Positions 1-52,269 of a stretch of 52,269 nucleotides of DNA are shown here, one piece after another. Each line of letters opens with the position of its first letter. Position 1 is the stretch's first letter. The notes beneath the pieces were generated by a model that did no database searches, was not told the DNA's origin, and saw nothing but the letters and a program-made list of their open reading frames with translations. The stretch comes from Acidobacteriota bacterium (GTDB lineage Bacteria; Acidobacteriota; DATKUA01; JAFGBY01). Location: assembly GCA_016932915.1 (NCBI GenBank), contig JAFGBY010000112.1:1-52269 (forward strand), in the 5' to 3' direction. Both the position numbers and the translations under genes were made by a program.

Positions 1-19
1 CTTGAGGTTAAACCTTAAG
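1..19 (-). terminator. possible hairpin after the PpiD-like gene
   Basis: A 7-bp imperfect inverted repeat (one G-T pair, 5-nt loop) lies about 45 bases beyond the stop of the minus-strand foldase gene. It could be that gene's terminator, but the window edge hides any T-run, so this is weak. Confidence 0.2.
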
Positions 20-62
20 CCGGGTGATATTTACTGATTCAGTTGGAAATTATCTGATAGTC

Positions 63-1982
63 TTACTTAATAATATCCATTACCAAATCTGTGTTTGTTT
101 CAATTTTAACTTCACGGAACATCATTTCGAGGTTTGCATACAGAGCTTTATTCTGTTTGTCCTGTAACAATCTGGACTTGTAAGATTCGGAATTCCTCAA
201 GAATTCATTAAAATCTATATCTATCTTTTCTTCGATCTGCCCGATGATGTAACCATTATAATATTCGAACGGTCCCTTCACTTCGCCTGTTCTGCCGTTA
301 AATGCTTCGTAATTAAGCTCTGCAATAGCTCCTATGCCTGGGATAGCTCCGCTCCGTGTAATTGGCTCTAATGATTCAACTGTTAAACCTGATGCAATTA
401 CAGCTTCATCGATGGGAGTACCGGCTCTGATCTTATCTGCCAGATCAGCGGACTCTTTCTCCGCTAATGATTTAGCAACTTCCTCACGGTACCCTGATTC
501 AACATCCTGCCGTACTTCTTCCATCGGTGGGATGTGACTTTCTTTCTGTTCCTTGATTTTCAGGAAAAGGATTGAATCCCCGTTTACTATAGGTTCTGAT
601 ATAGAATCTACACCTGATTTAACTGTGAAATCCATTAGTTTGTCTGATGGAGGGACACCCTGCGGCAGGCCGCCCTGGGGGAAGAATTCGGTCTGGCGGA
701 AGCTTAAATTTTCTTTTTCAGCTGTTTTATTCCAGTCCTTGCTGTCTTCAAGTACTTCTGTAATCCTCTCTAGATCAGCATCTCTTTTTTCGGTTGCCTT
801 GAATTCTTTCAATTTTTCCATGATTTCATTTTTAACATCAACATATTTAGTATATTCAGAGCTTCTGGTATCTTCGAGTTTAATAATATGATAACCGAAT
901 ACGGTTTTGATCGGCCCTACGATTTCACCATTTTTCATACGCCATAGAGCTTCATCGAATTCAGGCTGGTATACTCCTTTAGCTGCATAATCAAGTAAAC
1001 CACCATTTACAGCGCTTGCGGTATCCTCTGAAACCCTCGTTGCGATTGCTGCGAAATCCTCGCCTGATTTGACCATTTCCAGAACCTTATCGGCTTCTGC
1101 TTTGATTCTTTCTGCTGTAGCTGCATCCGCGTCTCTGGGGACTTTTAAAAGAATATGCCTGGCCTGTCTTTTTGCAGGTTCTAGATAATTATCTTTATGG
1201 GTTGTATAATAGTTGTACGCTTCTTCTGAGGTTATCTCAATTCCCTCCAGGTACTTTTTCAGATCAATATTCACTATTTCATATTTATTGGAATCCGGAC
1301 GGCGATAGTCTTCTTTATGCTCATTATAAAAACTATTTAAAGCTTCATCAGTGACTTCAACACGGTCTTTCAGTTTATCGATGCTTACCTTTACTATTTT
1401 AAGGCGCACTTTTTCATTTTCGAGTTTATATTGATCAAGAGCTTCTTCGTCGGTCACATCAATGCCGATAAGCAGTAGGTTTTGAAGCTTTCTGAGTTTT
1501 ATTTCGTCTTTCAAGCCGGATTCAAAAGCAGCAATACTCTGCCCGCTACCTTCGATGATCCTCTTATACATAGCATCTTCAACCAGTTTTCCGTCTTTAT
1601 CTCGGAATATATAATTACCGGCTGAATCTTTGAAGTTCATTATAGTATCGTATAACTCATCCGGGCTGGTCACGATTCCAAGTTCATCAGCTTCTTTAAG
1701 CCAGAGTTGCTCACGAATAAATTGTGTGATTATTTCGTTTGCGATCATCATACGCGATTGTTCGTCCTGAGCATCCTTGGCGTACTGTTGGAAACGAGTA
1801 CCAAACTCATACCTATCCATTTCTACATCACCGGCTTTAACAATTACATTAGGATTTCCCTGGATACCCTGGCTGCCGCTTCCCCAAATCAAAAATACGC
1901 CGGCTATAAATGAGAAAATGACGGCCCATAACAGTCCTTTTATGAATTTCGATTGAACATTTTCACGCATTACCTTTAACAT
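63..1982 (-). CDS. PpiD/SurA-like membrane-anchored peptidyl-prolyl isomerase
   Basis: A 639-residue envelope foldase that probably chaperones newly exported proteins on the periplasmic face of the inner membrane. One N-terminal membrane segment (about residues 15-33) is followed by a SurA_N-type helical chaperone region. A parvulin rotamase domain follows at about 273-372, with the family pattern RQARHIL, GEDFAAIA and GGLLDY, ending in FGYHIIKLED. The single anchor and one parvulin domain give PpiD architecture, and the length is close to E. coli PpiD (about 620). The start is chosen because AGGAGG lies about 8 nt upstream of the ATG and the membrane helix follows directly. It diverges from trigger factor, placing two folding factors back to back. 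SurA or PrsA are the alternatives, but the membrane anchor without a lipobox argues for PpiD. Confidence 0.88.
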   Translation of the reverse strand: MLKVMRENVQSKFIKGLLWAVIFSFIAGVFLIWGSGSQGIQGNPNVIVKAGDVEMDRYEFGTRFQQYAKDAQDEQSRMMIANEIITQFIREQLWLKEADELGIVTSPDELYDTIMNFKDSAGNYIFRDKDGKLVEDAMYKRIIEGSGQSIAAFESGLKDEIKLRKLQNLLLIGIDVTDEEALDQYKLENEKVRLKIVKVSIDKLKDRVEVTDEALNSFYNEHKEDYRRPDSNKYEIVNIDLKKYLEGIEITSEEAYNYYTTHKDNYLEPAKRQARHILLKVPRDADAATAERIKAEADKVLEMVKSGEDFAAIATRVSEDTASAVNGGLLDYAAKGVYQPEFDEALWRMKNGEIVGPIKTVFGYHIIKLEDTRSSEYTKYVDVKNEIMEKLKEFKATEKRDADLERITEVLEDSKDWNKTAEKENLSFRQTEFFPQGGLPQGVPPSDKLMDFTVKSGVDSISEPIVNGDSILFLKIKEQKESHIPPMEEVRQDVESGYREEVAKSLAEKESADLADKIRAGTPIDEAVIASGLTVESLEPITRSGAIPGIGAIAELNYEAFNGRTGEVKGPFEYYNGYIIGQIEEKIDIDFNEFLRNSESYKSRLLQDKQNKALYANLEMMFREVKIETNTDLVMDIIK

Positions 1983-2021
1983 GCTCTTTTCCTCCTGGTT
2001 CTAGTTTCTCTAGTCTCGGTC

Positions 2022-2050
2022 ATTCTATCCTACACATCTTTTTGTGTAAA
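2022..2050 (-). promoter_or_regulatory. candidate sigma70 promoter for the PpiD-like gene
   Basis: On the minus strand, TTTACA (-35) and TAGAAT (-10) are separated by exactly 17 nt, each matching the consensus at 5 of 6 positions. The expected start leaves a short leader before the AGGAGG site. Seen by eye only. Confidence 0.5.
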
Positions 2051-2143
2051 CAACCTTTTTAAGAGTGAAAGATAACTGCTTCTACCTGTTTATCACTCAA
2101 TAAACTCTTTCAAATCTTTATTACGTATCTCGGTAGTTAGGTG

Positions 2144-2171
2144 TTGAATGATTCAGCGAATAAAATATAAT
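2144..2171 (+). promoter_or_regulatory. candidate sigma70 promoter for the tig-clpP-clpX-lon operon
   Basis: TTGAAT (-35) and a perfect TATAAT (-10) are separated by 16 nt. Transcription would start near 2178, about 54 nt before the trigger factor ATG. I saw no CIRCE (HrcA) inverted repeat in the 249-base divergent gap 1983-2231; apart from this promoter and the opposite one, I see nothing else in that gap. Confidence 0.5.
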
Positions 2172-2231
2172 TACTATTCAAGGATAATAGTATTAACATA
2201 CAAGAGAAGATTGAGAAAATAGAGGAACAGA

Positions 2232-3536
2232 ATGACGGAAAAAAATGAAACGAAGCAGGAGTTCAAAGATATTACCTCTGTGCTGAAAGAGCTGTCTATC
2301 GCAGTACCGGTTTCAGAAACGAAAACGGAAGAAGAAAAGATAATCCAGACCTTATCAAAGTCTGTAAGTATAAAAGGTTTTCGTAAGGGTAAAGTACCTC
2401 TTGAACTTATTAAAAACAAATACAAACAAAACATAGAAGAAGAATTACTGGAGAAAATTATCCAGGATAAAGTAAAAAACTTCTTCGAAAAATCAGATTT
2501 GATGCCAATTTCAACACCAAGCGTAAAAGAATTGGATTATAGCCTGGGCAATCCACTCTCCTTCACAGTGGAGTTTGAGATCAGACCTGAGCTGGATATC
2601 CAGGGTTATAAAGATATAAAAGTCGATATTGAGAAAATTAAAGTTTCAAATAAAGAAGTTGATGAAGAAATTGAAAATCTCCGCAAGCGAGCCGCGCAAC
2701 TTGACCCCGTCGAGGGAAGAGGAGTTATTGCAGGTGATTTATTGACGATGAGCGGTACTTTCACGGAATCCCACGGTGACCACTCTCATACACATGAAAT
2801 CGGCAGAAGGAATTATCCTATGCCTGATCAGAAGAGTGAATTTTCCAATTTTGATAAACAAATTGAAGGAATGACCAAGGACGATGAAAAATCCTTCGAA
2901 ATTGAAGTCGATAATGAACGGCTTGGTAAGAGTCTTAAAGGTAAACATATCGAGTTCAATGTGAAAATCGAAGAAATACATACTGTCCAGCTTCCTGAAG
3001 TCGATGATGAATTCGCAAAAAGCCTTGGAGAATTCGAAGACCTGAAAACCCTGAAAGAAGAAATTAAAAACTCACTGATTGAACTAAAAAAATCGGAAGA
3101 ACGAAGAAAAGCGGGAGACACTCTTCTTGATAAAGTGATAGATAAAAACGAATTTGAGATCCCAAAGGCGTATATTGAGGATGAGATAAACAATATAATA
3201 AATTATAAAGCAACACAGCTTCTTAATATGGGTATCAATCTCAGGCATAACCCGATTGATTGGGAAAAAATGAGAGAAGATGTCCGCGAAGATGCTTCAA
3301 AAAACGTTGCGAGAATGATGACCTTGATTAATATTGCTGACAAAGAAGAGATCAAGGTAGATGAGAAGGAAGTCGAAGAGAAGGTAAAAGACATTGCTGA
3401 TCAACGAAAAGTCAGCAATACGAAATTACTTGCCGATTTTAAGAAATCTGGTGAGTATGACCGGATAAAGACCGATATTTTGTTTACTAAAACAGTTGAT
3501 TTTCTCTTTGAAATTAACCATATTAAAATTGGATAA
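2232..3536 (+). CDS. tig: trigger factor, ribosome-associated chaperone
   Basis: Trigger factor binds at the ribosome exit tunnel and shields nascent chains. The 434-residue length is normal for the family. The ribosome-docking signature GFRKGKVP is at about residues 55-62. A divergent FKBP-type domain occupies about 150-245, followed by the helical C-terminal chaperone domain. The FKBP region contains an unusual histidine cluster (His181, 184, 186, 188), which is not a standard trigger factor feature and hints at metal binding or simply drift. The gene starts at ATG with AGAGGAA just upstream. It is followed after 5 bases by the ClpP-family gene, the classic tig-clpP-clpX order. Identity is firm; whether the isomerase domain is active is unclear because it is divergent. 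Confidence 0.95.
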   Translation: MTEKNETKQEFKDITSVLKELSIAVPVSETKTEEEKIIQTLSKSVSIKGFRKGKVPLELIKNKYKQNIEEELLEKIIQDKVKNFFEKSDLMPISTPSVKELDYSLGNPLSFTVEFEIRPELDIQGYKDIKVDIEKIKVSNKEVDEEIENLRKRAAQLDPVEGRGVIAGDLLTMSGTFTESHGDHSHTHEIGRRNYPMPDQKSEFSNFDKQIEGMTKDDEKSFEIEVDNERLGKSLKGKHIEFNVKIEEIHTVQLPEVDDEFAKSLGEFEDLKTLKEEIKNSLIELKKSEERRKAGDTLLDKVIDKNEFEIPKAYIEDEINNIINYKATQLLNMGINLRHNPIDWEKMREDVREDASKNVARMMTLINIADKEEIKVDEKEVEEKVKDIADQRKVSNTKLLADFKKSGEYDRIKTDILFTKTVDFLFEINHIKIG

Positions 3537-3541
3537 ATCTT

Positions 3542-4126
3542 ATGACTTTAGTTCCAATAGTTGTTGAAAATGACGGCAGAGCAGAGCGGTCCTACGATAT
3601 ATTTTCTAGGCTGTTAAAAGACCGTATAGTGATGCTTGGCGATGAGCTTGAAAGCAGACTGGCAAATCTTATTGTTGCCCAGATGTTGTATCTTGAAGCG
3701 GAAGATCCTGAAAAGGAGATCTCAATATATGTTAATTGTCCCGCTGGTGATATAAGCGCTGGATTAGCGATTTATGATACAATGAAACTGATTAAGCCTG
3801 ATATCCGTACATTATGTTATGGAGAGGCTTCCGAGATAGCTTCCCTAATTGTGGCAGCAGGAACAAAAGGAAAAAGATTTGCGCTTCCTCATTCAAGGTT
3901 TACAATGTATCAACCAACTGGAAAGCTAAATGGACAGGCAACCGATATAGATATCCAGGCAAGGGAGCTCATCAGGAGAAGGAACGAAATCATTAAAATA
4001 TTGTCAGAAAATACTAACCAGCCGATAGGTCAGTTAGAAGTCGATACGGAACGTCAGATGATAATGGATGCGCAAGCTGCGAAACAATACGGGCTGATTG
4101 ACGAAATATTGAAAGAAAGAAAATAA
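3542..4126 (+). CDS. ClpP-family protein lacking the catalytic triad (ClpR-like)
   Basis: This 194-residue protein aligns along its whole length with ClpP and has the length of a mature ClpP subunit, with no gap or frameshift. In standard numbering the active residues are all replaced: the serine of GQAASM is Glu98 (local GEASEIAS), the histidine of HQPLGG is Tyr123 (MYQPTG), and the aspartate of ERD is Gln172 (TERQMIMDA). The oxyanion loop reads NCPAGDISAG instead of NxPGGxVxAG. It should fold as a ClpP ring subunit but not hydrolyse peptides, like cyanobacterial and plastid ClpR. It sits between tig (5 bases) and clpX (24 bases), where active clpP normally lies. It could form mixed rings with an active ClpP encoded elsewhere. 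Family is certain; inactivity is inferred from the substitutions. Confidence 0.9.
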   Translation: MTLVPIVVENDGRAERSYDIFSRLLKDRIVMLGDELESRLANLIVAQMLYLEAEDPEKEISIYVNCPAGDISAGLAIYDTMKLIKPDIRTLCYGEASEIASLIVAAGTKGKRFALPHSRFTMYQPTGKLNGQATDIDIQARELIRRRNEIIKILSENTNQPIGQLEVDTERQMIMDAQAAKQYGLIDEILKERK

Positions 4127-4150
4127 AAATTAGCGGTTATAGAGGTTTTA

Positions 4151-5395
4151 ATGGTTAAGACAAACGAAGGATTTAACGCTCTTAAATGTTCTTTCTGTAA
4201 TAAAAGCCAGAAGGAAGTTAAGAAGCTTATCGCTGGACCGAATGTTTACATATGCGATGAGTGTGTAGAAATCTGCAATGAGATAATTACAGAAGAGCGT
4301 TTACAGGAAAAATCCAAAGCCAAACTTGGCATCCCAAAACCGGAAGAGATCAAAGAGTTCCTTGATAAGTATGTTGTTGGCCAGGAACAAGCAAAAAAGA
4401 AAATATCCGTCGCGGTTTATAATCATTATAAAAGAGTGGAATTTTATGATGAGAAAACAGATGACGTTGAGCTGAATAAAAGTAATATCCTTCTTATTGG
4501 GCCCACTGGAACGGGAAAAACTTTGATAGCAAGGACACTTGCAAAATGCCTGAAAGTCCCGTTTGCTATTGTGGATGCCACAACTCTTACAGAGGCTGGA
4601 TATGTCGGAGAGGATGTTGAGAATATAATCCTCAAACTTTTCCAGGCATCCGGGTTTGATCTCGAAAAAACCCAGAAGGGTATCATTTATATCGATGAAA
4701 TCGATAAAATCAGTAAAAAAGATGAGAATCCATCAATTACCCGCGATGTTTCAGGTGAAGGAGTTCAGCAAGCTCTGCTGAAAATACTTGAAGGTACTGT
4801 CGCTAATGTTCCTCCACAGGGAGGCAGAAAACATCCGCACCAGGAATTCTACCAGATAGATACTACTAATATTCTCTTTATTGGTGGTGGAGCTTTTATC
4901 GGACTTGATAAGATAATCAAGAAACGAATCGGCGCGCGGACTATGGGATTTAACTCTGAGAAAGAGGATATGAAAAGCATCGATGATATAGAAATCTTGA
5001 AGATGGCTGAACCTCAGGATCTAATCAGGTTCGGCTTGATACCGGAATTTGTCGGGCGGTTGCCCATCATCGGCACACTTGAAAACCTCAGCCGTGAAGC
5101 GCTGCTTACGATTCTGTCTAAACCAAAGAATGCGCTCATCAAACAGTACCAGAAGCTCTTTGATTTTGAAGGAGTGAAGTTGAATTTTTCTGAAGATGCC
5201 CTTGAGGAAATAACAGCCCTCGCGCTTGAAAGGAAAATCGGCGCTAGGGGATTAAGGGCCATCATGGAAGATTTCATGCTTGATATCATGTATGATTTAC
5301 CTTCTCAGAACGATATTAAGGAATGTGTGATTGATAAAGACGTAGTAAAGAAGGCAAAGGAGCCGATGATTGTCCGCGAGAAAAAAGCGGGCTAA
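4151..5395 (+). CDS. clpX: ATP-dependent unfoldase ClpX
   Basis: ClpX recognises tagged substrates, unfolds them and threads them into the Clp peptidase. The 414 residues show the N-terminal zinc-binding domain with two CxxC pairs (CSFC and CDEC), Walker A GPTGTGKT at 117-124, Walker B IIYIDEID near 177-184, the GYVGEDVE pore-loop motif, and the sensor and [13 protein letters not shown] region. The docking loop that normally reads IGF/LGF is Met265-Gly-Phe, so contact with a ClpP-type ring seems preserved. That matters because the ClpP-family neighbour lacks catalytic residues. It is co-directional with tig upstream and lon downstream. Nothing looks truncated. Confidence 0.97.
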
Positions 5396-5440
5396 TCCTT
5401 GCAGAAATTTCACTAGCAGCATTTGAACAAGGATACTATG

Positions 5441-7837
5441 ATGTCAGAGAAAACCGAAATATATCAAAATTTACCGCTCCTGCCTATGCGGGACCTGGTA
5501 ATTTTTCCAAATATGATGATTCCTTTTTTTGTAGGAAGGGATAAATCTATCAAAGCCCTGGACTACGCACTTGAAAAAGACCAGAAAATCTTCTTAGCCA
5601 CTCAGAAAGATGCGCTGGTTAATGAGCCGGAAAAAGAAGATATTTACCTCATTGGTGTAGTCTCAAAAATTATTCAAAGTTTAAAAATGCCCAATGGGAA
5701 CATTAAAGTCCTTATTGAAGGTTTACACAGGGCAAAGATTATAGATTTTATAGACCAGAACGATTATCTGGAAGTTGTTACGGAAAAGCTAACTCCCAGG
5801 CCTGAGCTCTCGGATGTTCCTTCTCATCTTACTCGTGATGTCACCGAGAAACTGGAGCAATACTTAAGGCTAAGCCAGAATATTAATTCCGATGTGTTTG
5901 TTTCCACTTTAAAAGAGACTAACCCGGATAAGCTTGCGGATTCCATCGCTGCTCACTTAAATATTGAAATCAAACAGAAACAAGAACTTCTGGAAACGGT
6001 CAATCCTAAACTTCGTATGACCAAACTCCAGACGATTCTCGATATTGAAATCGAAAAGGTGATGCTGGACGAGAAGATCAACGAGGAAGTCAAAAAGCAG
6101 ATGGAAAAAGCTCAGCGGGAGTATTACCTGAATGAAAAGATAAAAGCTATCCATAAAGAACTAGGCAGGACGAAAGAAAAGGTTGATGAGATTGACCAGC
6201 TGAGGGAGAAGATAGATGAAAGCGGTATGCCCGATAAGGTCAAGGAAAAGGCAGAACAGGAACTTGAAAAGCTGGAATCCATGCCTCCGATGTCTGCAGA
6301 AGCAACAGTTTCAAGAGGTTACCTTGATTGGCTGATCTCAATGCCATGGAATAAAAGGTCTCGCGAGAAACGGGATCTTATTAAAGCGGAAAAGATATTA
6401 AACGATGATCATTATGCCCTCGAAAAACCGAAGGAGAGAATTCTTGAATTCCTGGCCGTTCGGCAGCTTGTAAAGAAACAGAAAGGTTCAATACTCTGTT
6501 TTGTCGGGGCTCCCGGTGTTGGTAAAACATCGCTCGCAAGTTCGATTGCCAGAGCCACAGGCAGAAAATTCGTACGGCTTTCTCTAGGAGGAGTCCGCGA
6601 TGAAGCTGAGATACGCGGCCACAGGAGAACATATATAGGTGCGTTCCCTGGCAGGATTATACAGATGATCAAACGTGCAGAAACCAAGAATCCCGTTTTC
6701 CTTTTGGATGAAGTTGATAAAATGAGCACGGATTTCCGTGGAGACCCGTCTTCAGCCCTGTTGGAAGTACTGGATCCGGAACAAAATCATTCCTTCCTGG
6801 ATCATTACCTGGATGTTGAATTTGATTTGTCGGAGGTAATGTTCATTGCTACCGCGAACGTTCTGCACCCGATACCAAGGGCTTTACAGGACAGGATGGA
6901 AGTTATCCATCTTTCCGGTTATACCTTAGCGGAAAAGATTGAAATAGCAGAACGGCACTTGATTTCAAAGCAGTTAAAAGAACACGGCCTTCATAAAAAG
7001 AAAATCGTTTTCACACGTGAAGCGATTAAATATATCATTGAGAAATATACACGCGAGGCGGGGGTTAGAAACCTCGAGCGGTCTATTGCTTCCCTGTTAA
7101 GGAAGATGGCTCGCCAGTATGTTACTAAGAGCATTAAAAAGACTGTAAAACTGACACCGGAGAAAATAGAGGAATATCTGGGTATTCCGAAATATCGAAA
7201 AGCCGAAAAGGAACAAAAGGCAGAAGTTGGGCTCGTTATGGGTGTTGCTTGGACCGAAATGGGTGGGGAATTGCTTGCGACAGAATGTACATTGATGCCG
7301 GGGAAAAGCAACCTGAAGCTTACAGGCCAGCTTGGAGACGTTATGCAGGAATCTGCGCAAGCTGCTATGAGCTATGTCCGTTCCAATTCACTGCAATTTG
7401 GTATCCCGTATGATATCTTTAAAAAGAATGATGTCCATATTCACGTTCCTGAAGGAGCAATCCCAAAAGATGGTCCATCAGCAGGGATTACTATGGCGAC
7501 TGCATTGGTATCCGCATTTACCAGGGTGCCTGTAAGACACGATATAGCCATGACGGGGGAAATCACTCTGCGAGGAAAAGTACTTCCTATTGGTGGATTA
7601 AAAGAAAAAGTCCTTGCGGCTCACAGGGCAGGGATCATGGAGATAATTATCCCCGCTGAGAATGAAAAAAATATCGAGGATATACCGCCAGAGATTTTAA
7701 AAGAGATAAAACTTCATAAGGTTGAAAACGTCAACGAGGTGATTAAGCTTGCCCTGACCGAGGAATTAAAGCCTATTCAAGATGTGAAAAAACTGGATCA
7801 TGATGACAACAATGTAACAGATGGAATAGCGCATTAA
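5441..7837 (+). CDS. lon: Lon ATP-dependent serine protease
   Basis: Lon degrades misfolded and regulatory proteins in the cytoplasm. The protein has an N-terminal substrate-binding domain (opening [15 protein letters not shown]), a helical linker, an AAA+ module with Walker A GAPGVGKT at about 356-363 and Walker [10 protein letters not shown], and a C-terminal protease domain. The catalytic dyad is intact: Ser680 in KDGPSAG and Lys723 in GGLKEK, one residue off E. coli Ser679/Lys722. I chose the ATG at 5441 because AAGGA lies 7 nt upstream. ATG 5438 and TTG 5423 are in-frame alternatives that add 1 or 6 residues. It lies 45 bases after clpX. With the neighbouring ClpP-like protein apparently dead, Lon is the only clearly active energy-dependent protease here. 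Confidence 0.97.
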
Positions 7838-7910
7838 TCCGGTCAGCGGTTCACCCGAAATCATAAAATAAAAATAAGCTTGAAAAAAAGCTGGGAATGT
7901 AATATAGTTT

Positions 7911-8498
7911 ATGTTGGACTTACACAATTACAGATACTGGGGAAGTGCTCGTTCACAGGATGATTGGCCGAAAGACGGCCTAGTGGAAGTTGGAGTTGTT
8001 GGTAGATCCAATGTTGGCAAATCCAGCCTAATAAATATGCTGCTTGGTTCCAAAAAGGCTGCACGAACAAGCAGTAATCCCGGGAAGACACGATCCTTAA
8101 ATTTCTATTTAATTGATAATAAGTTTTACCTGGTAGATTTTCCAGGGTATGGATATGCTAAGGTATCTAAGTCCGAAAGGGTGGAATGGAAAAAAGCCAT
8201 CGAACAATACCTGACTGGCAGCCGCTATTTGAAAAAAGTGCTATTGTTGGTTGATGCACGCCACGAACCGTTTAAAACAGATGTTGAAATGAAACAATGG
8301 TTTGATGAGTTCAATATTCCGGTTCTCGTGGTCGCTACTAAGTCTGATAAATTGTCAAAAAATAAACTTGCCCGGATTTGGTCAAAGAATCTTGGCAGTT
8401 TTTCGCTGAATAAATTACAGCAAATTTGTTTTTTTTCATCTATAAACGGCGAAGGAAAAAGCCGTGTAATAAAAGAAATTGAAGAAGTACTAGGTTAA
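7911..8498 (+). CDS. engB: ribosome biogenesis GTPase EngB (YihA/YsxC)
   Basis: EngB is an essential small GTPase in large-subunit ribosome assembly. The 195 residues are the usual size and contain all G motifs: G1 [11 protein letters not shown]3 DFPGYGYA, G4 TKSDK and a G5-like SSING near the C-terminus. The gene follows lon by 73 bases and precedes rho by 14. Lon followed by engB is a recurrent bacterial order. The ATG has only a weak ribosome site (GGA about 13 nt upstream), but the protein starts where the family does. Confidence 0.94.
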
Positions 8499-8512
8499 AG
8501 GAGAGTTGCTTT

Positions 8513-9769
8513 ATGAATATTTCAGAGCTGAAAGAAAAGAGCGTACCGGAACTCATCCAGATTGCGCATGAACTTGAAGTAGAAGGCGCAGCCGGAATGA
8601 AAGTTTCCGAGCTTATTTTCAGTATTCTTCAAGCACAAACGGAAAGAAACGGACTGATTTTTGCCGAAGGCGTTCTGGAAGTTTTACCAGATGGATTCGG
8701 ATTCCTCCGCGCGCCCGATTATAATTATCTGCCCAGCCCCGATGATATATATGTTTCACCGTCTCAGATCAGGCGGTTCGAATTGCGTACCGGGGATACC
8801 GTTTCGGGCCAGGTTAGGCCGCCGAAGGAAGGTGAACGTTATTTTGCCCTAATCAAACTGGAAGCCGTTAATTTTGCTCCAGTTGAAGAACTTAAAAACA
8901 GAATTTTCTTTGATAACCTCACCCCGCTTTACCCGGATGAGAGAATCGTCATGGAAACGAAGGATCCGAAAAATATTTCGGGCCGTGTCCTTGACCTGCT
9001 GACTCCTATCGGAAAGGGGCAGAGGGGTATGATCGTTGCGCAGCCGTATACCGGTAAAACTACGCTGCTTCAATGTATCGCAAATAGTGTAACTATAAAT
9101 AATCCTGAGGTTTATCTCATCGTTCTGCTGATCGATGAGCGCCCGGAAGAAGTTACCGATATGCTTCGTTCCGTTAAAGGCGAGGTTATCAGCTCGACAT
9201 TTGACGAACCTGCTTCAAGGCATGTGCAGGTTGCGGAAATTGTTCTCGAAAAAGCGAAACGCCTTGTCGAGCATAAAAAGGATGTCGTCATCCTGCTCGA
9301 TTCCATCACCCGTCTCGCAAGAGCTTATAACACCATTCAGCCGCCCAGTGGAAAGGTACTTTCCGGTGGTCTCGATGCTAATGCCCTTCAGAGGCCAAAA
9401 AGATTTTTCGGTTCAGCCCGTAATATCGAGGGTGGTGGCAGCCTTACAATTATTGCGACTGCTCTTATCGATACAGGCAGCAGGATGGATGATGTTATTT
9501 TTGAGGAATTCAAAGGTACCGGTAACATGGAAATTACTCTCACACGTAAGTTGATGGAGAAGAGAGTATTCCCGGCAATCGATATTGCCCCATCAGCGAC
9601 GAGGAAAGAGGAACTTCTTGTACCGGAAAAAGAACTTAACAGGATCAGGATTCTGCGTAAGGTGCTCCACCCGATGTCCAGTGTGGAAGCGATGGAGCTT
9701 CTTATTGATAAATTGTCTCAGACAAAGTCAAATGGCGAATTCCTTGAATCTATGAGTAAAAGCCGTTAA
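8513..9769 (+). CDS. rho: transcription termination factor Rho
   Basis: Rho is the hexameric RNA helicase that ends transcription. The 418 residues contain the N-terminal Rho_N helical region, the cold-shock-like RNA-binding domain ([12 protein letters not shown]), a P-loop within VAQPYTGKT (lysine 182), the Walker B region [16 protein letters not shown] and the Q-loop/R-loop sequence. The P-loop reads PYTGKT where E. coli has PKAGKT; the catalytic lysine is kept but Lys181 of E. coli is Tyr here. Strong ribosome site AAGGAGAG before ATG. First gene of the block rho-rpmE-DUF1385-prfA-prmC. Confidence 0.97.
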
Positions 9770-9780
9770 AAGCTTGCATG

Positions 9781-9816
9781 CGAATTAAAAATATTATATA
9801 TTTCGAATTCGTTTTT
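9781..9816 (+). terminator. possible weak intrinsic terminator after rho
   Basis: The outer arms CGAATT and AATTCG and the inner arms AAATAT and ATATTT, separated by a 2x2 internal loop, form an A+T-rich hairpin directly followed by five T. It is low in GC, so termination would be weak. Confidence 0.35.
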
Positions 9817-9847
9817 GAGTTAGATGTGTACGCATGAGAGGATAGAA

Positions 9848-10060
9848 ATGAAAGACAAAATACATCCGGAACTTCACACAGTTGATGTTACGTGTGCGTG
9901 CGGCGCTACCTGGAAGACTCGTACTACGAAGAAAGAATTAACACTCGATATTTGTTCGAGCTGTCATCCTTTCTATACCGGAAAACAGAAACTCGTTGAT
10001 ACAGCCGGAAGAGTAGAGAAATTCCGTAAAAAATACGCTGCAAAAAAAGAAGATCAGTAG
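9848..10060 (+). CDS. rpmE: 50S ribosomal protein L31, zinc-binding form
   Basis: L31 bridges the two ribosomal subunits. From the ATG at 9848 the product is 70 residues, the usual length, and begins MKDKIHPEL like other L31 proteins. Frames from the TTG-like upstream region add a spurious leader. The ribosome site GAGAGGA is 5-6 nt upstream. The four zinc cysteines are present (CAC and CSSC), so this is the C+ type that stores zinc. It sits between rho and a DUF1385 gene, an order repeated in many bacteria. Confidence 0.95.
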
Positions 10061-10073
10061 AATTATAAACATT

Positions 10074-10117
10074 CCCCTTATTTTCCTGGCAGGAGTGTGC
10101 CATGTGAAAGTGAGGGG
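10074..10117 (+). terminator. long hairpin between rpmE and the DUF1385 gene
   Basis: A 12-bp outer stem (CCCCTTATTTTC with GAAAGTGAGGGG, including G-T pairs) encloses a 5-bp inner stem (TGGCA with TGCCA). It is followed by a T-rich but interrupted tail (ATTTATTTTAT). It begins 13 bases after the rpmE stop. It may be a terminator or attenuator that lowers transcription into the downstream prfA block; a structured leader for the next gene is an alternative. Confidence 0.5.
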
Positions 10118-10140
10118 ATTTATTTTATAGTCAGGACGAT

Positions 10141-11187
10141 ATGCAGGGAAAAAAGACCGAATGTAAGCTCCCGGGAATCGATACTATCGGTGGTCAGGCG
10201 ATCATCGAAGGCGTGATGATGCGCTCACCCAACGCGATGGCGGTGGCCGTGAGGAGAAAAAGCGGCGGCCTCGTGATTCGGAGCGAAAATGTAAAACCCA
10301 GGCCCGAAAACAGTATCTGGAAAAAGCCGTTTTTTAGAGGTGTTGCCATGTTGGGTAGTAGCCTGGTAATCGGGATGAAGGCGATAAACTTCTCCGCTTC
10401 AGTATATGAAGAAGAATTGATCAAAGAAGAAGAGAAGAACCCCAAGAAAAAGAAACAAAAAGAAAAAAAGATAAAAAAGAACAAGAAACAGGTAGAGAAG
10501 CCGAAGCGCGATGGAATGTCTCCATTCGAACTTATCTTTTCAGTTACAATTGCCCTGGGAATGGTTATTGTTCTTTATAAAGTGATACCTTTGATTTTTG
10601 CCGGATGGCTGAAAGATCTCTCACCGTTTTTCGCAAACACAGTGACTTTTAATCTTGTGGATGCGATTGTAAAGACTTGCATCCTGATTATGGTTCTCTG
10701 GGGAATGTCCATTATGAGCGATGTGAAGAGAATGTACCAGTATCATGGCGCTGAACATATGGCGGTTTTCACGTATGAAGCTGATAAATCCTTATCGGTT
10801 GATAATGCCTGGGAGTACGATACCCTCCACCCGCGCTGCGGTACGAATTTTCTTATTTTAGTATTTGTTGTCAGTCTGTTTTTCTTCCTGGCAATAGACC
10901 CTGAATGGCCTTTCGTATGGAAGTTGAGCCTTCGATTATTGCTTCTTCCTGGTATTGCAGGAGTTACTTATGAAGTGATGAAATGGGGTTCCAAACATAT
11001 GGATAAACCTTTTGTCCGTGGATTAATGGCTCCTGGATTGGCTCTGCAGAGAATTACCACCAGTAAACCGGATAAAGGACAGGTTGAAGTGGCCCTGGCA
11101 GCGGTGAAGGAAGTCATTGAACGTGAGAAGAATCCTTCTGACGGTAAAAAAGTTTATGAAATACCGCAGGACTCTTTATCTTATTAA
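10141..11187 (+). CDS. DUF1385 family membrane protein (YqhQ-like)
   Basis: This is a 348-residue inner-membrane protein of the DUF1385 family with no established biochemical role. The family signature GGQAIIEGVMMRSP is at the N-terminus, and the YHGAEHMAVFTYE plus LHPRCGTNFL motifs, rich in His, Glu and Cys, follow the middle membrane segments. Three or four hydrophobic helices lie between residues 135 and 280. A very lysine-rich linker (about residues 100-125) is specific to this protein and probably cytoplasmic. DUF1385 genes often sit between rpmE and prfA, as here, so a link to translation is suggested only by context. Confidence 0.9.
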   Translation: MQGKKTECKLPGIDTIGGQAIIEGVMMRSPNAMAVAVRRKSGGLVIRSENVKPRPENSIWKKPFFRGVAMLGSSLVIGMKAINFSASVYEEELIKEEEKNPKKKKQKEKKIKKNKKQVEKPKRDGMSPFELIFSVTIALGMVIVLYKVIPLIFAGWLKDLSPFFANTVTFNLVDAIVKTCILIMVLWGMSIMSDVKRMYQYHGAEHMAVFTYEADKSLSVDNAWEYDTLHPRCGTNFLILVFVVSLFFFLAIDPEWPFVWKLSLRLLLLPGIAGVTYEVMKWGSKHMDKPFVRGLMAPGLALQRITTSKPDKGQVEVALAAVKEVIEREKNPSDGKKVYEIPQDSLSY

Positions 11188-11208
11188 ACCTTTTTAGCAG
11201 GTGTTATT

Positions 11209-12288
11209 ATGTTTAAAAAGCTTGATGAACTGGAGATTAAGCATCAACAATTAACCGAACGTATGGCTGACCCAGAGGTCATTGCCAACCAGGAATTGTA
11301 TAAAACTTTACTTGGTGAATATTCGGATATCGCACCCACAATTAAGCTTTACAAGGAATATAAAAAACTTGAGAAGAAGTATGTTGAAGCCGAAGAACTG
11401 CTGAAAGATAAAGACCTTGATGATGAAATGAAAGAAATGGCGCAAGAGGAAGTGGAAACTCTGGAAGAAAAACGCGGCGAACTGATCGAAAAGCTGGAGC
11501 TGAGCCTGGTGCCCACTGATCCAAAGGATAAGAGCAACGCGATCCTCGAAATACGTGCCGGAACGGGTGGGGATGAAGCGACGCTTTTTGCTCAGGACCT
11601 GTTCCGTATGTATACGCGTTTTGCTGAACGCGAAAACTGGAAGATGGAGATACTCAACTCCAATTATACAGGAGTTGGAGGGGTGAAAGAAATAATTGCG
11701 CAGTTAAACGGTAAAGGCGCTTACGGGATGCTGAAATATGAAAGTGGTGTCCATCGAGTACAGAGAGTTCCAAAAACCGAGGCAAGCGGAAGGATTCACA
11801 CCTCCGCAGTTACTGTTGCGGTTTTACCGGAGATCGAGGATGTGGAAATCGAAATTGATGAAAATGAACTCCGGATCGACCGTTTTTGTTCGAGCGGCCC
11901 TGGTGGCCAGTCTGTAAACACGACATACTCTGCAATCCGCATCACACACCTTCCCACAGGGTTAGTTGTAAGCTGCCAGGATGAAAAATCACAGATCAAA
12001 AACAAGGAGCGGGCGATGAAGGTCCTTCGTTCCAGGTTATATGAGATGAAACTCCGTGAACAACAAAATGCAGTTGCAGCGGAACGCAAAAGCCAGATCG
12101 GATCGGGCGACAGAAGTGAGAAAATCCGTACATACAACTTTCCCCAGGGACGGGTAACCGATCACAGGATAGGCTTGACCTTGTACAGGCTTGAAGGAAT
12201 CCTCGACGGCGATATCTATGAATTTTGCGAAAACCTTCATGTTCATTACGCGAAAGCGGCCTTGGAAGAAGCCGTTAAAAAACTGTAA
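11209..12288 (+). CDS. prfA: peptide chain release factor 1
   Basis: RF1 reads UAA and UAG and triggers release of the finished chain. The 359 residues have the normal length. The catalytic GGQ is at 232-234 ([12 protein letters not shown]), and the codon-reading tripeptide region is [14 protein letters not shown], where PxT reads PKT, marking RF1 rather than RF2. It is followed after 29 bases by prmC, whose product methylates the GGQ glutamine. Confidence 0.97.
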
Positions 12289-12317
12289 TATTTTCCTCTG
12301 TAATATGAGGTCCTCAT

Positions 12318-13211
12318 TTGTGTGGTAAAACCATATCCGAGCTTATCAAACAAGGCACTGAAATTCTTAAATCAGCTTGTGATACCGATGCACCTAGAAC
12401 TGCAAGGCTTATTCTTGGGCAAGTACTCAGTTTTACTGAAACTCAGCTGATCGCTCATTCGGATGAAAATGTTTCCGGATATTCAGAAGAAAGATATCTC
12501 GATTTGATATCGCGTCGGGCAGCAGGCGAACCACTTCAATATATCCTTGGTGAGTGGGAATTCTATGGCAGGAAATTCATCACAAATCCAGGGGCGTTTA
12601 TACCGAGGCCAGAAACGGAATTTATTATCGATGCAATCAAATCACGTGTTGATAACAATAGATTACTGAATATCCTTGAGATAGGAACGGGTAGTGGAGC
12701 AATCTCTGTAACCCTGGCCGCTGAATTACCGAAAATCAGGATTATCGCTACGGATGTCAACCCGGCATCTTCTGAGTTGGCGAAACAAAACGCGGCTTTA
12801 AACGGAGTCGAGGATAGAATATCATTTCTTACAGGGGATGGCCTGGATGTATTCAGGAAAAAAACATACTTCGATATTGTGGTCACAAATCCGCCTTATG
12901 TTCCTGATGCTGCGTTTGAGAGGCTACAGCGGGAGATTATTGAATACGAACCGAGAGTAGCGTTTGTTGGAGGTCCGGATGGGCTGGATTTTATACGAAG
13001 GATTATACTTCCAGGTTTTTCGGGCAATAGTGATCATCCGATTGTCAGTGATATTCTAAAACCTGAAGGGTTATTTGTCTCTGAAATCGGCTGGAGCCAG
13101 AGGCAGGGGTTCAGCGATATTATCGAAAATTCAGATTCAATGGTTCTCGAAGAAGTCATTGAGGATTATAATGGCATCCCCCGCACGATGGTCTGCTCAA
13201 GGAAATACTAG
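12318..13211 (+). CDS. prmC: release factor glutamine methyltransferase PrmC (HemK)
   Basis: PrmC uses S-adenosylmethionine to methylate the GGQ glutamine of release factors. The 297 residues show an N-terminal substrate-binding helical domain, the SAM motif ILEIGTGSGAIS and the catalytic NPPY at 191-194. The start is a TTG: GAGG lies 7 nt upstream and the peptide begins in register with other PrmC proteins; no ATG lies near. Adjacent to its substrate gene prfA. Confidence 0.95.
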   Translation: MCGKTISELIKQGTEILKSACDTDAPRTARLILGQVLSFTETQLIAHSDENVSGYSEERYLDLISRRAAGEPLQYILGEWEFYGRKFITNPGAFIPRPETEFIIDAIKSRVDNNRLLNILEIGTGSGAISVTLAAELPKIRIIATDVNPASSELAKQNAALNGVEDRISFLTGDGLDVFRKKTYFDIVVTNPPYVPDAAFERLQREIIEYEPRVAFVGGPDGLDFIRRIILPGFSGNSDHPIVSDILKPEGLFVSEIGWSQRQGFSDIIENSDSMVLEEVIEDYNGIPRTMVCSRKY

Positions 13212-13268
13212 GTTTTTTTTTCTGTCCACTTCTGGTAAAATGTCTTTAATCATTGGAAGGAATACATT

Positions 13269-13742
13269 ATGTCTTCAGATATCGTAAAGCTCATTGTATC
13301 AATCATCATTTGTCAACTTGCTGGTGTAATTGGTTCATTTTTCACTATCAGTTCCGTTAATTCATGGTATGCAGGGATCAATAAACCTTCTTTTACGCCT
13401 CCAAGCGGTGTTTTCGGCCCGGTATGGATAAGTTTTTTTATATTAATGGGGATTTCACTGTTCCTGGTCTGGAGAAAAGGATTACAAGCCGACTATGTAA
13501 AAACGGCTTTAATCATTTTCGGAATCCATCTAGTTCTTAATACCCTATGGTCCATAATGTTCTTTGGTCTTAAGTCGCCATTATTGGGTTTGATAGAGAT
13601 TGTGATATTGTGGTTTGCGATTGTCCTTACGGCATTTTTTTTCTGGAAGGTTTCCAGGCCGGCTGCATTATTGCTGATTCCGTATTTCTTGTGGGTTTCT
13701 TTTGCGACATTTTTAACGTATTCAATCTGGAGATTGAACTAA
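13269..13742 (+). CDS. tspO: TspO/MBR family membrane protein
   Basis: A 157-residue protein with five predicted membrane helices and the tryptophan/proline-rich TspO pattern (WYAGINKPSFTPPSGVFGPVW near residues 32-52, NTLWSIMFFGLKSPLLG in the third helix). TspO proteins bind porphyrins and related ligands and respond to oxygen, light or stress. The GGAAGGA ribosome site precedes ATG. It faces the class II photolyase gene tail to tail with an 18-base gap, and no terminator is visible between them. A link between light, porphyrin and photoreactivation is context inference only. Confidence 0.93.
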   Translation: MSSDIVKLIVSIIICQLAGVIGSFFTISSVNSWYAGINKPSFTPPSGVFGPVWISFFILMGISLFLVWRKGLQADYVKTALIIFGIHLVLNTLWSIMFFGLKSPLLGLIEIVILWFAIVLTAFFFWKVSRPAALLLIPYFLWVSFATFLTYSIWRLN

Positions 13743-13760
13743 TTTCGACTGTACCATTTG

Positions 13761-15098
13761 TCAGGGATAAAGCGTTATATACTTTTCAACGTCGAATTTT
13801 CTCTTGGCGCCGTTAAAATTCATATAACGGATTTTACCGAATATTTCACGCTCCCTCCACGGCCTGTCGTGCAGCCCACCAATGCTCCAGGCGATGCCTG
13901 TGTAACCGTTCGGGTCTCGTCCGTCCAATTCGTATTTATCATTAAGGTAAATTGCTATCTCATATGCTTTTTCCGGTGATTCACTCCATTCGAGGATTTT
14001 TTTCGCCCAATACATTCTCATATATCCATGCATTTTCCCGGTAACGACCATTTCATTCTGAGCAGCGTTCCATAACCTGTCATGTGTTATACCCTGTTCA
14101 AATTCCTCCAGGGAATAGATGTATTCTCGCCTGTCTTTTCTGTGGTCGTCAAGAGTCTGTTTTGCCCATGTATGTAGTCCGTTAAAATTATCGTAATCAG
14201 GATTGTAATAGCAGAAGTTATCCGCCAGTTCTCGTCTTACTATTAATTCTTCAAGGAATCCATCTATAGTGTCTGAGTCCATGCCTGCTTTTTTTACCTC
14301 CAGCGCGACCTTTTGAGCTGATATCTGGCCGAAATGCAGATAAGGAGATAAACCTGAAACTGCATTCGCAGTGGGGTCATTCCTTTTATCGTTATAATGT
14401 TCTAGTTTTGTATGTATAAATTTGTCTAATACTTTTCGTGCTTCTTTTTCACCTGATTTAAATGAGATAGGGGTTTCGGAGTCGGCGGAGTGAGGAATGA
14501 AGCTATACAACTTGTTCCAATCATTGATAATCTCCGATTCGACTGTTTTCGGTTGATAATCCAGTTCCGGGAATTCGACAAGGTAATCCGGAAGTAGTTT
14601 TTTTATTTTAGGCCGTATTGTATATGCGCCATACTCCTGTTTACTTGATGCAGTCCATATAGGAACTATGTTATGAGTATCAACTTCAAAAAAAGGAATT
14701 GAAATAAGGTGAGAGATTTCATCTTTCCATTTACGTTTGATTTTGAGGGGATCAAAATCTGTGACGAGTGTTCCGGCAGTGACAGAGTTCAGGAAAGAAG
14801 GAATTTCTTGTATCGGATTACCGGAAAGTATAATAAATGGTATCTTTTTCTTTCTTAGCGATTCTTCGGTTTCCTGCAAACCATCCAGCATAAAACGGTA
14901 CTGGCGCGAACCAGCTCCCAGGAATTCCGGTATGAGACAGAAAATGACCAGGCATCCGACATTATTTTCTTTTGCCAGAGAAATTGAATATAAAAGAGCC
15001 CAGTTGTCACTGGCCCGTTGATCCCTGCTCATCCAATAGATAACAGGGCCATTTACTGGCTTATCCAGGTTGTTGAGGTTTTTTACCCTGTCGTTCAA
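13761..15098 (-). CDS. phr: class II CPD photolyase
   Basis: Flavin enzyme that repairs cyclobutane pyrimidine dimers using blue light. The 445 residues show class II markers: [18 protein letters not shown] near the N-terminus, the FAD-domain segments [28 protein letters not shown] and [29 protein letters not shown], and the terminal [18 protein letters not shown]. The start is a [12 protein letters not shown] resembles the usual class II opening, and the next methionine would cut into the first strand. The gene lies only 10 bases downstream of the last gene of the B-A-B-A operon and so may be co-transcribed with it. Confidence 0.94.
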
Positions 15099-15108
15099 AT
15101 CTTAGTTA

Positions 15109-16167
15109 TTATCGCTCCATTTGATATTGGCTGGTTATCATTGGCATTAAATCATCAAACATACGGAGGAGATCATCCCAGTACGTATCGAAATCATATT
15201 TCATATATGTTGAAACAGATTTGTTTTTTTTATCAATTTTGATTTTTACATCCTCGAAAGCCTTACATATTCCAGGATAATTAGAATACATTCCCTGTGC
15301 CATTTTAAAATACCCGGACAAATAGCTTTTTAATGGCTCTAGCCGGTTTTCATCATTTAGGTACATAACCATAGTTGATGCACTGTTTTTTCCGGCTACT
15401 AGTCCATCAGCATAGAGACAATCAAGCCCTTTTAATAACGGATTTGAATCGAATCCATTTTGCATTTCTGGATATGCCTTGATTTCTTCAGGGATTGTCA
15501 TTAATAGCCAATATGTTTTATCCTGGGTTTTTATCCTATTTAGTTCTTTCAGACGGGGATTTTTACTTTCCGAATCAGAAGCTGGTTCTAACAAAGAATA
15601 TCCCCATTCCATTGAATCAATATTAGGTGTAACCATAAATAGGTTTTCTGTTGGGAAAGAAACAATCAGTTCTTCATTATTAGTATAGTACTTCTTACCC
15701 GCTATGCTCTTTTCAATTAAGGGAGTAGATAATAGATCATTTAGAGCTTTTATAATTAGTTGGTTTTTACCTTTTATGTTACCTTCCAGGATAAAACTGA
15801 CCATAGGTGAATCAGGTGTCTCAAGTTGCATTACTGCGATTACGCTGTAGATGTCCCGTTCAATATCGAGCTTAAGTTTGCTCATGAAATCTTTAACTAT
15901 TTTCCTGGAATTAATCGGTTCATTTTCTGTATTGGCTACTATTTTATCAATAAGCTTATATGTATCATCCAGGATATCAGTTTGTACTATATCCAGCCAT
16001 TTAAGGTAAAAGCTCATTGTTAATGTGTCTTCATCGAAAATCTTTTCCAGATTGATAAAACTGTTTTCGTGGACTGATATGTTTTTTGTAGCTTGATTAT
16101 CTGAATTTTTACAGGCAAACAGGCTTAGAAGTATAATAAATGCGATTATAAATACTTTATTCTTCAT
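15109..16167 (-). CDS. lipoprotein of unknown family, cassette copy 1, partner A
   Basis: I do not recognise this family. The 352-residue protein starts with a lipoprotein signal (lipobox LFAC, Cys19). Most of it aligns with the product of 17359-18432, for example LDIERDIYSVIAVMQL, FILEGNIKGK and a C-terminal MYSNYPG segment. It also shares weaker landmarks with the partner B proteins: an L.W....TD..D block, an LDI.RDI..M block, FI.EGN and a late YS..P.....K block. So A and B look like ancient paralogs. It starts 6 bases after its partner gene and is the last of four before the photolyase. It probably acts in the periplasm, membrane-attached. A remote likeness to DUF3352-type proteins is possible but unproven. 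Confidence 0.75.
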   Translation of the reverse strand: MKNKVFIIAFIILLSLFACKNSDNQATKNISVHENSFINLEKIFDEDTLTMSFYLKWLDIVQTDILDDTYKLIDKIVANTENEPINSRKIVKDFMSKLKLDIERDIYSVIAVMQLETPDSPMVSFILEGNIKGKNQLIIKALNDLLSTPLIEKSIAGKKYYTNNEELIVSFPTENLFMVTPNIDSMEWGYSLLEPASDSESKNPRLKELNRIKTQDKTYWLLMTIPEEIKAYPEMQNGFDSNPLLKGLDCLYADGLVAGKNSASTMVMYLNDENRLEPLKSYLSGYFKMAQGMYSNYPGICKAFEDVKIKIDKKNKSVSTYMKYDFDTYWDDLLRMFDDLMPMITSQYQMER

Positions 16168-16173
16168 TTGTGT

Positions 16174-17307
16174 TTATTCCCCCTCTTCCATGAATGGGTC
16201 ATCCGGCATTTCTTCCTCTGGAAAATCATAGTATTCATTGTGGCCGGTCATTCTCTTTTTAAATTCTCCAACAGTTTTGACAAGGACTGTTCTCATATAG
16301 ACTTTCATATCGGAGAGGACTTCCTTGACCGAATATTTAAGGTGATAATTAACAGTATTCTTTTCCGGGTTTTCGCTGATTTTTGTCAGCTTTGAGATTT
16401 TTTGGGTGTAGGGATCATCACTATACTCACTTGTTGATATCATGTAATAGCCGTAAAACACCTGGTATAGTGATTTCCTTTTTTGAGGATTTGTTACATA
16501 AATATCGACATTTGATTCCTGGTAAGTTCCGTCATAGTTATCGGTAAATGTGATATAGTCAAAATAAAACAGATTGGCGAACATCATGGCTTCGGGAGCC
16601 TCACGCATTTGAAGCATAGCGAACTCTGAGAGATGTGCAATGCCCCATACTGCCGCATCTGTATCCAGGTCGTTCCATGTTTGATTGAACCTGTTGTCAT
16701 ATGCTGTTGGCTCGGAATCCATTTTTCCCAAGTTAAACAATTGTGACATAGATTCAGGAGTGAAAGCTATAATCAAATTCCCAGCAGTATCGAATGCGAA
16801 ATTGATACTTTTAAAATCGTCGTTAGTTGAATAGACTTTATACTCATTTATTGTTTTTTCTGTTAGTTCCACTTCCGCTGTTTTCTTAAACCAGCTGATC
16901 ATTTTTTCTTTATTGAAATTGCCTTCTAAAACTATAAAACCAAATAGATTCATTTTTTGGAACGACATCGAAAAGTGCATCATGAATTTACTGATGTCTT
17001 TCCTTATGTCTATATTCATTTCTTGAAGCGCTTTTGTTACGGTATCGATAGTTTGTTTCGCATAAGATTGATCAGATTGTTCAAGGCCTTCTATTGCATA
17101 TTGCAGCATGTTGGAAGATATGTCGTACATATCTGTCTTGTTATATTTCGCCCAATCAAGGACCAAGGTAATGGAAATATCATTGTCCGTAATAAGGGGC
17201 TTTAATTCTATTCCGCAGACCGTGTCTTTACATAAAACTCCCTGGGGTAATAATATAATTATTAGAATTAACAAATGTATTAGATTTATTCGATTGGATG
17301 AAATCAT
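16174..17307 (-). CDS. exported protein of unknown family, cassette copy 1, partner B
   Basis: Unrecognised 377-residue protein with an N-terminal export signal. The signal region ends in GVLCKD; the cysteine is also present in the other copy (STLCKD), so an atypical lipobox is possible, though the residue before it is Leu. Long stretches match the product of 18439-19572: LDWAKY.KTDMYDIS, FTDNYDGT, FYGYYM and KLTKISENPEKNTV. The C-terminal tail is acidic. ATG is preceded by GGAGTAAA, the same site as in the other B gene. It is followed 6 bases later by partner A. Function unknown; the invariant pairing with A suggests a complex. Confidence 0.75.
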   Translation of the reverse strand: MISSNRINLIHLLILIIILLPQGVLCKDTVCGIELKPLITDNDISITLVLDWAKYNKTDMYDISSNMLQYAIEGLEQSDQSYAKQTIDTVTKALQEMNIDIRKDISKFMMHFSMSFQKMNLFGFIVLEGNFNKEKMISWFKKTAEVELTEKTINEYKVYSTNDDFKSINFAFDTAGNLIIAFTPESMSQLFNLGKMDSEPTAYDNRFNQTWNDLDTDAAVWGIAHLSEFAMLQMREAPEAMMFANLFYFDYITFTDNYDGTYQESNVDIYVTNPQKRKSLYQVFYGYYMISTSEYSDDPYTQKISKLTKISENPEKNTVNYHLKYSVKEVLSDMKVYMRTVLVKTVGEFKKRMTGHNEYYDFPEEEMPDDPFMEEGE

Positions 17308-17358
17308 GTTTTTACTCCATTTTGTACGGGTTTTTAATATTTGTGTTTAAGATTTATT

Positions 17359-18432
17359 TCAACGATACCTTATATTTTCATAGCTGCCTAGCATAGGCAG
17401 CATATCATCGAGTTTCCTCACAAGGTCTTTGATAGAAACATCAAGATCAAATGTTGTATCCATCGAGACGGACTTCAGTTTTTTATCAATATTGTAATTC
17501 ATATTTTTTGAATGCTGCTGCAGCCCGGGATAATTAGATTCCATCAAACTGGTTTTTTCATTATACTTTTTCATGAAAGATAATGTTTCGTTAAGTATTT
17601 TATCATCGGAAACGTAGAAAACCATAGATTCTGTACTGTTTTTCCCGTTCATCTTTGAATCTCCACATATATACCTGATGTCATCCAGGTGTGGAAAAGC
17701 AATCAGACCTGATTCTTGCATTGATTCTTTTATAACTTCTCCAGGTTCCGTAACTAATATCCAGGCTGTATTATCCTTGTCCCTTAGCCTACAAATATCT
17801 TTAATAACAGGATCTTCTATTGATTCTTCTTTTCCGGGAAGTATCAAGTTCAATCCCCAATCCAACGATTCTTTATTGAGAGCGATCATAAAGGTTTTAT
17901 CATCGATAAATGAAAAAACCGGCATTTCTATACTATAGAGAGTGTGATAAACAAGGCCGCCAAAGGTTTTCTTTTCTGAAAGAGGATAAAACATCAGAGG
18001 GCTTATAGCATCAATAATTTGTTTATGCTTACCCTCGAAATTTCCCTGTATGATAAAAAATACATTCGGTTCATCAGGGTCATCGAGTTGAAGCACCGCC
18101 ATAAGATTATATATATCTTTCTCAATATCCAGTGACATTAATCCCAAAAACTCATCGACTGTATTTTTACTTTCAACTGAGGAGTAACTAACTCTGGATC
18201 CAATTTTATCTATCATTATATACAGATCATCCAATACTCCAGCAGCGACTACATCTTTCCAATTGAGGTGGATTGCGAAAGTGATTCCATCACAGTCTAA
18301 AAATCTTTCAATATCTAAAACATGTTTACCTTCTGCGAGTTCAATTGTCGGGTCCCATATCTTCCTTTCATTACATCCATAAAGGCAGAATAATATAAGA
18401 ATAGATATAATAACTATGTAATTTTTCTTCAT
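17359..18432 (-). CDS. lipoprotein of unknown family, cassette copy 2, partner A
   Basis: A 357-residue lipoprotein (lipobox LYGC, Cys20), paralog of the product of 15109-16167. Shared landmarks are L.W.D.V...LDD.Y..IDKI, LDIE.DIY..MAVLQL, FII.GN..GK and a final LDDMLPML segment. It begins 6 bases after the upstream B gene, identical spacing to the other cassette, with GGAG upstream of the ATG. Divergence between the copies is substantial, so the duplication is not recent or the copies have specialised. No enzyme motif is visible. Confidence 0.75.
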   Translation of the reverse strand: MKKNYIVIISILILFCLYGCNERKIWDPTIELAEGKHVLDIERFLDCDGITFAIHLNWKDVVAAGVLDDLYIMIDKIGSRVSYSSVESKNTVDEFLGLMSLDIEKDIYNLMAVLQLDDPDEPNVFFIIQGNFEGKHKQIIDAISPLMFYPLSEKKTFGGLVYHTLYSIEMPVFSFIDDKTFMIALNKESLDWGLNLILPGKEESIEDPVIKDICRLRDKDNTAWILVTEPGEVIKESMQESGLIAFPHLDDIRYICGDSKMNGKNSTESMVFYVSDDKILNETLSFMKKYNEKTSLMESNYPGLQQHSKNMNYNIDKKLKSVSMDTTFDLDVSIKDLVRKLDDMLPMLGSYENIRYR

Positions 18433-18438
18433 AGCTTA

Positions 18439-19572
18439 TTATTTCTCCTTTTGTATAAAGGGGTCAGTTGATTTATCTCCTCCAGTTTTACCGTAGTATT
18501 CCTTCCCCTCGAATATTCTCTGCTTGATTTCCCTTACAGCCTCAACAACTATTTTTCTCATATAATTATTCATATCGGATAGGTGTTTCTTAATAGGATA
18601 TTTGAGATGGTAATAAACAGTATTTTTTTCGGGATTTTCACTAATCTTCGTTAGTTTTGACATTTTATCCATATAAGGATCGTTACTATACATGCTTTTT
18701 GAAAGCATGTAGTATCCATAAAATATATTATACATTGGAGTTCTTTTTTTTGGATTTGATACATAGATATCAAACCTTGTTTCCTGGTTTGTCCCATCAT
18801 AATTATCAGTGAAAACCATGTAATCACAGTATAATAAATTAGCAAACATAGCAGTATGTTGGCTTTCACGCACTTTGCTCATGATAGATTCTGAAATATA
18901 ACCAATTCCCCAGACTATTACATCCTTATCCAGTTCCTTCCAGATCCGGTCGAAACGTTGATCCCTCGGTGTTGGCACAGAGGTTTTACCTTTTAATGAT
19001 AGTAATGGTTTTAAAGCGTCCATCCCAAATGCCAGGATCAGGTTACCTTTACTATCAAATGTGAAATTTACTGCCTCCATGGTATCTTCTACGTAATAGA
19101 TTTTATAATTGTCTTTCTTCTTAGTCAGAAATTTTACACCTGTAGTTTTTTCGAACCAAGTGACGATTTTCTCTTCATTAAGTTTTCCTTCGAGAATCAT
19201 ATAACCGAGTAGGTCGAATTTATCTGTGGTGATTGAGAAATGCATCAGGACTCCCTTGATGTCTTTTTTAATATCCAGATTCATCTCCCGGAGAGCTTTA
19301 GTGACAACATTTATAGCTTCACGAACATATTGCTGATCAGATCGATCCAAACCTTGAATAGCATATTCAAACATATCGACTGATATATCATACATATCAG
19401 TTTTCATATATTTAGCCCAATCCATTACCATGGTAAATGACAAATTCTTGCCTTTCATCAGAGGTTTTATTTCGATCCCAGCAACTTTATCTTTACATAA
19501 TGTTGATTGTGGAATTATTAGAATGAGTATTATTGATATAGATATTAAAATATTTCGGTTGGAAAAAATCAT
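18439..19572 (-). CDS. exported protein of unknown family, cassette copy 2, partner B; first gene of the operon
   Basis: A 377-residue exported protein, the same length as its paralog at 16174-17307. A hydrophobic signal segment (about residues 8-24) ends in STLCKDKVAG. Internal matches to the paralog include MDWAKYMKTDMYDIS, EMNLDIKKDI, FTDNYDGTNQE and KISENPEKNTV. No catalytic motif, repeat or transmembrane domain is visible after the signal. It is first in the operon B2-A2-B1-A1-(phr), and a 15-nt palindrome lies 37 bases upstream of its start. Confidence 0.75.
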   Translation of the reverse strand: MIFSNRNILISISIILILIIPQSTLCKDKVAGIEIKPLMKGKNLSFTMVMDWAKYMKTDMYDISVDMFEYAIQGLDRSDQQYVREAINVVTKALREMNLDIKKDIKGVLMHFSITTDKFDLLGYMILEGKLNEEKIVTWFEKTTGVKFLTKKKDNYKIYYVEDTMEAVNFTFDSKGNLILAFGMDALKPLLSLKGKTSVPTPRDQRFDRIWKELDKDVIVWGIGYISESIMSKVRESQHTAMFANLLYCDYMVFTDNYDGTNQETRFDIYVSNPKKRTPMYNIFYGYYMLSKSMYSNDPYMDKMSKLTKISENPEKNTVYYHLKYPIKKHLSDMNNYMRKIVVEAVREIKQRIFEGKEYYGKTGGDKSTDPFIQKEK

Positions 19573-19609
19573 GAATTTACTCCATTTTTTATGTATCTAT
19601 TCTACATTA

Positions 19610-19624
19610 TTATTGAATCAATAA
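19610..19624. promoter_or_regulatory. perfect 7-1-7 palindrome upstream of the B-A-B-A operon
   Basis: TTATTGA-A-TCAATAA in the 128-base divergent gap between the B2 gene and yigZ. It is placed as an operator would be. It resembles but does not match an Fnr box (TTGAT-N4-ATCAA). Confidence 0.35.
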
Positions 19625-19700
19625 ACACATTTTAATAAGGTATTTTGTCTTTTTACTGTGATGGGTTAGAATTAACTGTTTTACTTATAAGAGTTAAAAA

Positions 19701-20321
19701 ATGGAAACATACCGTACCGTTGAGAAAGAAACGGGGCCTGAATTACTGAAAGAAAAAGGCTCAAAATTTATATCCTATCTCTATCCTGTGGAATCATCGG
19801 ACCAGGCGGAGAACCTGATACACAACCTCCGGAAGGAATACCACGACTCGACCCATGTCTGTTATGCCTATCGTTTGGGAGAGGGGGAGGAGACCTATTT
19901 TCGCTATAATGATGATGGAGAACCGAACGGGACAGCCGGTGTTCCTATTTATAATGAAATTAAGCGACAGGAACTGTTCAATGTCCTTCTTGCGGTAGTA
20001 AGGTATTTCGGTGGCACGAAACTAGGTACGGGCGGATTGACCAGGGCTTATGGTGGTTCCGCCCGAATGGCTGTAGATTCGGCAAAAATTCTGACGAAGG
20101 TCATTGCTACGGAAATTGAAATTGAAATCCCGTTTTCTTTCATTGGTGATATGATGGGTATTATTAATCAAATCGGTTGTGAAATACAAAACCAGGATTA
20201 TGCCGAAGACGGTGTAATCATGAGAATTGTAATACCCAGAAGTAAACTTACCTCATTCCGGGACGTCTTAAAAGATAAGAGTGCAGGGAAAATAATAATA
20301 CCTGAATCACACTCTTACTAA
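19701..20321 (+). CDS. yigZ: YigZ/IMPACT family protein
   Basis: A 206-residue cytoplasmic protein of the YigZ (UPF0029/IMPACT) family. The N-terminal domain carries the family signature: KGSKFISYLYPV, HVCYAYRLG, DDGEPNGTAGVPI and VRYFGGTKLGTGGLTRAYG. A ferredoxin-like C-terminal domain follows (about 135-206). Family members bind RNA or translation components in eukaryotes; the bacterial role is not settled. It stands alone between the divergent B-A-B-A operon and a lipoprotein gene. Confidence 0.92.
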   Translation: METYRTVEKETGPELLKEKGSKFISYLYPVESSDQAENLIHNLRKEYHDSTHVCYAYRLGEGEETYFRYNDDGEPNGTAGVPIYNEIKRQELFNVLLAVVRYFGGTKLGTGGLTRAYGGSARMAVDSAKILTKVIATEIEIEIPFSFIGDMMGIINQIGCEIQNQDYAEDGVIMRIVIPRSKLTSFRDVLKDKSAGKIIIPESHSY

Positions 20322-20326
20322 TCTGT

Positions 20327-20343
20327 ACGTAATATAATTACGT
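20327..20343. promoter_or_regulatory. 7-3-7 inverted repeat upstream of the DUF4097 lipoprotein gene
   Basis: ACGTAAT-ATA-ATTACGT begins 6 bases after the yigZ stop. A second, partial ATTACGTAT occurs at about 20368-20376. They may be operator half-sites for the downstream lipoprotein gene or a weak terminator for yigZ; there is no T-run. Confidence 0.3.
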
Positions 20344-20426
20344 GTAACTTGAAACCAGATATACGAAATTACGTATATTAACTATTGAGACGTTATTTAA
20401 GTTTACAAACCGTGGGAGATTATGAA

Positions 20427-21374
20427 ATGTATAAAAAAGCTGTTTTAGTATTAATCGGTGTTGCTTTCCTTTTATCGGGTTGTGGTGAATTATCAACCAA
20501 AGAGGTTGCCACCTTAAAAGAAAAGAAAGAATTTAAAGCTCCGAAAGGTTACACGCTTCAACTGAAGAACAAAAGAGGGAAGGCCAATATCACTGGATGG
20601 AGCAAAGATACGATTGAAGTTGCTTATAAAGTTGTAAGCAAAGCTTCAACCTATGCTAAGGCCGATGCTGAAGTCTCGAAAATTGATGTAGAATTCAGCG
20701 AAGAAGATGGAAAACTAAAAATATTTGTCGATTATCCCCCGCAATCAGGGCTGATTCATATGGAGAGATCCTATGTAGAATTCCGTATCCAGGTTCCTTA
20801 TGATTGTAAAATAGAAGTTGACAGTTCCAGTATGGATGCAATTGTTGAGGATATCGATGCTACAGTAAAAATTGATGCATCCAGTGGCGATCTACGGGTT
20901 GAGAATGTAAAAGGTGTTATTAATCTCGAAACATCCAGCGGTGATATAACAATTCTTGAAAGCAAGGGTGATGTTAGAGCCTATACTTCATCGGGTGATA
21001 TCTATGCGAGAGATCTTGAAAGCAAAGAAATGAATCTGCGGACATCCAGCGGTGACCAGAAGATTTTTTCCAGTAGTGCCTTTTCGCTGGTAAGCAAATC
21101 GAGCAGCGGAGATATTATCTTCACTGGCGATTTGAAAGGAGAAAACTCTTCAGCGCTTAAAAGCAGCAGCGGTGATGTAATATTGAAGCTTGATCCATCT
21201 TTCACTGGTGAATTACATACCTGGACCAGTAGCGGTGATGTACGTGTCGGTTTTGAAAATGAAAAGATAAAAGAAAGCAGACGTGAATACAGGTATTTGA
21301 TTGGTGACGCAAAAAAGAAGATCGAAATTAAAACCAGTAGTGGTGATATAATCTTAAAACCAGGCAGGGACTGA
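20427..21374 (+). CDS. DUF4097-type beta-repeat lipoprotein
   Basis: From ATG 20427 (GGGAG 8 nt upstream) the protein is 315 residues with a lipoprotein signal (lipobox LSGC, Cys19); an in-frame TTG at 20385 would spoil the signal. After an N-terminal sandwich-like region come eight exact SSGD motifs spaced about 17-25 residues apart, such as TSSGDITI and SSSGDVIL. This is the hallmark of DUF4097/adhesin-type beta-solenoids, each turn contributing one T-S-S-G-D corner. It is likely outer-membrane or periplasmic. Members of the family are often encoded near envelope-stress regulators, but none is adjacent here. No ligand can be named. Confidence 0.85.
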   Translation: MYKKAVLVLIGVAFLLSGCGELSTKEVATLKEKKEFKAPKGYTLQLKNKRGKANITGWSKDTIEVAYKVVSKASTYAKADAEVSKIDVEFSEEDGKLKIFVDYPPQSGLIHMERSYVEFRIQVPYDCKIEVDSSSMDAIVEDIDATVKIDASSGDLRVENVKGVINLETSSGDITILESKGDVRAYTSSGDIYARDLESKEMNLRTSSGDQKIFSSSAFSLVSKSSSGDIIFTGDLKGENSSALKSSSGDVILKLDPSFTGELHTWTSSGDVRVGFENEKIKESRREYRYLIGDAKKKIEIKTSSGDIILKPGRD

Positions 21375-21403
21375 TTGATACCGATTTCTCGCGAAAGGAA
21401 TTG

Positions 21404-21432
21404 TTTTAAATAACCGGCTTTTCCAGTATAAT
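21404..21432 (+). promoter_or_regulatory. candidate promoter for the family 2 glycosyltransferase gene
   Basis: A perfect TATAAT (21427-21432) lies 17 nt after a poor -35 TTTTAA (21404-21409), about 55 bases before the gene start. Confidence 0.35.
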
Positions 21433-21487
21433 CTCCAGCTGATTACAGGTATACAATGTATATTTCGACAATTAATGTGGGGATTAG

Positions 21488-22258
21488 ATGATATTTAAGC
21501 CAAAAAAAGTCAGTATTGTTATTCCTGTGTACAACGAGGAAGCAACGCTGGAAAAGCTGGTTAATGCCGTCCGTGCGGTTGATGTAAAAATACCGAAAGA
21601 AATTGTGCTGGTCGATGATTGCTCAATGGATGCCTCGGCAGCTATTCTGGATACCCTTGGAGCAATGTATCAGGATATCCGGTCCTTTCGTAATGAGAAA
21701 AACAGGGGTAAGGGTTATTCTGTTAGAAGGGGTATCGAAGAGGCTAAAGGCGATATCATTATCATCCAGGATGCTGATCTTGAATACGACCCCAGGGAGT
21801 ACCCTAAGCTGCTTAAGCCGATCCTGGATGGTAAAGCTGATGTCGTATATGGTTCCAGGTTCCTCACATCAGAACCAAAAAGAGTACTTTATTTCTGGCA
21901 TTCACTTGGTAATAAATTCCTGACAACTTTGTCTAACATGACGACTAATCTTAACCTGACAGACATGGAAACATGCTATAAGGTATTTAAATCTAATGTT
22001 GTTCAGAAAATCCGCCTTGTCGAGAACCGCTTCGGTTTTGAGCCTGAGGTGACTTTTAAGCTGTCCCGCATCAAGGGGCTCCGTATTTATGAAGTAGGCA
22101 TTTCTTATTACGGCAGGACATACAGCGAGGGTAAGAAGATTACCTGGAAAGACGGATGGCGGGCGCTATACGTCATTTGTAAATCAGTTTTTGTATACCT
22201 GTTCAGAAGAAAGAAAGCAATCTTTAAGGATATTTCGAACCAATATTCAGCTGATTAA
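21488..22258 (+). CDS. family 2 glycosyltransferase, polyprenyl-phosphate sugar synthase type
   Basis: A 256-residue GT-A enzyme resembling dolichol/polyprenyl-phosphate mannosyl- or glucosyltransferases. Motifs are [14 protein letters not shown] at the start, VDDCSMD for nucleotide binding and DADLEYDP, where DAD is the metal-binding DXD. There are no obvious membrane helices after the catalytic domain. Such enzymes load a sugar onto a lipid carrier, which a GT-C enzyme then uses. The convergent neighbour is just such a GT-C protein, so they may form a pathway, though the sugar is unknown. ATG with GGGGA 5 nt upstream. The last 4 bases overlap the end of the opposite gene. Confidence 0.88.
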
Positions 22259-24492
22259 TTTCCCAGGATCATTGATATAGAGTGCACTCTCATTATTGGC
22301 GCTACAAGCCCGATTTTCTTATAGAAGAACGTTCCGTTTTCAGTGCTGTACCTTGTCCGAAGAGAGAGATCGTTAACTTTTCCCGCTCCAGTAAATAGAT
22401 CGTTACCTGGTAGCCTGAATCTTATCCTGGCCTTCCTGTTCGGTACCAGTTTGACCGATTTTATATTTTTCCCGTTTAAAGAAATATCCAGGAATGCCAC
22501 AAGGTGTTTGTTAGTCTCTTCATTGAAAGTCAGTACCTCCACATCTATCGACCGAATATCCGGTTTTTCAGGGAGTGCGAAGAAGAAATGTGCCGGTACC
22601 CATCCTATCCAACGGAAAATACCCCGCACGTCCTCTTTAGCCTGTCCCCAGGATGAATCCAGGTAGATCGCATCTTCTTTTGGGATTCCAATAGGGATCT
22701 GGTAGTTTTTCTGGATACTAAAATCAAGGACACCTTTACCTTTTGAGAATTCATAAGAGGGAACGGGTCTTACCCTGTAAATACTGAGATCCGGTCCGGA
22801 TGTTTTTCCATTGATCGGACTGAATCTGGCAATTTCTTCAGTCATATTCTGAACATGCTGATCCAGTAGGTAATCAGGTCTTCCTTCCCAGTTTCTGATA
22901 ATGATGTAATTATAACCCTTCCCCGGTTCTCTAAGGTCTTTTGCTTTTACGAGCCCGGGTTTGCTGAAATAGTCAAAGGTATATTTGCCCTCTTCGGGCC
23001 TTACGGTAAAACCTTGTATATAGAGCGCTGAACTGAGGGGGATATTTTTCAGCATCCAGTCATATGCCTGCTCAGATGTGGTAGGTTTTATGAATACTGC
23101 CGTATTTTCTATGATTTTCCATGCCGGCTGAATGAGCAACAGGATAACAATGGACCAGTAGACAATTGTTTTACGTTTTTGCAAATATGAATCAATGATT
23201 TCACGAAGGAACATTACAGTAAGAATGGCGATGTAGGGCAGGGCGGCAAGCATAAACCTGTGATGAACCTGGCGTGACCCTATCAACATGAAGAAATGTA
23301 CAAATGGGAAGAGCAACAATAGCCCTTTATCTCTATCAGGTTTGACAAGGAACTTCAGCAGTGCGGCAAGAAACAGAGCCCCTGCGAGCCAGCCGATTCC
23401 GTTAAAAAACATGAATTGCATATACCTGTTCGCAGGTGTTGTATTCAGAGATGACCAGTGTTCGTTTGCCCCGATTATCTGTTCCGCCAGGTGAGAGAAA
23501 TCTCTCATGAAAGTTGTATAATCAAGAATTATAAACGGGTTAGTCATTATAAAAACTACGGCTGTTATTACAAATGCCAATACAAGATTTTTGTTTGAAA
23601 ATCCTTTTTTATTTTTCCGCAGGAAGTGGGCGAATATCAGAGAGATAAACATGAAAAAACCGTAGAATTTTGTTCCCCCTGCAAACGTGATAAAAACAGA
23701 AGCCCAGATATAATCTTTTTTCTCTCCTTTTTCCTTGATATTCCAGATGAAGTAAAAAGCAGCAGAGGTCAGCAGCATTACGAGGATATCCATTCTGACA
23801 GTAACCGAATTCAGGAAATGTGAGAGGCTGAGGCCTACAATGGCAGCCGCGGCAAGGCCCGTGTCCTTATCTCTCACCTTTTTTCCGATCAGGTATACAA
23901 GCAGAACGGAGAATATCCCGATACATGAATTTACAATCCGTGCCACCTCGTAGAATTGACCAAGAGGCACTGAATGCAACTGTGCAAACGGAATAACAGG
24001 AGCATGCTTCAGGAGAAAATAGACTGTGAACACGGCGAACATGATGTAATAATAAGTTCCGCCGTATTTGAAATATTTGTGGTTCAGCGTCCCGTCTTCC
24101 ATCATGGTCACAACTTTAGGGACTACATAGCTCTCATCGATATCGTATAGATGTGGCAGGCCATAGCCTACGCTCATCAGGCGCGGAATTAGGAGAATAA
24201 TAAGCAAAATAAAAAGAAGGATTTCGTGTTTGTGTTCCGCCCATATCTGGCGAAAAGTTGGTAATGTTTCCCTGGTTTTAAAGATCAATTCAAGAATCAA
24301 CAGGATTATCCACAACAGGAGAAGGTGGCGCATTTTAAACAAGTTGATCTGTTTTTCGCCGAGATGCAGAGTCAGCTGCCCAAACAGTAAATGCGCGATA
24401 ATAAAAATGGAATCTAGAAGAAGTAAGAATTTTAAAATGATGCCGGTTTTACCTGCCCCGGTGTCTTTAAAAATGCCGGTGATAATTTTCAT
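22255..24492 (-). CDS. family 39-type (GT-C) membrane glycosyltransferase
   Basis: A 745-residue protein with about ten or more membrane helices in the first 480 residues and a soluble C-terminal region of about 260 residues. The first periplasmic loop has the acidic motif of PMT/ArnT-type transferases ([12 protein letters not shown], about residues 115-126), expected to bind a lipid-phosphate sugar. It probably glycosylates a lipid or protein on the outer face of the inner membrane. The C-terminal part ends in beta-rich sequence of the type seen in other PMT_2 proteins. It is convergent with the GT2 gene, overlapping by 4 bases. Acceptor and sugar cannot be inferred. Confidence 0.85.
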
Positions 24493-24598
24493 AAATCCCA
24501 GTCTCCTGAATCATGAATATTAAGGAGAAATATAAATTTCCCGCGCCCGGGATTTTATCATAGACCGGGTATCATGTCACCGTGTTTCAAGTCGCTTA

Positions 24599-25858
24599 CT
24601 AATCCGGCTCCTTGTATGCAACTTCAGTATCGTGGGAGAGAGACTGGTGTCCATCGGTTATTACGATATCGTTTTCGTGCACGCCGAATATCCCAACTGT
24701 CGAATCGGGGATAATTTCCACATATTCTTCATTCTCGAGTCCGCTGTGGATATATTCCCACTTGGCACGTCCGTCTTTAACTATGAAAACAAGTTTTCTT
24801 CCGTCCCTTTCCAGCACCGCCGCCCTTGGTACAAGCAGGCGGTTTTCAAATATTAATGAGTCGAGCCTTACCCTGGCGTTCATACCCGGTTTTATAAGGA
24901 GATCGGGATTATCTATGAGAATCTCGACTTTTCCGGTCTTTTTTTCTTCATCAATTATCGGGCTGATGTGATTAATCGTTCCGTTATATATTTTCCCCGG
25001 TATTGCAATGAAATCGATTTTTACATTTCTTCCCTTTTCGAGGGCGGGAATTTCGCTTTCCATAACTTCAGCGGTAATTCTGATTGTGCTGTAATCAACG
25101 AGTGTCATCACTTCATCAGCTGATGAAACAGACTTGCCTAATACAAGATTCAGGTCCGTTATAATACCTGAGAATGGAGCGCGGCTGACAGTTTTCTTCA
25201 ATGTGAGTTCTGCTGATTTGACAGCCAATTCAGCGTCGGTCAGGCCGGTCTGGCTTTTCACGACTGTTTCCCTGTCCAGTTTTGCGGCTTCAAGTGTCAT
25301 ACGGTAAACCCGCTCAGCATTTTTAAATTCTTTTTCGCTTATCAGTCCTTCGTCATGTCTTTTTTTTATTTGGAGGTATTTTTTCTTCACCTCCGTGATA
25401 CGTTTATCCGAATCGTCCGTATCATCCCTGTAATCCATCTCCTGGATCAGGAATCGTGAATAATTCTGGATTCTGGTATCTTGCGCTCGTTCCAATGCCA
25501 GCAGCGCTTCGGTGTCGTCAAGTTTAAAGAGGATTTGGTCCTTCTTTACTAAATCACCGTTTTTTACCGTTATCGACTTTACTCTTCCCTGTGTATCAGG
25601 CAGGATTTTCAATATCCTCGTGGCATCGGCTATTCCAAATGCGGTGATTCTTTTTACGAGGTCTCCACGTTTTACTTTTTCGACCGTTACTCGGACACTG
25701 GTTCTACTCGAATTTCCTGTATTATTCTCCAGTTGGCTGTTTTCGCCGGTGTTTTTGTTATCCCCGTTTTCAGCCGGTTGATGAATAAAAATGAAGTATA
25801 TCGCGGCAAAAATAACAAGGGCGAGAATAATGAACATTATTTTCTTTGAATATATCAT
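24599..25858 (-). CDS. RND efflux periplasmic adaptor (membrane-fusion protein)
   Basis: A 419-residue AcrA/MdtA-type adaptor that links an RND pump to an outer-membrane channel. It has an N-terminal membrane anchor (about residues 8-25, no lipobox), a low-complexity linker, a lipoyl/barrel-sandwich half motif (GRVKSITVKNGDLVKKDQILFKLDD), an alpha-helical hairpin (about 118-210), the second lipoyl half (SRAPFSGIITDLNLVLG) and beta-barrel and membrane-proximal domains. The ATG follows immediately after the stop of the upstream permease (TAGATG), implying coupling. It is last in the operon, whereas adaptors usually come first. No TolC-type gene is nearby. Confidence 0.92.
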   Translation of the reverse strand: MIYSKKIMFIILALVIFAAIYFIFIHQPAENGDNKNTGENSQLENNTGNSSRTSVRVTVEKVKRGDLVKRITAFGIADATRILKILPDTQGRVKSITVKNGDLVKKDQILFKLDDTEALLALERAQDTRIQNYSRFLIQEMDYRDDTDDSDKRITEVKKKYLQIKKRHDEGLISEKEFKNAERVYRMTLEAAKLDRETVVKSQTGLTDAELAVKSAELTLKKTVSRAPFSGIITDLNLVLGKSVSSADEVMTLVDYSTIRITAEVMESEIPALEKGRNVKIDFIAIPGKIYNGTINHISPIIDEEKKTGKVEILIDNPDLLIKPGMNARVRLDSLIFENRLLVPRAAVLERDGRKLVFIVKDGRAKWEYIHSGLENEEYVEIIPDSTVGIFGVHENDIVITDGHQSLSHDTEVAYKEPD

Positions 25859-28800
25859 CTAACTAATCTCCCAGATTTTTTTATACATTTTCTTTTTTGT
25901 CTCAAGAATACTTTTAAACCTGTATATGAACCGGTAGAGTATCGGTATGAAAGTTATTGTAAACAATGCGGAACCGAGTAAACCGCCGATAGCAGCAAGC
26001 GACAGGCTGAACCAGATATCGTTTCGCGTTCTCTCAGCAAATAGCGCAAGGGGCAGTAGCCCGCCAACAGTAGTAACGGTTGTAAGCACAATGGGCCGAA
26101 GCCTCGAAGTGGCTCCTTCGATGAGGATTTTATCCATTGATTTATACTGCGCGCCCAGCGTGTTAAAACGGTCGATCATTATTATCGGGTTATTGACTAC
26201 CATTCCGCAGAGTAATATTACACCGATATAAGCGGAGGAATCAAATACGCCTGATGTCCATGAAAAGATCAGGAATACTCCGATTAGCGATAATGGGATT
26301 GTTAAAAAGATGATAAACGGTTGCAGGAAAGATTCATAAAGTGATGCCAATATCATAAAAATTGCCAGGAGTGAAACAAGGAGCACTTTCCCGATTTCCT
26401 TTTCTTCTTCCTCAGTCATCATGAATCTATCATCTTTTGATTTTGTGTAACCGGGTGGTAACTCGATGCTGTTATAGATATTATCGAAATATCTTTCCCC
26501 GGCTTTATATGGCCCCCTGAATTCCCAGCCAAGTGTCATCTGGTATTGCTGGTTTTCTCGGTAGATAGATTCGGATTGCTGTCTCCAGGTTGGCGTAAAA
26601 AAGTTTCCAAGCTGCCTGATACCTTTATCAGAGAAAACATCTTTTTTATTCTCCAGGTCTTCCAGCTGGCGTGCTCCGGAGAAGGATTCTTCGATCGTGA
26701 TATCGTAATTTTTTTCTCCCATCCGCATTGAAGAGCATGGCTGTGAGTTTTGAAGGAAAATGGAGATATTACTTACTATTTCATTTGGAGTAATTCCTTC
26801 TGAGCAAATCCTTGCCATATCAAGCTTCATCACAAGTTCATCAATGGAACCGTAATATCTATATTGGCCCGTTGTTGCATTTACTTCCCTGACCCGGAGA
26901 TTCTTTAAAATACGCTTGGAAATATTATCCGCAATTTCTCTCAATTCGGTGAGGTTATATCCTTTTATTGTCAGCCTGCTGCTGCCCCCGCTGCTTCCGC
27001 GCATAAATCCACCAGCGCTGAGACTGTCACCGAAACCGGATACCCAGATGTGTACTCCCGCATGCTGGAGAGCGAGGTTGTTGACGTCTTCCCTGTACTG
27101 GTATGGGAGGGCGCTGTTTAATGCTTCATCTGTGAATAGTGCTTGTACGTATGCATTTTCTGAGTCAACCGAAGTGGATACTGTTTTAACTCCTTGGGCT
27201 CCGTTCAGGACTTTTTCGAATTTCCTGGCGATTTCATCCGCACGTGATATTTCTGAACCCTCTGGAAGATTGATACTTATTCTAAGTGGCTCGTCGCTCT
27301 GCATCGAAAACCATCCGCCCCTATCAACAGTTTCGAATTCCTTAAAAGAATAATATCCTATTAAAAGAATAAGTATCACGACTATGTAGGAATACTTGAG
27401 TGTCCAGGCCATTATTTTTTGATAAAACCTGACGGATTTTTTGATTCTTTTTATCTTTTTGATTCTAAGGAAAAGGGTGGACACAGCCGGAATAAAAGTA
27501 AAACTTACCAGGATTGAACTGATAAGAGAATAAATCATCGCCAGGGCAAGCGGGAGGTAATATTCTTTCAACCTTCCGCTGAAAAGTACAAACGGGATAA
27601 ATACCGCAAGGGTAGTGGATGTGGAGGCAAGGACAGGGCGTATCATCTCCAGTGTACCTTCCTTGATGGCTTTTATTCGCTCCTCTCCTTTTTCCATTTT
27701 CTGATAGATGTTTTCGAGTACAACTATGGAATTATCGATAACAATTCCCAGCCCGATTGCCAGGGCGGCAAGAGTGATAAAGTTTACCGATACATCGGTG
27801 AAATATAGAAAGTTCAGTGTGATTGCTTCTGTAAGGAGTACGGATAAGATAAGAATAAAAAATGATTTTGTATCCCGCATAAGCAACAGGAGGAGAATAA
27901 CGACGATTGCTATTATCAGGAGAATTCTTTCCCCAAGTTTCCTGATCTCCTGCAACATATCGGCTCCCGAATCGATTGGGATGAAATAATCAAGTTTATA
28001 AGGGAGATTAGAGAGAATTGCATCGAGCCGTGTCTTAATCTCACCTGATAGTTTTACAGCGTTTGATTGGGAATCCCGCGAAATGCGGATAGATACCTCA
28101 GGTTTTCCGTTAGTTCTCGAAAGAGAATATACTTTTTTACCGTGCAAAGAGATATCTGAAATTTCTCCGAGTTTTATTCTGTTTCCATCTCCGAAGGGAA
28201 TTTCCAGGTTTTCGAGGTCGGATAATTTTGTAAGCTTGTTTCCCTCTTGAATAAATAATTCATCGTCTCCGGATCTTATTAATCCCAGGGTTCTAATTTT
28301 ATTTGTGGATGATATTTCTCTTGCTATTGTACCTATGGAAATATCCAGTTGCTGGAGCACATTTTTATGCAGCTTGATAAGTACCTCTTCTTCGCGGCCG
28401 CCAAGAACATCAACATCAGACACACCTTCAATAGCCAGGAGAGGGTTTTTTATATTTTCGGTAACGATATTCCTGATCTCGGCAAGGCTGTAATCACCGA
28501 TTACCGTGACCGACATAAATGTATCGGTACGGCTATTCCTGGACCTATTACGAGGTCGATACCGCTGAATCTGTGGCCGGCCGCATTCCTCAGGTAATTC
28601 GTTTATAATCGAGCGGAGACGCTCTTTTAATTCCATCCTCACAAATTCGATATCTGCGTTATCGGAAAATTCTACAGTGATTAAGCTGTTTCCTTTACTT
28701 GATGTCGACTTGATGTCCTGTACATATGAAACCTGGGAGACCTGTTCTTCGAGGAGTGATGTTACTTCCTGGGCTACGAGTTCGGGGCTTGCCCCCGTCC

Positions 28801-28939
28801 ATGAGGTGCTGATATTAAGCGTCAGGGAATCTTCCGAGGGATTTACTTCTATGGGTATGTTCATCACGGAAAATACTGACGGCAGGACGACGGCAAGCAG
28901 AACCAGAATAACGGCTTTTGGTCTTTTAATCTGGATCAT
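25859..28939 (-). CDS. RND efflux permease, second of a pair
   Basis: A 1026-residue inner-membrane proton-driven transporter of the AcrB/MdtC type with twelve expected helices and two large periplasmic loops. The TM4 signature is LGIVIDNSIVVLEN, with one aspartate where AcrB has Asp407-Asp408. The second-half equivalent is VVNNPIIMIDR. It is one base from the preceding permease and directly abuts the adaptor gene. Two dissimilar permeases with one adaptor recall heteromeric MdtBC, so the working pump may be a mixed trimer. Substrate unknown. Confidence 0.92.
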   Translation of the reverse strand: MIQIKRPKAVILVLLAVVLPSVFSVMNIPIEVNPSEDSLTLNISTSWTGASPELVAQEVTSLLEEQVSQVSYVQDIKSTSSKGNSLITVEFSDNADIEFVRMELKERLRSIINELPEECGRPQIQRYRPRNRSRNSRTDTFMSVTVIGDYSLAEIRNIVTENIKNPLLAIEGVSDVDVLGGREEEVLIKLHKNVLQQLDISIGTIAREISSTNKIRTLGLIRSGDDELFIQEGNKLTKLSDLENLEIPFGDGNRIKLGEISDISLHGKKVYSLSRTNGKPEVSIRISRDSQSNAVKLSGEIKTRLDAILSNLPYKLDYFIPIDSGADMLQEIRKLGERILLIIAIVVILLLLLMRDTKSFFILILSVLLTEAITLNFLYFTDVSVNFITLAALAIGLGIVIDNSIVVLENIYQKMEKGEERIKAIKEGTLEMIRPVLASTSTTLAVFIPFVLFSGRLKEYYLPLALAMIYSLISSILVSFTFIPAVSTLFLRIKKIKRIKKSVRFYQKIMAWTLKYSYIVVILILLIGYYSFKEFETVDRGGWFSMQSDEPLRISINLPEGSEISRADEIARKFEKVLNGAQGVKTVSTSVDSENAYVQALFTDEALNSALPYQYREDVNNLALQHAGVHIWVSGFGDSLSAGGFMRGSSGGSSRLTIKGYNLTELREIADNISKRILKNLRVREVNATTGQYRYYGSIDELVMKLDMARICSEGITPNEIVSNISIFLQNSQPCSSMRMGEKNYDITIEESFSGARQLEDLENKKDVFSDKGIRQLGNFFTPTWRQQSESIYRENQQYQMTLGWEFRGPYKAGERYFDNIYNSIELPPGYTKSKDDRFMMTEEEEKEIGKVLLVSLLAIFMILASLYESFLQPFIIFLTIPLSLIGVFLIFSWTSGVFDSSAYIGVILLCGMVVNNPIIMIDRFNTLGAQYKSMDKILIEGATSRLRPIVLTTVTTVGGLLPLALFAERTRNDIWFSLSLAAIGGLLGSALFTITFIPILYRFIYRFKSILETKKKMYKKIWEIS

Positions 28940-28940
28940 A

Positions 28941-31900
28941 TTATTTTCCGGTTTTTACTTGTTCTTTTTCGTTTTTTTTGTTGAAAATTTCATACATCAC
29001 AGGGATTAAGAATATCGTCAGTATTGTACCGATAGATTCACCACCGATTATAACCCATGCCAGCGGCCTGTAGATTTCGGATCCTTCTCCCGGGATTATC
29101 GCCATCGGCAGCAGGCCGAATACAGTTGTAACCGTAGTCATGAGGATCGGCCGGAGCCTCTGCAAGCCGGCAGTGATGATCGATTCTCTTAATGCCATAC
29201 CTTCGTCGCGGAGCTGGTTGATACGGTCTACTTTCACAATCGCATCGTTGACGATTATCCCTGTGAGAACTATAAAACCTATGATTGAGATGATATTCAT
29301 GCTCTGAGAAAAAATGAGCAGTGTAAATACTGTCCCGATAAATCCGAGCGGGATTGTGCAGATGATGATAAAAGGATTCTTAAGCGATTCGAATTGCGCT
29401 GCGATTATCATGTAGATCAGGAATGCCGAGAGCAGTAACGCCAGAGAGAGAGACTTGAAGGAATCCTTCATCTCCTCATATTCTCCTGATACATTGATGT
29501 TCACATCATCCGGGAGGTCTATTTTAGTTCTGATCCGGCTTATGAATGCCCGTGCCTTGTTCAGTGAACCGGTCAGATCCATGCTGATTTCGATAAAGGG
29601 TTTGCTTTCATCGCTATGAATAGCCGAAAGGTATTCATCTTCCTTAAAACTGCACAGGGATTCCAATGTGAATTTTCTTCCGGTTTTATCCGAATAAACG
29701 ATGTTTTTTAATTCAGTGATATTTTTATAATCCTCTAGTCCCGTTTTTAGGCGGATAGTTATCTTTTCTCCGACTTTTTTAATACTCAGTGGCACTTCGC
29801 CCTGGAGGTTACTTACAATAAAATTGGAAATATCATTTTTATCCAATCCATTGATGAAGATGATATCCTCTTTGAATTCAGCTTTCAGGATTTTTTCCGT
29901 TTCGTAATTTGTGATTTCAGGATTTTCAAAAAGCCCGGTTTCATTTTTTAATGTTGTGAGCACTTTCAGTGCTGCCTTATATGCTTCATCAGTGTCATGT
30001 GCATATACTTTAATGGAAAACCTGCTTTTCAGTATCATAATAAGTTGTTCAAGGATGGAGTATTCGGGCTCGATTGTGTAGCTGAAACCTTCCAGGTGTT
30101 TTATCTCTTTCAGTAATACAGGTAAATCATCTACTGTATAACCTTTTACTAGCTGGATTTTAAAGATAAGGTTTTTTCCGCTTTCGGAGTTTTTGTCCAT
30201 CACGGTGAAGATGTTTTTTACGGCTTTCGAATTCTGGAAATCTTTCTCTATTTTTGCTGCTTCCGATTCGATTTTTTCGGCTACCAGGTTATCCGGCAAG
30301 TTCAGTACTATTCTGTATATACCGGTATCTGTCTCAGGAATGAGCCTTGTTTCCATATTGAAGGTGATGAACAGTGCAGCCAGGAAGAGTCCCAATATAG
30401 TCAGTAAAACAACAGATTTTTTCTCCAGCGCTTTTATTTCAAGGTTATGATAGAGGTCTTCAATTTTCTTATAAAAATCCTGGAATCCATTTCCTGCGGC
30501 AGAAAAAAGAGAGGAAAGCAATGATATTATTTTCTTAACCGGTGGGATGATTATCTGTACGATAAAATCCGTGATGGACTCAAGGATGAAGAATATGAAT
30601 AATAGGAATATTTTTATAATTTCGGAGAAAATGTAAAACGCGGTATGCAATAGGAAAATGATTACAATATAAATTTTCCATATTTTAAAATTATGAAAAC
30701 GGCCGGTTATTTGCTTCCAGGAATCTGCTTTAAAAAGGCTGATAGATTCGGCGTACCTTTTCCACTGTTCCTTGAATCCGAACTTGTCTTTTTTATCCGA
30801 AGTTCGTTTGGACATCAGTTTCATTGAAAGGAGTGGGATAATTGTCAGGGAAGTGAGCAAGGAGATCAGGAGTGCGAAAGTTATAGAAATTGCTTGATCC
30901 CTGAAGAGTGCAGCTGCGACTCCCCTCACATATACTATCGGCAGGAATACAGCGACTGTAGTTAAAGTAGATGCTGTAATAGCCATACCTATTTCCGAAG
31001 TTCCTTTGAAAGCAGCATCGTATGCCTTTGTTTTACCTGTTTTATACCGGAAGATATTTTCAATTGTAATAATGGCATTATCGACAAGCATACCTACAGC
31101 AAGGGCCAGCCCTCCAAGAGTCATCAGGTTTATATTTACTCCTGCCAGGTAAAATGCCGTAAACGTGCCGATGATCGATACTGGAATAGAAATACCTATA
31201 ATCAGTGATACCCTGAAGTTATTGAGGAACAGGAAAAGTACAATAAATGCAAGGATGCCGCCTATTATAAGCGACTGGATAACCGAATTGATTGCTCCTG
31301 AGATAAAATCATCTTGCCTGTTGATGATCTCCACATTAAAATTCGGGTAGGTTTTATTAAGCTCTTCAACAACCGTTTCAGCTTCTTTTGAAACCAGCAT
31401 AGTATTGCGGCCGTATTCCTTGTAGATATCAATCGAGATTATTTCCTTGCCGTTCCATCTTGAAAAATTATTCAGTTTTACAATGCGTTCCTGTATGTCT
31501 GCGATATTCGATAGGGGTACAATCAAACCGTTTTCAAGTTTTATTTCGAGAGCTTTTAAATCAGATATATCCTGCAATGTCCATTCAATAATGATGGAAT
31601 AACGGTATTCTCCTTTTTTAATTGTTCCGCTTGACCTGGTTTCAAGCCGCTTAATTATGCTGCTTATTTCATTTGGTTTAATGTTGTACAGCTCCACCAT
31701 TTCCGGTATAAGGCTGATCTGTATTTCTTTTCTCCCGATGCTGTTCACCTCAGCCGAAGCTATCCCTCTTTGCTGTTCAAGCCGTGGTTTGATTATGAAT
31801 CTTGCGGTATCTTGAAGTTCAGCCAGTGAACTCGTAGTTGAAGAGACACTGAGAGTCATTATTGGGCTTGTTGCAGGATTTAACGGAGTGATTATCGGCG

Positions 31901-32273
31901 TTTCTGCTTTTTCAGGAAATCTATCGATGACCTTGTCGACTTCCTCCCGGATATTGAGGACGGCGTATTTTATATCGGCGCCCCAGTGAAAATTGACAGT
32001 GACTGTTGATAGTTCTTTCTCGGAAATCGAACTGATTCTCCTGATATTCGGTATACTTTTCAACCCTGATACAAGGATGGTAGATATTTCTTCTTCAACG
32101 TCACTGGCGGAAGCATCCGGGTATTCGGTTGTTATTGTAACAGTCGGAAATTCGATATCAGGAAGCAGGTCAATTGAAAGCTCCTTGTAAGAAGCAAAGC
32201 CGAAAATAATAATTGCCGAAACCAGCATAAGCGTGGTCACCGGCCTGTTCAGTGAAAATTGAGTGACCTTCAT
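28941..32273 (-). CDS. RND efflux permease, first of a pair, with an insertion between TM6 and TM7
   Basis: A 1110-residue RND permease, about 80 longer than most. The N-terminal FSLNRPVTTLMLV, TM4 VGMLVDNAIITIEN and late TM10 GIIVNDAIVKVDR regions fit the family. The TM6-TM7 linker (about residues 488-616) is roughly 130 residues instead of about 40. It contains two strongly hydrophobic stretches at about 530-577, possibly extra membrane or re-entrant helices. There is no strong ribosome site before the ATG. First in a three-gene operon with the second permease and the adaptor. Confidence 0.92.
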   Translation of the reverse strand: MKVTQFSLNRPVTTLMLVSAIIIFGFASYKELSIDLLPDIEFPTVTITTEYPDASASDVEEEISTILVSGLKSIPNIRRISSISEKELSTVTVNFHWGADIKYAVLNIREEVDKVIDRFPEKAETPIITPLNPATSPIMTLSVSSTTSSLAELQDTARFIIKPRLEQQRGIASAEVNSIGRKEIQISLIPEMVELYNIKPNEISSIIKRLETRSSGTIKKGEYRYSIIIEWTLQDISDLKALEIKLENGLIVPLSNIADIQERIVKLNNFSRWNGKEIISIDIYKEYGRNTMLVSKEAETVVEELNKTYPNFNVEIINRQDDFISGAINSVIQSLIIGGILAFIVLFLFLNNFRVSLIIGISIPVSIIGTFTAFYLAGVNINLMTLGGLALAVGMLVDNAIITIENIFRYKTGKTKAYDAAFKGTSEIGMAITASTLTTVAVFLPIVYVRGVAAALFRDQAISITFALLISLLTSLTIIPLLSMKLMSKRTSDKKDKFGFKEQWKRYAESISLFKADSWKQITGRFHNFKIWKIYIVIIFLLHTAFYIFSEIIKIFLLFIFFILESITDFIVQIIIPPVKKIISLLSSLFSAAGNGFQDFYKKIEDLYHNLEIKALEKKSVVLLTILGLFLAALFITFNMETRLIPETDTGIYRIVLNLPDNLVAEKIESEAAKIEKDFQNSKAVKNIFTVMDKNSESGKNLIFKIQLVKGYTVDDLPVLLKEIKHLEGFSYTIEPEYSILEQLIMILKSRFSIKVYAHDTDEAYKAALKVLTTLKNETGLFENPEITNYETEKILKAEFKEDIIFINGLDKNDISNFIVSNLQGEVPLSIKKVGEKITIRLKTGLEDYKNITELKNIVYSDKTGRKFTLESLCSFKEDEYLSAIHSDESKPFIEISMDLTGSLNKARAFISRIRTKIDLPDDVNINVSGEYEEMKDSFKSLSLALLLSAFLIYMIIAAQFESLKNPFIIICTIPLGFIGTVFTLLIFSQSMNIISIIGFIVLTGIIVNDAIVKVDRINQLRDEGMALRESIITAGLQRLRPILMTTVTTVFGLLPMAIIPGEGSEIYRPLAWVIIGGESIGTILTIFLIPVMYEIFNKKNEKEQVKTGK

Positions 32274-32339
32274 ACTTATAATACCATTAAATAATTTACG
32301 TTACTTTATCACATTCGGTTATATTGACAAGGAGTATCT

Positions 32340-32368
32340 TTTACATTTCCTCTTGTGGATATTTTAAA
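32340..32368 (+). promoter_or_regulatory. weak candidate promoter for the peroxiredoxin gene
   Basis: TTTACA and TTTAAA are separated by 17 nt in the 182-base divergent gap before the peroxiredoxin gene. A perfect TTGACA at 32324-32329 has no partner -10. Confidence 0.25.
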
Positions 32369-32455
32369 TAACGTATTAAATAGTTACTGCTCAATGGAAT
32401 ACGTATGATGTCCTTCCGTAAGTTACATGTGAACATTCAGAATGAAGGAGAATAA

Positions 32456-32932
32456 ATGAGCAATCTTCCTAATGAATTATTGAAACCAGGGACCGAGGCG
32501 CCCGATTTCTGCCTGCCGTCTACACCGGATCAGAAAGTATCACTTAGCGAGTTTCGTGGAAAACCAGTTGTGCTAGCTTTTTACCCGGCAGATTGGAGTC
32601 CTGTATGCGGCGACCAGATGTCTTTATATAACGAAATCTTCAGTGAGTTTAAAGAATTTGACGCGCAGATAATCGGTATATCCGTAGATAATATCTGGAG
32701 TCATCTCGCATTCAGTAAACATAACAAACTCAAGTTTTCGATATTGTCGGATTTTGAGCCAAAAGGCCAGACAGCGAAGGAATACGGCGCTTATCGTGAA
32801 AAAGATGGCGTAACCGAAAGGGCATTATTTGTTATCGATAAAAATGGAATCATCAGATGGAGTTATCTCTCTCCCGTCGGTGTGAATCCCGGCGCAGATG
32901 GTATCCTTGAAGCGTTGGAAAATCTCGAATAA
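32456..32932 (+). CDS. peroxiredoxin (AhpC/TSA family), 1-Cys-like
   Basis: A 158-residue cytoplasmic thiol peroxidase that reduces hydroperoxides. The active site is PADWSPVC with the peroxidatic cysteine at 51, matching PxxxS/TxxC. The only other cysteine is Cys19 and none lies in the C-terminal half, so the usual resolving cysteine is absent and an outside thiol is likely needed. AAGGAG precedes the ATG. The stop overlaps the next start by one base (TAATG), so the CxxC protein downstream is translationally coupled and is a natural candidate for the reductant. Confidence 0.93.
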   Translation: MSNLPNELLKPGTEAPDFCLPSTPDQKVSLSEFRGKPVVLAFYPADWSPVCGDQMSLYNEIFSEFKEFDAQIIGISVDNIWSHLAFSKHNKLKFSILSDFEPKGQTAKEYGAYREKDGVTERALFVIDKNGIIRWSYLSPVGVNPGADGILEALENLE

Positions 32933-33465
32933 TGAGTGTTAAAAAAGGATTATCTCTGCCTGTCGGGGAAAGAGACTGGGTAACGGGGCCGGAAAACGCC
33001 AGGATTACTCTTGTCGAGTACGGCGATTTCGAATGTCCTCAGTGCGGAAAAGCATATCCAGCAGTTAAAGAACTGCTTGCTGATTTCCCAGAAGATGTTC
33101 GACTGGTATTCCGGCATTTCCCATTGAAAACGATCCATGACAATGCTGAGAATGCAGCGCTGGCAGCTGAAGCTGCCGGGCACCAGGGAAAATTCTGGGA
33201 AATGCACAGTATGTTGTTTGAAAACAGATTTAACCTGGAACCGGATGATCTTTTTTCGTATGGTACACAGCTTGGTCTGGATAGTGTGATGTTTGAGCAG
33301 GATATTCTTGAAAAGACTTATTCCAAGAAAGTTACTGAGGATTTCCGTAGCGGTGTGCGAAGCGGCGTCAACGGTACCCCAACATTTTTTATCAATGGAG
33401 ACAGGTATAACGGCCTGTTCTATAAATGGGATTTAAGCGAGGCAATTAAGAAATATCTCAAGTAA
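32932..33465 (+). CDS. DsbA-family thioredoxin-fold oxidoreductase, no signal peptide
   Basis: A 177-residue thioredoxin-fold protein with a helical insertion like DsbA. Active site CPQC (Cys35, Cys38) follows VEYGDFE; the cis-proline is Pro150 in NGTPTFFING. There is no signal peptide, so it should act in the cytoplasm, unlike true DsbA. It belongs to the thioredoxin_4/DsbA-like group that includes proteins annotated as DSBA oxidoreductases or NhaA-associated domains. Coupled to the peroxiredoxin gene by TAATG. Likely role: thiol-disulfide exchange with its neighbour (inference). Confidence 0.9.
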   Translation: MSVKKGLSLPVGERDWVTGPENARITLVEYGDFECPQCGKAYPAVKELLADFPEDVRLVFRHFPLKTIHDNAENAALAAEAAGHQGKFWEMHSMLFENRFNLEPDDLFSYGTQLGLDSVMFEQDILEKTYSKKVTEDFRSGVRSGVNGTPTFFINGDRYNGLFYKWDLSEAIKKYLK

Positions 33466-33489
33466 TATATTAAATTGAAACATATTATC

Positions 33490-33520
33490 GGAGCAAGTGG
33501 TCTTCGACACATCCTGCTCC
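33490..33520. repeat. hairpin-forming inverted repeat after the thioredoxin-fold gene
   Basis: GGAGCA and TGCTCC arms enclose a smaller GTG/CAC pair. It lies 24 bases after the stop and may help end the transcript. No T-run. Confidence 0.3.
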
Positions 33521-33537
33521 TGCCAATGAAAAAATCA

Positions 33538-33560
33538 GGGCGTGATAACATATCACGCCC
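33538..33560. repeat. perfect 10-3-10 inverted repeat
   Basis: GGGCGTGATA-ACA-TATCACGCCC: a perfect GC-rich stem with a three-base loop, 72 bases after the stop of the thioredoxin-fold gene. It may be a U-tail-less terminator or part of a mobile palindromic element. Confidence 0.55.
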
Positions 33561-33571
33561 GACAGAACAAT

Positions 33572-33659
33572 CGTCATTCCGGCGGTAAAACAGAAACGGA
33601 AATTTATACCGTGATGTCCATATTTGATTACTGATCATCCAGCAAAGAAGCCGGAATCC
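33572..33659. repeat. possible small palindromic element (MITE/REP-like)
   Basis: CGTCATTCCGGC at the left end and GCCGGAATCC at the right end form inverted arms around about 66 unrelated bases. The ends have the form of a common bacterial dispersed repeat (GTCATTCC...GGAATCC). It lies in the gene-free stretch 33466-33847 and encodes nothing recognisable. Confidence 0.45.
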
Positions 33660-33726
33660 TTAACTCAGTACTGAAAGTGTGTTATTTAGTTTTTCTTATT
33701 AATAAATTTCAGAATTAGTAATACAA

Positions 33727-33751
33727 GGATTTCCGCTTTCGCGGAAATGAC
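33727..33751. repeat. REP-like hairpin
   Basis: ATTTCCGC-TTTC-GCGGAAAT is a perfect 8-bp stem with a tetraloop, flanked by GG and GAC, followed by CTACC and six T. The sequence resembles a degenerate copy of the widespread palindromic repeat with GGATTCCCGC and GCGGGAATGAC arms. It could also work as a terminator reading rightward. Confidence 0.5.
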
Positions 33752-33847
33752 TACCTTTTTTATTATATCCTATGGAGCAATCCAGTAGAAAAATTTTGCT
33801 TATAATTATAAATATCGTATCTTGTTAACTCGTTTTTGGAGAAAAAG

Positions 33848-34417
33848 ATGTCATTGATTGAAATTATCGCGCTGGCCGGAGCACTTGCGGTAGATGCTTT
33901 CTCAGTAGGCGCTGCGGTCGGTATAATACATAATACCCGAAGAGAGATATTGCGGCTTTCTTTCCATTTTGGCCTTTTTCAATCACTGATGACTGTAATA
34001 GGATATCTTGCAGGGTCATTGCTGATTGTCTATATATCCGATTATGACCATTGGATTATCTTTAGTATCCTCGCTTTCCTGGGATTCAGATTTATTGCCA
34101 CAGGCCTTAAACACAAAGATGATGTGAAACCTGAAAATTCGGTTAACCTTACAAAAGGTATTACAATGATAGCGCTGTCTCTTTCTGTGAGTATCGATGC
34201 GCTTGGCGCCGGGATTGGGTTGAGAGTAATCGATGTTAATGTGCGTCTTGCAGTCGCCTTGATCGGGATTGTATCTTTAATTGCCACTGCAATAGCCATG
34301 AATCTTGCCAGGAAGATTTCACCAAGGAGCAGATCAATGGCTATAATTATTGCCGGTATCGTACTCAGTATCCTTGGATTGAAAATTCTGATCGAACATC
34401 TTTGCGGTTTTTGCTAG
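33848..34417 (+). CDS. mntP: MntP-like manganese efflux pump
   Basis: A 189-residue inner-membrane protein of the MntP/YebN (DUF204) family, which exports Mn2+. Six helices are arranged as two homologous halves, each with an acidic signature: AVDAFSVGAAVG (about residues 14-25) and SVSIDALGAGIG near residues 115-126. I chose ATG 33848 because GGAG lies 6 nt upstream; an in-frame TTG at 33836 overlaps that site. A TATAAT at 33801-33806 lacks a good -35. No Mn riboswitch (yybP-ykoY) is evident upstream. Confidence 0.92.
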   Translation: MSLIEIIALAGALAVDAFSVGAAVGIIHNTRREILRLSFHFGLFQSLMTVIGYLAGSLLIVYISDYDHWIIFSILAFLGFRFIATGLKHKDDVKPENSVNLTKGITMIALSLSVSIDALGAGIGLRVIDVNVRLAVALIGIVSLIATAIAMNLARKISPRSRSMAIIIAGIVLSILGLKILIEHLCGFC

Positions 34418-34425
34418 ATAAAAAA

Positions 34426-34453
34426 ACCGCCCGATTATTTTAAATCGAGCGGT
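34426..34453 (-). terminator. intrinsic terminator of the Tricorn-like gene, maybe bidirectional
   Basis: An 11-bp stem with one mismatch (ACCGCTCGATT and AATCGGGCGGT on the minus strand, 6-nt loop) is followed on the minus strand by seven T. On the plus strand it also lies just after the mntP stop, preceded by A-rich sequence, so it can serve both convergent genes. Confidence 0.75.
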
Positions 34454-34494
34454 ATCAGTGAAAATATAAAAAGGCTTCTGTTGCCCTTCCTTAT

Positions 34495-37400
34495 TTACTT
34501 TATTTTAATTGGATCAGCCGGTTTAGGTGGTAGTTTAACTGGCTCTTCCTGGATCTTCTTCATGATGATTTCGATTGCTTTATCCATCTGAGGATCCCTG
34601 TTTTTAACCTGGTCTACCGGGTCAGTGTCGATGATTATATCAGGTGTCACTCCTGTATTTTCCATCCACCATTCACCTTTCAGGTTGTATGATCCGGTTT
34701 GAGGTACGATTTCATAACCTCCATCCATCAACGGGTGAACCTGGTAATAACCTACAACTCCTCCCCATGTCCTGGTGCCGATGACCGGCCCAAGTTTATA
34801 CTGCTGGAAGAAATTGGGGAAGTTATCCCCGTCCGATGCAGCGTAAAGGTTAGTGAGCATTACAAGGTGCCCTGCGAATGCTGCATTCGGATAAGTTCCT
34901 CCACCGAAGAGGCGATTGTAGCGCATACCCACTACGATTCTTCTCAATCTCTCGAGAATCATCTGGCTTACGAATCCGCCGCCGTTGTAACGGTCATCAA
35001 CGATTATTCCTTCCTTGTCAATCTGGGCATACCATGTTTTTACAAACTGGTTGAGGCCATGGCCTCCCATGTCGGGAACATGTACGTATCCGATCCTGCC
35101 GTTTGTCTTTTTCTGAACATAATCGTAGTTTTCCTGTACCCAGGTGAGGTAGGCGATTTCGCCTTCATCCGCGATAGGTTTAACGCTCACTGTCCATGCG
35201 CCTTTTTCTTCCGGCTTGTCGTTCAGTTTAAGTACAACTATTGTTTTTAGTGTCTTTTGCAGAAGGCGATAGGGATTTTCCGGGTATTTCAGCTTTTTGC
35301 CATTAATTTCAAGGATGTAATCACCCGCTTTTGCTTTCACCCCTACTTCTACAAGAGGAGATCTTGCTGCATCGTTCCAGTTTTCGCCTTTGTAGATTTT
35401 TACTATTTTGTAGTAACCATTTTCGCCAACTTCAAATTCCGCTCCCAGCAGCCCAACGTCCGCTGTCTGGAGTTCGGGCAGGTCACCACCGCCTGTATAA
35501 GAGTGGCTTGTACAGAGTTCACCGATGGTTTCACCAATCAGGTAAGTCAGGTCACGCCTGTGCGACAGCTGGCCTACCAGGGTAGAATATCTTTTAAAGA
35601 TACCATCCCAGTCAACTCCATGCAGATTGGAGATATAGTATGTTGCTTTAGGTAATCTCCAAGCTTCAGTGAAAATCTGTTTCCATTCTGTTATTGGGTC
35701 TACAAGGGTTTCCAGCCCGGAGATATCAACAAGGCCTTCACCGGTATTGATTTTATCAGTTTTTGCTGGGGCAATGCCCATTGTCGTTCCCTTTTGCCAG
35801 AGGATATTTTTCCCATCCGGTGAAAGACCATAATTTCTTATTCCTTCAAGGATAAGTGTTTCTTTTTTCTTCTCCAGATCGAACGCATAGAGATTGCGAG
35901 CATTATTCTCTGCCTTGATATAGTAGAGAATACCAGGGATCGCGCTGAGGCCGAATACCTGGCTAGGAGTGACCGGCAATGCAGCTACCCTCATGCCAAG
36001 GTTTTTAATATCTATCTTGATATCCTTGATTTCCTTTTTATCTGCATCTTTCTTGTCGTCTTTCTTTTCATTCTTGAGTACCACTTCGTCGCTCTCAGGT
36101 TTGAATAGAGAATCGGAACCATCAGAAAGAGTAGCGACATAAACTCGATCTAAATTGTCATAATGGAAATTGGATTCAAAATTGCTGAACTGAGGGCTGA
36201 AATCTCTTGAAGAGATAAAGAAGAGGTATTTACCATCGATATCGAATACCGGTTCTGTTTCGTTTGTTGCCCGGCTGGTAACCTGATGGATTATAGCATC
36301 TTCCAGGTTATAAAGGTAAATCGATGAGAAAACCTGATCATGTTGTTTGCTGTACGTGAGCCATTTACTGTCCGGGGACCACATATAGTCCCTTATACGT
36401 CCGACTTCAGCAGTATCGACTTTGGTTATCTTCTTAGTTTTTACATCGATGTAATAGAAGTCGTGCATCTCACCCCAGAAAGCGATTTTGTTTCCATCCG
36501 GTGACCAGGAAGGATTCCTTAGAATCTGGTCTCCACCGGATGTCAACTGTGTTGTCGATTCACCCATGGCATCGGTTATATAGAGTTCTTCTTTTCCGGT
36601 TTTATCTGAGATATAAGCGATCCATTTTCCATCCGGGCTCCAGTTCACGTCCCTTTCCCTTGCTCCTGTGCTTTCTGAAAGGTTGCGGGTGTTGCCTTTT
36701 TCTGCTGGAACTGTAAACAGCTCACCACGCGCCGTGAGTGCTACTCTTTTTGCTCCAGGAGCGAGAGATGAAGAATCAACTCTGGACGCTAGTTTCATGT
36801 AATAAGGCCTGAGGCTTGCCCTGTCGTACTTGATATTGAATGTGAGTGGCGCAATTTTTTCATCAGAATAAGCCATTTTGTAAAGTTTCCCGCCCATCTC
36901 AAAGATAATGGCATCCGGCCCATGGCCAGGCCACTTAATATCCCAGTCTTTATAATCGGTAACCTGGGTAATCTCCTTGGATGTGGTGTTGTATTTATAG
37001 AGGTTGGATTTTCCAGTTTTATCCGCCACGAAATAGATATTATCCCCATGCCATATCGGATGATGTTCTGTGCCTATCCAATCGGTTATTTTTTCAATTT
37101 TGTCTACATTATAATCATAAATCCAGATATTCTGGGCCATTCCGCCTTTATATCTTTTCCAGGTACGGAAATCACGGTATACACGGTTAAGTGCAATCTT
37201 TTTCCCATCTGGAGAGAAAGACATCGAACCGCCTTCCGCAAATGGCATCGGCTCAGGAAATCCGCCGTTAATGCTTATTTTATATAACCTACCGACAAAC
37301 GCATCCCAGAAACCTTTAAAACCACGGAAAATTATATATTTCCCGTCCGGGGTCCAATCCATGACATGTTTGTCATACCCGAATCTGTCCGGCAGCTCAG

Positions 37401-37728
37401 TTGTGGGGTAGTAGGTCAATTGTTTGGGTTCTCCACCATCCACAGGGATCAGATATACCTGCCAGTACCCGTCGTACTGACCGGTAAAAGCGATCCATTT
37501 CCCATCTGGCGAGAATTTAGGAAAGTACTCCACGCCCGGGTGGGATGTAAGCCTTTTAATGTTTGTACCATCTACATTTGCAGTCCAGATATCCCCGGCG
37601 TATGAAAATGCGACTGTATCTTTATAGATATCAGGATACCTGAGCATAAGTGTCTCATTTTCCGCTGTAGCATAAAGCGGCAGCAGCAGAGATACTAAAA
37701 GAATCAGAAAAAGTTTTTTCTTTAACAT
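34495..37728 (-). CDS. Tricorn-type protease homolog, exported
   Basis: A 1077-residue serine protease of peptidase family S41B. A signal peptide (cleavage near ATA-EN, residues 20-24) implies a periplasmic location, unlike archaeal cytosolic Tricorn. The N-terminal half is two beta-propellers built from repeats such as SPDGKWIAF and SPDGNKIAF. A lysine-rich linker (about 550-570) follows, then the C1 domain, a PDZ domain and the C-terminal peptidase core. The catalytic residues fall at the Thermoplasma positions or 4 residues off: His742 (SHSYTGGGD), Ser965-Asp966 (ASDGDNFPNF) and Glu1023 (MENTGVTPD). AGGAGG precedes ATG. It probably trims peptides or clears misfolded envelope proteins. Monocistronic by spacing and its terminator. 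Confidence 0.94.
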   Translation of the reverse strand: MLKKKLFLILLVSLLLPLYATAENETLMLRYPDIYKDTVAFSYAGDIWTANVDGTNIKRLTSHPGVEYFPKFSPDGKWIAFTGQYDGYWQVYLIPVDGGEPKQLTYYPTTELPDRFGYDKHVMDWTPDGKYIIFRGFKGFWDAFVGRLYKISINGGFPEPMPFAEGGSMSFSPDGKKIALNRVYRDFRTWKRYKGGMAQNIWIYDYNVDKIEKITDWIGTEHHPIWHGDNIYFVADKTGKSNLYKYNTTSKEITQVTDYKDWDIKWPGHGPDAIIFEMGGKLYKMAYSDEKIAPLTFNIKYDRASLRPYYMKLASRVDSSSLAPGAKRVALTARGELFTVPAEKGNTRNLSESTGARERDVNWSPDGKWIAYISDKTGKEELYITDAMGESTTQLTSGGDQILRNPSWSPDGNKIAFWGEMHDFYYIDVKTKKITKVDTAEVGRIRDYMWSPDSKWLTYSKQHDQVFSSIYLYNLEDAIIHQVTSRATNETEPVFDIDGKYLFFISSRDFSPQFSNFESNFHYDNLDRVYVATLSDGSDSLFKPESDEVVLKNEKKDDKKDADKKEIKDIKIDIKNLGMRVAALPVTPSQVFGLSAIPGILYYIKAENNARNLYAFDLEKKKETLILEGIRNYGLSPDGKNILWQKGTTMGIAPAKTDKINTGEGLVDISGLETLVDPITEWKQIFTEAWRLPKATYYISNLHGVDWDGIFKRYSTLVGQLSHRRDLTYLIGETIGELCTSHSYTGGGDLPELQTADVGLLGAEFEVGENGYYKIVKIYKGENWNDAARSPLVEVGVKAKAGDYILEINGKKLKYPENPYRLLQKTLKTIVVLKLNDKPEEKGAWTVSVKPIADEGEIAYLTWVQENYDYVQKKTNGRIGYVHVPDMGGHGLNQFVKTWYAQIDKEGIIVDDRYNGGGFVSQMILERLRRIVVGMRYNRLFGGGTYPNAAFAGHLVMLTNLYAASDGDNFPNFFQQYKLGPVIGTRTWGGVVGYYQVHPLMDGGYEIVPQTGSYNLKGEWWMENTGVTPDIIIDTDPVDQVKNRDPQMDKAIEIIMKKIQEEPVKLPPKPADPIKIK

Positions 37729-37748
37729 CTTTCCTCCTATGATAAAAA

Positions 37749-37779
37749 ATTATACGAAGTTTCTGGTTATTCTATTCAA
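37749..37779 (-). promoter_or_regulatory. weak candidate promoter for the Tricorn-like gene
   Basis: On the minus strand, a perfect TATAAT (37749-37754) has TTGAAT 19 nt upstream, overlapping the end of the thyX gene. Confidence 0.25.
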
Positions 37780-39203
37780 GAATAAATTGCGGTTTTAACC
37801 TTGTGAAAATCATGTTTTCCACAGGTCAATATAAAGAGCGCGGGTGCTTGTTTCCGAAGTATATCAAGCATCTTATTAGCTAAATTGCGGATATCCCATT
37901 GAGCATGTTCGTCTTCACGGAGCCTGGAGAAGTGATATATCTCTCGTGCGTTCATTTTTATCAGGATTTTTCTGCGGTGAGAATTAAGCAGCGCATAAGG
38001 TGTAGCTGCCGGAGTGTAATCTATTATTTTATCGAAAATCAGTTCGGCCTTTTTTCTTATTTCATCCAGAAGACCTTCCTGGTCTGTTTCTAGTATGGAT
38101 TCCGGTATCGTTATTCCGAGTTCGGGATTATATCCAGAGGTCAGTATCGTCGCCATCCGGTGCCGTTTCATCTGAGCGAAACAGCTGGAGCTGATTGTCA
38201 GTTCAAAGGTAAATTCTGCAAGCTCGAATTCTCTTGGTACCTGATCCCAGGGCTCCATGTTTGCAAGCCGTTTTATAATGAAATTCTTTTTTTCTTCCTG
38301 GCTCATTTTGGATGCTGTATCAATTGCTATTTTCCATGATCCCGTCTGTGGGAACAGAATTGCTGCGATGATTTTTTCCTCAGCATTCTGAGTTTCGTCC
38401 AAAAGAAGTACTTCTTCCGAACCAGCAGCGATTTGATTTACAGTTTTTCTGATTTCTGAATCCAGAGGTGCCGGGCTGTACTCTCTTGGTTCGATATATT
38501 TAATAAGTGAGGGAGCGAGTTGATAGACTATATTGTATATTTTTCCTGAGAGTTCCTGAAGTTCCAGGAGTTTTTCTCCATTTAGTCTTCGGAGCATATA
38601 CTCCAGGTTTCTTGCGTTTATAGTCATTCCAAGCTGAGATGTTGTCGAAAGGGGAAGCAGGTAGCGGGCATCTTCTTTTGCAAGCCCTTCGATCATTCTC
38701 ATTTCAGATTTTTTATTTTTAGCTTCCGGGTATTTATCGAAGAAATATGGCTTAAGTTTTCCCAGGGCTTGATTATACGCTTGGAAACATTCATGGACGA
38801 ATTCGTTATATTCTTTTTCGATTGGTTTGCCCTTGATCTCCTGAGGTGTCACAAAATCTTTTCCGATTTCGATGTATCTTTGTGATTTTTCTGTATACGA
38901 ATTTAATCGGTGAGCCTGTATTGCCTCAACCGCCAATCTTGATACACCTAATATATCCAGGTTAAATACAGCATGTTCTGCTACCGAGGAATGACCAAGA
39001 CCGAATACTATAGTCTGGTTGGATTTCCTTGCTTTTTCTACATCATGTAATGATTGTGCCCTAAGCTCCGGTATGGGACGGGGGTCCCTGCTGATTCTCG
39101 CATATGCTGCTGAAAGAGTTTCCGGCGTTACTGATTCATTGTTCCTGGCAATTTCAGCCAGTAATTCAGAATCTATGTTATAGCCGGCTATCAGGACTTC
39201 CAT
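37776..39203 (-). CDS. thyX: double-domain FAD-dependent thymidylate synthase (ThyX family)
   Basis: ThyX makes dTMP from dUMP using flavin and methylene-tetrahydrofolate. At 475 residues this is twice the usual 220-250 and contains two ThyX-like domains. Domain 1 (about 30-210) has GHSSVAEHAVFNL and AHRLNSYTEKSQRY (97-110), close to RHRxxSxNExSxRY, then NARNLEYMLRRL. Domain 2 (about 280-450) has FTFELTISSSCFAQMKRHR (RHR at 347-349) without the S...E.S.RY part, then NAREIYHFSRLREDEHAQWDIR. So the signature is split between halves. Double-length ThyX proteins are, as I recall, known in Chlamydia. It is upstream of the Tricorn gene and 80 bases downstream of a Crp/Fnr gene. Activity is plausible but needs testing. 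Confidence 0.85.
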   Translation of the reverse strand: MEVLIAGYNIDSELLAEIARNNESVTPETLSAAYARISRDPRPIPELRAQSLHDVEKARKSNQTIVFGLGHSSVAEHAVFNLDILGVSRLAVEAIQAHRLNSYTEKSQRYIEIGKDFVTPQEIKGKPIEKEYNEFVHECFQAYNQALGKLKPYFFDKYPEAKNKKSEMRMIEGLAKEDARYLLPLSTTSQLGMTINARNLEYMLRRLNGEKLLELQELSGKIYNIVYQLAPSLIKYIEPREYSPAPLDSEIRKTVNQIAAGSEEVLLLDETQNAEEKIIAAILFPQTGSWKIAIDTASKMSQEEKKNFIIKRLANMEPWDQVPREFELAEFTFELTISSSCFAQMKRHRMATILTSGYNPELGITIPESILETDQEGLLDEIRKKAELIFDKIIDYTPAATPYALLNSHRRKILIKMNAREIYHFSRLREDEHAQWDIRNLANKMLDILRKQAPALFILTCGKHDFHKVKTAIYS

Positions 39204-39283
39204 AGTAACGGGAGTATATCAGAAATTTCTGGAATTGAAATTGATATAAGGATAGAGCACATTGAAAATAGAAAAAAAGAAAG

Positions 39284-40003
39284 TTATCTTTTCCTTGCAG
39301 CGCTCTGTTTTGCCGCTTCTTCTTCCTTGCGGAGAAGCTGGTACATTTTTTCTATATTTGTGATAATAATTTTACGGCCGTTGAAATCAATTAATCCATC
39401 TTTTTTAAACTGGTTTAATACGGTCGAGGTCGTCTCGCGTGTTGCGCCTATCAGATTGCCCAATTCATACTGAGTGATTTTTATATCGAGTAGTATTCCA
39501 CCGTTTCGGGATAAACCATATTTTTTAGCCAGTTCGACAAGATTCCTGATGGCGCGAAGGCTAACATCACGGAAAACAAGTTCAGCAAGGTGATTTTCCA
39601 GGTCGATATTACGGGTCAGGAGCATCTGTGTAAACTTCAGGAAGAAATCCGGTTGTTTTATCAGTGCCTGTTTAAAATCAGCCCTGTTTATCATCAGTAT
39701 CTCGCAATCTTCCATTGCCTCAACTGATTCATAGCTGATACCTTCACCTAGAAGGGCATATTCACCGAATATGTCATAGGGTTTTAGTAACCTTACAATT
39801 TTCTCTTTGCCTCTCTTTGATAGCCTGTATACTTTCACAACTCCCTGACAGAGCATATAAATATACCTATACGGGCTTTCCGGCAGAAGTATCGTCTCCC
39901 GTTTTTTATACTTGTTTATGTTTCCGATAGAGCGCAAACTGTGAAAGTCCTCTAACGTAAACACAGACGGAACATACTCAAAACTCTGATAATTACTCAG
40001 CAT
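39284..40003 (-). CDS. Crp/Fnr family transcription regulator
   Basis: A 239-residue regulator with an N-terminal cyclic-nucleotide-binding fold (KRETILLPESPYRYIYMLCQGVVKVYR; DIFGEYALLGEG) and a C-terminal winged helix (ITQYELGNLIGATRETTSTVLNQFKKDGLI). The E-T-T-S recognition helix is typical of the Crp/Fnr family. There is no N-terminal cysteine cluster, so it is not an oxygen-sensing Fnr. The PE and R-S residues of cAMP-binding Crp are not convincing, so the ligand is unknown. A basic tail ends the protein. It may control neighbouring genes, but no clear site was found. Confidence 0.92.
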   Translation of the reverse strand: MLSNYQSFEYVPSVFTLEDFHSLRSIGNINKYKKRETILLPESPYRYIYMLCQGVVKVYRLSKRGKEKIVRLLKPYDIFGEYALLGEGISYESVEAMEDCEILMINRADFKQALIKQPDFFLKFTQMLLTRNIDLENHLAELVFRDVSLRAIRNLVELAKKYGLSRNGGILLDIKITQYELGNLIGATRETTSTVLNQFKKDGLIDFNGRKIIITNIEKMYQLLRKEEEAAKQSAARKR

Positions 40004-40028
40004 ACAAGATAACCCATTAATTGTAATC

Positions 40029-40057
40029 TATTTAACATATTTTAGGTTAAAAGTCAA
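40029..40057 (-). promoter_or_regulatory. weak candidate promoter for the Crp/Fnr gene
   Basis: On the minus strand, TTGACT (-35) is followed after 17 nt by TAAATA (-10), a poor match. Confidence 0.25.
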
Positions 40058-40150
40058 GTTCTGTGTTTTTGGCCTAACTTAGCATTAAATAAGAGGAAAT
40101 TCAGGATTTTGTTGATATTAGGAAGAGTAATTAATCGTTCATTCTGAGAA

Positions 40151-40894
40151 TTATTTCTGTCCCGAGAGATAATCAAGCACATAATCTTTTGCCAATAACG
40201 CTGATTCGTTCAGGAAAACTCCTTTTGAGAGGTAATATGTCAGAGCGGAAGAATGGCGGCAGCCAGTACCGTGAGTATTTTTTGCCTTGATGTATGTGGT
40301 CTGTATGATATTAGTGTTTTCCCCATCATAAACAAGATCAAACGAAGAACCTTTTCCTTCGTTGCCTGTGATAATGACTGATTTCAGGCAATATTTTTCG
40401 TGCATTTCGACTGCCATTTTAGTTGGTGAGATGTCCTTTCCGGTTTTGCCAAGTAGTTTTTTCGCCTCACCGCTGTTAGGGGTAATAACAGTAGTGTATG
40501 GGAAAATACGCTCTTTAATAACGTTAAAAGTCATATCATCGTTGAGGATAACTCCAGTCGTAGATTTAAAAATGGGATCCAGTACTACCTGCGGAGGCCG
40601 GTTTTTTTCGAGGACATCTGCTATTGCTCCGGCTATTGCCCGATTCCCCATCATCCCGATTTTTACTCCAACTATGCGAAATTCATCGAAGATTATTTCC
40701 AGCTGGTTTCTAATACTTTCTGGTTGCAGTGGATTAAATTCCTTGAAAGTTTTGCTGTTTTGGATTGTTATTGCTGTTACTACAGCAGCTGCTTTACCGC
40801 CGAGTTTATTAATAGTCTCAAGGTCAGCGACCAGGCCAGCTCCACCGGAAGGATCAAAACCGGCGATTATCAGTATCTTCGAATCTTTAGCCAT
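40151..40894 (-). CDS. thiD: hydroxymethylpyrimidine (phosphate) kinase
   Basis: ThiD phosphorylates HMP and HMP-P in thiamine synthesis. The 247-residue ribokinase-fold protein has IAGFDPSGGAGLVADLETI at the N-terminus, KIGMMGNRAIA, VLDPIFKSTTG and the catalytic region HGTGCRHSSALTYYLSKG. It lies 6 bases after thiC on the same strand, so HMP-P made by ThiC goes straight to the next enzyme in the pathway. Confidence 0.94.
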   Translation of the reverse strand: MAKDSKILIIAGFDPSGGAGLVADLETINKLGGKAAAVVTAITIQNSKTFKEFNPLQPESIRNQLEIIFDEFRIVGVKIGMMGNRAIAGAIADVLEKNRPPQVVLDPIFKSTTGVILNDDMTFNVIKERIFPYTTVITPNSGEAKKLLGKTGKDISPTKMAVEMHEKYCLKSVIITGNEGKGSSFDLVYDGENTNIIQTTYIKAKNTHGTGCRHSSALTYYLSKGVFLNESALLAKDYVLDYLSGQK

Positions 40895-40900
40895 CTGATT

Positions 40901-42190
40901 TTATTTGTTTTTGAATGCCCGGTTGATTCCTTTAATAGCGCAAAATTCACCGCACATCGAGCATACGCTTTCTTCACCAGATGGGACTTTCCCTTTGAAT
41001 TCGCGTGCCTTTTCTTCATCCATGGCAACTGAGAACATACCTTCCCAGTCTAACTCCCTGCGGTAGTTTGCCATACGATCATCAATTTCCCTCGCGCCGG
41101 GATATCCTTTGGCGATATCAGCCGCATGGGCGGCGATTCTCGAGGCAATTACGCCTTCCCTGACATCCTGAACGTCGGGAAGTTTCAGGTGTTCGGCTGG
41201 GGTTACGTAACAGAGGAAATCCGCTCCTGCCATCGCTGCAACAGCGCCTCCGATAGCGGATGTAATATGATCATAACCGGGTGCTATGTCAGTAACAATC
41301 GGCCCCAGGACATAAAACGGGGCATTGTTGCATAATGCCTTCTGGATTTTAATATTTGTTTCGACCTGGTTTAGGGGTACATGCCCTGGCCCTTCGATCA
41401 TCACCTGGACGCCAGCTTCCCTTGCTCTTTGCGCAAGTTGGCCGAGTACCATCAGTTCGTGGATCTGAGCCCTGTCAGTTGCATCTGCGAGGCAGCCGGG
41501 CCTGAGGCCATCGCCCAGAGAAAGTGTCATGTCATATTTGTGGGCGATTTCAAGCAATCTGTCGAAACCGGAATACAAAGGATTTTCCTTTTTATGGGCG
41601 ATCATCCATTCCGCAGTGAAACATCCACCGCGGCTCACGATGTTGGTGAGCCTGCCTTGCTCACGGAGGTGATTTACAGCATCCATGGTCAACCCACAAT
41701 GTACTGTGATGAAATCGACTCCGTCCTTGCCATGCTTTTCAATATTGTTAAAGAGGTCTTCGGGATCAAACTTGATCAGGCTTCTTTTCTTTCTGGCGTT
41801 CTCGATCATCGTTTCATAGATTGGTACAGTTCCGATTGCGACTGGTGAATGGGAGATTATTGTTTTTCTTATTTCATGGATATCTCCCCCAGTGCTCAAA
41901 TCCATTATTGCATCTGCGCCATACTTTACGGCTGTTTCCATTTTCTGGAGCTCTTCCTCCAGATCGATCTTATCCTGGGATGTGCCAATGTTGGCATTGA
42001 TTTTTACTCTGAGCCCCGAACCGATACCGATTATTTTTTTCAGGTCGTGACTGTTATTTTTAGGTATTACAACCTCTCCGGAAGCGACGAGATTCATTAT
42101 CTCTTCCGGTTTTTTATTTTCATCTTCTGCAACCTTTACGAATTCATCTCTTAACTCGCCTTTTATGGCTGCTTCTAAAAGCGTAGACAT
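40901..42190 (-). CDS. thiC: phosphomethylpyrimidine synthase ThiC
   Basis: ThiC is the radical-SAM enzyme that converts aminoimidazole ribotide into HMP-P. The 429 residues fit the short form without the N-terminal extension. The C-terminal iron-sulfur motif CxxCxxxxC (CSMCGEFC) is intact, as are GVDFITVHCGLT, RGGCFTAEWMIAHKKENPLY and the IEGPGHVPLNQVETNI segment. Operon with thiD. No TPP riboswitch is recognisable in the short upstream space, which is unusual for thiC genes. Confidence 0.96.
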   Translation of the reverse strand: MSTLLEAAIKGELRDEFVKVAEDENKKPEEIMNLVASGEVVIPKNNSHDLKKIIGIGSGLRVKINANIGTSQDKIDLEEELQKMETAVKYGADAIMDLSTGGDIHEIRKTIISHSPVAIGTVPIYETMIENARKKRSLIKFDPEDLFNNIEKHGKDGVDFITVHCGLTMDAVNHLREQGRLTNIVSRGGCFTAEWMIAHKKENPLYSGFDRLLEIAHKYDMTLSLGDGLRPGCLADATDRAQIHELMVLGQLAQRAREAGVQVMIEGPGHVPLNQVETNIKIQKALCNNAPFYVLGPIVTDIAPGYDHITSAIGGAVAAMAGADFLCYVTPAEHLKLPDVQDVREGVIASRIAAHAADIAKGYPGAREIDDRMANYRRELDWEGMFSVAMDEEKAREFKGKVPSGEESVCSMCGEFCAIKGINRAFKNK

Positions 42191-42220
42191 CCAATTAACT
42201 CCTAGGTATTGCCTTTTATA

Positions 42221-42466
42221 TCAATTCATATTGTTTCGTTCATTTTTGAAATACTCGATTATACCGTTAAACGCAACTACCAGTGTGAGTATTCCAAGTG
42301 TACTTACCAGGAGGCGAAAAGAATATGAAAGATATATCCGGGAACCGAGGTTTCTCATCGATGCAAATACCGATATATTCCATAGGTGCGACCACGGTGT
42401 GGCTATCAGAAAAACCGATAGCGCAAACCGGTAAGCGAAAAGAAACAGGTTTTTCCAGAAATTCAT
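42221..42466 (-). CDS. small membrane protein of unknown function upstream of thiC
   Basis: An 81-residue protein with two likely membrane helices (about residues 5-22 and 48-66) and a charged C-terminus. AGGAAGG lies 8 nt before the ATG at 42466; an in-frame upstream ATG at 42511 would add 15 residues with no ribosome site. It ends 30 bases before thiC on the same strand. I do not recognise the family. A role with thiamine is only positional. Confidence 0.55.
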   Translation of the reverse strand: MNFWKNLFLFAYRFALSVFLIATPWSHLWNISVFASMRNLGSRIYLSYSFRLLVSTLGILTLVVAFNGIIEYFKNERNNMN

Positions 42467-42565
42467 CCTCTCAACCTTCCTGTAACATGGACATGATAAC
42501 ATGTCATGCAAGCTGTTAAAAGTTCTTAATTTAGAGGAGAAAATGCTGTAGATGCATAGGAGTTA

Positions 42566-43033
42566 TTAATGGGAAAATTTGGCGGTAAAATACTCATGGA
42601 TTATATCTGCATGATCAAAAGCTATATCTTTGGGCAGGTTATCCCTGGTGAAAATCTGTACATTTACGGCATCGTCTCCCGCTTCAGGTTTTCCCTTTGC
42701 TGTGGCGATAAAAACTGTCGTTATTGTATGAAACCTTGGGTCCCTTCCCGGTTTGCTGTAAACACCTAGCAGACCTTTGAGTGTAATTTCCAGTCCAGTT
42801 TCTTCTTTGGCTTCCCTGATTGCGGTATTTTCAACTGATTCGCCGTAATCTACAAAACCACCGGGTAATGCCCAGCCATATGGTGGATTTTTTCTTTCGA
42901 TTAGGAGAAGGTTATCCGGTTCGGGTTGATCTTCAAGACGAATTATAATATCCACGGTAGGGTAGGGATTCCGATATTTTAATACAACCTCGCCACACCG
43001 GGGGCAGATTATAGGTCCTTTATCATCACTCAT
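42566..43033 (-). CDS. Nudix hydrolase with an N-terminal zinc-ribbon-like segment
   Basis: A 155-residue Nudix enzyme that hydrolyses a nucleoside-diphosphate-linked substrate. The Nudix box GX5EX7REUXEEXGU is complete ([26 protein letters not shown] region, near residues 66-91). An N-terminal CPRC begins a half ribbon, as in ADP-ribose or NUDT-like members. The start is the ATG at 43033, overlapping the end of mltG by 8 bases; extending the frame upstream to 43288 would run into mltG coding sequence with no homology. Last gene of the eight-gene operon. Substrate unknown. Confidence 0.9.
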
Positions 43034-44105
43034 TTTGTCCGCCCTGAGTTTTTTCCTGTTTTTCTTTAAGCCATTTATCTTGCCAGTACTTTTTCTGCCA
43101 GATGTATACCGCTTTGTTATGTTCTGCTGAAGTCGCGGAGAACTGATGGCTTCCGTCGTTCTTTGATACATAATAGATGTATTTCGTATCATCCGGTGTA
43201 CATGCCGCTGACAGCGAATGCAGACCTGGGTTACCAATCGGCCCTGGAGGTAATCCCCTGTATTTATAAGTGTTATACGGGGAATCAAGCTGCTTATGCG
43301 CTCGTTTTAAATTACCGTCATAAGCACCATCCATTTTAAGTGCATAAATGATCGTTGGGTCGATTTGAAGTCCCATCCCAATTTTTAGACGGTTATAAAT
43401 TACTGAAGAGACTATCGCTCTTTCGCTGTCCAGGGATGTCTCCTTCTCGATCAGCGAGGCTATGATGACCAGTTCGCGTGGAGTATATTTAGCTTTTTCT
43501 GCTGAAGAACGGATGTGTTGTTCGTACTTTTCTTTAAAGTTCGAGACCATCATCCCAAGTATTTCCTCTGCGTTCATCGATCTGGAGACCAGGTATGTAT
43601 CAGGGAAAAGATAACCTTCAAGAGTCTCAGCATCCGGTGAGAACTCACTTATGAGTTTTGTGTTTCTGATAGCGGCTGATATCTCTTCATCCGTTGCCAG
43701 TTCCATTCCAGTAATCTTTTCAGAGATATCAAAAATATCCTCGCCTTCGATAACTGTCAGTTTGTGATAATAAATATCGCCACGCATGAATTTTTCATAA
43801 ACATCGGCAGCGCTCATCGGTATATCAAAGAGATATTCACCGGCTTTGAAATTATTTTCGCCCCCTTTGAGTTTTAACAATATTTTAATCCCACTCCGGT
43901 TTTTAAGAATACCCTCCTTGCAGAGTACATTGATAATTGAGTCTACCGGCATGCCTTTTTCTATCAGGATAATCCGGGAATCTTCGGTATATCCTTTGTA
44001 TTCGGAATAAATCAGTGAATGGACAAATAGCCATCCGACGATCAGAAGGCAGAGAAAGAGCAAAACAATTGCTAAAACAATGCCTTTTAGTTTTTTATTC
44101 TTCAT
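43026..44105 (-). CDS. mltG: endolytic murein transglycosylase MltG
   Basis: MltG cleaves nascent peptidoglycan glycan strands in the periplasm and ends their elongation. The 359-residue protein has an N-terminal membrane helix (about 8-28), a LysM-like region and the YceG catalytic domain. The catalytic glutamate is Glu220 in ASLIEKETS, two residues off E. coli Glu218, and the [12 protein letters not shown] and [20 protein letters not shown] motifs follow. It overlaps ruvX by 4 bases (ATGA), a very common mltG-ruvX pairing. Confidence 0.95.
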
Positions 44106-44566
44106 TCCTTTACTTCATGCTTGAGGCTTTTCATACTGTTTATAAAATCCAGGTAGCTCTGTAGCATAATGGAAGCGGCCAGTTTATCTATATTTTTCTT
44201 TCGCTCTTTACGTGTGGCACCACCTTGAAGCATAACTTTTTCGGCCTGCGCGCTACTCAAACGTTCATCCCAGGTAATGATCTCCAATTGGGGATGTTTT
44301 TCCTGGAGTATCTTGACGAATTCCGAGACTTCCTGGCCCATCATACTAATTGTATCCCGTAAGGTGATGGGGATTCCAACGACTATCTTATGCACGGATT
44401 TATCTTCGATTACTTTATTTATGTGTGCAAAGAGATCATCTTTATTTTTGTATTCAACTGTTTCAAAAGGTTGCGCGGTTAGGAGTAGTGGATCGCTCAG
44501 GCTAAGCCCAACCCTTTTCTGGCCATAATCGATACCTAGAATTCTATATGAAGAATCAGAAGGCAT
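44102..44566 (-). CDS. ruvX: RuvX/YqgF-type RNase H-fold nuclease
   Basis: RuvX (YqgF) takes part in 16S rRNA 5'-end processing and has been linked to Holliday junction resolution. The 154 residues have the normal length and show ILGIDYGQKRVGLSLSD, the metal-binding first strand, VVGIPITLRDT and TWDERLSSAQAEK. The tail overlaps mltG by 4 bases and it lies 14 bases after the BamD-like gene. Confidence 0.93.
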   Translation of the reverse strand: MPSDSSYRILGIDYGQKRVGLSLSDPLLLTAQPFETVEYKNKDDLFAHINKVIEDKSVHKIVVGIPITLRDTISMMGQEVSEFVKILQEKHPQLEIITWDERLSSAQAEKVMLQGGATRKERKKNIDKLAASIMLQSYLDFINSMKSLKHEVKE

Positions 44567-44580
44567 TTTTCTCCTGATAT

Positions 44581-45396
44581 CTATTCCCTGGATTCAGGGG
44601 TGTTTTTATATTTAGCTTTATATTCTTTTATCTTAGATTCAAGTTCAGATAAGTCTGGCATATCTTTTTTTGATACTTTTTCCAGCTCAGCTTCTATTTT
44701 TGTGATTGCAGCTCTTACTTCATCACCATTACCTTCAGCATTTAAGATATCCAGATATAATCCAAGGAAACTATACCTATACTCAGGACTGTCGACAAGT
44801 TCAAGTGCTTTCTCTATGCGGCCTTTTGCTGCAGTTACTTTATTTGTGCTAAAATAAAAATCAGCAATATAAGCTTCATGCCTACCAAGTTGATTCCTGG
44901 CTTCACTATAAATCTCTTTAACTTCATCCATATATTTGCTGTTTGGATATTTCTTTAGGAAGATATCGAGCTCTTGCAGGGTTCTCCTAGTTTCTCCTTG
45001 ATCATTTTTTATGCTTCTTATCCGTTTCCAGTGGCAGAGAGCAATCTGTTTTTGAACATAATCAAGGTTTTCGGCGGTTGGATAAAGAGTGATGTAAGCT
45101 TTATATTCAGCTTCGGCTTCTATAAAAACACTTCTCATGTTTCTACTGAACATTGCATCGGCTCTTTTAAGACGAACCTGTTTGTAATAGACGGAGTTCG
45201 GGAAATTTGTTTCAAAAGTGTTGAATACTGATATTGCATCCACCCAGTCTTCGTCTTCCATATATTTGAGGCCTGCGTTGAACAGTGCTTTATCGCCAAG
45301 TTCAGGGCCTTCCTGACCGGCTTGCGTCCCGCAGCTGATCATCGTTATCAGCATTATGATAGATGTGATAATTATCGCGGCATTGATTCTCTTCAT
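44581..45396 (-). CDS. bamD: BamD-like outer-membrane assembly lipoprotein
   Basis: A 271-residue lipoprotein (lipobox MISC, Cys22) with several TPR-like helical repeats, for example ALFNAGLKYMEDEDWVDAI and AEAEYKAYITLYPTAENLDYVQKQIALCHW. This fits BamD, the TPR lipoprotein of the outer-membrane beta-barrel assembly machine. The FPNS and YPTA, YPNS repeat ends match the YfiO pattern. It starts within the epimerase stop (TAATG). BamD fits well but a generic TPR lipoprotein is possible, because the last third is divergent and charged. Confidence 0.85.
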   Translation of the reverse strand: MKRINAAIIITSIIMLITMISCGTQAGQEGPELGDKALFNAGLKYMEDEDWVDAISVFNTFETNFPNSVYYKQVRLKRADAMFSRNMRSVFIEAEAEYKAYITLYPTAENLDYVQKQIALCHWKRIRSIKNDQGETRRTLQELDIFLKKYPNSKYMDEVKEIYSEARNQLGRHEAYIADFYFSTNKVTAAKGRIEKALELVDSPEYRYSFLGLYLDILNAEGNGDEVRAAITKIEAELEKVSKKDMPDLSELESKIKEYKAKYKNTPESRE

Positions 45397-46358
45397 TATT
45401 TTATCTCCTCAGACTCTTTTTTGATCCATTCCCATTCGTTTTTCAAACCCTGATCCAGATTGAATGCAGGTTTATAATTTAGATCTCTCGCGGCCCTGTT
45501 GAAATCAGCATAAGTGTGGGTCATTTCTCCTTTTTGTGCCGGAATATGTTTGATCTTGATATCTTTCCCCACTATATCGCCAAGTTTATTTAGGAGTTCG
45601 TTCAGGGATATTCTGTTCCCCCCCCCGATGTTGTAGATTTCACCAGGTTTACCTTCATGTGCTGCGTTGAGGAACGCTGTAACTACATCTTCGACATATG
45701 TAAAATCCCTTGTCTGCTCTCCATCACCATAGATTTCTATCTCTTTATCACTCAAAATATGTTTCATGAATTTATTGAAAGCCATGTCAGGCCGTTGTCT
45801 TGGACCATAGACCGTAAACAGCCTCAGTGAGACAGTTGGTACTTTAAAAGCCTTGTAATATAGAAATGCCAGGTTTTCTGCAGCAAGTTTAGTCACGCCA
45901 TATGGAGAGACAGGTTGAATAAACTGATCTTCTTTCATGGGTAGTTCCGGAGTTTCGCCATAAACCGATGAGGAAGATGCGTATACAAATTTTTTAATGT
46001 TTTTGTTCCTTAAGGCTTCCAAGAGCTTCTGAGTCAGCCTGATGTTCTGATGGATATATACTTCAAACTCTTCACCCCAGCTACGCCTGACTCCCGGTTG
46101 TGCGGCAAGATGAATTATATATTCAATTCCTTCAAGTATTTTTTCGAGATCCGCTTCTACAAGGTCGGCTTCTATAAATTCAAAATTTTCATTCTTTAGA
46201 GCTTCCGAGATGTTTTTACGTTTTCGCTCCAGTGGATAATAATCACTAAAACAGTCCACGCCTTTAACCGCTTTACCCTCACTCAGCAGTCTGTCGCATA
46301 TTGTTGAACCCAGGAAGCCGGCAGCTCCGGTCACCAGGTATTTTGCGCTCTCTCTCAC
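45396..46358 (-). CDS. NAD-dependent sugar-nucleotide epimerase/dehydratase
   Basis: A 320-residue extended SDR enzyme. The Rossmann motif GAAGFLGS is at residues 11-18, the catalytic YGVTK near 153-157, and the ASSSSVYGETPELPMKED region aligns with UDP-glucuronate or UDP-glucose 4-epimerases. It converts a nucleotide sugar for envelope polysaccharide; the exact substrate cannot be fixed. It overlaps the thioesterase gene by 4 bases upstream and bamD by 1 base downstream. Confidence 0.9.
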   Translation of the reverse strand: MRESAKYLVTGAAGFLGSTICDRLLSEGKAVKGVDCFSDYYPLERKRKNISEALKNENFEFIEADLVEADLEKILEGIEYIIHLAAQPGVRRSWGEEFEVYIHQNIRLTQKLLEALRNKNIKKFVYASSSSVYGETPELPMKEDQFIQPVSPYGVTKLAAENLAFLYYKAFKVPTVSLRLFTVYGPRQRPDMAFNKFMKHILSDKEIEIYGDGEQTRDFTYVEDVVTAFLNAAHEGKPGEIYNIGGGNRISLNELLNKLGDIVGKDIKIKHIPAQKGEMTHTYADFNRAARDLNYKPAFNLDQGLKNEWEWIKKESEEIK

Positions 46359-46777
46359 TTATCAATCTCCATTCTACTCTCAATCTCTTTTATGTTCAGT
46401 TTCCTATCCCCTTCAAACAAGGAATGAACAGTATATCCGGTTGCAAGGATTTTGCCATGATTTAAGTCTGTGATTGTGTAATTAAACCTTATTTTATCAT
46501 CTTTTATAAACCGCAGCTCCGCATTTGTGACAGCGCTATCGTCATATTGGCATAGAAGAGGTTCTGTGATCTCAAAAGACATTTGTTCGATTCGAAGACC
46601 AATGGAACCGTCTTTTAAAGAATTCATTAATTTCTTAAATTTTTTAAAACACTCGGTGCGGGCAGCATCAAACCAGAAGAGGATTACTTTTTCGTTGAAA
46701 TACCCGCTTGTATCTGTTTCATGGTAGCGTATATTCTGTTGGATGGATTCTGTTATAATCGGGGTCAGGTCCTGCAT
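46355..46777 (-). CDS. hotdog-fold acyl-CoA thioesterase (4HBT/YbgC type)
   Basis: A 140-residue hotdog enzyme. The conserved N-terminal helix block is RYHETDTSGYFNEKVILFWFDAARTE, which corresponds to YxDTDxxGHVxxxxYxxWFExAR; the aspartate of the active site is kept but the usual His-Val is Tyr-Phe. It overlaps rpe by 13 bases. The substrate, probably an acyl-CoA or acyl-carrier thioester, is unknown. In Tol-Pal-linked YbgC the neighbours are tol genes, which are not here. Confidence 0.82.
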   Translation of the reverse strand: MQDLTPIITESIQQNIRYHETDTSGYFNEKVILFWFDAARTECFKKFKKLMNSLKDGSIGLRIEQMSFEITEPLLCQYDDSAVTNAELRFIKDDKIRFNYTITDLNHGKILATGYTVHSLFEGDRKLNIKEIESRMEIDK

Positions 46778-47424
46778 TTTTCCCTCATTGCACTGATTGT
46801 TGTATTCGGGTTTTCGGTTTTAAAGATACCTGATCCTGATACAATCATCGTTGCCCCGGCATTATAAACAATATCGATATTATCCAGTGTTACTCCACCG
46901 TCGATTTCAATAATTACCTCTGGCTTTAATCTTTCAGTCATTTTTACAAGAGCTTCAATTTTCCTCAGAGAATTAGGAATGAATTTCTGTCCTCCGAAAC
47001 CGGGGTTAACAGACATGAGAAGAATATAATCCAGGTATTCAATAGCATATTCTATTGTTTCCAGAGCCGTGGCCGGATTGAGTACAACCCCGGCCTTTGC
47101 ACCTCTTTCTTTTATTCGAGTGAGCGATCGCTGTAGGTGAATGGAAGCTTCCTGATGAATTGATAGCCAATCCGCACCAGCATCAATAAAAGCGTCAATA
47201 TATTTTTCCGGTTCTACTATCATCAAGTGCACATCAAGAGGTTTATCGGATATTTTTTTTAATGTCTTCACTATAAGTGGGCCGTATGTAATATTGGGGA
47301 CGAAACGCCCGTCCATCACGTCGACATGTAATAAATCCGCCTCCGATATTTTTTCTAAAGAAGCAGTGAGGTTTGCAAAATCTGCTGACAGGATTGATGG
47401 TGCAATTAATAATTCTTTGCTCAT
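46765..47424 (-). CDS. rpe: ribulose-phosphate 3-epimerase
   Basis: Rpe interconverts ribulose-5-phosphate and xylulose-5-phosphate in the pentose phosphate pathway. The 219-residue TIM barrel has IAPSILSADFANL at the N-terminus, the metal-site HVDVMDGRFVPNITYG, MSVNPGFGGQKFIPNS and EIDGGVTLDNI. The length is normal. It begins 1 base after the PASTA gene, a pairing also seen in other diderm lineages. Confidence 0.96.
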   Translation of the reverse strand: MSKELLIAPSILSADFANLTASLEKISEADLLHVDVMDGRFVPNITYGPLIVKTLKKISDKPLDVHLMIVEPEKYIDAFIDAGADWLSIHQEASIHLQRSLTRIKERGAKAGVVLNPATALETIEYAIEYLDYILLMSVNPGFGGQKFIPNSLRKIEALVKMTERLKPEVIIEIDGGVTLDNIDIVYNAGATMIVSGSGIFKTENPNTTISAMREKCRT

Positions 47425-47425
47425 T

Positions 47426-48289
47426 TTATTCGCTGACCCATAGATTAATAATGTCAGTTTTACTTACCGAGTAACCAGCTTTTGGAAATTGCATTATTAT
47501 TGTATCTTTTTTTGCTCCTGGATAATACCTGTGGAATGTATTGCCTATCCGGAATCCGTTTGCGCTTAGCTGGTTTGTTACCATGTCGTAATCCTTACCG
47601 ATCAGATCCGGCATGACAAAAAACTTTTCCCCAGGTCCAAGAGACACAAGAATGTTTACCCGGCTTCCCCTGATTAACTCGCTGCCCTGGGCAGGTTCCT
47701 GGGCGATTATATTGTTCATCACGACAAATTCACTATGAACCTGTGATATCATATGCAGGTTTAGTCCTCGGTCAGAGAAGACAGCGGAAGCGTTTCTTGC
47801 GCTCTGACCTATCATCGACGGTACGGTTATCAATCTTGTTCCAGCGCTAAGGACAACTTTTACCGAATTGTTTCGTTTAACCGAAGTCCCGGACTCAGGC
47901 TGCTGTTGAATGATTTTTCCTTCTTCGATTCCTTTGGAATATTGTCTTTTTTCATCTATTTTAAGTTTGAGGTCAAGCTCCGTGAGGACTTCCACAGCTT
48001 CAGTCGTTGTCATCCCTTCGAGGTCCGGTATCCTGACTTCTTCTCCCTTGATTGTCATAACCATAGTAATATATGCAGCAATAGATGTCACAAGTATCAG
48101 CCCGAAGAGTATGGCAGTAGTCGATATCAGGCGCCATAACCATTTCCGTTTCTGAAGTTTGATAAGAAATCCGGGTTTCTTTGAGCCGAACACCGTTTCT
48201 TCGCTGTCACGGTGTCTCAGGGAACGGATAAAATGTTTTATCTTTTGAATTATATTTCCAAAACTTATCGGAAGCTTAACCCTGATCAA
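47426..48289 (-). CDS. membrane-anchored protein with three PASTA domains, no kinase domain
   Basis: A 287-residue protein with a basic cytoplasmic N-terminus (about 50 residues), one membrane helix (about 53-77) and three PASTA repeats outside: about 85-150 (IPDLEGMTTTEA), 153-220 (VPSMIGQSARNA) and 223-287 (MPDLIGKDYDMV). PASTA domains bind peptidoglycan fragments. There is no kinase or transpeptidase part, so this is not PknB or PBP2x. It heads the operon with rpe, bamD and mltG and probably senses or supports cell-wall work. Confidence 0.9.
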   Translation of the reverse strand: MIRVKLPISFGNIIQKIKHFIRSLRHRDSEETVFGSKKPGFLIKLQKRKWLWRLISTTAILFGLILVTSIAAYITMVMTIKGEEVRIPDLEGMTTTEAVEVLTELDLKLKIDEKRQYSKGIEEGKIIQQQPESGTSVKRNNSVKVVLSAGTRLITVPSMIGQSARNASAVFSDRGLNLHMISQVHSEFVVMNNIIAQEPAQGSELIRGSRVNILVSLGPGEKFFVMPDLIGKDYDMVTNQLSANGFRIGNTFHRYYPGAKKDTIIMQFPKAGYSVSKTDIINLWVSE

Positions 48290-48327
48290 TTTTAACTCCT
48301 TTTAAGAAAGAAAAGATTATCATAGTG

Positions 48328-48347
48328 ACTGTTTGCATGCAAACAGT
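48328..48347. promoter_or_regulatory. perfect 20-bp palindrome upstream of the PASTA-rpe operon
   Basis: ACTGTTTGCA followed directly by its exact reverse complement, with no loop. It lies in the 114-base gap between the receiver-PAS gene and the PASTA gene, about 38 bases upstream of the PASTA start. This is the form of a dyad operator for a homodimeric regulator. No T-run follows, so a terminator is less likely. Confidence 0.5.
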
Positions 48348-48403
48348 TTGGATGTATCATGGTCTTGAGTATGGTAATTAATTCGGATTATTAATAATGA
48401 GAT

Positions 48404-49210
48404 TTAATGGAGAGTTTCATCGGATTTTAGTAAGGGAAGCATTGATGGATCGATAACCAGGATGATCGACCCGAGTATCTTTCCAAGTTCATCTGTAAAC
48501 GGTACGATTCTTGATGGAATTTTAAGCTGCCGGATATTCCCTGAAGGTGCTTGAAAGCTTATAAATGTATTAACAGGTGATGCTCCGGTAAGTGATTTTT
48601 CTAATTTACTCTTAAGATCACCATCAGGGACTTCTAAAATTTCCCAGGCAAATTTACCAATTGCCATCTCATCTTTGATGCCGCAGATTTTTTGAATCTG
48701 TTTGCTCCACATCAGAATTCTGCCGGTATCATCAATAACACAAAATCCTTCAAACATATTCGATACGATGTTGTTATTGAAGCTTTTAGTGTATTCAAGG
48801 TCTTTGAATGTATCGAACTTCCTGACGGAGTTTTTAACGGCGTTAATTAATTTTGTAAAATAAGCAAAACCAACATCTTTAGTGAAATAATCATCAACAC
48901 CGTTTAAAAATGCTTCTCTGGCAAGTTCCTCATTACCTTGACCGGTAAGAAAAATGAAAGGTTTATGGACTCCACGCCTTCTGAGTTCCTTAAAAAATTC
49001 AAGGCCATTCATACCGGGACTCATTTCATAATCCGATACGATACAATCGACTTCCAGTTTTGGTAGTGTTTCGAGCGCTCCTTCTGCAGAGCTGGCTATT
49101 ATCACCATCAAACTTGGATCTTCCGATTCAAGTTTACTTTTGGTAAGAAAAAGATGATCTTCAGAATCATCCACAAGCAGAAGGTTTAATTTTGATTTTT
49201 GTGATGACAT
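48404..49210 (-). CDS. receiver-PAS protein without an output domain
   Basis: A 268-residue two-component protein. The receiver domain (about 8-125) is complete: the acidic pair in VDDSED, phospho-acceptor Asp in VSDYEM, FLTGQG and TKD. A PAS domain follows (about 140-255; NMFEGFCVIDDTGRILMW ... KICGI). There is no histidine kinase, GGDEF or DNA-binding domain, so it acts through another partner. A good minus-strand promoter lies upstream, and it is probably its own transcription unit. Confidence 0.88.
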   Translation of the reverse strand: MSSQKSKLNLLLVDDSEDHLFLTKSKLESEDPSLMVIIASSAEGALETLPKLEVDCIVSDYEMSPGMNGLEFFKELRRRGVHKPFIFLTGQGNEELAREAFLNGVDDYFTKDVGFAYFTKLINAVKNSVRKFDTFKDLEYTKSFNNNIVSNMFEGFCVIDDTGRILMWSKQIQKICGIKDEMAIGKFAWEILEVPDGDLKSKLEKSLTGASPVNTFISFQAPSGNIRQLKIPSRIVPFTDELGKILGSIILVIDPSMLPLLKSDETLH

Positions 49211-49269
49211 CTTTACTATATTTTCACTACCTAGTATTTATGAATAATACCACCTCACCGGCTAGTAAT

Positions 49270-49298
49270 ATTATAGAACCCTGGTTGGCCTTTTTCAA
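49270..49298 (-). promoter_or_regulatory. sigma70-type promoter for the receiver-PAS gene
   Basis: On the minus strand, TTGAAA (5 of 6) and perfect TATAAT are separated by 17 nt. The start point would be near 49263, about 53 nt before the ATG. One of the best promoters in the window. Confidence 0.6.
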
Positions 49299-49348
49299 GT
49301 TTTATATAAAAGTTATCTTTAAGTAATAATTCTTTAAAACAAACAACA

Positions 49349-49377
49349 TTGCATATTTATTGTTGTGGTTATATAAT
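49349..49377 (+). promoter_or_regulatory. candidate promoter for the exported hypothetical protein
   Basis: Perfect TATAAT 17 nt after TTGCAT (3 of 6), with the start near 49384, about 41 bases before the ATG. It is divergent from the receiver-PAS promoter. Confidence 0.45.
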
Positions 49378-49424
49378 TGATATAAGTATATTACTTCAAA
49401 ACTAAAATAAGATTGGAGGTAAAA

Positions 49425-49928
49425 ATGATACGCGCGAACGTCTTCTGGTGTTTGTTACTCTGTGTCCTGACATTAATTCTCAGCCTGCAATTCATTATAC
49501 CGCAGGAACGCGAAACAGCGATAATCCAGATGACCGAATTAGTAAAACTTTTCAATTTATTGAGTAATCTGGAATTATCTATTGCCAAGCATGAATGGAG
49601 TATAATTTTTTCAGCATTTCTGGATCCTGCATATGCTGAAACATTAAAAGCCGGTAATAAATGGCAAGATCTGGAATGGGTTTCAAAGGCATTTTATCCG
49701 GAATTTGCTCCGGCCACTCCAGATGAATCACAGAAAAGAGCAAATAGTATTACAACTCTTAAGCATTTTTTATCCGATGTGAAAATCTATAAACAGGATG
49801 GTTGCGATTTTTACGTTATATTATCAGGTATCCGGACGATTGAATTTGACCTGGGTAAAAAATATATTCCTTTTGAAACAGCCTTTTGCTTGAAAAATAA
49901 TAACTGGCTGATACAGATACCTCAATAG
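49425..49928 (+). CDS. exported or membrane-anchored protein of unknown function
   Basis: I do not recognise this 167-residue protein. A hydrophobic signal or anchor covers about residues 6-24; the rest is soluble and ends in an aromatic/hydrophobic strand motif (NNNWLIQIP), similar to the last strand of NTF2-like or SnoaL-like folds, which is speculation. ATG 49425 is chosen because TTGGAGGT is 4 nt upstream; a TTG at 49413 overlaps that site. It is monocistronic between two divergent or separate units. Confidence 0.6.
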   Translation: MIRANVFWCLLLCVLTLILSLQFIIPQERETAIIQMTELVKLFNLLSNLELSIAKHEWSIIFSAFLDPAYAETLKAGNKWQDLEWVSKAFYPEFAPATPDESQKRANSITTLKHFLSDVKIYKQDGCDFYVILSGIRTIEFDLGKKYIPFETAFCLKNNNWLIQIPQ

Positions 49929-50033
49929 ATATTTAATGAATTCAATCTAATCCCCAGTAATAGAATAAAATTCGTTCTTGGCAATATGTGCGCCGGGTAA
50001 TATAATTATGCCCCTGGAAGGGAATAAATTGTT

Positions 50034-51311
50034 ATGTTAAGTATCGGATACATTCGTGAAAATGAAGACGAAATAAGGAAGATGTTGGCGAACAGGTCCA
50101 ATAATGCCGACCTGGATAAATTAATTGAACTTGATGAAAAGAGAAGGATCTTTACTCAGGAGATAGATGATTTTCGCCATGAAAGAAAAGAACTCTCAAA
50201 ACAGATAGGCCTATTAAAGAAGAATGGCGAAGATGCTGAAAAAGAGATGGAAAAGGCGGCAGAGCTGAACAATGAACTTGCCAGCCTTGAAGAAAAGCAG
50301 AGAGAGACAGACGAAGAATATCAGAATCTTATTCTGACCTTCCCGAATATACCGGATGAAAGCGTCCCTATTGGGAAAGATGATTCATTTAACAGGGAAG
50401 AAAAAAAGTGGGGTGTCAAACCGGAATTTACTTTCGAGGTCAAATCTCATGATGCCCTGGCAGAAAAACTTGGGATTATAGATTTTAACAGGGCTACAAA
50501 GATTGCAGGCAGCAGGTTTGCCACGATGGTCGGAACCGGCGCCAAGCTGGAACGGGCATTGATTAATTTCATGCTGGATGTACACACACACGAACATAAC
50601 TACACTGAGATTATGCCACCGGTAATTGTTAACAGTAAGAGCCTGACCGGCACAGGCCAGCTTCCCAAGTTCGAGGAAGACCTTTTTAAACTGAATTACA
50701 GGGATTATTATCTTATCCCTACAGCTGAAGTGCCGGTGACCAATCATTTCGCGGATGAAATTTTATCTGAAGACGATCTGCCGGTTAAATTTGTAGCTTA
50801 TACACCTTGCTTCCGGAGTGAGGCCGGTTCCTACGGGCAAGATACAAAGGGATTGATAAGGCAGCATCAGTTTAACAAGGTAGAGCTGGTCAAATTTGCG
50901 CATCCCGATAAATCCTGGCAGGAGCTGGAAGCACTGCTAGCGGATGCCGAAGAGATTCTACAGGAACTCGGCCTGCACTACCGTGTGGTTACATTATCGA
51001 CAGGCGATATGGGATTTGCCTCTGCGAAGACGTATGATATCGAGGTTTGGTTACCTTCGTTTAATACTTACCGCGAGATCAGCTCCTGTTCGAATTTTAC
51101 CGATTTTCAGGCGCGCCGGGCATCGATAAGGTATAAAGATAAATCAACGGGGAAGAACAATTTCGTCCACACATTAAACGGATCCGGATTAGCGGTCGGT
51201 CGGACTGTTGTTGCAATTCTTGAAAATTATCAGCAGGAAGACGGTACTGTCATTGTACCGGAAGTACTCCGGCCTTATATGGGCGGAATGGATAAAATTT
51301 CACCGGAATAA
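50034..51311 (+). CDS. serS: seryl-tRNA synthetase
   Basis: SerS charges tRNA-Ser. The 425 residues have the family length: an N-terminal antiparallel coiled-coil arm (about 30-105) that grips the long variable arm of the tRNA, then the class II catalytic core. Motif 2 is [22 protein letters not shown] and motif 3 [16 protein letters not shown] (each in two parts here). The start ATG follows GGAAGGGA by about 10 nt. It is 4 bases before murB. Confidence 0.97.
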
Positions 51312-51315
51312 GAAT

Positions 51316-52218
51316 ATGGACGCAAGCGCATTATCCTCAATACCAGGGGTAAAACCTGATATACAGCTTCGCGATTATTCCTGGTTCAGGATAGGGGGTA
51401 AGGCAGATTATTTTTATACAGCCCGGAATATTGATAGCTTAAGGGAAGTACTCGGTGCCGCCTATTCATTAAAAGTCCCTTGTTTTTTCCTTGGAGGCGG
51501 TAGTAATATTCTATTCAGCGATAAAGGCTTCAGGGGGCTTGTCATCAAGAATGAATTGAAGGGACAATCTTTCGATGGGCAGACGCTTATCGCCCAGAGC
51601 GGGAATGACCTTGGTGCCCTTATAAAAGCTGGGATAGAAAATAAACTTGGTGGCTGGGAAGGGTTATATGGTATTCCCGGGACGCTTGGCGGAGCTGTAA
51701 GGGGAAATGTAGGAGCATACGGGCATGAGATCTCACAGGATATCCGTTCCGTGGTTTACCTGGATAACGACTTGAATGAAAAAAAGGCCAGTGTGGAAGA
51801 TCTCAGATTCAGATACCGGTATTCGTTTTTTAAAGAAAATGGTTTTTTTATTCTAAGTGCCACACTGCATCTTGAGGAAGTTGATGCAGAAACATCAAGA
51901 GAAAAAATTAACGAACTTCTTTCAATCAGGAACAGCAGACATCCATCACGGCTTACCGCAGGATGTTTCTTTCAGAATCCAAAGGAATACGGAGTCCCAG
52001 CAGCGCGTTTAATCGAAGAGGCAGGGCTGAAAGGTAAAACAATCGGCGGCGCAAGTATTTCCGATAAACATTCGAATTTTATAATTAATTCCGGTAATGC
52101 AAGCGCGGAGGATGTTTTGAGATTGGCTGATTTCATCAAAGAAGAAGTTTTTAAGAAGAACGGTGTACTTTTAAAAGAAGAAGTACAGGTTGTACCGGAA
52201 GTTCCCACCATTAATTGA
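51316..52218 (+). CDS. murB: UDP-N-acetylenolpyruvoylglucosamine reductase
   Basis: MurB reduces UDP-GlcNAc-enolpyruvate to UDP-MurNAc, the second committed step of peptidoglycan synthesis. From ATG 51316, 4 bases after serS, the 300 residues fit the type II form. FAD-binding motifs are SWFRIGGKADYF, FFLGGGSNILFSDKG and GIPGTLGGAVRGNVGAYG. The proton-donor motif, normally GSxFKNP with serine, reads AGCFFQNP with Cys217; Cys variants exist in the family, so it should still be active. A longer frame from 51208 overlaps serS and is not supported. Confidence 0.95.
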   Translation: MDASALSSIPGVKPDIQLRDYSWFRIGGKADYFYTARNIDSLREVLGAAYSLKVPCFFLGGGSNILFSDKGFRGLVIKNELKGQSFDGQTLIAQSGNDLGALIKAGIENKLGGWEGLYGIPGTLGGAVRGNVGAYGHEISQDIRSVVYLDNDLNEKKASVEDLRFRYRYSFFKENGFFILSATLHLEEVDAETSREKINELLSIRNSRHPSRLTAGCFFQNPKEYGVPAARLIEEAGLKGKTIGGASISDKHSNFIINSGNASAEDVLRLADFIKEEVFKKNGVLLKEEVQVVPEVPTIN

Positions 52219-52263
52219 CTCCGGTTGTGTAAGTATTCAAAATATATTGCCAAAGGGCGGAAA

Positions 52264-52269
52264 ATGATA
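52264..52269 (+). CDS. possible start of the next gene, cut by the window end
   Basis: ATG ATA follows GGGCGG after a 3-4 base gap, 45 bases after the murB stop. Only two codons are visible, so no product can be given. Confidence 0.25.

Follow-up and report, generated by a model that had tools for sequence, protein, structure and literature searches.

Organization of the locus

The window, that is, the whole stretch of 52,269 bases analyzed, is one contig which carries on its forward strand the genes tig (positions 2232–3536), clpP (3542–4126), clpX (4151–5395) and lon (5423–7837). Trigger factor was recognized by TIGR00115 with 302.9 bits (cutoff 180.2), ClpX by NF003745 with 654.8 bits and Lon by TIGR00763 with 964.8 bits. 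A preliminary description of this DNA had considered the surroundings and the length of the clpP gene as normal, and in fact the spacers are exactly those it gave, 5 bp after tig and 24 bp before clpX, and the gene is a full-length open reading frame encoding 194 amino acids. The clpX gene is intact, and its product is strongly constrained, with one change across 165 sites conserved at 95% or more. Its docking loop MGF lies precisely where it had been placed, at residues 265–267 (4943–4951, forward strand), and is the commonest form of this loop (42 of 86 related ClpX proteins).

The Lon protein has the active-site Ser and Lys, and retains the DGPSAG and KEK motifs. The idea that it could be relaxed, based on 40 changes at conserved sites, was discarded because two members of the phylum likewise display 43 and 58 changes; such high counts are due to a comparison panel composed mostly of delta-proteobacteria. 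On the reverse strand, the window also encodes a protein of 1077 aa whose domains are of the tricorn type (PD40, Tricorn_C1, PDZ and S41 peptidase; 34495–37728) and, at 25859–32273, two adjoining AcrB-family efflux transporters of 1026 and 1110 aa.

Loss of the catalytic residues of ClpP

The product of the clpP gene was aligned without gaps, over its entire length, to canonical ClpPs and to ClpPs of solved structure. This alignment bears out the earlier claim that the whole catalytic triad is missing: the position of Ser98 is occupied by Glu (codon GAG, 3833–3835), that of His123 by Tyr (TAT, 3908–3910) and that of Asp172 by Gln (CAG, 4055–4057), while the nearby Arg171 and Asp168 are retained. 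The PGG motif of the oxyanion loop (residues 67–69, 3740–3748) also reads PAG, as had been stated, by virtue of a G68A change (GCT, 3743–3745). Ser-His-Asp and PGG are both present in 110/110 other homologous loci of the alignment. The surroundings of residue 98 are further altered (Q95E, M99I, A101S and L104V), which had gone unremarked in the preliminary description.

Concerning family assignment, the protein was matched by the Pfam model PF00574 with 231.8 bits (E 7e-69), and scored above the cutoff of NF001368 (267 bits versus 249) but below that of the clpP equivalog TIGR00493 (259.8 bits versus 308.6). An AlphaFold2 model based on 55 sequences gave a pLDDT of 86 and a TM score of about 0.9 against ClpP crystal structures. 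Of the features that define a ClpP (MEROPS S14), the window protein thus displays the fold, as predicted, and the family-level similarity, and it lacks the triad and the GG of the oxyanion loop (E/Y/Q and PAG). By all the criteria known for ClpP, the protein is predicted to be non-catalytic, and its sequence supports this prediction.

An origin of these changes in a chimeric assembly or in consensus errors has to be considered, as the draft is fragmented and a close relative for comparison was not found among the genomes compared. Nevertheless, the GAG, TAT, CAG and GCT codons imply that several base changes would be needed from Ser, His, Asp and Gly codons, with the frame remaining fully open. 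The operon is intact, the contig agrees in composition with further contigs of its bin (4-mer r 0.93–0.98, GC 0.40–0.41), and the ClpX that it encodes groups within the same phylum. An artefact seems, on these grounds, hardly credible. The codon-position composition of the gene is ordinary.

Conservation and evolutionary rate

In a second set of ClpPs, Ser-His-Asp was found in 83/83 rows, although this set was chosen as non-degenerate and five other rows of the tree set lack Ser98 and/or His123. At positions conserved at 90% or more, the window ClpP is altered in 16 of 83, while no other sequence of the set is altered in more than 5. Of the sites conserved at 99% or more, 15 lie near the active site, and 6 of these are altered (G68A, S98E, M99I, L104V, H123Y and D172Q), as against none of the 35 lying elsewhere (Fisher p 3e-4). 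Near and far were defined here from the distance along the sequence to the triad and to PGG rather than from coordinates, and after the changes were known.

In matched trees, the end branch of the window ClpP was 1.31, about threefold the second longest (0.43), whereas that of the window ClpX was an ordinary 0.45 and grouped with the set of the same phylum (98*). Removal of the active-site columns left a ClpP branch of 0.96, where the median was 0.11, which indicates faster evolution outside the active site too. The phylum is apparently Acidobacteriota, as one of its loci (L117) is identical to L070, on a contig deposited as Acidobacteria.

Relatives of the window protein are distant. No genome closer than the same phylum was found among the 60 nearest, nor was any same-class relative found among the genomes compared, and the best identity among the matches listed for 396 genomes of the phylum was 58%. 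A scan of viral contigs yielded a single distant, active ClpP, and the best 10 of 161 plasmid-borne relatives were all below 55% identity. A pattern scan of the 396 genomes for Tyr123 with a 5-residue handle gave two matches, the window gene and one in genome G016; of these, only the first can be assigned to a ClpP gene, the ClpP of G016 (L029) being Ser-His-Asp. An apparent loss of Ser98 in the ClpP of G043 was discarded, as it corresponds to an ambiguous base.

Retention of ring and handle residues and of most docking residues

The residues which we take, from general knowledge of ClpP structures, to form the ring and handle (D168, R171, Q132, A133, D135, I138, E142 and R145) are all present in the window ClpP. 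Concerning the docking site, assigned in the same manner, I29, L49, Y63 and L115 are retained, while two pocket positions are odd: L83 is usually F or Y, and Y93 is usually I, V, M or L. As judged from residue identities, the view that the window ClpP keeps the features of the ring and handle, and most of those for docking, is supported.

Clp components and other proteases in the assembly

The assembly is the draft of a single genome, with 2.33 Mb in 178 contigs and 75.6% completeness. The search for a second clpP with intact Ser-His-Asp, which had been proposed as a check, found none in it, and not even a fragment was detected in this 75.6%-complete assembly, either with the Pfam model (E ≤ 0.01) or with an active ClpP of the phylum as the query (E ≤ 10). 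ClpS was not found in it either. A ClpC-like Hsp100, whose LGF loop lies at residue 666, is encoded on another contig (C91); it falls below the ClpA and ClpB equivalog cutoffs and was named ClpC from its architecture. Besides Lon, the assembly contains HslU/HslV, FtsH and ClpB, and a tmRNA with the tag ANSNELALAA.

These data bear on an explanation in which the window protein would be a ClpR-like subunit of a mixed core, with all the catalysis being performed by an active ClpP encoded in a portion of the genome missing from the assembly, and the dead copy providing structure and docking. The incompleteness of the assembly leaves room for such a partner, and described ClpR systems all pair with an active ClpP (PMC7966870). 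Against it count the failure of both searches to find a second ClpP and the rarity of such genes, since any second ClpP-like match occurs in only about 6% of 396 sampled genomes of the phylum. The probability that a partner exists was set at about 0.43, a personal estimate rather than a computed statistic, starting from a prior of about 0.75, guessed on the basis of the systems described, and from a chance of 0.25 that the gene had been missed.

Degenerate ClpPs and possible loss of ClpP elsewhere in the phylum

Family f83, with two genera represented, provides an in-phylum precedent for pairs of dead and active ClpPs. Three of its genomes (G322, G330 and G388) have a solitary dead second ClpP (L207, L206 and L204, respectively) with A98, Y123, Q95E and M99I, and with D172 and PGG kept, while their tig-clpP-clpX copy is Ser-His-Asp (in G388 it is split over two contig ends). 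A dead paralogue accompanying an active operon copy indicates that ClpR-like subunits exist outside the cyanobacterial/plastid lineage, apparently with an independent origin. This precedent speaks for the mixed core in the window organism, as does the ClpXP of Chlamydia, whose clpP genes are located apart from each other, but in f83 the active copy is the one in the operon. Weighing all this, a mixed core of the ClpR kind is a serious contender, though we hold it at somewhat less than an even chance.

A sister grouping of the window ClpP with the f83 dead copies was not recovered in a tree with the active-site columns removed, but the test did not reject a common origin (p-AU 0.44). Other second ClpPs occur beside normal copies: in G109 (contig C244; L212/L232) with G98 and D123, and in G009 (C51; L224/L234) with S98 kept and H123S. 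It is worth noting that Gln10, in the N-terminal region, conserved at 95% or more in active copies, is altered in 6/6 degenerate ClpPs, being N in the window protein, T in L204, L206 and L207, E in L212 and R in L224.

A different chemistry can also be envisaged, in which Glu98 and Gln172, with Tyr123, would make up a new hydrolytic site within the chamber. The substituted residues are polar, and formally include the residue types of the glutamic peptidases, the eqolisin dyad being Glu plus Gln. However, Gly68 of the oxyanion loop and Met99 are changed as well, and the in-phylum dead paralogues sharing Y123 and E95 have Ala98 and Asp172, which argues against a conserved new site. So, this explanation is very improbable.

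The four genomes of genus g55 (family f41; G071, G169, G215 and G271; 94–96% complete) gave no ClpP by protein search, and the Pfam model run against their long open reading frames yielded weak matches or none, so this genus may have lost ClpP. These 4/4 re-searched genomes, together with the long ClpP branch outside the active site, lend some credit to the view that ClpXP proteolysis is dispensable and that the window clpP is a relic decaying towards loss. Decay would nevertheless be difficult to reconcile with an intact reading frame, with changes that concentrate around the active site instead of being scattered, with retention of the 35/35 most conserved residues away from it, and with the conservation of the docking loops of both ClpX and ClpC. 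A relic is thus considered unlikely.

Interpretation

The explanation that we prefer, with a probability of roughly 0.7, is that the window gene encodes a maintained pseudoprotease, i.e. a ClpP subunit which, with its predicted ClpP fold, would form rings and dock ClpX and ClpC, but would be unable to cut peptide bonds. It is favored by the loss of the triad and of PGG against 110/110 loci, by the clustering of the changes and by the preservation of the MGF and LGF loops, while the odd L83 and Y93, and the fast evolution outside the active site, which would also fit a weakening constraint, count against it. We infer that the protein would assemble into heptameric rings, to which ClpX or ClpC would deliver the chains they unfold, although such a ring would have only dead sites of its own.

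Two sub-cases of the pseudoprotease can be distinguished. In the first, the second ring or the neighboring subunits would consist of an active ClpP absent from the assembly, as in a ClpR-like mixed core; in the second, the complex would have no peptidase, and the ring would be a platform for docking, gating or holding, with HslUV, Lon and FtsH carrying out the proteolysis. The odds between them seem nearly balanced, leaning slightly to the ring without peptidase. The fuller version of the latter, in which the dead ring is the sole ClpP and forms with ClpX and ClpC a non-proteolytic unfoldase or holding complex, while degradation proceeds via HslUV, Lon and FtsH, is advanced tentatively.

The preliminary description had proposed either a mixed Clp complex or a ClpX adaptor ring with no protease in this lineage. 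The proposal agrees with a predicted non-catalytic protein that keeps ring, handle and most docking features, but "ClpX adaptor" is too narrow, as the assembly also encodes a ClpC that has such a loop for docking. The mixed complex gains from the dead and active pairs elsewhere in the phylum and is weakened by the lack of a partner in the 75.6%-complete assembly. As to "no protease in this lineage", an assembly of that completeness in 178 contigs, with no same-class relative among the genomes compared, cannot carry the claim.

Comparison with known Clp systems

Relative to canonical ClpP (TIGR00493/NF001368), the window protein is alike in length, predicted fold, operon position, and ring and most docking residues, and differs in lacking the triad, in the altered oxyanion loop and in falling under the TIGR00493 equivalog cutoff. 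With the ClpR of cyanobacteria, plastids and apicoplasts, it shares being a ClpP homologue without Ser-His-Asp that retains the fold. However, it scores only 167.5 bits (cutoff 263) with NF009204, the single ClpR-like NCBIfam model considered, which we take to be that of cyanobacterial ClpR, and its best model is that of canonical ClpP; by model score, it is outside the cyanobacterial ClpR family. It also differs from ClpR in that it sits in tig-clpP-clpX, with no active partner in the 75.6%-complete assembly.

The f83 dead paralogues, also predicted to be non-catalytic, have in common with the window protein Q95E, M99I, H123Y and a changed Q10, but they differ in A98, D172, PGG, a longer handle and a solitary locus, whereas the window copy occupies the main operon. 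Listeria ClpP1 and Chlamydia ClpP1P2 form mixed cores with the labor divided between two subunits; both subunits are present in the described cores, while a partner of the window ClpP was not found in its assembly. ClpP2 of Chlamydia is presumably the clpX-linked copy. It is through ClpP2 that ClpX binds in Chlamydia ClpXP, made from genes at separate loci (PMC6773864). Mixed cores with ClpR have also been described (PMC7966870, PMC4673316), and in Arabidopsis the S164A variant of CLPP3 complements, a precedent for one subunit being able to do without its catalytic site (PMC6508832).

No description of a sole dead ClpP was found in the literature searched, which covered few subscription journals. 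The ClpR-type dead subunits described so far come from cyanobacteria, plastids and apicoplasts, and they always accompany an active ClpP. A dead copy in the main operon in another bacterial phylum, together with the similar dead paralogues in other families of that phylum, would allow the role of inactive Clp subunits to be tested in a lineage unrelated to these and, should there be no active partner, would mean that a Clp ring can be selected for something besides proteolysis.
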